Shown piece after piece: positions 1-34,959 of a stretch of 34,959 nucleotides of DNA. Each line of letters starts with the position of its first letter. The stretch's first letter is position 1. This DNA comes from Halobacteriovorax sp. (GTDB taxonomy: Bacteria > Bdellovibrionota > Bacteriovoracia > Bacteriovoracales > Bacteriovoracaceae), in NCBI GenBank assembly GCA_020048985.1, contig JAIFLR010000005.1, forward strand, positions 1 through 34,959, in the 5' to 3' direction. The position numbers were made by a program, and so were the translations under genes. The notes under the pieces were generated by a model. That model saw only the letters and a list, made by a program, of their open reading frames with translations. It did no database searches and had not been told where the DNA came from.

Positions 1-215
1 ATTATGAGAATAAATTAAAAGAGCTTAAGGCCATAACGAGTAAAGAATTGGCCCAAAAAGATACGATGAAGCAAATAGAACTTGACCGTATCAAGATGGC
101 CTATGATGAAGAAAAAAACCGTTTGGTTTCTGGATATGAGAACCAAATCCAGGCCATCAAGACCGGGCATAATGACCAGATGCAGTCGATGAAAGATTTT
201 AAAAGATTAAGTTAA
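1..215 (+). CDS. C-terminal end of a coiled-coil protein (partial)
   Basis: An open reading frame enters from the left edge (first full codon at base 3) and stops with TAA at 213-215, giving the last 70 residues of a protein. The segment is highly charged (many Lys, Glu, Gln) with regularly spaced hydrophobic residues, as expected for a long helix or coiled coil, and has no Cys or recognisable catalytic motif. It ends 32 bp before the pyruvate kinase start on the same strand, with no clear promoter in the gap, so the two may be co-transcribed. Function cannot be assigned from this fragment. Confidence 0.7.
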   Translation, partial: YENKLKELKAITSKELAQKDTMKQIELDRIKMAYDEEKNRLVSGYENQIQAIKTGHNDQMQSMKDFKRLS

Positions 216-247
216 AAAGTTAATAACCTCATCAAAAGAATAATCCT

Positions 248-1945
248 ATGTCTAGTCGCCGCGCTAAGATCATAGCGACTATCGGACCTAGCTCCAACAC
301 CATTGAGATGCTAGAGAAAATGATTAGGGCAGGAATGAATGCTGCCAGAGTCAATATGTCCCATGGAACCTATGAAGCTCATGAACAATCAATCAAAAAC
401 ATCCGCCAAGCCTCAAAGAATGTAGGACAGGAAGTTGCCATCCTTCTGGATCTACAAGGGCCAAAAATCAGGGTCGATAAAGTGCCTGAACCCCTTCAGC
501 TTAATGACGGTGATGTCTGGGTGATTGGCCCTTCACATGTTAAAGAGCAATATCCTGAATATGTAAAAAATTTCATTCCAACCATTTATAAAAATCTCGT
601 TGCAGATGCGCATGTCGGTGCACGGATTCTTTTTGATGATGGGCTTATCGTGGCAGAAGCTATTGAGAAAGATCGGGAAGTACTAAAAATTAAAGTTGTC
701 GTTGGTGGGCTTCTGAAATCCAATAAAGGAATTAACCTTCCTTACGTAAAAGTCTCGGCTCCTAGTTTTACCGATAAAGACCGGGAAGATCTCTTGTTTG
801 GTCTAAAGCAAGGAATTGATTACGTTGCTTTAAGTTTTGTTCGCACGGCTGAAGATATCCTAGAAGTAAAATCCCTGCTGCATAAAATGAAAGTTCAGGT
901 GCCGATCGTTTCTAAGATCGAGAAGCCTGAGGCTTTGGACAATATGGAGAGTATTGTAAATGTTTCTGATGCGATTATGATCGCTCGCGGAGACATGGGT
1001 GTTGAAGTGGGTAACCATTTGGTTCCTGGTATTCAGAAAAAAATGATCAAGCTTTGTAATGAACTTGGTAAACCGATCATCACGGCCACACAAATGTTGG
1101 AAAGTATGATCACGAATTCCGCTCCAACACGTGCGGAGGCTTCTGATGTTGCCAATGCTATCTGGGACGGAACTGACGTTGTGATGCTCTCTGGTGAGAC
1201 TGCTTCCGGGAAATATCCTCTAGAAGCGATCACTATTATGAGTCAAATTATTGAAGAAGCGGAAAAGGCTCCAAGAGAGAGACCCTTTCTTCGTCATATG
1301 AATATTTCAAGTGTCACGGCTTCAATCCAAGTTGCTGCCTCGATCGTGGCAGAGAAGAACAATGCACGATGGATTATTTCTATTACTGAGGGTGGGAACT
1401 CCTGTAAAAAGATGACTCGTTTTCGTCCCAAAACTCCCGTTTTAGGAGTGACAAATTCTATCGATGTTATCAGAAGAATGAGTTTATACTGGGGAATACA
1501 CCCATATTTTTTTAATATTCATGATAACTCTGATTTGACGAAACTTGGCGATATGATGATCACTGAGTTGAAAGAGAAAAAGCTTCTTGATCTCGGTGAG
1601 AAAGTTGTAATCACTGTTGGTGATGGGAAATTCTTTCGCCAGGGAACAACCAACTCGATAAGAGTTGAAGTGATTAAGGACGTTCCTAAGGCCCTCAAAA
1701 ATTTGGATCAAGATTCGATCCAGGAGGTGTCTTTTGACAAGGGAAAGCTTCTACTTGATACAAGCATCTGTGCTTCATGCCAGGCCTGTATCAACGTTTG
1801 TCCTTATGAAATTTGGACAACGAAATTAGAAAAGAATCACGATACCAGAATTGATGCATCCAAAATACACATGTGCGATCTGGACATGCAGTGTGTGGAG
1901 GCGTGCCCAACTGGAGCTATTGAGATTATACCTTCCTCTCGATGA
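248..1945 (+). CDS. pyk: Pyruvate kinase with C-terminal ferredoxin-like Fe-S domain
   Basis: Catalyses phosphoenolpyruvate + ADP to pyruvate + ATP in the cytoplasm, the last step of glycolysis. The first ~475 of 565 residues form an ordinary pyruvate kinase: the N-terminal RRAKIIATIGPSS, LDLQGPKIRV, VSKIEKPEAL, the IARGDMGVEV loop and the TATQMLESM...PTRAEASDVANA signature are all present. The usual family length is ~470-480. The extra tail carries C508-x2-C511-x2-C514-x3-C518-Pro and then C543-x5-C549-x3-C553-Pro followed by TGAIEI, which is a ferredoxin-type fold. The second motif has only three cysteines, so one 4Fe-4S plus one 3Fe-4S or incomplete cluster is possible. The frame is continuous across the junction. 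The start ATG has only a weak Shine-Dalgarno. The stop overlaps the queG start by 4 bp (ATGA). The kinase assignment is firm; the role of the tail is unknown. Confidence 0.95.
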   Translation: MSSRRAKIIATIGPSSNTIEMLEKMIRAGMNAARVNMSHGTYEAHEQSIKNIRQASKNVGQEVAILLDLQGPKIRVDKVPEPLQLNDGDVWVIGPSHVKEQYPEYVKNFIPTIYKNLVADAHVGARILFDDGLIVAEAIEKDREVLKIKVVVGGLLKSNKGINLPYVKVSAPSFTDKDREDLLFGLKQGIDYVALSFVRTAEDILEVKSLLHKMKVQVPIVSKIEKPEALDNMESIVNVSDAIMIARGDMGVEVGNHLVPGIQKKMIKLCNELGKPIITATQMLESMITNSAPTRAEASDVANAIWDGTDVVMLSGETASGKYPLEAITIMSQIIEEAEKAPRERPFLRHMNISSVTASIQVAASIVAEKNNARWIISITEGGNSCKKMTRFRPKTPVLGVTNSIDVIRRMSLYWGIHPYFFNIHDNSDLTKLGDMMITELKEKKLLDLGEKVVITVGDGKFFRQGTTNSIRVEVIKDVPKALKNLDQDSIQEVSFDKGKLLLDTSICASCQACINVCPYEIWTTKLEKNHDTRIDASKIHMCDLDMQCVEACPTGAIEIIPSSR

Positions 1946-2937
1946 ATGATCTTTTGAATGTATCCCAGGATAAATTAAAATCTCTGGGAATTCTGGACTG
2001 GGGATATTCTGAAGAATCACTTCCCCAGTCAGTCAGTCGCTATGAAGAATGGGTGAATCAAGATCTCCAGGCCCCTCTCTCATATTTGGCCGATCACCGC
2101 AAAGATCTCAGACGTGACATCAAAAATGTTTATCCAGAATTTCAATCAGCTTTGGTTTTCCTTTTTAGTTATCAGGAAGCCAAGAAGTGGTTGCTGGACA
2201 ATAATCGTCACGAAATTGCAGCTTATTCGCTTGGGTTTGAAGGGCAAGACTATCATTCGGTCCTTAAGGAGCGTCTCAATTCGATATACTCGCTCCTAAA
2301 AGATTCTTATCCTGAACTAGAGCATTTCATCGCTTTGGATGCCCAGCCTATCTTGGAAAGAGATCTCGCTTTTAGGGCCGGTCTGGGATGGTTTGGCAAA
2401 AATTCCATGATCATTCATCAAAAAGAGGGGAGCTATTTCATTATTGGCTCGCTACTTCTAAATCAAAAACTAAATTTAGAAACACCCCAAGCAGATATTG
2501 ATCATTGTGGGCAATGCTCGGCCTGCATAGATGCTTGTCCTACCAAGGCAATTGATGCTGAAACCAGGACTGTGATTGCTTCTCAGTGTATATCTACTTA
2601 TACCATCGAGATTTTTAAAGATGCAGAAGCTCCGAAAGGCTTTGAGAAATCACGTGGAGAATTTTTTGGCTGCGATATTTGCCAGGACGTTTGTCCGTGG
2701 AACCGTAAACCACTGGCGCGAGTTATCGGAACTCTGAAACTCCCAGAGCGCCTGACTTTTTTAAAGGATTGGTTTTTTGATTTACCTATCAGGGATCTGG
2801 TTAAAATAATAGAAGGGCAAACCAATCGTGGTTTCAAGAAAAAGCTCTCAGGAACAGCGTTTGATCGTCCAGGGAAAGAGGGGTGGCTTAAAAACTTGAA
2901 ATCGATCCTTTCTAAATCCAGCCGAAATGATTCTTAA
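1942..2937 (+). CDS. queG: Epoxyqueuosine reductase QueG
   Basis: Reduces epoxyqueuosine to queuosine in the wobble position of GUN-anticodon tRNAs, using cobalamin and two 4Fe-4S clusters in the cytoplasm. The 331-residue protein has the family's cofactor-binding N-terminal part (AFRAGLGWFGKNSMIIH region) and the paired Fe-S motifs: CGQCSACIDACPTKAI, then CDICQDVCPWNRK. Length is close to normal (about 340-380). Its ATG lies inside the end of pyk (4-bp overlap), so translation is probably coupled, and no separate promoter is visible. Its 3' end overlaps the convergent hydrolase gene by 26 bp. Since QueG needs an electron donor, the ferredoxin-like tail of the upstream pyruvate kinase is an intriguing neighbour, but a functional link is only inference. 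Confidence 0.93.
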   Translation: MNDLLNVSQDKLKSLGILDWGYSEESLPQSVSRYEEWVNQDLQAPLSYLADHRKDLRRDIKNVYPEFQSALVFLFSYQEAKKWLLDNNRHEIAAYSLGFEGQDYHSVLKERLNSIYSLLKDSYPELEHFIALDAQPILERDLAFRAGLGWFGKNSMIIHQKEGSYFIIGSLLLNQKLNLETPQADIDHCGQCSACIDACPTKAIDAETRTVIASQCISTYTIEIFKDAEAPKGFEKSRGEFFGCDICQDVCPWNRKPLARVIGTLKLPERLTFLKDWFFDLPIRDLVKIIEGQTNRGFKKKLSGTAFDRPGKEGWLKNLKSILSKSSRNDS

Positions 2938-3715
2938 GAAATGAATAGATGTGTGCCGTCGCGGCTCCCGGCTCATGATGAGGAAGTCGTTTTGGTTTTT
3001 CAGTTGTTACCGCATTACCCTGTTTTTCCAGAATCTCTTTAAATACTTCCATCCCAAGATTTCCCACTACAATATCATCTTCGCCAGTGATCATATGAAT
3101 GCGCTGATTTGAAAGAGTGATATTTTCTTTAGCGTCCTTTAACCAAGCAAAGACTTCTTTAGAGTCCAGATTAGGAGAAACTAATTGTCTGCGAATGGAG
3201 AGTGTCTTTTCATAAAACGCAGTTTCAAAAAGGTGGGTGGCCTGCCTTTGACCGATGCCGATACCCACGGCTACGGCCAGACGCTGGATTGAAGCGAACT
3301 GGGAGAGTTCCAGGGCTTTGATGGAAGTGTAGGCCCCAAGAGAGTGACCCCCAAGAATGACCGCCGTATTGGCCGGGAACTGACCAAATCCGAGATGCTG
3401 CTCCAGCAGAGCGCTCAGGCGATTATAGGCCTCGCCAAAAAGTTCGTGAGCGTGTTCTTTGAAATCTTCAAAACTATTAACTTCGTGAAAACTACCCAAG
3501 TAGTGGCCAGGCTGATCAAAAATCAAACAAGGGACACCAGATTCTACCAGGCGCGTGGCCCAATTCAGGCAGTCCCCCTTATGAGAAGTGTAGCCATGAC
3601 TAAACAACGCCCATTCACTCTTTATTGGGCCTTTACCGGGCGCAGGAATGAACGCCAAGGCATTCACTTGGAACCAAGGGAGGGAAAGCTCCAGGCAGAT
3701 AACTTTCGCGGACAT
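2912..3715 (-). CDS. Alpha/beta-hydrolase family protein
   Basis: A 267-residue protein with an alpha/beta-hydrolase fold: an oxyanion-loop region FSHGYTSHKGD near residue 40, the nucleophile elbow GGHSLGAY (catalytic Ser), an acid candidate in TGEDDIVV, and a catalytic His candidate in LPHHEPGAA near the C-terminus. The complete triad suggests an active esterase, thioesterase or lipase-like enzyme, but the substrate cannot be read from the sequence. No signal peptide is apparent, so it is probably cytoplasmic. An AAAGGA ribosome binding site precedes the ATG. It is convergent with queG and overlaps it by 26 bp at the 3' ends. Its upstream side faces the tRNA-Phe promoter region. Confidence 0.8.
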   Translation of the reverse strand: MSAKVICLELSLPWFQVNALAFIPAPGKGPIKSEWALFSHGYTSHKGDCLNWATRLVESGVPCLIFDQPGHYLGSFHEVNSFEDFKEHAHELFGEAYNRLSALLEQHLGFGQFPANTAVILGGHSLGAYTSIKALELSQFASIQRLAVAVGIGIGQRQATHLFETAFYEKTLSIRRQLVSPNLDSKEVFAWLKDAKENITLSNQRIHMITGEDDIVVGNLGMEVFKEILEKQGNAVTTEKPKRLPHHEPGAATAHIYSFLKNHFGWI

Positions 3716-3763
3716 AAAATCCTTTGACTCGAGTCGTTACTTTAATCTTTTACTGAATAGTCG

Positions 3764-3792
3764 TTGACGAGAACCGTCTGAAACATTAACTT
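3764..3792 (+). promoter_or_regulatory. Possible sigma70 promoter for tRNA-Phe
   Basis: TTGACG at 3764-3769 is followed after 17 bp by TAACTT at 3787-3792. The -35 matches the consensus at 5 of 6 positions but the -10 is weak. Transcription would start about 38 bp upstream of the tRNA. This is a motif match only. Confidence 0.35.
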
Positions 3793-3836
3793 AGAGTTCT
3801 CTTTTTTAGAAGTACAAGTTATCTGATTTTCGATAT

Positions 3837-3912
3837 GCCCGCTTAGCTCAGTCGGTAGAGCAAAGGACTGAAAATCCTTGTGTCCGCAGTTCGATTCTGC
3901 GAGTGGGCACCA
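3837..3912 (+). tRNA. tRNA-Phe (anticodon GAA)
   Basis: A complete 76-nt cloverleaf. The 7-bp acceptor stem pairs GCCCGCT with AGTGGGC (one G-U pair). The D arm contains AGCTCAG...GGTAGAGC. The anticodon stem AAGGA/TCCTT holds the loop CTGAAAA, giving anticodon GAA for phenylalanine. The T arm CGCAG-TTCGATT-CTGCG is intact. The CCA end is encoded in the genome. It stands alone and is followed immediately by an intrinsic terminator. Queuosine is not expected here because GAA is not a GUN anticodon. Confidence 0.97.
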
Positions 3913-3959
3913 AAAAAAGCCTTAGTAAAATTTAACCCATTTTACTGAGGCTTTTTTTA
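3913..3959 (+). terminator. Intrinsic terminator behind tRNA-Phe
   Basis: A 15-bp stem (left arm AAGCCTTAGTAAAAT, right arm ATTTTACTGAGGCTT, one G-U pair) closes a 7-nt loop and is followed by a run of T. An A run on the left means it could also terminate transcription from the other direction. Confidence 0.9.
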
Positions 3960-4215
3960 TTTCTGGTGATTAATCTGGGAGAACGAGACAAATCAGAATT
4001 AAGAGAAACGCTTAAGTTCCCCCTTCATTATATGGAAAAGCATCTTTAAAGGTTTCACCTTTTCAAGATAGAAAATCTTTAAAGTACAATTCTTAAAATC
4101 ATTATCGAAAAAATCGAACTATAATATCAACATTATCTATTGGATCAATATGTGAAGCAGTGGCACAATACTAACTCTGAGTTGATAATAGCTACAAATT
4201 AAGAGGAACTATTGA
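3960..4215. promoter_or_regulatory. Leader region of the carbonic anhydrase operon with repeated CTTTAAAG sites
   Basis: This 256-bp stretch has no convincing open reading frame. It contains a perfect 10-bp direct repeat ATCTTTAAAG at 4042-4051 and 4075-4084, 33 bp apart (about three helical turns). Each copy includes the palindrome CTTTAAAG. A perfect -10 box TATAAT lies at 4120-4125 without a good -35, which would fit an activator-dependent promoter whose sites sit near -84 and -51. A GAGGAA ribosome binding site precedes the ATG at 4216. The promoter and operator readings are inference. Confidence 0.4.
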
Positions 4216-4842
4216 ATGAAAACGTTAAACAAAGAAATGCAAGATAAAATTACCCCTGCAATGGGACTTAAACTTCTCAAAGATGGAAATGAAAGATTTA
4301 TTAATAATTTGAAAATTAATCGGAACTTACTTCAGCAAATGAATGATACGAGTGATGGCCAACATCCTTTCGCTGTAATTATAAGCTGTATGGATTCAAG
4401 AACATCTGCAGAGCTAGTTTTTGACCAAGGTCTAGGAGATATTTTTAGTATTCGTATTGCAGGAAATGTAATCAATGAAGATATTCTAGGTAGTGCTGAA
4501 TTTGGATGTAAAGTAATAGGGGCGAAAGTGATTGTGGTCCTTGGTCATACCAGCTGTGGAGCTATTAAAGGGGCGATTGCGAATGTTGATTTAGGTCACC
4601 TGCACTTTATCACACACAAAATTCAGCGTTGTATTCCACTTCTCAAAAAACAATTACCTTCTGTGTCTGACGATGACCTCTGTTCGCATGTTACTAAGGC
4701 CAATATTGCCTTGGGTGTGCAAGATCTCAAATCGCGCTCATCGATTTTAGAAAATATGTCCTATAAAGGTGAAATCTTGATTGTTGGTGCTGAATATAAT
4801 GTTTCAACCGGCGCTGTTGAGTTTTTTGAGACTGAAGCATGA
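4216..4842 (+). CDS. Beta-class carbonic anhydrase
   Basis: Interconverts CO2 and bicarbonate using a zinc ion. The 208-residue protein has the family's zinc ligands and catalytic dyad in place: C58, D60 and R62 in the SCMDSR motif, and H111 with C114 in GHTSCGA. The segments RIAGNV and GSAEFGCKV are also typical. Length is normal for prokaryotic beta-CAs (about 200-220). There is no signal peptide, so it is cytoplasmic. It is the first gene of a two-gene operon: its stop overlaps the start of a DUF1275 membrane protein by 4 bp. That linkage suggests the membrane protein and the enzyme act on related substrates, but this is not established. Confidence 0.93.
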   Translation: MKTLNKEMQDKITPAMGLKLLKDGNERFINNLKINRNLLQQMNDTSDGQHPFAVIISCMDSRTSAELVFDQGLGDIFSIRIAGNVINEDILGSAEFGCKVIGAKVIVVLGHTSCGAIKGAIANVDLGHLHFITHKIQRCIPLLKKQLPSVSDDDLCSHVTKANIALGVQDLKSRSSILENMSYKGEILIVGAEYNVSTGAVEFFETEA

Positions 4843-5594
4843 TTCATTGTGAAAATGTTGCAGATGTATACACTAAAGGCAAAATGTCACTTTGGCTTTT
4901 GTCTGCCTTTAAGTCCGGATTTATTAATTCGGCAGGATTTCTCATTACTGGAAAATTCGTCTCTCACGTTACAGGTTTCGGAACCCAGGTCGGAATTGCG
5001 ATGGGGCATAGTGAGTATTTTTTCGGAGCAGAATTACTAATAATACCCGTTTCTTTTATCATGGGAGGAGTGATCTCTTCACTTGTACTTGATAGACCCA
5101 CACATAAAATTCCGGCCTATCATTATGTCCAGGGGCTTATAACAATCCTGATCGCTTTTCTTATTTTTTTGGGCGAAAGCGGTTTGGTATCGAGCGATGT
5201 TCCTTTTGATGCAGATGAAAGTTATCAGTTTATTGAGTTCGTCATTATTGGTTTGTTGTGCTTTATCTGTGGATTAAAAAATAGTCTGGTCACATGGACA
5301 ACTTACGGTAAAATTCGAGTTACTCATTTAACAGGCCTTTCAACCGATATTGGCCTGCATTTAATGAGTACGATTAATCCCAGATATAAGACCATTCGCC
5401 TTAAAGAGAGCAGAATCATTAATATCCACCGGATAGCAATCCTGGTTTCATTCTCGATTGGTGCCTTCATTTCAGCAATTGTATTTCCTATGTTTGGTTT
5501 TAAAGCATTTTATATTGTTATGGGCATTTCATTTTTTATGACGATTCTATCCATACAGTTTAGGAATAAAAGTTTACTTGCTAGTGCGGCATAA
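4839..5594 (+). CDS. DUF1275 (YoaK-family) membrane protein
   Basis: A 251-residue integral membrane protein with roughly six hydrophobic segments. Two related stretches, around residues 24-53 (SGFINSAGFL...SHVTGFGTQVG) and 142-170 (GLKNSLVTW...THLTGLSTDIG), match the internally repeated pattern of DUF1275 proteins. In these, a Gly-rich half-helix followed by a T-G-x-x-T-x-x-G-like motif occurs twice. The family has no firmly established function and is often discussed as transporter-like. It is translated from an ATG overlapping the carbonic anhydrase stop (ATGA), so the two are co-expressed and probably functionally linked. Transport of bicarbonate or another anion is a guess from this context only. 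Confidence 0.8.
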   Translation: MIHCENVADVYTKGKMSLWLLSAFKSGFINSAGFLITGKFVSHVTGFGTQVGIAMGHSEYFFGAELLIIPVSFIMGGVISSLVLDRPTHKIPAYHYVQGLITILIAFLIFLGESGLVSSDVPFDADESYQFIEFVIIGLLCFICGLKNSLVTWTTYGKIRVTHLTGLSTDIGLHLMSTINPRYKTIRLKESRIINIHRIAILVSFSIGAFISAIVFPMFGFKAFYIVMGISFFMTILSIQFRNKSLLASAA

Positions 5595-5636
5595 ATTAAG
5601 TATTAACCTCATTTATTAGCTAAAATAAAGGTTGTT

Positions 5637-6089
5637 GTGCATACATATTTTGCCCTCTTTTGTATTCTTCTCTCTTTTCAAGTAAACGCCTTCGAAGTCC
5701 AATTTGTTGGTCCTTGTTCACAGCAGCCTTTGCTTTCACAAGAAGTAAAATTTGCTGAAGGCATGAATGTCGGTGAAGTGAGTTTAATGGTCTTGGACGC
5801 TCATCAAATTCCCTACCAGGGAGTTTCAGCAGGGTTTAATCAGATATTTGGATCTGCCATTGGACTAGATGCCATGGAAGTCATTAGTAACAACGAGATG
5901 ATGGCCTATGGTTGGTGCTTTGAAGTGGATGGAGAGATTCCGGAGGTCCTGGCAGATAAGGTTCCGGTTAAAAAGACTACAAAAATGATTAGTTGGTTTT
6001 ATGGCTACGCTCATTACTTCAATGGTGAATGGGTGGCGCAATGCCTGAAAAGTCACCTTCGTAGGCCAGTTAAGTTTTGCCAACCTTAA
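5637..6089 (+). CDS. Exported DUF4430-like protein
   Basis: A 150-residue protein starting at GTG 5637, chosen because AAAGG lies just upstream and the N-terminus then forms a signal peptide (hydrophobic FALFCILLSFQVNAF with an A-F cleavage region). The mature part resembles DUF4430 / transcobalamin C-terminal-like domains: a conserved tyrosine-tryptophan region (AYGWCFEVDGE), a short proline-rich loop, and a closing W-F-Y-G-Y-A strand. In that family these elements build a small ubiquitin-like fold. Several cysteines (mature C27, C108, C136, C148 region) could form disulfides in the periplasm. It follows the DUF1275 gene by 42 bp and may belong to the same transcript. The ligand is unknown. 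Confidence 0.6.
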   Translation: MHTYFALFCILLSFQVNAFEVQFVGPCSQQPLLSQEVKFAEGMNVGEVSLMVLDAHQIPYQGVSAGFNQIFGSAIGLDAMEVISNNEMMAYGWCFEVDGEIPEVLADKVPVKKTTKMISWFYGYAHYFNGEWVAQCLKSHLRRPVKFCQP

Positions 6090-6210
6090 GGCCAGAATCG
6101 ACTAAACTTTAGACACCCCCCCTGTAACAGCTACTCTGGCCAAATCTATTTCCCTTAAAAATGTTAAAAGTAAGTTGAACCTATTTTTAACGATATCTAG
6201 GGAGAGTATA

Positions 6211-6750
6211 ATGAAAAAGTACCTATTGATCGGTCTTCAGCTTACGCTTGTGGCCGCTAATTGTCTGGCAAGTGATGTTCTGGTTAACGCCGTATCGATA
6301 CTGGAAAATGATTATAAACTTCAATGTGCTCAAACTGATAAGAAGAGCTTCCACTGCCACGTAAAAAATGATCGCATGCATGGGCTTGATATTTCTGTGC
6401 GAGAGAATTCTAAAAAAACAACACTTACGGTTTCGGATTTTAATGAGAGTGAAATCATCCTGGCTAGTGGTGGTTTAGAGAAAGGTTTGGATCGTCACTT
6501 CTTTGGTGAAGGCCTGACTAATGGTATTATCAAAGCTTTGGACGAATCTGATTCTGATTTAACGTGTGAGGCGCTTCATCCCTATTTTATCGGCAAGCAG
6601 GAAAGTGCTGTATTGAACCCGTGGTGGCAAGTTGTGAGTTTATCTGATTGTTATAACTCAAAAGGCTTGGCCTTCAAAGTGAGAGCGAACTCGGGAAGCA
6701 TCAATCGCTCGTTTGGTTTCTTGAAAACAATTACGATCACAAAAAACTAG
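6211..6750 (+). CDS. Exported protein of unknown function
   Basis: 179 residues from the ATG at 6211, which has GGGAG upstream; an upstream in-frame TTG at 6175 lacks a ribosome binding site. The N-terminus MKKYLLIGLQLTLVAANCLA is a clear signal peptide, so the mature protein is periplasmic or outside the cell. It contains several cysteines (KLQC, FHC, LTC, SDC) that could form disulfide bonds, and a KTTLTVSDF strand-like segment. I do not recognise a family. It is separated from the preceding gene by about 120 bp and ends against a hairpin shared with the convergent VOC gene. Confidence 0.65.
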   Translation: MKKYLLIGLQLTLVAANCLASDVLVNAVSILENDYKLQCAQTDKKSFHCHVKNDRMHGLDISVRENSKKTTLTVSDFNESEIILASGGLEKGLDRHFFGEGLTNGIIKALDESDSDLTCEALHPYFIGKQESAVLNPWWQVVSLSDCYNSKGLAFKVRANSGSINRSFGFLKTITITKN

Positions 6751-6756
6751 TTTCTG

Positions 6757-6786
6757 TTTTAAAGCCCCGGATAGATCTGGGGCCTT
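6757..6786. terminator. Hairpin between convergent genes, probable terminator
   Basis: GCCCC at 6764-6768 pairs with GGGGC at 6779-6783, extended inward by GGAT/ATCT pairing. It lies between the 3' ends of two convergent genes. The T tract (6757-6760) is short, and on the minus-strand side the run is only TTTAAAA, so termination strength is uncertain. Confidence 0.5.
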
Positions 6787-6788
6787 AA

Positions 6789-7244
6789 TCAACTCAATAT
6801 TTTTTTGGACCGCTTCTCCATCTCCTCAGGTGAAACATCTTCAATATGTGTGGCAAAATGCCAATTGTTTCCGAACGGGTCTTGTATGGTTCCCATTCTG
6901 TCTCCATAATACTCGTTCTTTAAGGGACGAATTACCTTTGCACCCGCTTTTGTCGCTTTTTCAAAAGCTGCATCCACATCTTCGACATAGAGAAGTAAAG
7001 AAAAGGACCTTCCTTTTCCAGCGGCGGCATCTATGTTGGGTAATTCATCCGCCAGCATAATAATTGAATCACCGATTCGAAGTTCACAGTGCTGAATTTT
7101 ACCGTTGGGAGTTAAAATGCGAAAAACTTCAGTCGCACCAAAGGCCTTCTTGTAAAACTCTATTGCCTCAGATGCATTTGGCACCATTAAGTAAGGAGTT
7201 AAAGAATGATAACCTTCTGGGATAGCTTTGATTTGGGTTTCCAT
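6789..7244 (-). CDS. VOC-family (glyoxalase / PhnB-like) protein
   Basis: 151 residues with the vicinal-oxygen-chelate fold of PhnB/YdcK-like proteins: LTPYLMVPNASEAIEFYKKA at the start, GATEVFRI, and the late motif DPFGNNWHFATH, which contains the conserved D-P-F-G-x-x-W. VOC proteins of this subgroup include resistance and isomerase-like enzymes as well as many uncharacterised ones, so no substrate can be named. There is no signal peptide. An AAGGAG site lies 7 bp before the ATG. Upstream (7259-7278) is a perfect ATGATG/CATCAT inverted repeat with an 8-bp spacer that could be an operator. It is convergent with the preceding exported-protein gene. Confidence 0.8.
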   Translation of the reverse strand: METQIKAIPEGYHSLTPYLMVPNASEAIEFYKKAFGATEVFRILTPNGKIQHCELRIGDSIIMLADELPNIDAAAGKGRSFSLLLYVEDVDAAFEKATKAGAKVIRPLKNEYYGDRMGTIQDPFGNNWHFATHIEDVSPEEMEKRSKKILS

Positions 7245-7258
7245 CTTTTTCTCCTTGG

Positions 7259-7315
7259 ATGATGTTTGTCGTCATCATAAGGCCCGATCAATGAGGTGAA
7301 AACCTCACTGCGGCC
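7259..7315. repeat. Inverted repeats between the VOC gene and batB
   Basis: ATGATG at 7259-7264 and CATCAT at 7273-7278 form an inverted repeat just upstream of the VOC ribosome binding site. Next to it TGAGGT-GAAA-ACCTCA (7292-7307) forms a 6-bp hairpin with a GNRA loop, flanked by GGCC on both sides. The first could be an operator and the second a batB 3'-end structure. No T run follows, so a classical terminator is not supported. Confidence 0.4.
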
Positions 7316-7339
7316 AATGCAAAGGCAAAGACTCTGATT

Positions 7340-8329
7340 TTATTTTTTAGTTTTTGGAAGGCTGTAGACTCTGATCATTTTGAGCAAGAAAGCAAAGATG
7401 AGTAAAACAATTGCTGGAATGACAAACACTTCCATCTTTACTGGTCTGATTGTCATGTCTCTTTCACTTTTATTTTTTCCACCAATTCCAGAAAAGAATT
7501 CTTTAATTTCGTCAGTGGGAAGACTGTAAGTATTTACTAACCAGTATTTTGCTTCAGGCACATCCGCTACGATCTGTTTAAAGAAACCTTCATTGAGTTT
7601 GGTGACAACATCTTGGCCTCGATTTTTTTTGTAACCAAACCGAAATCCCTGGCGGTCGTCCAGGGGAATTCTTCCGCCCCGTTCAGTTCCGATACCCACG
7701 AAAGCCAGTTTAATTTCCTTAGGGATTTTAAGACCTAAAGAGTCTGCGGTTTCTTCCCCGTCAGTGATTACGAGAATATTTCCCGCAGGATTTTCGCTGG
7801 TTTCTTTAAAGTACTGGATGGATTCTTGGATGGAAACACTGATGGCCGATGAACCATTTTGATTTTTTAAATTCTTAATACTTTCCAGACGAGCATCGAT
7901 GAGATCAAGATCTGACGTAAATGGAACAATCTTTTTTTGAATTTCAGCGAAGGCTACAATTGAAATTTGCTGACCGGCGGCTTTTCTTGCAAAATGCTTG
8001 GCCAGAAGCACGGCTTTGCTCAGTCTGCTTGGCTGAACATCTTCGGCCAGCATACTGGCGGAGGTATCCATTAGGATAATTGTTTTAGATTCAGGCATCT
8101 CAACTTTTACTTTCTGGTCGGCCCCTCTGAGATCGAGGAGGGCCACACCCAGTAGAATCATTCCACTGATGTAAAAGAGGCTAGAGAGATAATGAAAAAA
8201 ACTTCTGTCATAAAACCAGTAGAGTTTTACGATTTGAAAAAACTTTCTTTGATACCAGAAAAAACCGATAGAGAAAATAATGAGACCAGCGATGATGTAG
8301 GGAAGAAGATCCATCCTCTGAAAATTCAT
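7340..8329 (-). CDS. batB: BatB-like membrane-anchored von Willebrand factor A protein
   Basis: A 329-residue protein with hydrophobic segments near the N-terminus (two) and one close to the C-terminus (FVIPAIVLLIFAFLL), so the vWA domain faces one side of the inner membrane. The metal-ion-dependent adhesion site starts with MDTSASM (DxSxS) and continues to an Asp in VITDGEE. The middle MIDAS residue, usually Thr, is replaced by Ser in NGSSAIS. Bat proteins are part of the MoxR-vWA systems described in Bacteroidetes and Leptospira as stress or aerotolerance related, but their biochemical role is unclear. Its start overlaps the end of batA by 4 bp, so the pair is one operon. No MoxR ATPase or DUF58 gene lies next to it, unlike in typical bat clusters. 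Confidence 0.85.
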   Translation of the reverse strand: MNFQRMDLLPYIIAGLIIFSIGFFWYQRKFFQIVKLYWFYDRSFFHYLSSLFYISGMILLGVALLDLRGADQKVKVEMPESKTIILMDTSASMLAEDVQPSRLSKAVLLAKHFARKAAGQQISIVAFAEIQKKIVPFTSDLDLIDARLESIKNLKNQNGSSAISVSIQESIQYFKETSENPAGNILVITDGEETADSLGLKIPKEIKLAFVGIGTERGGRIPLDDRQGFRFGYKKNRGQDVVTKLNEGFFKQIVADVPEAKYWLVNTYSLPTDEIKEFFSGIGGKNKSERDMTIRPVKMEVFVIPAIVLLIFAFLLKMIRVYSLPKTKK

Positions 8330-9303
8330 ACGACATCCCTGAGAGCTAGTTTTCTCAATAATTCAGAAGCCACGAGGAGTAGAATTCCGTAAAGCATATA
8401 TTGGTAAAAAAGTTCTTCGTAAACGACTTGTTCATTTTTTTCAATCTCAGTTTTTTCCAAACGGTTGAGATCATCTAGAATATCTTTAAGAGCTTCCTTA
8501 CTTTTAGCAGGGTAGAAGTTTCCGTCAGTCATCTTGGCAATTTCCTTGAGAGTATCAAAGTCAATTGAGCCGCCTGGAATACGCTGATATTGAGTCCCAA
8601 ACAATCCATTACCAACAGGAATTCGGGCATCATTATCAGTACCAAATCCGATGGTGTGAACTTTCATCCCGTATTTTTTTGCTTCTTCGGCTGCCTGAAT
8701 GGGGGTGAGAGTCCCAACGTTGGCCACTCCATCAGTGAGAAGAATGACGATTCTGTTTTTAGTAGGGCTTTCTAAGAGTCTTGCTACCGATAGCGCCAGG
8801 CCATCTCCGATATTCGTCCCACTACCAAGGTAACCAATACTGATTTCGGCCAGCACCTGATCTAATAAGGCCGGGTCAGTAGTTAATGGCAGAAGCGTAA
8901 TCACCTTTTCTGAGAACAAAACTACTGAAATTCGGTCCGTGGGTCTCATCCTGGCAAACTCTCGGACTTTTTCCTTCATCGCTTCCAGACGGTTAGGCAA
9001 AATATCATCTGCCAGCATTGAGCGGGAAACATCCAGACACAAAACAATGTCGTTAACTTTTATTTTAGCAGAAGAAAATTTTTCTGGTTTTCTCGGCTGC
9101 ATCAGTGAATAGGAAAGGAAGGCCCAGCCAGCAAGACCGATGACGAGGGTAAATATTCTCAGGAGCCTTCTCCAGAGAGAGGGCTTGCCATGATTTTGAG
9201 GGGCGAAGAGTTTAGTTTTTTGAAAGACTTTAAAAAAATCGAGCAACCAAAATAGCGTACCAATCACGCCTGCAATCGCGAAATAAACGTTCTTATATTC
9301 CAT
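8326..9303 (-). CDS. batA: BatA-like membrane-anchored von Willebrand factor A protein
   Basis: 325 residues. Hydrophobic segments near the N-terminus (YFAIAGVIGTLFWLL and LVIGLAGWAFLSYSL) and at the C-terminus (YMLYGILLLVASELL) anchor a vWA domain. Its MIDAS is complete: LDVSRSM, then GSGTNIG, then LLTDGVANVG. The first gene of the pair, it overlaps batB by 4 bp. Length and topology match BatA. It is only ~43 bp downstream of the start of the next gene on the same strand (the HNH nuclease), but I see no evidence of a shared function. The normal companions moxR, DUF58 and TPR-containing batC/D genes are absent within this window. Confidence 0.88.
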   Translation of the reverse strand: MEYKNVYFAIAGVIGTLFWLLDFFKVFQKTKLFAPQNHGKPSLWRRLLRIFTLVIGLAGWAFLSYSLMQPRKPEKFSSAKIKVNDIVLCLDVSRSMLADDILPNRLEAMKEKVREFARMRPTDRISVVLFSEKVITLLPLTTDPALLDQVLAEISIGYLGSGTNIGDGLALSVARLLESPTKNRIVILLTDGVANVGTLTPIQAAEEAKKYGMKVHTIGFGTDNDARIPVGNGLFGTQYQRIPGGSIDFDTLKEIAKMTDGNFYPAKSKEALKDILDDLNRLEKTEIEKNEQVVYEELFYQYMLYGILLLVASELLRKLALRDVV

Positions 9304-9346
9304 CAGATAATAATAGACCTATGTACCTGTGATTAAAAACGAAAAC

Positions 9347-9820
9347 TTAGAGTGATTGAAGATTTTTATAGATCTTTGGAGCTTCAGATAAGTTGTATTT
9401 TGCCTGCTTAACAAGCTCAATTAAAATTTTCTGAGTGATCCTGCCGGCCTTTAGTTTTTCGCAACCAACAGACTCGATAGGATCAGTTATGTCGTAGACT
9501 GAAACATGTTGTGGCCACAAGTTGATCTCTTCATTACTTCCACCAGCACAAAGAGGGATGAAATGATCAATTTTGTAACTGCTGCGAGTTCTTGGATCTA
9601 ATGTGTAGCCCAATTCAACCCTGTAGGCTTCAAAGATTTCTTTTTTTAGTGCTGATGACACATCTCTTTCGCAGTAAGGAATTTGTTCAGCATATCGGTA
9701 CTCGGATGGTCTGTCGCAAAGAGCGCCAGGAGTGAGTTTTGTATTTGGTGATTTTGGGTAATCGAGAGAATAAGCATTAAGTGTGAGAGCCGAGAGAATA
9801 ACAATTAAAGCGAATTTCAT
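9347..9820 (-). CDS. Secreted HNH endonuclease family protein
   Basis: 157 residues from the ATG at 9820; an upstream in-frame ATG (9880) is disfavoured because it would put 20 extra residues before an otherwise good signal peptide (FALIVILSALTLNAYS). The mature protein carries an HNH-type motif, D85-H86 in YKIDHFIPLCAGGSNEE and N100 to H105 in NLWPQH. This matches the HNH metal site with the CxxC zinc ligands missing. The other cysteines (C35, C50, C91, C120) may form disulfides, which fits an exported enzyme. Such proteins usually cut DNA outside the cytoplasm. Its target is unknown; degradation of foreign or prey DNA is a plausible inference given the putative lifestyle. Confidence 0.75.
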   Translation of the reverse strand: MKFALIVILSALTLNAYSLDYPKSPNTKLTPGALCDRPSEYRYAEQIPYCERDVSSALKKEIFEAYRVELGYTLDPRTRSSYKIDHFIPLCAGGSNEEINLWPQHVSVYDITDPIESVGCEKLKAGRITQKILIELVKQAKYNLSEAPKIYKNLQSL

Positions 9821-9933
9821 TTTAACCCCAGTTATTGCGTTATCTAAGGGTAAGTAAAATGGTTTAACATGGTCAATCACTTCTTAAGTTAGGATTAAGT
9901 TAATATAACAGTCTGGCGCGACGCGCTAGACGA

Positions 9934-10356
9934 TTACTCCCTTTTACCCGTAACCATCGCTAACCATGTTCTTCTTTTAAATTTTATTGCATCCTTGGCG
10001 ATTCCCACAAGATGGAGGAAAACTAAAACTTTCATGCCCGTTGCAAGTGCTTCATGCACCTCTTCTAGCCAGTCTTCTCCCCAGAAAGCATCTAGCCCCA
10101 TCATAAAGCCCGTGATGCCGAGAAGAATAACCAATAGCCAAATTAAAGCATACACACTTGTGGCCATTGGACTGCGTTCAATGACGGGCCTTTTAATGAA
10201 AATTAATCGCAAAACAAGCGCGCCAAGGGCAATGTAACCCAAGACATTGTGTGGGCCTTCTCCACCTTCAAGAAAGAAATTCATTAAAACTGGCAGAGCT
10301 ACCAGCCAATGAAAAATCCTGATTTGAATGTCCCACACAACATTTTGGGTATTCAT
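9934..10356 (-). CDS. Cytochrome b561-type membrane protein
   Basis: 140 residues with four hydrophobic helices and conserved histidines suited to bind two hemes: H17 in RIFHWLVAL, H36 in GEGPHNVLGY, and later H99 and H114 in EEVHEALA and VFLHLVGIAKD. It matches the short di-heme cytochrome b / Ni-Fe-hydrogenase cytochrome b family, whose members are slightly longer (about 170-200). The start ATG overlaps the stop of the upstream PepSY gene by 1 bp (TAATG), so the two are coupled. In this pairing the cytochrome likely passes electrons across the membrane to or from a periplasmic partner. Redox partner is unknown. Confidence 0.82.
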   Translation of the reverse strand: MNTQNVVWDIQIRIFHWLVALPVLMNFFLEGGEGPHNVLGYIALGALVLRLIFIKRPVIERSPMATSVYALIWLLVILLGITGFMMGLDAFWGEDWLEEVHEALATGMKVLVFLHLVGIAKDAIKFKRRTWLAMVTGKRE

Positions 10357-10619
10357 TAATTAACCTTTTCTTTAACTTTTTCTCCATTTACTGGATTAAA
10401 GTAAATCTCCACTTTTTTACCGGCCTTATTCCATCCGTAGATTTCGTAGCAGTTCCCTTTAGTCACTTTGAAAACCTTGATTTTGTACTCGGCTTCAAGT
10501 TCTTTTTTAAAGGCGTCCTGATTTTTCCATTTTGACGGATCTTCTTTAGTGCACTCAGTCTTAGCAAAAGCACTGGTCATAACTGATAAGGCAAAAATAC
10601 TTAGCAATAACTTTTTCAT
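10356..10619 (-). CDS. Small exported PepSY-like protein
   Basis: 87 residues from the ATG at 10619, preceded by AAGGA, with a signal peptide (LLLSIFALSVMTSAFA). The mature ~68-residue domain has the strand-helix-strand layout of a PepSY domain and ends in YFNPVNGEKVKEKV, close to the classical PepSY C-terminal pattern. It has two cysteines (C22 and C55 in the mature region), which could form a disulfide or, less likely, a metal site. It is the first gene of a two-gene operon with the cytochrome b protein, and divergent from a membrane LuxR-type regulator. A redox or metal-reductase role in the periplasm is inferred from these neighbours. Confidence 0.72.
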   Translation of the reverse strand: MKKLLLSIFALSVMTSAFAKTECTKEDPSKWKNQDAFKKELEAEYKIKVFKVTKGNCYEIYGWNKAGKKVEIYFNPVNGEKVKEKVN

Positions 10620-10746
10620 CCGAATTCCTTGGTTAAGTTTAGATGCTCGGCTGATCACAGATTATTAAACATATCCAATGATTCATATTGGGCCAATGTC
10701 CCAAATAGAGGCTTGTCTTATAAATATCGATAGATAGAATGTTGGC
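10620..10746. promoter_or_regulatory. Divergent regulatory region with an inverted repeat
   Basis: Lies between the PepSY/cytochrome operon and the LuxR-type gene. TTGGG at 10688-10692 and CCCAA at 10700-10704 form a perfect inverted repeat with a 7-bp spacer, embedding TTGGGCCAA. It is the best operator candidate here. No strong -10/-35 pair stands out. Confidence 0.4.
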
Positions 10747-11247
10747 ATGAGAAATCTGATCGTTTTGATTTTGTTTGCCCTGTTTTTTATTGTGGATATT
10801 ATCGTTGATATTAATGAAGGCATTCCGCTTGCACACGTTTGGCACGAGGCGATCATGTTTGTTTTCGCCCTCGGGGCCATTACCTGGCAGTTAAAAGTCA
10901 TTCTTCAGAAAAATGTCCACATTACCACTTTAAATACTGAGCTTTTTGACACAAAGAAGTCGTATCAGGAGTGGAGGGCCAAAACTCACGCAAGTGCGCA
11001 AGAAATCAGGCAAATGATTGATACACAATTCGGCCTATGGCATTTGTCCCATGGTGAAAAAGACGTAGCACTGCTCCTGATCAAAGGTCTTTCCATGAAA
11101 GAGATTGCTGAAATCAGAGCAACTCAAGAAAAAACAGTGAGACAGCAGGCCACCGCCATTTATAAAAAGTCCGAACTCTCTGGCCGTCAGGAGTTGGCGG
11201 CATTTTTTCTGGAAGATATTCTCAGCACACCCATAAATCCGACTTAA
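10747..11247 (+). CDS. Membrane-anchored LuxR/helix-turn-helix transcription regulator
   Basis: 166 residues. Two transmembrane segments (about residues 4-23 and 36-54) are followed by a polar, probably helical linker, and a C-terminal LuxR-type helix-turn-helix around residues 100-150 (SHGEKDVALLLIKGLSMKEIAE then KTVRQQATAIYKKSELSGR). The HTH has the family's E-x-x-V-x-x-L-x-x-G-x-S-x-x-E-I-A pattern. A DNA-binding domain tethered to the membrane suggests sensing of a signal in or across the membrane. It is divergent from the PepSY/cytochrome b operon, which is the likely target. The ribosome binding site is weak. Confidence 0.78.
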   Translation: MRNLIVLILFALFFIVDIIVDINEGIPLAHVWHEAIMFVFALGAITWQLKVILQKNVHITTLNTELFDTKKSYQEWRAKTHASAQEIRQMIDTQFGLWHLSHGEKDVALLLIKGLSMKEIAEIRATQEKTVRQQATAIYKKSELSGRQELAAFFLEDILSTPINPT

Positions 11248-11314
11248 GACATTCGCCCAATTGTTGGAAGTCCAGAACCACTAGATAATCTGACCAAGAT
11301 TATTGGAGGTTCTT

Positions 11315-11746
11315 ATGTCTCTTTTCGCAATTTCAAAATTCCTGGTTATTCTATTTTTAATTTCAGCTTGTTCGTCTGTGAAGACCTACGAGTCTGTCGC
11401 CAATAAAACCTGTGGTCAAAACTTCTGCTCTGAGGTTGAGGTTAAGGATGATTTGGGTAAAATCCTCGTCACTGACATTCAGGGCTTGAAAGCAAACTCG
11501 AATTCACTCGAGCTTAACGCGTATTGCAACTTCCCTATGAGAAAGCCTCTAAGATCTAAACATCTGGGCCTCGTTGCCAATACCAACGATCCCATTGATC
11601 TTGTGAAGAGAGAAGGTTACTGGGAATTTTCAACTTCCCAAATTGAAGAAGGATGTCGCTTTACGATTTCAGTGACTTCAAGGAAAGTAGAAGAGAAATT
11701 TCGATTTGCCGCCCTAGGTAAGACTGCTAGGGGAGTTCAAAATTGA
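11315..11746 (+). CDS. Lipoprotein of unknown function
   Basis: 143 residues. The ATG at 11315 is chosen because a perfect GGAGG lies 7 bp upstream; TTG 11303 overlaps that site. The N-terminus has a hydrophobic stretch and a lipobox LISAC (Cys19), so it is a lipoprotein. Further cysteines (TCGQNFCSE, AYCNF, GCRF) may form two disulfides, and the arrangement suggests a small beta-rich domain. I do not recognise the family. It stands between the LuxR-type gene and the efflux pair and could be either independent or the first gene of their operon. Confidence 0.6.
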   Translation: MSLFAISKFLVILFLISACSSVKTYESVANKTCGQNFCSEVEVKDDLGKILVTDIQGLKANSNSLELNAYCNFPMRKPLRSKHLGLVANTNDPIDLVKREGYWEFSTSQIEEGCRFTISVTSRKVEEKFRFAALGKTARGVQN

Positions 11747-11807
11747 TGGTAACTTATAATGACCAATTTAGACTCAGGCTTTATCTTTCGAGCGTAGAAG
11801 GGAAAAT

Positions 11808-13019
11808 ATGAAAAAAGTTTTACTAGTGATTAGTTTTCTGGTCTCGGCCAATGCCTTCAGTATAACTTTGCCCGAAATCAGGCAGCTGGCCATTGAGAGA
11901 TCGTCTTCCCTAAATGCGCAGCAAATGGAAGAGCGCGCCCTTCGTAATGAATCAGTACAAAAAGGGAAATGGCAGAATCCCCAAATAATGAGTCAGTTCG
12001 GCCATTTGGACTCAGGCACGACCAAAGGGTCAACCGCCGAGATCAGCTTAACTCAGGCCTTTCCATTATCGGATAAGTTTTCTCTTAGAAAAGAAATGGC
12101 CCAGCTTGCAACTGGGATGATGAAAACACAAAGCAACTATTTTAAAAACTGGGTTGCCCACCAGTCAGTATTATCTGCCTGGAGAGTTCACGTTTCTCAT
12201 GAGCTTTTCAAGCACGGTGTTGAGAGGGCCAGACGATTAGGGCTTGTAAAAAAATATCTGGATACGAGACCTAAGGTGAGTATTAAGCAGAGAGTTGAGC
12301 TTTCGATCATATCCAGTCTTCTTTTGCAGCTCGAAAAAATGCAGGATCTAAAAAAACTAGACTTGGAAATGGACCTGAATGATTTAGAGTTTTGGATTGG
12401 GCGAAAAGTTAACCCAACTGAAATTCCTCTGAAGCTTCCCCTCACATATGATGTCCTAGCAGATTTTCAAGTGGACACCATCAATGATTTAGAACTCGTT
12501 CGCGCGAAAAATAATTTAAAAACAAGTGCTTTGGATAGGGAGCTTGCAGGAAAAGAGAGAAGACCGGATATCTTTTTAGGTGCAGGTTATCGTGTTGAGA
12601 ATGTCTCTCCGGAGAATCATTTTTCATATGCCATTGTGGGACTTAACATTCCTATCTGGGATACTGGAAGCAGTAGAAGCGAAGCCGCTAAGGCGCGTGA
12701 AATGAGAGATCAAAAAGAAATGGAAGAAGCCGAAAAAAGACTTAAACTTAAACATCAAAATCAGATCAATCTGGTTGAAAACAGCGTTCTGCAACTTAAG
12801 AGATTTCCCAGAAAGTTTGTACAGGCAAATGAGCAAGCGGTCGTTGAAGCTGAAACTGGTTTTAGACAGAGTCTTTTGGATGTGAATACTTTTTTGCAAG
12901 CTGAGACTCAGTCCCACGAGGTGATTGACCAAGTCTTCATGTCGTGGATTTCGTATTTAGATAATCTAAGCTCCCTACAGTTAATGAGAGGTGAGGAACT
13001 ACGCTGGGAGAAACAATAA
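11808..13019 (+). CDS. TolC-family outer membrane efflux protein
   Basis: 403 residues with a signal peptide (LLVISFLVSANAF) and the two helical repeats of outer-membrane efflux ducts: ITLPEIRQLAIERSSSL at the mature N-terminus, and a late copy with an IYGLNIPIWDTG-like segment (here GLNIPIWDTGSSRSE) before a long charged coil. It forms the outer membrane exit of the RND pump encoded next, whose ATG overlaps its stop by 1 bp. TolC-type subunits of heavy-metal (CzcC-like) pumps have this size. No signal for a membrane fusion protein was found on either side. An AAGGGA site precedes the ATG. Confidence 0.85.
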   Translation: MKKVLLVISFLVSANAFSITLPEIRQLAIERSSSLNAQQMEERALRNESVQKGKWQNPQIMSQFGHLDSGTTKGSTAEISLTQAFPLSDKFSLRKEMAQLATGMMKTQSNYFKNWVAHQSVLSAWRVHVSHELFKHGVERARRLGLVKKYLDTRPKVSIKQRVELSIISSLLLQLEKMQDLKKLDLEMDLNDLEFWIGRKVNPTEIPLKLPLTYDVLADFQVDTINDLELVRAKNNLKTSALDRELAGKERRPDIFLGAGYRVENVSPENHFSYAIVGLNIPIWDTGSSRSEAAKAREMRDQKEMEEAEKRLKLKHQNQINLVENSVLQLKRFPRKFVQANEQAVVEAETGFRQSLLDVNTFLQAETQSHEVIDQVFMSWISYLDNLSSLQLMRGEELRWEKQ

Positions 13020-16000
13020 TGAAAGCAACACTTCTCGATAAGTTTATTGATTGGGGCCTTAACAATAAGTTCTGGGTCATCACACTCTCTATTATATTTT
13101 TAATGGCGACAGTTTATAAAGTGAATGACTTGACTGTTGATGCCGTGCCAGACGTAACGAATATACAAGTTGTAGTAAACACTAAAACATTGGGGCTTGA
13201 TCCAGAGAAAGTGGAGCTTACCGTCTCTCAGCCGATTGAATATGAAATGATGGGGATATCTGATTTACAGGATATGCGGTCCATTTCAAAATTTGGTCTT
13301 TCACAAGTCACTCTCATCTTCAAAGATGGCACGGATATATATTGGGCCAGACAACAGGTATCTGAAAAACTTCAGTCAGCTATTGGACAGCTGCCTCAGG
13401 GGCTTCAGCCTGAGCTTGCTCCCATTTCAACCGGACTAGGTGAAGTTTTTATGTACTCGCTCAGTCTCCATAAAGATTCGCCAATGCTTCTGAAGTCCCA
13501 TAAAGATCAAATGCTCTATTTAAGAGAAATACAAGACTGGCAGATCAGACCAATACTCAGAAAAGTGAAAGATGTTGCGGATGTAGATTCAAATGGTGGT
13601 CTAAAAAAAGAACTTCACATAAATATCAACCCGGATCAGCTGACTCAGTACGGACTGACTTTTGACAAAGTTCAGAGAACACTAAAAGGGCTGGGTGAAA
13701 GTTATGGTGGTGGTAGTGTTGTCATTGATAAGGAAGCGCTCATTATCAAAGCCACAACAGCTCTTGAAAATGCTGCGGATTTTGAATCAATTAGTTTAGC
13801 ACAGAAATTTAATGGCCAAAGAGTACTCCTGAAAGATATTGCGGACATTTCAGTTGATGCTGCTCCAAGATTCGGCAGTGCTACTTACAACGGTGAGGAA
13901 ACAATTCTGGGTACCGTCCTGATGAGAAGCGGAGGGAATGGAAGAATTGTTAGTGCTTCTGTTGACACCAGTCTGGATGAAATAAAACTTCCCAAGGACG
14001 TGAAGCTAACCAAACTTTATTCGCGTGGTTTTCTGGTGAATACAACCCTTAAAACTGTACTAAAGAGTTTATCAGAAGGGGCCGCACTGGTTATTCTCAT
14101 TCTCCTTTTGGTCTTGGGGCATTTTAGGGCCGCTTTAATTGTTTCAGTTATTATTCCTCTTTCAATGTTAGGAACAACTCTGGGAATGCAGTTTTTTAAT
14201 ATTTCTGGAAACCTTATGAGTCTTGGAGCGATTGACTTTGGTCTCGTCGTTGATGGGGCGGTAGTCTTAGTTGAGACTCTAGTGGGGAGTTTTTATGCTC
14301 TGTCTCTCGAAGAAAGAATGAACCTTAATAAGGACCAAATTGTCGCTAGTAATGCAAAAAAAGTGATGAGACCTGTAATCTTTGGTCTACTCATGATTAT
14401 GTTTGTGTACTTGCCAATTATCTTACTTGAAGGCGTTGAAGGAAAGATGTTTCGGCCGATGGCCTATACTGTTCTCATGACTTTAGGCTGGTCACTCCTT
14501 CTTACTATTTTTCTGATTCCTGTTTTAGTTTCTTTATTTATCAAAATCCCGGAACACTCTGAATCGGGTGAGCATGAAACTTGGTTTTTCAGCAAAATTA
14601 AGGCGATCTACCAACCAGTGCTGGAAAAACTTATTGATAAGGCCAAGCTGTTGATCGGGTTAGGTGTTGCTATCGCTGCTTTGAGTCTGTTGACTTTTTC
14701 CAGGTTAGGAACTGATTTTATACCCCAACTTGATGAAGGTGATATCGTCGTCAATATAACTCGAGATTCAAAGATTTCTTTGGAGGAAGCGCTCAGAGAG
14801 CAAGGTCTGGTTGAGAAAAAAATTGCCGAATCTCCGGAAGTTGAATTTGTATTTTCTCGTCTAGGTACTCCAGAATCAGCGACTGACCCAATGGGGGTCC
14901 ATCTGGCCGATACGTTTATTATTCTTAAAAAAGATCGTGATCTGTGGACAGTTAAAACTAAAGATGAACTATTTCAAAAAATTAAGGCATCCATTGTATC
15001 ATTGGGATTTAAGCAGGAGATAAGTTCGACTCAACCGATTGAAATGCGTTTTAATGAAATGCTGGAAGGCTCAAGGGCCGATGTTTCTCTCAGAGTGATG
15101 GGACCTGATCTAGCTTACTTAGTGGAAGTCATCGATGGTTTCACTCAAAAAGTACAAACGGTAGAAGGACTTGAGGGAGCAGAAATGGATCCTCTTACGG
15201 CCCTTAGAAAAAGTCGTGTGATTGATATCAAGCCCAATTTTGCTGAACTTTCTAAACTCAATATTTCACTGGATGACTTTAGCCAGACAGTTGTGGGTTA
15301 TATGCAAGGGGTGAGTTTAGGTCACTGGATCCAGGGAACCAGGAAGTTTTCGATTGTCATGCACCTGTCGGAAGACATGCGAGATAACGTGGAAGAAATA
15401 AAAAAACTTCCAGTGGCCTTACCGGATGGCGGATCAATCCCCTTAGATCAAGTCGCTTACGTCCAGATTCATGATCAGGTGACAACGATTGCTCGCAGTT
15501 GGGGACAGAGATACGCTGCTCTCTCAATGAATATTGCCAATCGTGATACGCTGAGTTTTGTAAACGATATAAATAAGATCATTGCTAAAAACCCTGTGAG
15601 GAAAGATCATCAGCTGCATCTCGGTGGGCAATTTAACAATTTGGAAAGGGCTCGTAAGCGCCTGATGATTATTATTCCCCTCACTCTTGCCTTGATTATG
15701 TTTATTCTTTGGAGAGAGTTTTCCTCGTTCCTTGATTCAGCGATAATTTTTCTCTGTGTTCCATTTGCTGCATTCGGTGGAGTGTTTGCTTTGTTCTTGA
15801 GAGATATTCACTTGAGTCTTTCAGCTGCAGTTGGATTCATTGCTCTCATTGGTATTGCACTTCTAAACGGGATTGTTCTATTGACGGTGTTTAACCAGCT
15901 GAGAGAAAAAAATGACGGAAAAAGTTTAAGGGAGCTGGTGATAGAAGGAACTCTTTCTCGTCTTCGTCCTGTTGTCATGACTGCTTTGGTTGCTTCTATT

Positions 16001-16165
16001 GGATTTATTCCTATGGCCGTTAATACCGGGCTAGGATCAGAGGTGCAAAGGCCTCTTGCCACTGTTGTGATCGGAGGAATTCTCTTTTCAACATTATTGA
16101 CCCTCATACTATTTCCTTCGGTTTATCTCTTCTTTCATCAGAGAAGAGATAAGTTAAAGGCTTAG
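13019..16165 (+). CDS. czcA: CzcA-like heavy-metal efflux RND transporter
   Basis: 1048 residues, normal for the HME-RND family that exports divalent cations or Cu+/Ag+ from the periplasm using proton motive force. TM4 carries the HME signature with D406, D412 and E419 (DFGLVVDGAVVLVE), matching the spacing D402/D408/E415 of CzcA. The middle of the periplasmic part (PIEMRFNEMLEGSRADVSL) resembles CzcA more than CusA. The conserved methionine set of CusA was not confirmed by me, so a Co/Zn/Cd-type substrate is favoured. The start overlaps the TolC-type gene by 1 bp. The usual third component, a periplasmic membrane fusion protein (CzcB/CusB), is missing between or after the two genes; the next gene is hemN on the opposite strand. 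Confidence 0.9.
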   Translation: MKATLLDKFIDWGLNNKFWVITLSIIFLMATVYKVNDLTVDAVPDVTNIQVVVNTKTLGLDPEKVELTVSQPIEYEMMGISDLQDMRSISKFGLSQVTLIFKDGTDIYWARQQVSEKLQSAIGQLPQGLQPELAPISTGLGEVFMYSLSLHKDSPMLLKSHKDQMLYLREIQDWQIRPILRKVKDVADVDSNGGLKKELHININPDQLTQYGLTFDKVQRTLKGLGESYGGGSVVIDKEALIIKATTALENAADFESISLAQKFNGQRVLLKDIADISVDAAPRFGSATYNGEETILGTVLMRSGGNGRIVSASVDTSLDEIKLPKDVKLTKLYSRGFLVNTTLKTVLKSLSEGAALVILILLLVLGHFRAALIVSVIIPLSMLGTTLGMQFFNISGNLMSLGAIDFGLVVDGAVVLVETLVGSFYALSLEERMNLNKDQIVASNAKKVMRPVIFGLLMIMFVYLPIILLEGVEGKMFRPMAYTVLMTLGWSLLLTIFLIPVLVSLFIKIPEHSESGEHETWFFSKIKAIYQPVLEKLIDKAKLLIGLGVAIAALSLLTFSRLGTDFIPQLDEGDIVVNITRDSKISLEEALREQGLVEKKIAESPEVEFVFSRLGTPESATDPMGVHLADTFIILKKDRDLWTVKTKDELFQKIKASIVSLGFKQEISSTQPIEMRFNEMLEGSRADVSLRVMGPDLAYLVEVIDGFTQKVQTVEGLEGAEMDPLTALRKSRVIDIKPNFAELSKLNISLDDFSQTVVGYMQGVSLGHWIQGTRKFSIVMHLSEDMRDNVEEIKKLPVALPDGGSIPLDQVAYVQIHDQVTTIARSWGQRYAALSMNIANRDTLSFVNDINKIIAKNPVRKDHQLHLGGQFNNLERARKRLMIIIPLTLALIMFILWREFSSFLDSAIIFLCVPFAAFGGVFALFLRDIHLSLSAAVGFIALIGIALLNGIVLLTVFNQLREKNDGKSLRELVIEGTLSRLRPVVMTALVASIGFIPMAVNTGLGSEVQRPLATVVIGGILFSTLLTLILFPSVYLFFHQRRDKLKA

Positions 16166-16169
16166 TTTT

Positions 16170-17513
16170 TTAAATAGTCTGGCTGAATTTTGTCGAGTTT
16201 GTTTGTTCCCGCAAATGAAAATCAAAGCACATGGCAACATTCCTCACGAACCCAATGCCCAATTCTGAAATTGATAATTGGTCATTGGAACGTTCTACTA
16301 CACCGTCTTGTGCAAAACTATCTAGTTCTGCCTGTATTTCATTCCAGTAGGGGATATCTTTGGGGCTGGTCAGAGAAACTTCGCCCTTGCACATCAGATC
16401 TAAAATGATGTCCTGAATGACTAAATCTTTATTGCTATGAGTGTGCCCTTTTTCTATAGGGAGGCAGTTATGTAGAATTTTATCTTTGTAGTCTTTTATG
16501 TCCTTCATGTTTTGTATAAAACTTAGGGATGAGTCTGAAATGGATGTTGGGCCCAGGCCAATGAGGATAGGAGACTTTTTATCAACATATCCCATAAAGT
16601 TTCTGTGCAGATTATGACTAATTTTTGCTTTATAGAGATAACTTGAGGGGAGTGCAAAGTGGTCAATTCCTACATCGATGTAGCCGTTCTCAATAAGTAG
16701 TTTCTTTCCGTGTTCGTAAAGCTCACGTTTTTTTTCAGCACTGGGAAGATCTCCTTCAGATATCAGTCTCTGATTTTTAATTCTTTCCGGGAGATGAGCA
16801 TAACTGTAAAACGCAATGAGGTCTGGCTTCATTCTATTCACAATTTCAAAGGTCTTAGATATCGTCTCGAGAGTTTGTTTGGGGAGACCGTAAATCAAAT
16901 CAAAATTGAGCGAAGCAAAGCCGTTCTCTCTTATCTTATCGACCAATCCTTCCACCATTTGTGGGGACTGGTCCCTGTGAATTGCTTTTTGTACGATCGG
17001 ATCAAAATCCTGTATGCCTAACGAAAGTCTGGAAATATTATTTTCTTTTAAAACTCTTAAGTGATCGGCTTGGCAAGTTCGAGGATCAATTTCAATCGAC
17101 CCTACGAAATTATCGATTTTATTCACGAGTAATGTCTTGATCAGCTTTTCAAGATTTTCCGGGGATAGAAAGGTGGGAGTTCCACCACCAAAGTGGAGTG
17201 AATTAACCGCAGGAGTAAAGCCCAGCCTTTCTTGATAAAGCTCCCATTCCCTAATGACGAGAGCAAGGTACTCGCCTTCCACATCATGATTGCGGGTAAT
17301 CACTCGACTGCAGCCACAGTAATAACATAGGCTTTCACAGTAGGGGATATGCACATAGAGATCCACACCGTTGCTTGCACTATAAATTGTTTTAATGTGA
17401 CTTATCCAAGAAGCTTCATCTGGTTGATTTTTCCAAAATGGAACAGGAGGATAACTAGTATATCGAGGCCCGGGACGATTATATTTGGAGATCAGTTCAT
17501 TCATGGTTTTCAT
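16170..17513 (-). CDS. hemN: Oxygen-independent coproporphyrinogen III dehydrogenase HemN
   Basis: Radical-SAM enzyme converting coproporphyrinogen III to protoporphyrinogen IX without oxygen, in heme synthesis. The 447 residues contain PRYTSYP near the start, the radical SAM motif C59-x3-C63-x2-C66 followed by C68, the GGGTPT SAM-binding loop, and the later motifs LGIQDF and RNFMGY typical of true HemN rather than HemW. The second Met (codon 4) is an alternative start. It is the last gene on this strand here and stops 4 bp from czcA, convergent. Upstream, TGAT-N4-ATCA at 17550-17561 resembles an FNR site, consistent with anaerobic control. Confidence 0.93.
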   Translation of the reverse strand: MKTMNELISKYNRPGPRYTSYPPVPFWKNQPDEASWISHIKTIYSASNGVDLYVHIPYCESLCYYCGCSRVITRNHDVEGEYLALVIREWELYQERLGFTPAVNSLHFGGGTPTFLSPENLEKLIKTLLVNKIDNFVGSIEIDPRTCQADHLRVLKENNISRLSLGIQDFDPIVQKAIHRDQSPQMVEGLVDKIRENGFASLNFDLIYGLPKQTLETISKTFEIVNRMKPDLIAFYSYAHLPERIKNQRLISEGDLPSAEKKRELYEHGKKLLIENGYIDVGIDHFALPSSYLYKAKISHNLHRNFMGYVDKKSPILIGLGPTSISDSSLSFIQNMKDIKDYKDKILHNCLPIEKGHTHSNKDLVIQDIILDLMCKGEVSLTSPKDIPYWNEIQAELDSFAQDGVVERSNDQLSISELGIGFVRNVAMCFDFHLREQTNSTKFSQTI

Positions 17514-17549
17514 GAAGCCTATTATGCATAGGGGAACGTTAAAAATAAC

Positions 17550-17561
17550 TGATTCACATCA
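17550..17561. promoter_or_regulatory. FNR-like half-site pair upstream of hemN
   Basis: TGAT-TCAC-ATCA keeps the core of the FNR consensus (TTGAT-N4-ATCAA), missing only the outermost base on each side. It is centred 42 bp upstream of the hemN start codon. Confidence 0.5.
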
Positions 17562-17584
17562 TGTTTATTAACAATCGTTTCATA

Positions 17585-17596
17585 TGATCTTGGTCA
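17585..17596. promoter_or_regulatory. Second, weaker FNR/CRP-like site before deoD
   Basis: TGAT-CTTG-GTCA, one base off from the TGAT-N4-ATCA core, lies 35 bp centre-to-centre from the first site and about 61 bp before the deoD start codon. It may be chance. Confidence 0.3.
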
Positions 17597-17651
17597 TGTT
17601 TTCCTTCCAAGCTTTTTGCCATACTACACAAAAAGATTGAAGGAGTTTCGG

Positions 17652-18350
17652 ATGAGTCTGCATATTGGTGGTAAAAGTGGCGATATCGCAGAGACAATTC
17701 TACTTCCAGGAGATCCCTTACGCGCTCGGTTTATCGCTGAAAATATCCTCGAGGACTCACGCTGTTATTCTGATGTCAGAGGAATGCTCGGATTTACGGG
17801 TTTTTATAAGGGCAAAAAGGTTTCAGTTCAGGGGACCGGAATGGGACTGCCCTCGCTCTCGATTTACGTCAATGAACTGATTGATAACTTTGGAGTTAAA
17901 AACCTCCTGAGAGTTGGGTCATGTGGCTCTTTTCAACCAAACATCAAGGTCAGAGATATTATTTTGGCGATGAGTTCTTGCTCTGAATCCAATTTTAATC
18001 ATAAAACTTTCAAGGGTATGGATTTTGCTCCTACAGCGGATTTTGAACTTCTGATGCAAGTCTATAATTATGGCAAAAGTAAATTCAGTAACATTCATGT
18101 CGGCAGTGTTCTCTCGGCCGATACATTTTATAATCAAGACCCTGAGGAATGGAAAATGTGGGCAAGGCACGGTGTGCTCGGTGTAGAAATGGAGACTTCC
18201 GCACTTTATACGATAGCTGCTAGAAAGCAGTGTCGGGCATTGAGTATTTTGACTGTTAGTGATTGTTTTTTAACGGGCGAAGTTACAACAGCTGAAGAAA
18301 GAGAGCGAACTTTTACTGAAATGATTGATGTTGCTCTCACGGTAATTTAA
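17652..18350 (+). CDS. deoD: DeoD-type purine nucleoside phosphorylase
   Basis: Phosphorolysis of purine (deoxy)ribonucleosides to base and sugar-1-phosphate for salvage. 232 residues from the ATG at 17652, which has AAGGAG upstream; an upstream in-frame ATG at 17616 is not needed. Length matches DeoD (about 235-239). [20 protein letters not shown] at the start, and the [15 protein letters not shown] loop are typical. The catalytic-Asp motif is VSDCFLTGE, where E. coli has VSDHI: the Asp is kept but His is replaced by Cys. The later R in ERERTFTEM is also kept. The family is hexameric and cytoplasmic. The gene is divergent from hemN and convergent with the acyltransferase. Confidence 0.92.
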
Positions 18351-18356
18351 TTCTGA

Positions 18357-18935
18357 TCACTCCTCAAGAGACTTACTATCCAATTTGAAGTTTTCGGGGT
18401 TTTTTCCTTTAATATTCCTAAAAAACGCAGTGATTTTTTTCATGTCTTCATCAAAATTAGTTAAATAAATAACTTCACCAAGTCCGGCCTCTTTCTTTTC
18501 GTAGTCAGCATATCCTAAGACTATCGGTACATTAGCTTTTTGCGCGATATAATAAAAACCAGATTTCCAATTAGAATTAGCGCTTCTTGTTCCTTCTGGG
18601 GAAATCATGAGAACGAGGTCTTTATGTGTCTTAAACAGACCGGACATCATTTCAGTCGTATTTTTTGACCCATTCTCCTGAATGTTCTTTTTATCTACGC
18701 CAATAGCGCCAACTGAGCGCAAAAAATATCCGAGGGGTGATTTTAGCCATTGATTTTTTATCACAAATTTGGCGTTTCTGTTCATCATCCCTGCCATCGC
18801 CATCGCAGGGATGATGTCAAAATTTGAAGTATGTGGGGCCCCTACAAAAACGAAAGAGAGTAGGTTGCTGGGCGTTTTGTTGACGAATTTCCATCCCTGG
18901 GCCTTAAAAATTAATACGCATAGAAGTTTGAACAT
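18357..18935 (-). CDS. PlsC-like acyltransferase
   Basis: 192 residues with the two glycerolphosphate acyltransferase signatures: APHTSNFD (H-x4-D motif with His and Asp) near residue 35, and SPEGTRS near residue 115. It matches the small 1-acylglycerol-3-phosphate acyltransferase-like group (about 190-220 residues). The N-terminus is moderately hydrophobic, consistent with membrane association. It probably transfers an acyl chain onto a lysolipid or related alcohol in phospholipid synthesis or remodelling, but the acceptor cannot be read from the sequence. Convergent with deoD (6 bp apart) and divergent from the next gene. Confidence 0.82.
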   Translation of the reverse strand: MFKLLCVLIFKAQGWKFVNKTPSNLLSFVFVGAPHTSNFDIIPAMAMAGMMNRNAKFVIKNQWLKSPLGYFLRSVGAIGVDKKNIQENGSKNTTEMMSGLFKTHKDLVLMISPEGTRSANSNWKSGFYYIAQKANVPIVLGYADYEKKEAGLGEVIYLTNFDEDMKKITAFFRNIKGKNPENFKLDSKSLEE

Positions 18936-19059
18936 AGATTACCTTTCATTTCGGCTACAGAGATAGATGTTATTGTGGAGGGAAAATAGGAAAAGTTAAA
19001 TCAATTAATTGGGCCTGAAGGCTACCCTACTGTTTCAGTTGGTTTAGGGTTTATGCCCC

Positions 19060-19065
19060 TATAAT
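19060..19065 (+). promoter_or_regulatory. Possible -10 box for the response regulator gene
   Basis: A perfect TATAAT at 19060-19065. Only a weak upstream partner, TTGGTT at 19039-19044 with 15-bp spacing, is present, so this is a candidate only. It lies about 87 bp before the chosen start codon. Confidence 0.3.
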
Positions 19066-19151
19066 CCTGATAATTAAGCAAGTCTTAAACCTCTTTGCAA
19101 GCAGGCATGGTAAATTATGAGCTTGTACGCAACTCCAATTGGAAGATTAAA

Positions 19152-20492
19152 ATGTCAGCATCAGCTAATCCTAAACTCAAAGTCTTAATTGTCGATGATG
19201 AAAGTGACATCCGAGAGATGCTCTCATTTTCAGTCAAGGGAGCGATTGCATGCGATATCTTTACTGCTCAAAATGGTGAAGAGGCGATCAAGAGCCTCAA
19301 GGCAGATGAGATTGATTTAATAATTTGCGACTACAACATGCCAATTAAAAATGGTGGAGATGTATACAAATACCTTCTTGAGTCGGAGAGCAACTGCCAA
19401 TACGTTCTTTGTAGCTCAGAAGGTCCAGAGCAGTTGCCTGAATTCTCTAATCGATCCCATCTGATTGGTTATTTAGAAAAACCGAATCTAATAAAGGGCC
19501 TCAGAGAGATCATAGGGAAGTTTAAAACCACTATCCCTGGGGCCGGAGAGGCATCTCCAAGTCTCTACATCCCAGTGCCCATCAGTCTTCTACTTAAGCT
19601 TTCCAATATCCCATCAGATATTTATATAAAACTCACCGAAGGTCGGTACGTAAAAGTACTTAATCAAAACCAAGTGTTTGATAGTAATGATTTTGATAAA
19701 TACACAAAAAAAGATGTTGAGACACTTTATTGTACTAGCATGGCAGTAGATCAGGTCTTGGAAAAGATTCAGGCCCAAATTATCGAGCTCGCAAAATCAA
19801 CATCCTTACCTGTCTTAGATATGAATATGAAAATTCATGGGATTCTCATATCTACTTTTAGGGTTTATGGGTTGCAGGAATCTTTCATCCCCTTTGTTGA
19901 AGCACAAGTGAAAGAAACACTCAAAATATGTTCAAAAGACAAAATTATTTCAGGGTTATTGGATAAAATTATTAAGAGCAAAGATACTTACATAGGGACT
20001 CACTCTTTTATGCTTGCGGCCGTTTCAGTGATACTTGCGACAAAACTTAACTGGGCATCAGACGGGCCCAATACAAAACTTGTTATTTGTAGTCTCATGC
20101 ACGATATTTTTCTTGATGAAAATGCGACGAATGAAACTAAGCTTCTTTGCCAGCAAATGGTCGATGATGCTTTCAAGGCCCACCCTCAAAAGGCGGCTGA
20201 ACTTGTCAATAAGATCACTTCCATGCCCCCTGACACCGGTCGTATCATTTTAGAGCAACATGAAATTGGTGAGGAGTTTGGAATTCCCTATGGCACTCAT
20301 ATCAATAAGGTTTCCGCGCTTGGAAGCTTGTTTTCCTTCTGTCACTATCTTGTCGATAGTATTTTAGAACAACATTCTGCTGGTAGCGTTAATCAAGCAA
20401 GCCTCTTTAATAAAATGGAAGAAATTTCTGAGAAATCCATCCAGTACAAAAAATACTTAAATTTTCTTAAAGAAGTTCAGTTGTTTAATTAG
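19152..20492 (+). CDS. Response regulator with degenerate HD-GYP output domain
   Basis: 446 residues from the ATG at 19152 (GGAAG upstream); the reading frame extends further upstream to a TTG at 19095, but without a convincing site. Residues 1-125 are a receiver domain with D15, D16, phospho-acceptor D60 and K110. A middle region (about 138-200) precedes an HD-GYP-like domain: H284 (GTHSFML), H317-D318 in SLMHDIF, H344 in KAHPQKAA, H370 in EQHE, and G377-IPYG in place of the GYP motif. The HDIGK lysine, the second His of the HH pair and the last Asp are lost. Canonical members hydrolyse cyclic di-GMP; this one may be inactive or act as a binding or scaffold protein. Confidence 0.82.
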   Translation: MSASANPKLKVLIVDDESDIREMLSFSVKGAIACDIFTAQNGEEAIKSLKADEIDLIICDYNMPIKNGGDVYKYLLESESNCQYVLCSSEGPEQLPEFSNRSHLIGYLEKPNLIKGLREIIGKFKTTIPGAGEASPSLYIPVPISLLLKLSNIPSDIYIKLTEGRYVKVLNQNQVFDSNDFDKYTKKDVETLYCTSMAVDQVLEKIQAQIIELAKSTSLPVLDMNMKIHGILISTFRVYGLQESFIPFVEAQVKETLKICSKDKIISGLLDKIIKSKDTYIGTHSFMLAAVSVILATKLNWASDGPNTKLVICSLMHDIFLDENATNETKLLCQQMVDDAFKAHPQKAAELVNKITSMPPDTGRIILEQHEIGEEFGIPYGTHINKVSALGSLFSFCHYLVDSILEQHSAGSVNQASLFNKMEEISEKSIQYKKYLNFLKEVQLFN

Positions 20493-20869
20493 TGGAAGAA
20501 AAATCCTTTCGTATCCACGTTGTATTTGCGGCCAGGGACTTCGTTAAACTCGAATTGACCATTGTCTTCTGTTGTCGACACCGTATATGAAGTAAATGGC
20601 TCAATCGAATAGATAAACCCTCTCTCATCAACTGAATACAATTTCACCGGAGTATTTTTTGTTGCAAATGAAATAAGATGTGGCATGCCGTTTCCATAAA
20701 TTTTAATATTGGAGACAGTTTCTTCTTTAATCATTTTATTCACAGACATGACGGGGACATTCCCTTTTCTCGTTTGTATGTAGTAAAGATCATTTGAAGA
20801 GATGATTCTTGCGTAAACAGAAGTCGGACGAAGAAATGATAGTGTGATAAGGAGCAAGGAAGTTTTCAT
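20489..20869 (-). CDS. Small exported protein of unknown function
   Basis: 126 residues with a signal peptide (LLLITLSFLRPTSVYA) and no recognisable domain. It has no cysteines; the mature part contains several short strand-like segments with many aromatic residues (YYIQTRKG, SYTVSTTE, FEFNEVPG), suggesting a small beta-rich periplasmic protein. It overlaps the response regulator stop by 4 bp on the opposite strand, so the two are convergent. Upstream of its start on this strand lies a short intergenic region toward the MAPEG gene, with no clear promoter. Confidence 0.5.
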   Translation of the reverse strand: MKTSLLLITLSFLRPTSVYARIISSNDLYYIQTRKGNVPVMSVNKMIKEETVSNIKIYGNGMPHLISFATKNTPVKLYSVDERGFIYSIEPFTSYTVSTTEDNGQFEFNEVPGRKYNVDTKGFFFH

Positions 20870-20949
20870 TAATAATCTCCAGGTTAAAGTTACGGCTCAT
20901 TAATTGCCACAAAACTGATAACTCTGGAGCTTAAGATTATCCAAAAGAA

Positions 20950-21342
20950 CTAAAAAACTTTGGCAAGCAGATATATATTCGCACTTAACGCTACAAAGTA
21001 GCTTAATGCACGAATTAAAACATTACCTGCAACATAAGAGGCAAAATGAATTACGCGCCCAACGACATAGAGACCTGCTGCCCAAGAGGTAAGAGCGTCA
21101 AATTTATTGAGTGAACCCAAGAGAAGAATAGCGACAACAAAACCGGGAAAGTTGTCTTTTAGATTTGCGTGAGCGCGCTCGGCCCTGGCCCCCCAAGGAA
21201 GGATTTCTTTACCAGTTACGGGATTTCTATTTGAACCAAGCCATTTTCCGCCAAAAGATTTCCACTTAGCGATGCTTGATGGAAGCCATGCGAAAAGAAA
21301 GAACAGTGTCATGAGCACTAACATCTTATATTCAAAGGCCAT
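20950..21342 (-). CDS. MAPEG-family membrane protein
   Basis: 130 residues with four transmembrane helices. The family hallmark ERAHANLKDNFP-like segment is here as AERAHANLKDNFPGFVVA, plus YVVGRVIHFASYVAG in the third helix. MAPEG proteins include glutathione-related and eicosanoid-synthesis enzymes in eukaryotes; bacterial members are mostly uncharacterised. It lies in the inner membrane. The start faces the porin promoter, so MAPEG and porin are divergent from a 119-bp region. Confidence 0.82.
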   Translation of the reverse strand: MAFEYKMLVLMTLFFLFAWLPSSIAKWKSFGGKWLGSNRNPVTGKEILPWGARAERAHANLKDNFPGFVVAILLLGSLNKFDALTSWAAGLYVVGRVIHFASYVAGNVLIRALSYFVALSANIYLLAKVF

Positions 21343-21381
21343 CTAAACTCCTTTATCGATTTTCAATGCCTTAGTTTAGCT

Positions 21382-21426
21382 TTCCTAACGTATTCCTAAC
21401 AAACAAATTCTTCCGAAAAGTATAAA
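21382..21426 (+). promoter_or_regulatory. Candidate PhoB-type operator and -10 box of the porin gene
   Basis: TTCCTAAC occurs twice in direct orientation, at 21382-21389 and 21393-21400, with an 11-bp period. That is the layout of Pho boxes (7-8 bp core, 11-bp repeat) and of OmpR/PhoB-type dimer sites in general. A TATAAA -10 candidate lies at 21421-21426, 20 bp further, and no good -35 is present, as expected for an activator-dependent promoter. The core sequence differs from the E. coli CTGTCAT box, so this is inferred. Confidence 0.5.
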
Positions 21427-21461
21427 TACATGGGCACAGATTTATTGATTAAGGGAGAACT

Positions 21462-22661
21462 ATGAAAGCTTATTTGTTATTGCTGCTTCTACTCGTAGGT
21501 AGTGCCTATGCGCAGGAGAAAGGGACATCGGTTTCTGAGATACAAAAAGTTGTCAACGATACACTTGCAAGTAAATGGTATGAAAGACTTCAGTTAAAAG
21601 GTTATGCGCAATTTCGTTATAACCGATTACTAGAAACCAATAGAAATTTAACTAATCCTTCTAATGATAAATCGATTGGTAATAATAAAGGATTTTTCCT
21701 TCGTCGTGCTCGTCTGACTCTTTTTGGTGAAGTTTCGGACCGTGTGTACATTTATATTCAACCTGACTTTGCTCAAGATGCAGGAACTACTGCTGGTCAG
21801 AACTATTTCCAAATCCGTGACGCCTATTTTGATTACGCCTTAAGTGATGATAAAGAGTGGCGCTTAAGAACTGGTATCTCAAAAGTTCCATTTACTTTTG
21901 ATAACCTTCAGTCGAGCTCAAACAGAGCTCCTTTAGATCGTTCAGATGCGATGAATACAGGTGCACCTAACGAGCGTGATACAGGTGTATTTTTGATGTA
22001 TGCACCTACAGACATCAGAAAGCATTTTAAAGATCTCACTTCTAATAATCTTAAAGGTACTGGTGATTACGGGATGATCGCTCTTGGTGCTTACAATGGT
22101 CAGACGCTGAATAAAGGTGAGGAGAACAATGATCTTCACAGAGCGGTTCGTTTTACTTATCCGGTTAAACTAGCTAGTGGTCAATATATTGAAGCTTCTC
22201 TTCAATCCTACGAAGGACAGTACGCTATTTCTGGAACGGATTATTACGATCAAAGATCAGCAGCGTCGTTCATCGTTTACCCGCAGCCGTTTGGATTCCA
22301 GGTGGAGTACACTACTGGTCAAGGTCCAGAGTACGACATAGACTCTGACTCCGTTAAAACGGAAAAGCTCGAGGGTGGATACGTTATGGTAAACTACCAG
22401 ACAAACTGGAGAAATCAGCGTTTCTTCCCTTACGTTCGTTACCAGGAGTATGATGGTGGCCGTAAGTTAGATAACGGAAATCACATGATTACTCAGGACT
22501 GGGAATTCGGAACTGAGTGGCAACCTAATGCTGCTCTGGAAATTACAGTGGCTTACGTCGTTTCTGACCGTGTCGTGGAATCTGACAAGACCGACGCGGG
22601 CGGCACTACATTGGATGAAAACGGGCAATTGTTAAGATTTCAGGCCCAGTTTAATTATTAG
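21462..22661 (+). CDS. Phosphate-selective porin (OprP/OprO family)
   Basis: 399 residues with a signal peptide (YLLLLLLLVGSAYAQ) and a beta-barrel with many alternating aromatic residues, ending in a phenylalanine-rich C-terminal strand (LRFQAQFNY). The stretch NKGFFLRRARLTLFGEVSDR matches the conserved start of OprP/OprO-type porins, and QPDFAQDAG is a typical next motif. It would form a trimeric outer-membrane channel for phosphate or polyphosphate, or an anion porin of related specificity. AAGGGAG precedes the ATG. It is preceded by an 11-bp direct repeat of Pho-box layout and followed by a hairpin covering the start of the next gene. Confidence 0.87.
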   Translation: MKAYLLLLLLLVGSAYAQEKGTSVSEIQKVVNDTLASKWYERLQLKGYAQFRYNRLLETNRNLTNPSNDKSIGNNKGFFLRRARLTLFGEVSDRVYIYIQPDFAQDAGTTAGQNYFQIRDAYFDYALSDDKEWRLRTGISKVPFTFDNLQSSSNRAPLDRSDAMNTGAPNERDTGVFLMYAPTDIRKHFKDLTSNNLKGTGDYGMIALGAYNGQTLNKGEENNDLHRAVRFTYPVKLASGQYIEASLQSYEGQYAISGTDYYDQRSAASFIVYPQPFGFQVEYTTGQGPEYDIDSDSVKTEKLEGGYVMVNYQTNWRNQRFFPYVRYQEYDGGRKLDNGNHMITQDWEFGTEWQPNAALEITVAYVVSDRVVESDKTDAGGTTLDENGQLLRFQAQFNY

Positions 22662-22662
22662 T

Positions 22663-22718
22663 AAAAAAAACTCAAGGTAAGCCGATATGGTCTTTAAGAC
22701 TATGGAGGTTTACCTTGA
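22663..22718. promoter_or_regulatory. Long hairpin covering the start of the next gene; minus-strand terminator
   Basis: TCAAGGTAAGCC (22672-22683) pairs with GGTTTACCTTGA (22707-22718), 12 bp with one G-U. Inside, ATGGTCTT (22687-22694) and AAGACTAT (22696-22703) nearly close a second hairpin. On the plus strand the right arm contains most of the GGAGGT ribosome binding site (22704-22709) and the TTG start (22715-22717), so folding would mask translation. On the minus strand the same stem is followed by eight T (complement of 22663-22670), a canonical intrinsic terminator for transcription coming from the right. Confidence 0.75.
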
Positions 22719-22963
22719 AATATATTCTACTTGCTTCTCTCATCCTTTCTACATCAGCTTTCGCCATCGATTTTAATAAGGTTACTGGAACATTTGAAGT
22801 TGAAGAAAAATCTGCTCCAGTTGGAGAAGATGCTGTCGCAGCTGCAGCTTACGGAAGCTTTGAATTTTCACAGCAAAAAACTCGTTCACCAGCAAGTGTG
22901 GAGCAAGAGGCAGCTGAATCAATATCTTCTGGAATCAATGAAGTGACGGGAACTTTTCACTAA
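22715..22963 (+). CDS. Small exported protein with a duplicated V-T-G-T-F motif
   Basis: 82 residues from TTG 22715, preceded by a perfect GGAGGT at 5 bp spacing. A signal peptide (YILLASLILSTSAFA) leads to a ~65-residue acidic mature protein with NKVTGTFEV at its beginning and NEVTGTF at its end, so the two ends may be repeats of one strand motif. No family is recognised. It follows the porin by about 50 bp and its start lies in a long hairpin. Transcription from the neighbouring opposite-strand lipoprotein gene would run antisense across the whole of this gene before reaching the terminator at 22663. Confidence 0.65.
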   Translation: MKYILLASLILSTSAFAIDFNKVTGTFEVEEKSAPVGEDAVAAAAYGSFEFSQQKTRSPASVEQEAAESISSGINEVTGTFH

Positions 22964-22973
22964 GAGACATTTC

Positions 22974-23711
22974 TTACTGAATTTCCTCGTGAACACCAGC
23001 GCAGCTTTTTACGGATACATTTTCTTCCGATAAAACTTCGACGAACATAGGAATTCTTTTGAACGCTCCATGGATGACTTTTTTATCAGAGTCATAGGGA
23101 GCGATTTCAACAAAATATTCGCCAACTAAAGAATTACCTGCATTAAATGAACTGGGACTGAGTTCTACCAGCTGACTTTTTTCTGAATATGAAGTCATTT
23201 GATCAATAGTGATTTCAAATGGCTTTGGTTCACCAGAAATCCTCATGTCTTTAATTCTTTTGGTGTGATCAAAGGCCGGGCACTTAAAAAATCGAAAACG
23301 CTCTGACGGGTATGCAGCAGCGTAAAAGATTTTAAGTGTGACGTTCGAAGGTGCTCCACCGCCCTGACCGCGGGCCATGTGCTGGGGCTTAAAACGTGTA
23401 TAGAGGGAACCCAAGTCTTGGCGCTCAGATCCGCGCTGAACTATCAAACGCAGAATCCAGGAATTTATGCCTCTGGAGCTGGTTAAATGGGCAAGGTCCT
23501 CTTCAGATACTTTTGGCATGTCCACCATGAAGACAATACTTTGTGAGACAGTGGCTTCTTTGTGTTTGCCCACCAACCACTCAATCTCATTCAAATGACT
23601 GATCCCCATCTCTACATCCGTGAGTCTCAGGCCCATGGCGTCTTTAGACAGCGAGGTGTACTTGGTGCAGGAGAAACAGCCTACTAAAACAATCAAGAAT
23701 AACGCTTTCAT
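22974..23711 (-). CDS. Lipoprotein of unknown function
   Basis: 245 residues with a short signal peptide and lipobox LVGC (Cys12), or CFSC (Cys15) as an alternative. The mature part has no clear catalytic motif; it contains a strand-rich region, a Gly-rich turn (ARGQGGGAPSN) and a later FFKCPAF. Family is not recognised. The protein is likely anchored in the outer or inner membrane. Its 3' end is 11 bp from the convergent small exported protein gene, with no terminator between them; the nearest minus-strand terminator lies 250 bp beyond, at 22663-22718. Confidence 0.6.
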   Translation of the reverse strand: MKALFLIVLVGCFSCTKYTSLSKDAMGLRLTDVEMGISHLNEIEWLVGKHKEATVSQSIVFMVDMPKVSEEDLAHLTSSRGINSWILRLIVQRGSERQDLGSLYTRFKPQHMARGQGGGAPSNVTLKIFYAAAYPSERFRFFKCPAFDHTKRIKDMRISGEPKPFEITIDQMTSYSEKSQLVELSPSSFNAGNSLVGEYFVEIAPYDSDKKVIHGAFKRIPMFVEVLSEENVSVKSCAGVHEEIQ

Positions 23712-23769
23712 GGCCCAATCCCCTTGGTATAGATACTATTATAGAACAAATTTTGAAGGAGTGTGAGAG

Positions 23770-24051
23770 ATGAAGTTTTTAATCTTACTAGTTTTAGTTG
23801 CTGCCTGTTCAAGTCAGCCTGGTGTTTTAACTGAAAAAGCAAAGGACCTGGAAGTTTATGCTAATAAACCCGCCGGTTGCAACGTTGTAGGCAAGGTGGT
23901 TGGGATGGATGAAAATGGCAGTACAGAACTGGCAACTAATCACGCTCTCAATCAAGCTGCACAATTAAAGGCAACTGGAATTGTTGTTAATCAAGAAGTT
24001 CCCAATGGGAATAAGCGAGCGGTTCACGCCACAGCTTACCAATGTAATTAG
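23770..24051 (+). CDS. Small DUF4156-like lipoprotein
   Basis: 93 residues, start with AAGGAG upstream. Signal peptide with lipobox LVAAC (Cys13). The mature part ACGCNVVGKVVG...ELATNHALNQAAQLKATGIVV ends in HATAYQC and resembles the DUF4156 layout (conserved C near the start, G-x-V-x-G turn, late A-x-Y-x-C), suggesting a small disulfide-stabilised outer membrane lipoprotein. Function is unknown. It is convergent with and overlaps the MerR/B12 gene by 4 bp at the stop codons. Confidence 0.6.
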   Translation: MKFLILLVLVAACSSQPGVLTEKAKDLEVYANKPAGCNVVGKVVGMDENGSTELATNHALNQAAQLKATGIVVNQEVPNGNKRAVHATAYQCN

Positions 24052-24980
24052 AAGTTCGCTAAAAATTCATCAAGGGCATTGAGGGATGGGAAGAATTGAA
24101 TTTTTTTCTTCTCCAGTCCCGCACGGACTTGAGATTGTATGTTTCCGCCGACCCATATATTTGGCGAACACTTAAGATTAACTTTTAAGTTTTTCATATA
24201 ATCATCAAGAGTTTGTTGCGGACTTAGCTCATACCTCATTGCCCCTAAAAGTATCACCTTGGGATTGAGTGCATTGGCAGCTTCTGCAAGAGATTCTGCG
24301 GGAAGGTTCGCCCCTAAATAAACAATTTTTAATCCGTAATGAACGCACAAAAGTGCTGCTCCTAAAATTCCCACTTCATGAAATTCCCCTTCCGGAGTGG
24401 TGATCAAAATCAATTCATCTCGCAGAAGAGTCTTCTGGTAATGCTGGCCAATCATTTGTCCAAGATAGAATCTCACAAGCGCACTTACTGTATGCTCCTG
24501 GGCTATTGATAGTTCTCTTCTGTAAACCTTGTTACCAATTTCCTGAAATAAAGGAATGAGTATATTCAGGCATAACTCTCGAGGACTCATCAGCGCCTTA
24601 GCTTTTTCCAGCTCGTGGGAAATAATGTCGAGTTTATAAGCAGCAAGCGCCAGATAAAAATTCCCCAACATCTTTTCGGTATCGATCTTATCGTGATTGG
24701 GTGTCACCACATGTTTTTCGTCATATGGCCGATGCATTAAGCGAGTATAAATCTCTTTGAGATCTGCGAGATCTAAATGAGCAATTTTACCAATACCCTG
24801 GCCGATCTCTGTGAGGCGGTAAAGCAAGGCCAGTTTTTCGATGTCAGTTTCAGAATAAAGGCGGTGTTTGTTTTCGGCCCGCTCTGGAACCACCGCATTA
24901 TAGCGTTTTTCCCAGGCCCTGATGGTGGCTGAGGCGACGCCTGATAGTTGAGAGGCTACTTGGATGTTGAAATATTGCAT
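24048..24980 (-). CDS. MerR-family regulator with B12-binding domain
   Basis: 310 residues. N-terminal MerR helix-turn-helix (about 1-70: IQVASQLSGVASATIRAWEKRY) is followed by a helical bundle (about 95-185) and a cobalamin-binding Rossmann domain (about 186-310) with the base-off motif E199-F-H201-E-V-G204. This is the architecture of CarH/LitR photoreceptor repressors. In CarH the W131-H132 pair, and E141-H142, line the adenosylcobalamin; here the first two are V152-Y153 but E162-H163 remain. So the cobalamin-binding His is present, while the light-sensing Trp and the His that becomes the ligand after illumination are missing. It is divergent from acs and shares a ~79 bp region with it, so acs is a likely target. 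Whether it senses light or B12/redox is open. Confidence 0.85.
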   Translation of the reverse strand: MQYFNIQVASQLSGVASATIRAWEKRYNAVVPERAENKHRLYSETDIEKLALLYRLTEIGQGIGKIAHLDLADLKEIYTRLMHRPYDEKHVVTPNHDKIDTEKMLGNFYLALAAYKLDIISHELEKAKALMSPRELCLNILIPLFQEIGNKVYRRELSIAQEHTVSALVRFYLGQMIGQHYQKTLLRDELILITTPEGEFHEVGILGAALLCVHYGLKIVYLGANLPAESLAEAANALNPKVILLGAMRYELSPQQTLDDYMKNLKVNLKCSPNIWVGGNIQSQVRAGLEKKKIQFFPSLNALDEFLANF

Positions 24981-25059
24981 CTTGAGAATTTTAGCACAGA
25001 CGCATCTTTAAATGAAGAGTGCCTTATGTCAGAATCTACCTACTTCAAAGGAATGGTTT

Positions 25060-27006
25060 ATGACGAAAATTGCGAGTTTACCGGTTAAGAAGGCCATCGA
25101 GTCGAAATCCTATTTTAAAGGAATTGAATCCTACCAAGAGCAGTATAAGCACTCGATTAGTGAGCCTGAAAAGTTTTGGCTGGAGGCGGCAAAAAATATG
25201 GATTGGTTTACCTTTCCGACTCGAGCGACTCAAGGAGATTTCTCACGCGTTAATTATTCTTGGTATCCACAAGGAAAAATCAATGCTGCCTATAATTGTC
25301 TTGATCGACATCTTGAGAAGCGAGGTAAAAAAGATGCCATTATTTGGGCCAAAGATGAGCCTGGTGAGTATCAACATATTACCTATCAAGAAGTTTATGA
25401 AAACGTTTGTCGCCTTACTAACTTACTAGAAGCCCACGGAGTCAAAAAAGGGGATAGGGTTTGTATTTATCTACCTATGGTTCCTGAATTGGTTTATTCG
25501 GTTTTAGCTTGTGCCAGGATTGGTGCAATTCATTCAGTGGTATTTGGTGGCTTCAGCGCTGATGCTCTTAAAGGCAGAGTTTTGGATGCCGAATGCAAAG
25601 TTGTTATTACTGCCAATGAAGGCCTGCGTGGCGGAAAAGCCATTCCGCTTAAGGCAATCGTGGATGAAGCACTTGAGGGAGTCAGGTGTGTGGAGAAAGT
25701 TCTTGTGGTTCATAGAACTTTCACCAAGGTCCCCATGGTAATGGGAAGAGATTTAAATTACGAAGAAGAAGTTAAAAAATATCGTCCAGTCGCCCCCTGT
25801 GCAGTAATGGATTCTGAAGATCCACTTTTTATTCTTTATACTTCCGGCTCAACTGGAAAACCTAAGGGAGTTGTTCACACAACTGGTGGCTATTTAACTT
25901 ATGCGACCTTCACTCATAAATATGTTTTTGATTACCATGAAGACGATGTGTATTTTTGTACCGCTGACATTGGATGGGTTACGGGGCACTCTTATGTTGT
26001 CTATGGCCCCCTCGCCAATGGGGCCACCTCAGTCTTATTTGAATCAGTTCCGACTTATCCCGATGCTGGTCGCTACTGGCGAATGGTGAAGGATTTAAAA
26101 GTAAATATCTTCTACACTGCTCCAACTGCACTCAGAACTCTGGCGCAGTTTGGTGATTCTTGGGTGAAGAAATATGATTTATCTTCAATTCGTATTCTGG
26201 GAACTGTGGGTGAGCCAATAAATCCTGAAATTTGGAAATGGTATCATGATGTTGTGGGCGACGGACGCTGTGATATTGTGGATACCTGGTGGCAAACAGA
26301 GACGGGAGGAGTATTGATTACCCCTATTCCAGGAGTCACACCAACCAAGCCCGGCTCAGCAACGCTGCCTTTCTTCGGAGTTCAGCCCATAATTGTAAAA
26401 CCTGAAACGGGTGAAGAGTTGAAGGGAAATAATGTAGAAGGTGCCCTTTGTATTAAGGCAACCTGGCCTGGACAATCGAAAACGATTTATAAGGATCATG
26501 CTCGATTTGTAGAAACATATTTTTCTCAATATCCTGGACTTTATTTTACGGGTGACGGCTGCCGTCGGGATGAGGACGGATATTACTGGATAACAGGACG
26601 TATTGATGATGTCTTGAACGTTTCAGGGCATCGACTTGGTACTGCCGAAATTGAAAGTGCCTTAATGGAGCATGATGAAGTGGCCGAAGCGGCAGTCGTC
26701 GGCATGCCACATGATATAAAAGGTGTGGGGATTTACGCTTATATTATTTTATACGATTCGAAAAATTCTTCGCCTGAACTAATTGAAAGCATCAAAGAAG
26801 TAGTAAGAGTTAAAATTGGCCGTTTTGCTGCACCTGACACAATTCATATCACTCATGCACTCCCAAAAACTCGCTCGGGTAAAGTCATGCGCAGAATTCT
26901 AAGAAAAATTGCCGCCTCTGAGTATGATGGGTTAGGAGATATTTCTACCCTCTCTGATCCTGCAGTTGTTCAGTCCCTCGTTGATGAACATAAGGCGAGC
27001 ACTTAG
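25060..27006 (+). CDS. acs: Acetyl-CoA synthetase Acs
   Basis: Activates acetate with ATP and CoA to acetyl-CoA via acetyl-adenylate in the cytoplasm. 648 residues from the ATG at 25060, with AAAGGA 7 bp upstream; the in-frame ATG at 25012 would add 16 residues with no better site. E. coli Acs is 652. ATP/AMP motifs are clear: [29 protein letters not shown] and [10 protein letters not shown]...[19 protein letters not shown]. The C-terminal [11 protein letters not shown] contains the lysine that in other Acs enzymes is acetylated to switch the enzyme off. It is divergent from a MerR/B12 regulator and followed with no gap by a small protein gene. Confidence 0.96.
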
Positions 27007-27354
27007 TTGGAAGAGTTATGCGGGGAAATTTGTCGGCGCTTTGAGGACAAAGAACTTAATTTTCAAATAGTTTCTGAGCTACTGGCAGATCTCGCTCAAG
27101 CGTTATCGGAAAGCACAAGCCGCTTTGTGGATATTGATAATTCTGCCCGTGAGGATCTTGCCTTGTCTCAAGCGGTGAGATCCAACATCAACTCATGTGT
27201 TGAAGAAAAAGAGCGACAAGAGGATCTGTTTAAAATCTACTTGTGTCTCAAAAACTATCTGGGACTAAAGTACAAGTACGGCGAAGCCGCAGACTGGTAT
27301 TTGAAGGGAGAGTTTGATTCTCATCTTGAAGAGGTAATCAGAAAATTAATTTGA
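27007..27354 (+). CDS. Small acidic helical protein downstream of acs
   Basis: 115 residues. The only available start is TTG 27007, directly after the acs stop, so translation is probably coupled. The ribosome binding site inside acs (AAGGCG) is weak. The protein is rich in Glu, Leu and charged residues with helical periodicity; it has four Cys (C5, C9, C62, C74) but no known metal motif. No signal peptide, so it is cytoplasmic. No family recognised. The reading frame may be real by its codon content and conserved spacing to acs, but the TTG start keeps this below certain. Its 3' end overlaps the UDG-fold gene by 34 bp on the other strand. Confidence 0.55.
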   Translation: MEELCGEICRRFEDKELNFQIVSELLADLAQALSESTSRFVDIDNSAREDLALSQAVRSNINSCVEEKERQEDLFKIYLCLKNYLGLKYKYGEAADWYLKGEFDSHLEEVIRKLI

Positions 27355-29690
27355 TTTATGTTTATAAAATTTAGGATCATGGAAAGTGCCGGGTCAACAT
27401 CGACTCGTTTTAAAAACTGAGGGATCTTTTCTCCAGGCATCGGAAGATTACTTTCTTCAAGCTTTTTAAGTAACTCATCAACGTTGTCATTTGGATCAGT
27501 TTTAAAATTTTGTTGCTGGTTCCACGCCCACGCTGGAGCAACTTCTGCGAATGCAAACCCTCGGTAGCCATCATAGGCAGCAAGAACCCTGTCACCCGAA
27601 GTTCCTTCCCAAACGCGAGCGTAAAATGAAAGATGAGAGCGCGGAATATTTGCCATTTCTCCAGAGAGATTAGCGCCTAGAGTTTTTGAAAGAGCCTTCA
27701 CATCAGCTGAATCATCCCCAGATCGGTCCATATTAATAATTTTAACGGCTGACCCTTTAAGAATGCGAGCGACTTCCTTCTGGGCATTGACTCCATCTGC
27801 AATAATCATCGAAGGTTTTGATTCATTCATGACTGTTAGAAGAAGTTTTTCTCTATATTCCTCAGTCGCTTTAAGTGTCTGATCCCAGTCCTCAGTGGAA
27901 GCCTTATCCATACCGAATGGAACTGTCTTAAGCACAAGATATTTATCGTTGATTCCAGCATCAACCATCATGCGGTGAAGAAACTGGCCACGAGTGCCGG
28001 TTAAGGCACGTGAAGTGATCAGATCGTCGTATCCATGGGGGTCGGCGACAATAATCACCTTGGGAGAATTAAATGTTCCACGATAGTGGCCAAAATCCGC
28101 ATTCTCTGGGGAACTTTTGACCATGAAGGCTTCAATCCCATCTTTAGCTTCGGTCTTTCCAGATTTTTCTTTGAAAATTAATTTAAGGTCTAAATTCTCT
28201 TTCATTATTTTTGCATAAACTTCCCCGGGGCCAGCATCAAAAATATAACGAAGGGCTGTCGATCTTGGGCGGGCAACGAACAACTCATCGGCAGAGAAAC
28301 TTTCTGCCGGAAGTGCCTTCGTCATGGCCTCAATCGTTTTGTTGTCAAATTTAGCTTTCTCTCTTGTTCCAAAAACAATCACGTGTGAATTACCACTCAT
28401 GCGACTGGCAGATGAAACCGGAACCATACGTGTTCCTGGTGTACCGAAGTCATAGTATTCAGGGCCAATATCTTTGCGGGCATATTTATAGGCCTGGCCA
28501 TTGGCATAGTTGTTAGTCATCCCAGGGTCTGCGGCGATATTCCATCCCTTCTCCGTATAGGGCCGTATCTCTTTTAGATTTTCAGCAACTTTTTTGGAAG
28601 CTTCTGGGGGAGTCATGGTACTTAAGAATGTTGGATGGGGAAGTTCAACGACTAAGAGTTCTGTCGTTACTGAAGAGCCGTCTTTAAGTTTCATTCCTCT
28701 CAAAGATCGTGTGTTCTGACCATTAAGATGAATCTTGTCTAAATCGTACCCATCAATTTGAGCAGTATTCAGGAGACCATTTTTATTAGGTCCACCCTTG
28801 GTGAAGATCATCTTTGATTTGTAGGTTTCAAAGTTTTCAGTAATGTCTTTTTTTACTGCCTCTTGTTCTTCAGGCTTAGTGTAATCTATCTTTCTACCCA
28901 ATTGTTTTGCGTAAAGATCTTTCCCATTCTCGTCGAGTAAGATGGGGAATTCATTGTTGCCCCCAGCGTACACCATGCCCGTCTCGGCAATTTGAATATT
29001 TTTAATTTCATTTTCATGGGTAGCACCAACTTTGGCGCCCTTAGATTCTATGTATGTGGCCACTGCATCACGGGCAGCGCCGCCAAATGTGACAATCAAC
29101 TTGATTGAATCTTTATTATTGCGAATGATCCAATCAATCAGATCGTTTCTCCATTTTACCATTGGAGATGCTTGATCCTGACTCATTAACCACAGTTCAT
29201 TATCAACAAAGTTTCCGAAACGAAGAGAATCTTTGCCTTGTCCTCGCAGAACGTAGGGTGTTTGATAGGCCCCGTATTGTCCTTGAATGGTGTAAGCGAA
29301 AGTATTGATGAAGGCTGCTCCCTCGTTCACTCCGAAGTAAGCGGCAAGATCCTGGGCCCGCCCACCAAAGCCTGCAGTCGCTGTTCTTCCTGCAGCTTCC
29401 GCAATATGAGTGGCGTCCTGGCCAATAAATAGGATTTTTACTTTGTTTTTACCTTGAAGCATGCGCCAGTTGACGGGACCGAATGCCGGTCTGAATTTTT
29501 GGTCGGCCATAATCTTCATGGAGACTTCTGGCATATTTGGAATTGCTGCCACCAGATCAATAATTTCTTTGCCTAATTTTGTTTTTGGATCTGGCCCAGC
29601 ATCGTATGACCACTGAGGCATGCTCGCGTGGGTTAATTGCGTGGATAAAACTAAAAGGTTAAAAAAACTAAATAGTTTTTTATTTTTCAT
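27321..29690 (-). CDS. Exported protein with two uracil-DNA-glycosylase-fold domains
   Basis: 789 residues with a signal peptide (LFSFFNLLVLSTQLTHA). Residues ~65-380 contain the UDG-superfamily elements: G90-Q-D92-A-T-H95 in place of GQDPYH, then GRTATAGFGGRAQDLAAYFG like the family-4 GRPFVG loop, N129 in FINTF, VTFGGAARDAV (family 4 has a G-A-x-A turn), and H352 in ELPHPTFL like the HPSP/HPA motif. Catalytic-type Asp, Asn and His are all there. Residues ~480-720 repeat the pattern in a degenerate form (VADPHGYDD; RALTGTRGQF; PRSHLSFY), preceded by a second DAGP motif (DAGP at 30-33 and 485-488), which suggests internal duplication. Known UDGs remove uracil from DNA inside cells; this one would act outside the cytoplasm. 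Activity is inferred, not shown. AGGA precedes the ATG, inside a 6-bp inverted repeat (29694-29699 / 29721-29726). Confidence 0.7.
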   Translation of the reverse strand: MKNKKLFSFFNLLVLSTQLTHASMPQWSYDAGPDPKTKLGKEIIDLVAAIPNMPEVSMKIMADQKFRPAFGPVNWRMLQGKNKVKILFIGQDATHIAEAAGRTATAGFGGRAQDLAAYFGVNEGAAFINTFAYTIQGQYGAYQTPYVLRGQGKDSLRFGNFVDNELWLMSQDQASPMVKWRNDLIDWIIRNNKDSIKLIVTFGGAARDAVATYIESKGAKVGATHENEIKNIQIAETGMVYAGGNNEFPILLDENGKDLYAKQLGRKIDYTKPEEQEAVKKDITENFETYKSKMIFTKGGPNKNGLLNTAQIDGYDLDKIHLNGQNTRSLRGMKLKDGSSVTTELLVVELPHPTFLSTMTPPEASKKVAENLKEIRPYTEKGWNIAADPGMTNNYANGQAYKYARKDIGPEYYDFGTPGTRMVPVSSASRMSGNSHVIVFGTREKAKFDNKTIEAMTKALPAESFSADELFVARPRSTALRYIFDAGPGEVYAKIMKENLDLKLIFKEKSGKTEAKDGIEAFMVKSSPENADFGHYRGTFNSPKVIIVADPHGYDDLITSRALTGTRGQFLHRMMVDAGINDKYLVLKTVPFGMDKASTEDWDQTLKATEEYREKLLLTVMNESKPSMIIADGVNAQKEVARILKGSAVKIINMDRSGDDSADVKALSKTLGANLSGEMANIPRSHLSFYARVWEGTSGDRVLAAYDGYRGFAFAEVAPAWAWNQQQNFKTDPNDNVDELLKKLEESNLPMPGEKIPQFLKRVDVDPALSMILNFININQINFLITSSR

Positions 29691-29801
29691 GATAGATCCT
29701 GGAATTAGATGGTTTTTTCCGGATCTTATGAGCGCAGAGGCACTGAATCAAATTAAGTTAGGTCACCATGAAGACATTACATGGTATTGAAAAATTAGGA
29801 G

Positions 29802-30308
29802 CTATTTTAAGTCAGCTTTCATCTCGTAATTTTTAAGAATGGCCACGTTTAATAAAAGTCTAACTTGAGGCCAGCCTAGTTCAGGAACTGAAGGGTGATA
29901 ATAGAGGTCACACTCAAACTTTCCACGTTTATTCAAAATACGAATGTGGTGAACATCTTTAAGAGCTCCAACGGTCACGCGGCCAGCATGATGAATAGTG
30001 GCTTTTTCAGAGTCTCTTACTTTAGAAATTTCAAGATCTAGGTATCCGCGCTCATCTTGAAATTCCAACGGCAGCTCAAGAGTCATAGAACTTTTGAGAA
30101 GTTCCGCTGATACTGGAACCATAGGCTTTTTCACAACATCGTACTTAATAAGTACTTCCATCACATTTTTTTCAAGATCAGTTTTAACCACTAGAGCTTC
30201 GAGAGTTCCGCCCTGATGAAGTTTTCCGGGTTGAATCTTGTAACCTAAACTTTCAATTGAAGCATGAAGAGTAGTGGTGAAAAAAACAAGTAGCGCGAGT
30301 GCTTTCAT
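29802..30308 (-). CDS. Exported protein of unknown function
   Basis: 168 residues from ATG 30308, with AAGGA upstream; an upstream in-frame ATG is less well placed. A signal peptide (LALLVFFTTTLHA) is clear. The mature protein is mostly beta-strand-like with two His-rich spots (ATIHHAG, DVHHIRI) but no recognised motif; one Cys in KFECDLYY. It may form a small beta-sandwich in the periplasm. It precedes the UDG-fold gene on the same strand with a 111-bp gap, so they may or may not share a transcript. Confidence 0.6.
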   Translation of the reverse strand: MKALALLVFFTTTLHASIESLGYKIQPGKLHQGGTLEALVVKTDLEKNVMEVLIKYDVVKKPMVPVSAELLKSSMTLELPLEFQDERGYLDLEISKVRDSEKATIHHAGRVTVGALKDVHHIRILNKRGKFECDLYYHPSVPELGWPQVRLLLNVAILKNYEMKADLK

Positions 30309-30414
30309 TGAAATCCTTATCAATAAAAAATGCCGTTAGGCCAAAATTATGTCGTCGCAATAGGGATTTGGCCACGTGTTTATGTTAAAAATGAGTCGGA
30401 AAACGGAGGTCCTC

Positions 30415-30870
30415 ATGAAAATTAAAGGCTCCTGTTCTTGCAAAGCGGTGAAATTTTCTCTGACCTCAAAGCACCCTTATCCTTACCAGCGTTGCTATTG
30501 CAGCATTTGTCGCAAGACTCAAGGTGGGGGAGGATATGCCATTAATCTTGCCGGGGACGCTAAATCGCTGATTGTTAAGGGTAAAAAAAATGTCAGAATC
30601 TATCATTCGAGTAAAACGGGTGAGAGAAATTTTTGTAAAAAATGTGGATCGGGACTTTGGCTTTTTGACCATACCTGGCCTGAATTGATTCACCCCTTTG
30701 CTTCTGTCATTGACACTGAACTGCCCGCGCCTAAAGAAACAACTCATGTCATGACGGAATTTAAACCCAAGTGGGTCAAACTTCAGAAAGGGCCAAAAGA
30801 TTTGGTATTTAAAGGGTATCCGAAGGAATCAATCGCTGAATGGCATCAGCGATTGAAACTCGAAAAGTAA
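30415..30870 (+). CDS. GFA-family (glutathione-dependent formaldehyde-activating enzyme-like) zinc protein
   Basis: 151 residues from the ATG at 30415, with CGGAGGT upstream; an in-frame ATG at 30376 is ignored. The zinc-binding motifs of the GFA/CENP-V fold are present: GSCSCKAVKF, RCYCSICRKTQGGGG and FCKKCGSGLW. That gives enough Cys for the structural zinc and a second site. GFA proteins are a broad family; only some are glutathione-dependent formaldehyde enzymes, so a substrate cannot be named. It is cytoplasmic. It ends directly against the TPM gene on the opposite strand. Confidence 0.82.
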   Translation: MKIKGSCSCKAVKFSLTSKHPYPYQRCYCSICRKTQGGGGYAINLAGDAKSLIVKGKKNVRIYHSSKTGERNFCKKCGSGLWLFDHTWPELIHPFASVIDTELPAPKETTHVMTEFKPKWVKLQKGPKDLVFKGYPKESIAEWHQRLKLEK

Positions 30871-31503
30871 TTAGATATTAATAAAATGAATAGTGTCTGA
30901 GAGCTCTGAAGCGTGTGCCTCACTCACTTTACCGTTGAAATCTTTCAGGATTTTTTCTTCAAGCTTGCTGATGCTGTTGATGAGGCCCAGACCAACGTTA
31001 CCCACTTTAAAATGAGTTTTCATAATCTCAATCAGCTCATCCAGCTCAGCTTGAGTCACTTCAGTTTTAAGTTTTTCATCAATCAGGAGCTGGATGTTCT
31101 TTTCGAGGGTGGAAACCATAATCATTGCAGTGACTTTATGAGACACTTTTGATGTCCCGAGAGTATGAAAATACTCTACGGCTTTTTCTTTGCACTCTCT
31201 TTGAACTTCCCAGTCACTTAAGGCCATTCGTTTGGCCCAATCAAAATGTCCAAGCCAAGTCATGAAAAGGGATATCAACAGAAAACTCACTGGCCACATC
31301 CAGCTATAATGAAATTCAAGGTAATAACTGAAGATCAGAGAAGCGACAAAACCACCAATCAACCCAAATCTCCAGGAAGCTCCGGGGTAGGGATCGGAAG
31401 CGTTTGTGATAACGAGGAGTAGCTCGCAACCCGTATTATTTTCAAATTGTTTGAGCTTAGATTCAACTAAAGTGACGTCGTCTTGAATTAAAATATTTCT
31501 CAT
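30871..31503 (-). CDS. TPM-domain protein (second copy)
   Basis: 210 residues from the ATG at 31503, which overlaps the previous gene's stop by 1 bp (TAATG), with GGGGAG upstream. Two central transmembrane helices (GLIGGFVASLIFSY and MWPVSFLLISLFMTWL). Flanking regions resemble the TPM fold of YgcG-type proteins, with late segments TLEKNIQLLIDEKL and AHASELSD. There is no signal peptide. The upstream gene encodes the classical TPM protein. Last gene of the lemA operon. Activity unknown; TPM domains have been proposed to act as phosphatases but this is weakly supported for this protein. Confidence 0.7.
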   Translation of the reverse strand: MRNILIQDDVTLVESKLKQFENNTGCELLLVITNASDPYPGASWRFGLIGGFVASLIFSYYLEFHYSWMWPVSFLLISLFMTWLGHFDWAKRMALSDWEVQRECKEKAVEYFHTLGTSKVSHKVTAMIMVSTLEKNIQLLIDEKLKTEVTQAELDELIEIMKTHFKVGNVGLGLINSISKLEEKILKDFNGKVSEAHASELSDTIHFINI

Positions 31504-32375
31504 TACCAACTCCCCGAAGATCCGCCGCCCGAGAAGCCGCCGCCACCACCGCCCCAGCTACCACCACCGCTGCTTCCACCAAAGCCTCCTCCGCCGCCGT
31601 GATATCCACGGTGACTACTAGTTCCAGATGCAAGGGCGAAAAGTAAGTTTTGCAGGCCAATCATTCCTATCAAAAGTCCCATCAAAAACATGAAACCAAT
31701 CATGGCCAATCCAGCTGCACCAACAAAAAATCCAACGCCGGCCATGCCTGCGCCAGTAAATAAGCCACGAGCGACTGGTTTTTTAGATAAAAGAATTTGT
31801 CCGACAATCAAAATACCTATCAGGAAAGGAAAAGCTATAATGAGAGGCTTGGGAATCGATCTCATTTGTGTTGATCGGCGAACGATTCGATTGCCTTCTT
31901 TGAGTTGTATATTAAAAACACGGGCAATGTCCGACATCACGAGCTTTAAGCCACTGTGAAAGTCTCCCTGCTTGAAATAAGGAGCGAGAACATTTGTGAT
32001 GTAGCGGTTAGCTTCGAAATCTGTTATTTCGCCTTCAATGCCTTCGCCAACTTCCATGCGCATCTTGCGTTCATTTTTGGCAATGATAATGAGAATGCCG
32101 TTTCCCTTCTCTTTGGTACCAAGTTGCCACTTTTCACCAACACGGATGGAAAATTCCTCGATCTCATTACCCTGCATATCGTTCACGGTAAAAATTGTGA
32201 TCTGTGGACCCTGGTGGGTATGAATCTCATAGGCCAGCTGACTTAGGTCTTGTTCTTCTTCAGGAGTCAGGAAGTTTGCTTCATCCATAACAGGAGAACG
32301 TAGAGCGGGGATCTGAATTTCAGCTCCCCACACGTTCAAGGACAAAAGAAGAATGAGAGAAAGAAAATATCTCAC
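31503..32375 (-). CDS. TPM-domain protein with Gly/Ser-rich tail (YgcG-like)
   Basis: 290 residues starting at GTG 32375, which overlaps the lemA stop (TAGTG). Signal peptide LLLSLNVWG, then the TPM domain (about 25-160; VMDEANFLTPEEEQDLSQL and a conserved D-G-I-x-I-I-A-K like segment as KGNGILIIIAK), then two to three transmembrane helices and a C-terminal tail of Gly, Ser and Trp (GGGGFGGSSGGGSWG type). This fits the YgcG/TPM_phosphatase group, usually paired with LemA. The tail is low-complexity and may mediate contacts. Envelope location; function unproven. Confidence 0.85.
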   Translation of the reverse strand: MRYFLSLILLLSLNVWGAEIQIPALRSPVMDEANFLTPEEEQDLSQLAYEIHTHQGPQITIFTVNDMQGNEIEEFSIRVGEKWQLGTKEKGNGILIIIAKNERKMRMEVGEGIEGEITDFEANRYITNVLAPYFKQGDFHSGLKLVMSDIARVFNIQLKEGNRIVRRSTQMRSIPKPLIIAFPFLIGILIVGQILLSKKPVARGLFTGAGMAGVGFFVGAAGLAMIGFMFLMGLLIGMIGLQNLLFALASGTSSHRGYHGGGGGFGGSSGGGSWGGGGGGFSGGGSSGSW

Positions 32376-32947
32376 TAGAATTTAACTTCTGGAGTCTTTT
32401 GTTCAGTCTCAGTTGCAGTGAACTGAGGTTTTTTCTCAAAGTGGTGAATCAGAGAATTGGTAAGACTTGTAGGGAAAACAGTCACAAGATTGTTAAATTC
32501 CTGTACTGATTCGATATAACGACGACGAGCAATCGCGATTCTATTTTCCGTGCCTTCGAGCTGTGCCTGTAGACCTTTAAAGTTTTCGTTCGCCTTAAGG
32601 TCAGGGTATCTCTCAGAAACAACCATCAAGCGACCAAGTGCCTGAGAGAGCTCCCCTTGAGCTGCCTGGAATTTTTTCATTGTTTCAGGATTCAGGTCTT
32701 TGGCATCAACGTTAATGGCCGTGGCCTTAGCACGAGCAGCGATAACTCCCTCGAGAGTTTCTTTTTCGTGGCCAGCATATCCTTTAACGGTCGCAACCAG
32801 ATTGGGGATCAAGTCTGAGCGTCTTTTATATTGGTTTTGTACTTCGGCCCAAGTTCCTTCCACGGCATTGTTGGCAGTAGGAATTGATTGAAGTCCGCAA
32901 GAAACGAGGAAGAGGGATAATAGAAGCATAACAATTGTCGATTTCAT
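32375..32947 (-). CDS. lemA: LemA-family lipoprotein
   Basis: 190 residues from the ATG at 32947 (AGGAG upstream); an upstream in-frame ATG at 32986 lies inside the rpsT terminator region. Signal peptide with lipobox LVSC (Cys17). The mature part is the LemA four-helix fold with the conserved segments AEVQNQYKRRSDLIPNLV and RRRYIESVQEFNNLV. LemA proteins form membrane-attached helical bundles; their function is poorly defined, but they are commonly operon partners of TPM proteins, as here. Translation is coupled to the TPM gene. Only about 15 bp separate the rpsT terminator's U run from this start. Confidence 0.9.
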   Translation of the reverse strand: MKSTIVMLLLSLFLVSCGLQSIPTANNAVEGTWAEVQNQYKRRSDLIPNLVATVKGYAGHEKETLEGVIAARAKATAINVDAKDLNPETMKKFQAAQGELSQALGRLMVVSERYPDLKANENFKGLQAQLEGTENRIAIARRRYIESVQEFNNLVTVFPTSLTNSLIHHFEKKPQFTATETEQKTPEVKF

Positions 32948-32962
32948 GAAATCTCCTGAAAT

Positions 32963-32996
32963 AAAAAAACCCAAAGTATTATTCATACTTTGGGTT
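32963..32996 (-). terminator. Intrinsic terminator of rpsT, immediately upstream of lemA
   Basis: A perfect 12-bp stem (32968-32979 with 32985-32996) closes a 5-nt loop, and on the minus strand it is followed by seven T. It ends rpsT. The lemA start is only 15 bp further, leaving no room for a promoter in between. Confidence 0.92.
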
Positions 32997-33028
32997 CAAT
33001 TTTGTTTTAATCAAGGGGCAATAGCAAA

Positions 33029-33292
33029 TTATTTAATTGATGCTACTTGCTTAGTGAGACGGCTTGTCTTACGAGAAGCTGTCTGCTTTTTCATAGCTGG
33101 TGACTTAGCAAGTTTTGCTAGAAGTGACTGAGCTTTTTGAAGAAGCGTTTTTGCTGTGACTTTATCACCTTTAGCAATTGCATCTTTAAGTGCTTTAACA
33201 GCTGTACGAGATTTAGCTGTTTTAGTTTTGTTCGTCATACGACGAGTTTTTTCTTGTTTTGCTCTTTTTACTGATGATTTGTGATTGGCCAC
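33029..33292 (-). CDS. rpsT: 30S ribosomal protein S20
   Basis: Binds 16S rRNA in the small ribosomal subunit. The 87 residues start with ANHKSSVKRAKQEKTRR and continue KTKTAKSRTAVKALKDA, a strongly basic, helical S20. The start codon is GTG, with AGGAG upstream; non-AUG starts are also known for rpsT in other bacteria. A good promoter lies about 40-70 bp upstream and an intrinsic terminator follows. Single-gene transcript, probably growth-rate controlled. Confidence 0.96.
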   Translation of the reverse strand: MANHKSSVKRAKQEKTRRMTNKTKTAKSRTAVKALKDAIAKGDKVTAKTLLQKAQSLLAKLAKSPAMKKQTASRKTSRLTKQVASIK

Positions 33293-33332
33293 TGCGTTCT
33301 CCTAAATGGTCGTTCTGTCAAAATATTGCGAT

Positions 33333-33362
33333 GTTATAAACCACTTTTGACCTTTATGGCAA
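33333..33362 (-). promoter_or_regulatory. Promoter of rpsT
   Basis: On the minus strand TTGCCA (33362-33357) is followed after 18 bp by TATAAC (33338-33333). Both hexamers match the sigma70 consensus at 5 of 6 positions. The leader would be about 34 nt. Confidence 0.6.
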
Positions 33363-33472
33363 GAGTTCAGGAATAGATTGTTTAAAATCAGTCGCATACC
33401 TTTTGGCAAAAGCCGCGGGATGGGGTACTTTTTCTCTACTTTATTTTGAAATTGAAACAAGGATTTTCTGTG

Positions 33473-34330
33473 ATGAAAAACATTCAACTTGTCGGAATTG
33501 TTGGGGCTGGACAGATGGGACGCGGGATTGCACAGGTTGCTGCCCAGACCGGTTATGAGGTTGTTCTTTTTGATGCATTTAAGAATTCACTGGATTTTGG
33601 TTACTCATTTATTAAGACGCAGTTAGACAAAGGTGTCGAAAAAGGAAAGTGGAGCGCTGATGAAGCGACCAAAGCTTATTCCCGCATTAAAATAACCGCA
33701 GAAATGGCAGATCTTAAAAACTGCGATCTGGTGATTGAAGCAGCAACTGAAAAGAAAGAACTTAAATTTGATATTTTTAAGAAGCTGGATGAAGCAGTAA
33801 AACCGGAAGCTATCCTGGCCAGTAACACTTCATCTATTTCTATTACTGAAATCGCTGCCACGACTAAACGCCCTCACCAGGTCGTAGGCATGCACTTTAT
33901 GAATCCGGTTCCAGTGATGAAACTAGTCGAAGGAATTCGCGGTCTAGAGACTTCGGATGAAACCTTTAATACCGTTGCCGCAGTTTCAGAAAAAATGGGC
34001 AAGACTTTTGTTCGCGCTCAGGACTATCCAGGTTTTGCAGTAAACCGCATCCTTATGCCAATGATTAATGAAGCTGTTTACGCTCTCTATGAGGGTGTTG
34101 CCACCGCCAAAGATATTGATACAGCGATGAAGCTCGGAACAAATCAACCGATGGGTCCACTTGAGCTCGCAGATTTTATTGGTCTAGATACTTGCTTGGC
34201 AATTATGAACGTTTTGCATGACGGACTTGCTGATACGAAGTACCGCCCTTGCCCGCTGCTAAAACAGTACGTTGCTGCCGGAAGATATGGCCGTAAAAAC
34301 GGAAAAGGATTCCATATTTATGATAAGTAA
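33473..34330 (+). CDS. hbd: 3-hydroxybutyryl-CoA dehydrogenase
   Basis: NAD(P)-dependent interconversion of 3-hydroxyacyl-CoA and acetoacetyl-type CoA, in beta-oxidation or the acetoacetyl-CoA branch. 285 residues from the ATG at 33473 (AAGGA upstream); the in-frame ATG at 33446 lies before that site. The N-terminal nucleotide-binding motif GIVGAGQMGRGIAQ, SNTSSISITE and the catalytic segment GMHFMNPVPVMKLVE are complete. Length is normal (about 280-290). The C-terminal part PGFAVNRILMPMINEA is the dimerisation domain. Its 3' end overlaps the enoyl-CoA hydratase gene by 11 bp, forming a beta-oxidation pair. Confidence 0.94.
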   Translation: MKNIQLVGIVGAGQMGRGIAQVAAQTGYEVVLFDAFKNSLDFGYSFIKTQLDKGVEKGKWSADEATKAYSRIKITAEMADLKNCDLVIEAATEKKELKFDIFKKLDEAVKPEAILASNTSSISITEIAATTKRPHQVVGMHFMNPVPVMKLVEGIRGLETSDETFNTVAAVSEKMGKTFVRAQDYPGFAVNRILMPMINEAVYALYEGVATAKDIDTAMKLGTNQPMGPLELADFIGLDTCLAIMNVLHDGLADTKYRPCPLLKQYVAAGRYGRKNGKGFHIYDK

Positions 34331-34959
34331 CTTTGAAACACTTAGTTTTAGTGTGAGTGATGAAATTGGCACATTGGTTATCAATCGTGCCGACAAACTC
34401 AATGCTCTTAATATTCAAGTCCTGCGTGAACTAAAAGGAGCATTGACTGAGTTAAGGGTGGCCCCTATTCGTGGTCTCATTTTCACAGGTGAAGGTGAAA
34501 AAGCCTTCATTGCTGGAGCAGACATTGCCGAAATGAAACCTATGGATTCAGGTGAGGCCCTGGCTTTCTCTGAGTTAGGTCAACTGGTCACTCTGGCCTT
34601 TGAAGCACTCCCTTACCCAAGTATTGCTTGTGTAAATGGATTTGCTCTCGGTGGGGGATTTGAAATGGCGCTTGCCTGCGATTTTATTTTCGCTTCGAAA
34701 AATGCTGTGTTTGGTTTGCCGGAAGTGAAGCTTGGACTTATTCCAGGCTTTGGTGGGACTCAGCGTTTGGCGAAAATTGTAGGAGAGAGACGGGCCAAGG
34801 AGATCATGTTCTCCGGTCGCAACGTCACCAGTGATGAAGCTAAAGTTTTGGGAATTGCGCTGGACGTTTACTCTGATAAAGCCCAACTTTTAGCTGAAGC
34901 TCAAAGCTGGTTCAAGATGACGCTTAAGAACTCATCATGTGCCATTTATCAGGCAAAAC
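34320..34959 (+). CDS. Enoyl-CoA hydratase / crotonase-family protein (partial)
   Basis: The reading frame starts at ATG 34320 inside the last codons of hbd and runs off the right edge (213 complete codons, no stop). It shows the crotonase fold: FIAGADIAEMKPMD (oxyanion-hole region), ALGGGFEMALACDF with the first catalytic Glu, and LPEVKLGLIPGFGGTQRL with the second. Both acid residues are kept, so a hydratase is favoured over isomerase or thioesterase members. It would hydrate trans-2-enoyl-CoA to the substrate of Hbd. Only the C-terminal part (about 45-50 residues) is missing. Confidence 0.92.
   Translation, partial: MISNFETLSFSVSDEIGTLVINRADKLNALNIQVLRELKGALTELRVAPIRGLIFTGEGEKAFIAGADIAEMKPMDSGEALAFSELGQLVTLAFEALPYPSIACVNGFALGGGFEMALACDFIFASKNAVFGLPEVKLGLIPGFGGTQRLAKIVGERRAKEIMFSGRNVTSDEAKVLGIALDVYSDKAQLLAEAQSWFKMTLKNSSCAIYQAK

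What the first reader, a model, noticed from the sequence alone, without database searches (positions are those of the whole stretch)
27321..29690. Exported tandem UDG-fold protein
A 789-residue protein with a signal peptide carries two segments resembling the uracil-DNA glycosylase fold. The first keeps an Asp in GQDATH, an Asn at 129, a family-4-like GRxxxxGxxG loop and an HP motif (H352). The second is degenerate. DNA glycosylases normally act inside cells, so an exported, duplicated version is unexpected. In a predator it could act on prey DNA; alternatively the fold may have been recruited for another substrate. Reading of motifs is from sequence; function is inference.
Basis: partly seen in the sequence, partly recalled or inferred. 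Interest (0 to 1): 0.75.

Follow-up and report, generated by a model that had tools for sequence, protein, structure and literature searches.

The report
Exported double uracil-glycosylase-fold protein family
Many Bdellovibrio-type bacteria carry an apparently exported protein made of two joined DNA-repair-enzyme folds, the first with an intact-looking active site, and its gene tends to occur with other exported nucleobase-processing genes, which hints at base removal outside the cell.

Summary
ORF 27321-29690 (-) encodes 789 residues: a signal-peptide-like N-terminus and two UDG-fold domains. Each domain's profile finds the glycosylase BdiUng (5gn2): E 5e-19 and 7.6e-12. AlphaFold models are confident and all 50 listed Foldseek rows for each are UDG-superfamily structures. 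It is a family: 80 of 368 genomes of the phylum. Domain 1 keeps Asp/Glu-Asn-His in 59 of 61 homologues examined; domain 2 lost Asp and Asn but has its own invariant residues. Export is supported by N-termini and cysteine depletion. New: the gene co-occurs with an exported NADAR-like gene (72 of 80 genomes against 38 of 288) and an exported purine-deaminase-like amidohydrolase (35 of 80 against 5 of 288). I infer a BdiUng-type base-removing glycosylase acting outside the cytoplasm. Activity, substrate and any role in predation are untested. Against: the window's genome has neither partner, its genus shows no association, and 24 listed genomes of genus g65 lack the gene.

The parts
27321..29690 (-). 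gene for the exported tandem UDG-fold protein, 789 aa (P0001)
   Evidence: the closest near-full-length homologues are 50-64% identical, others down to 31%
29625..29690 (-). signal-peptide-like N-terminus, residues 1-22, likely cleavage after THA22
   Evidence: sequence; family N-termini; this member fails the strict rule
28509..29609 (-). domain 1, residues about 28-394, BdiUng-like UDG fold with candidate active site
   Evidence: profile to 5gn2 E 5e-19; model
29406..29423 (-). motif A GQDATH, residues 90-95 (Asp92)
   Evidence: Asp or Glu in 60 of 61 homologues
29361..29390 (-). GRTATAGFGG loop, residues 101-110
   Evidence: aligned with the RRILVGTAGR stretch of BdiUng
29304..29306 (-). 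Asn129, candidate equivalent of the uracil-reading Asn
   Evidence: Asn in 60 of 61; aligned with VNTF of BdiUng
28656..29045 (-). insertion before motif B, residues about 216-345, largely absent from type B members
28632..28637 (-). motif B His352-Pro353
   Evidence: His in 59 of 61, Pro in 61 of 61
27501..28247 (-). domain 2, residues about 482-730, second BdiUng-like fold without the catalytic Asp and Asn
   Evidence: Pfam PF03167 540-699
28023..28046 (-). ADPHGYDD, residues 549-556, position equivalent to motif A; Asp550 invariant
   Evidence: Asp550 61 of 61
27984..28010 (-). RALTGTRGQ, residues 561-569, loop equivalent to that of domain 1
27594..27647 (-). IPRSHLSFYARVWEGTSG, residues 682-699, conserved patch near where motif B would lie (placement is inference)

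Best explanation
An exported N-glycosylase of the BdiUng class, built from two fused BdiUng-like domains. Shown by sequence or model: N-terminal export signal (or lipoprotein anchor in some relatives), two UDG folds, a D/E-N-H trio in domain 1, and a conserved but non-canonical site in domain 2. Inferred: domain 1 flips a base out of single-stranded or fragmented nucleic acid (or binds a nucleoside-like molecule) and hydrolyses its N-glycosidic bond with Asp92, Asn129 and His352; domain 2 acts as a built-in pseudo-dimer partner for substrate binding; the reaction takes place in the periplasm, at the outer membrane or in the prey/extracellular space, in many species alongside an exported NADAR-type N-glycosidase and an exported purine-deaminase-like amidohydrolase, to strip and process (often modified) bases during digestion of foreign nucleic acid.
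For: Fold and family. Catalytic trio kept in 59 of 61 homologues found by whole-protein search. Export: strict signal rule 40 of 52 members against 5 of 52 internal-start controls and 0 of 31 proteins of five neighbour families that I read as cytosolic; 12 lipoboxes; Cys 0.13% in type A mature chains against 1.04% in neighbouring ORFs, none in the window protein, two Cys columns kept in 18 of 18 type B members. Housekeeping repair is covered by a leaderless family-1 Ung in the same genome. Partners: exported NADAR-like gene in 72 of 80 UDG genomes against 38 of 288 others (OR 59, p 9e-39), also in three strata of family and at genus level (46 of 50 against 12 of 131); exported amidohydrolase in 35 of 80 against 5 of 288 (OR 44, p 2e-21).
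Against: No activity test exists. The window's own genome has no NADAR or amidohydrolase hit at the cut-offs used (genome 92% complete), no such gene lies beside this gene, and within its genus there is no association (1 of 2 UDG genomes against 9 of 24 others, p 1.0). L118 and L119, which carry the gene, have no NADAR hit. Net charge of the mature window protein is 0, not the basic surface expected of a strong DNA binder. Type B members carry Glu at position 92 in 24 of 24. Two homologues (L037, L084) lost the trio. The gene is absent from the 24 g65 genomes listed and from 24 of 26 genomes of its genus. Type B chains are less depleted in Cys (0.69%). Fisher p-values do not remove shared ancestry.
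Confidence: 0.5

Rival explanations
1. The UDG fold was recruited for a non-nucleobase extracytoplasmic substrate (for example a sugar, cofactor or cell-envelope compound), with D/N/H kept for another glycosidic bond.
For: Export is unusual for a DNA glycosylase (general knowledge); near-zero net charge; large insertion before motif B; motif A continues differently from BdiUng after Asp92.
Against: Co-occurring genes are base or nucleoside enzymes by homology (NADAR-like, purine-deaminase-like amidohydrolase); the candidate uracil-reading Asn is kept in 60 of 61.
Confidence: 0.25
2. A non-catalytic exported nucleic-acid-binding protein: both domains are used only to bind DNA or modified bases.
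For: Domain 2 lacks the glycosylase Asp and Asn; two homologues lost the trio in domain 1 as well; type B has Glu for Asp.
Against: Asp or Glu, Asn and His kept together in 59 of 61 homologues, down to 22-27% identity for type B, argues for catalysis in domain 1; net charge near zero does not suggest a dedicated DNA binder.
Confidence: 0.15
3. Not exported in practice: an internal start gives a cytoplasmic repair enzyme.
For: Several members have alternative upstream starts; the window protein fails my strict signal rule.
Against: 40 of 52 strict and 52 of 52 loose signal calls, 12 lipoboxes, cysteine depletion in type A, conserved Cys columns in type B; a leaderless Ung is present in the same genome.
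Confidence: 0.05

Closest known systems
BdiUng (Blr0248, PDB 5gn2), Bradyrhizobium diazoefficiens uracil-DNA glycosylase
   Same: Fold and sequence of both halves; GQD motif A, conserved loop and Asn in NTF of domain 1. BdiUng also holds an HPT (seen in the sequence printed); that it corresponds to His352-Pro353-Thr is my reading, since no alignment here joins them. The primary paper is not held; I recall that it describes a dimer preferring single-stranded DNA. [quoted passage not shown]
   Different: BdiUng is one domain (272 aa in the solved chain); here two domains are fused, apparently exported, with an insertion of about 130 residues before motif B and a second site without Asp and Asn.
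Family 1 Ung (own-genome copy L153, C88)
   Same: GQD motif A, Asn and His-Pro motif B (by eye).
   Different: Ung is one leaderless domain with GQDPYH and HPSPLS; the window protein has GQDATH and HPTFLS and a signal-like N-terminus.
Family 4 UDG and UdgX
   Same: Overall fold; Foldseek ranks them next after BdiUng.
   Different: No cysteine for a 4Fe-4S cluster, GQD instead of GE(A/G/Q)PG, no KRRIH R-loop (motifs from PMC10359453, passages).
NADAR/YbiA N-glycosidases (partner gene, not the window gene)
   Same: The exported partner keeps E-x6-K in 11 of 11, matching the two residues that are largely conserved over the superfamily (PMC11543638, passages); its profile hits YbiA 2b3w at E 5.6e-6.
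   Different: Signal-like N-terminus, and below the Pfam and NCBIfam curated cut-offs.

Membership tests
BdiUng-class UDG (domain 1) | Sequence-profile relationship to BdiUng | tested here: met
   E 5e-19; the only other hit up to E 10 has E 0.82
BdiUng-class UDG (domain 1) | UDG alpha/beta fold | tested here: met
   AlphaFold pLDDT 92.2, pTM 0.91; top Foldseek hit 5gn2 E 8.4e-9, TM 0.68 by target but rmsd 10.9 over 423 columns. The output does not say which domain the alignment covers; domain 1 was not modelled alone
BdiUng-class UDG (domain 1) | Catalytic Asp, uracil-reading Asn and His-Pro | tested here: met
   59 of 61 homologues keep D/E-N-H; window has D92, N129, H352-P353
BdiUng-class UDG (domain 1) | Base excision from uracil-type DNA | not testable with these tools
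   needs an enzyme assay
BdiUng-class UDG (domain 2) | Fold and profile relationship | tested here: met
   E 7.6e-12; Foldseek TM 0.66, E 3.5e-10
BdiUng-class UDG (domain 2) | Catalytic Asp and Asn at the equivalent positions | tested here: not met
   Asp92 position is Pro (34 of 36 type A) or Gln (24 of 24 type B), Asn129 position Lys (26 of 36) or Arg (24 of 24); so a UDG-fold domain, not filed as an active UDG
Family 4/5 UDG and UdgX | 4Fe-4S cluster cysteines | tested here: not met
   no Cys in the window protein
Family 1 Ung | GQDPY and HPSPLS motifs; NCBIfam ung | tested here: not met
   GQDAT and HPTFL; no NCBIfam hit up to E 10
NADAR (partner) | Pfam curated cut-off | tested here: not met
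   24.4 bits against 35.1
NADAR (partner) | Superfamily-wide catalytic Glu and Lys | tested here: met
   E86 and K93 in 11 of 11

The most novel reading that the evidence does not exclude
Bdellovibrionota have an extracytoplasmic nucleobase-stripping module: an exported tandem glycosylase of BdiUng type, an exported NADAR N-glycosidase and an exported purine deaminase together remove and process modified or damaged bases from foreign nucleic acid before uptake. It would be base excision used as digestion or detoxification rather than as repair.
Probability: 0.3. Interest if true: 0.87.

Novelty: new variant of a known kind. Interest (0 to 1): 0.68.

Why it matters
DNA glycosylases are thought of as intracellular repair enzymes. 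An exported, fused version spread over a phylum that co-occurs with two other exported nucleobase enzymes points to a use of base excision outside the cell, perhaps in how predatory bacteria digest or make safe the nucleic acid they reuse. About 70% of prey DNA is estimated to be incorporated by B. bacteriovorus (PMC7925074, passages). The partner genes give a concrete, testable set.

Tried and rejected
Phage or plasmid origin: no match in either collection, no PADLOC hit, PHROGs only E 0.18. Neighbourhood of the window gene itself: among the 25 largest neighbour clusters printed, the window contributes only to a MerR-like regulator cluster of 3 loci; the upstream exported ORF has no family hit. 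The EEP-type nuclease has a signal-like N-terminus and lies near 8 of 76 gene loci, but its genome-level link is weak (OR 2.7 overall; OR 0.45, p 0.27 in family f6), so I do not count it as a partner. Recurrence in the neighbourhood alone is not specific: a DEAD-box-helicase-like cluster (8 loci) and an ABC-F-like cluster (7 loci), named by my reading, recur about as often as the nuclease. Packing of the two domains and active-site geometry could not be measured: no coordinates are given.

Literature, all from listings by title and abstract unless said otherwise: UDG superfamily with signal peptide, 0 papers; Bdellovibrio with uracil-DNA glycosylase, 7 papers, none on this; NADAR with signal peptide and secreted, 88 papers, the 8 listed unrelated; three of DNA glycosylase, signal peptide, periplasm, predatory bacteria, 71 papers, 12 listed, none on an exported glycosylase by title. 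The main text of a B. bacteriovorus predation proteome has 0 occurrences of glycosylase and NADAR (PMC12546842, term search); a NADAR specificity paper has 0 of Bdellovibrio (PMC11125620, term search). The primary BdiUng paper is not held.

Full report
What is there. The ORF is real: 27321-29690 on the minus strand, 789 aa, ATG start. The window is contig C109 of a 3.25 Mb, 92% complete genome.

Fold. Pfam recognises the second half (PF03167, residues 540-699, E 8.6e-8, above cut-off), and 36 of 52 members of alignment A3 match that model at E <= 0.01. The first half finds BdiUng in the PDB by single sequence (E 7.4e-4). A family profile finds BdiUng and nothing else up to E 10 (E 1.2e-19). 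Split into halves, domain 1 gives E 5e-19 and domain 2 gives 7.6e-12. The halves align with each other at probability 97, E 1.1e-10 over 156 columns, from a repeated DxGP element onward. AlphaFold on 52 sequences gives pLDDT 92.2 and pTM 0.91 for the whole chain and 93.5 and 0.91 for domain 2 alone. Foldseek puts BdiUng first in both cases: whole chain E 8.4e-9, TM 0.68 by target but rmsd 10.9 over 423 columns; domain 2 E 3.5e-10, TM 0.66. All 50 listed rows in each search are UDG, UdgX, SMUG or TDG structures; the remaining weaker matches are not listed. Domain 1 was not modelled alone. The tandem is therefore two BdiUng-like domains.

Active sites. The unkeyed set is 61 homologues (the window protein plus 60 fetched from 60 of the other 79 genomes with a match; the rest, fragments or near relatives, were not fetched) at phmmer E <= 1e-5. 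In it, position 90 is Gly in 61 of 61, position 92 is Asp in 36 and Glu in 24, Asn129 is in 60, His352 in 59, Pro353 in 61. The trio is complete in 59; the exceptions are L037 and L084 (identified from the alignment). Two subfamilies emerge: type A (window; GQD[AG]TH in most, about 780-920 aa; the script also counts the aberrant 525-aa L084 here) and type B (GQEG[AG]Q, 635-788 aa and one of 886, some with a lipobox). In domain 2 the Asp92 position is Pro (34 of 36 type A) or Gln (24 of 24 type B), the Asn129 position Lys (26 of 36) or Arg (24 of 24), and Asp550 is in 61 of 61. Domain 2 is about as conserved as domain 1 (mean consensus share 0.48 against 0.46 over the 52 rows of A3). So domain 2 is not a glycosylase site of known type, but it is not drifting. 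Caution: A3 came from a scan keyed on GQ[DE]..., so motif A counts from A3 are partly by construction. By recalled alignment, T94 sits where family-1 Ung has the thymine-excluding Tyr of GQDPYH; BdiUng has Ala there (GQDPA), so a wider pocket is possible.

Export. A strict rule (ten hydrophobic residues without N, Q, H or charge, a basic start, an AXA-like site or lipobox, mean hydropathy at least 1.8) passes 40 of 52 members (12 with lipobox; 37 and 32 at thresholds 2.0 and 2.2), 5 of 52 internal-start controls and 0 of 31 proteins of five neighbour families that I read as cytosolic by eye; the window protein fails it through an Asn in the core. A looser rule passes 52 of 52, but also 17 of 52 internal controls and 279 of 557 neighbouring ORFs. 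Independent support: type A mature chains hold 0.13% Cys against 1.04% in neighbouring ORFs and the window protein has none; type B holds 0.69% but keeps two Cys columns in 18 of 18, as expected for a disulphide.

Distribution. 80 of 368 genomes of the phylum, 50 of 181 genera, but 2 of 26 genomes in the window's own genus, itself included. A scan of the GTDB genome collection keyed on one motif gave 63 loci; many titles name Bdellovibrio, Bacteriovoracaceae, Halobacteriovorax or Oligoflexales, others only Proteobacteria, Pseudomonadota, Deltaproteobacteria or 'bacterium'. No phage or plasmid match. The own genome also holds a leaderless family-1 Ung (NCBIfam E 2.5e-103) and a family-4-like protein below the NCBIfam cut-off, so ordinary repair is covered.

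Partners. Among 76 distinct gene loci (two further fetched loci, L069 and L112, were dropped because the core gene was not called in the script), three families with signal-like N-termini recur within seven genes: an amidohydrolase (16 loci), a NADAR-like protein (11) and an endonuclease/exonuclease/phosphatase (8); 15 of 16, 8 of 11 and 8 of 8 pass the strict signal rule. Families that look cytosolic recur too (8 and 7 loci), so the genome-level counts carry the argument. The NADAR-like gene (E <= 1e-8) is in 110 of 368 genomes and in 72 of the 80 with the UDG gene, against 38 of the other 288 (OR 59, p 9e-39). The link holds in family f1 (29 of 32 against 25 of 96), f6 (16 of 19 against 10 of 47) and the rest (27 of 29 against 3 of 145), and by genus (46 of 50 against 12 of 131), but not inside the window's genus (1 of 2 against 9 of 24, p 1.0). 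The strata were assigned from handle numbers and are approximate at the edges. The amidohydrolase (E <= 1e-20) is in 40 genomes, 35 of them with UDG (OR 44, p 2e-21); the three examined are nearest to TRZ/ATZ-type hydrolases and guanine, 8-oxoguanine and 5'-deoxyadenosine deaminases, all far below cut-off, and the best PDB match of the one searched is a methylthioadenosine/SAH deaminase. The nuclease, a built-in comparison, shows only OR 2.7. The NADAR-like protein keeps E-x6-K in 11 of 11 and matches YbiA (E 5.6e-6), below the Pfam cut-off. Of four genomes reached through named loci, L124 and L146 carry it and L118 and L119 do not.

Against. The window's genome has no NADAR or amidohydrolase hit, though it is incomplete. 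The genus g65 (24 genomes listed, G146-G169) lacks the UDG gene but has NADAR in 9, so the pair is not obligatory. Net charge of the mature window protein is 0; medians for domains 1 and 2 are +2 and +3 in type A, +6.5 and +1 in type B: not a strongly basic DNA binder. Fisher tests treat genomes as independent.

How it most likely works. Shown: two BdiUng-like folds, one canonical trio, export signals, strong association across the phylum with other exported base-processing genes. Inferred: domain 1 hydrolyses N-glycosidic bonds of accessible, probably single-stranded or fragmented nucleic acid or of nucleosides; domain 2 serves as an internal partner (BdiUng is, as I recall, a dimer); products feed the deaminase and salvage. 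Prey DNA in the bdelloplast is one plausible substrate: B. bacteriovorus degrades prey DNA and an estimated 70% is incorporated (PMC7925074, passages). I put 0.5 on an exported base-removing glycosylase and 0.3 on the full module.

Noticed in passing
29802-30323 (-): Upstream ORF of 173 aa with its own signal-like N-terminus and no hit in Pfam, NCBIfam, PADLOC or PHROGs at the limits used.
   Followed up: partly
27007-27354 (+): ORF that starts at the base after the acetyl-CoA synthetase-like ORF (25012-27006) ends and overlaps the 3' end of the UDG gene on the other strand by 34 bases.
   Followed up: no
30871-32986 (-): Three-gene cluster of two TPM-domain proteins and a LemA protein.
   Followed up: no
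L037:215-2395 and L084:6436-8013: Signal-bearing homologues that lost the catalytic trio in domain 1.
   Followed up: partly
L129:7475-11101, L141, L148, L126, L132, L145: Type B genes followed on the same strand by a small exported protein, an uncharacterised lipoprotein and the exported amidohydrolase: complete in L129, L141 and L148, partial in the others.
   Followed up: partly
L155:973-1869: 298-residue UDG-like protein in the same genome, family-4-like in its C-terminal part only, below the NCBIfam cut-off.
   Followed up: partly
genus g65 genomes G146-G169: Exported NADAR-like gene present in 9 of 24 listed genomes without the UDG gene.
   Followed up: no
type A against type B homologues: Asp92/Pro551/His686 in most type A against Glu92/Gln551/Asp686 in most type B: substitutions in both domains differ together between subfamilies.
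   Followed up: no
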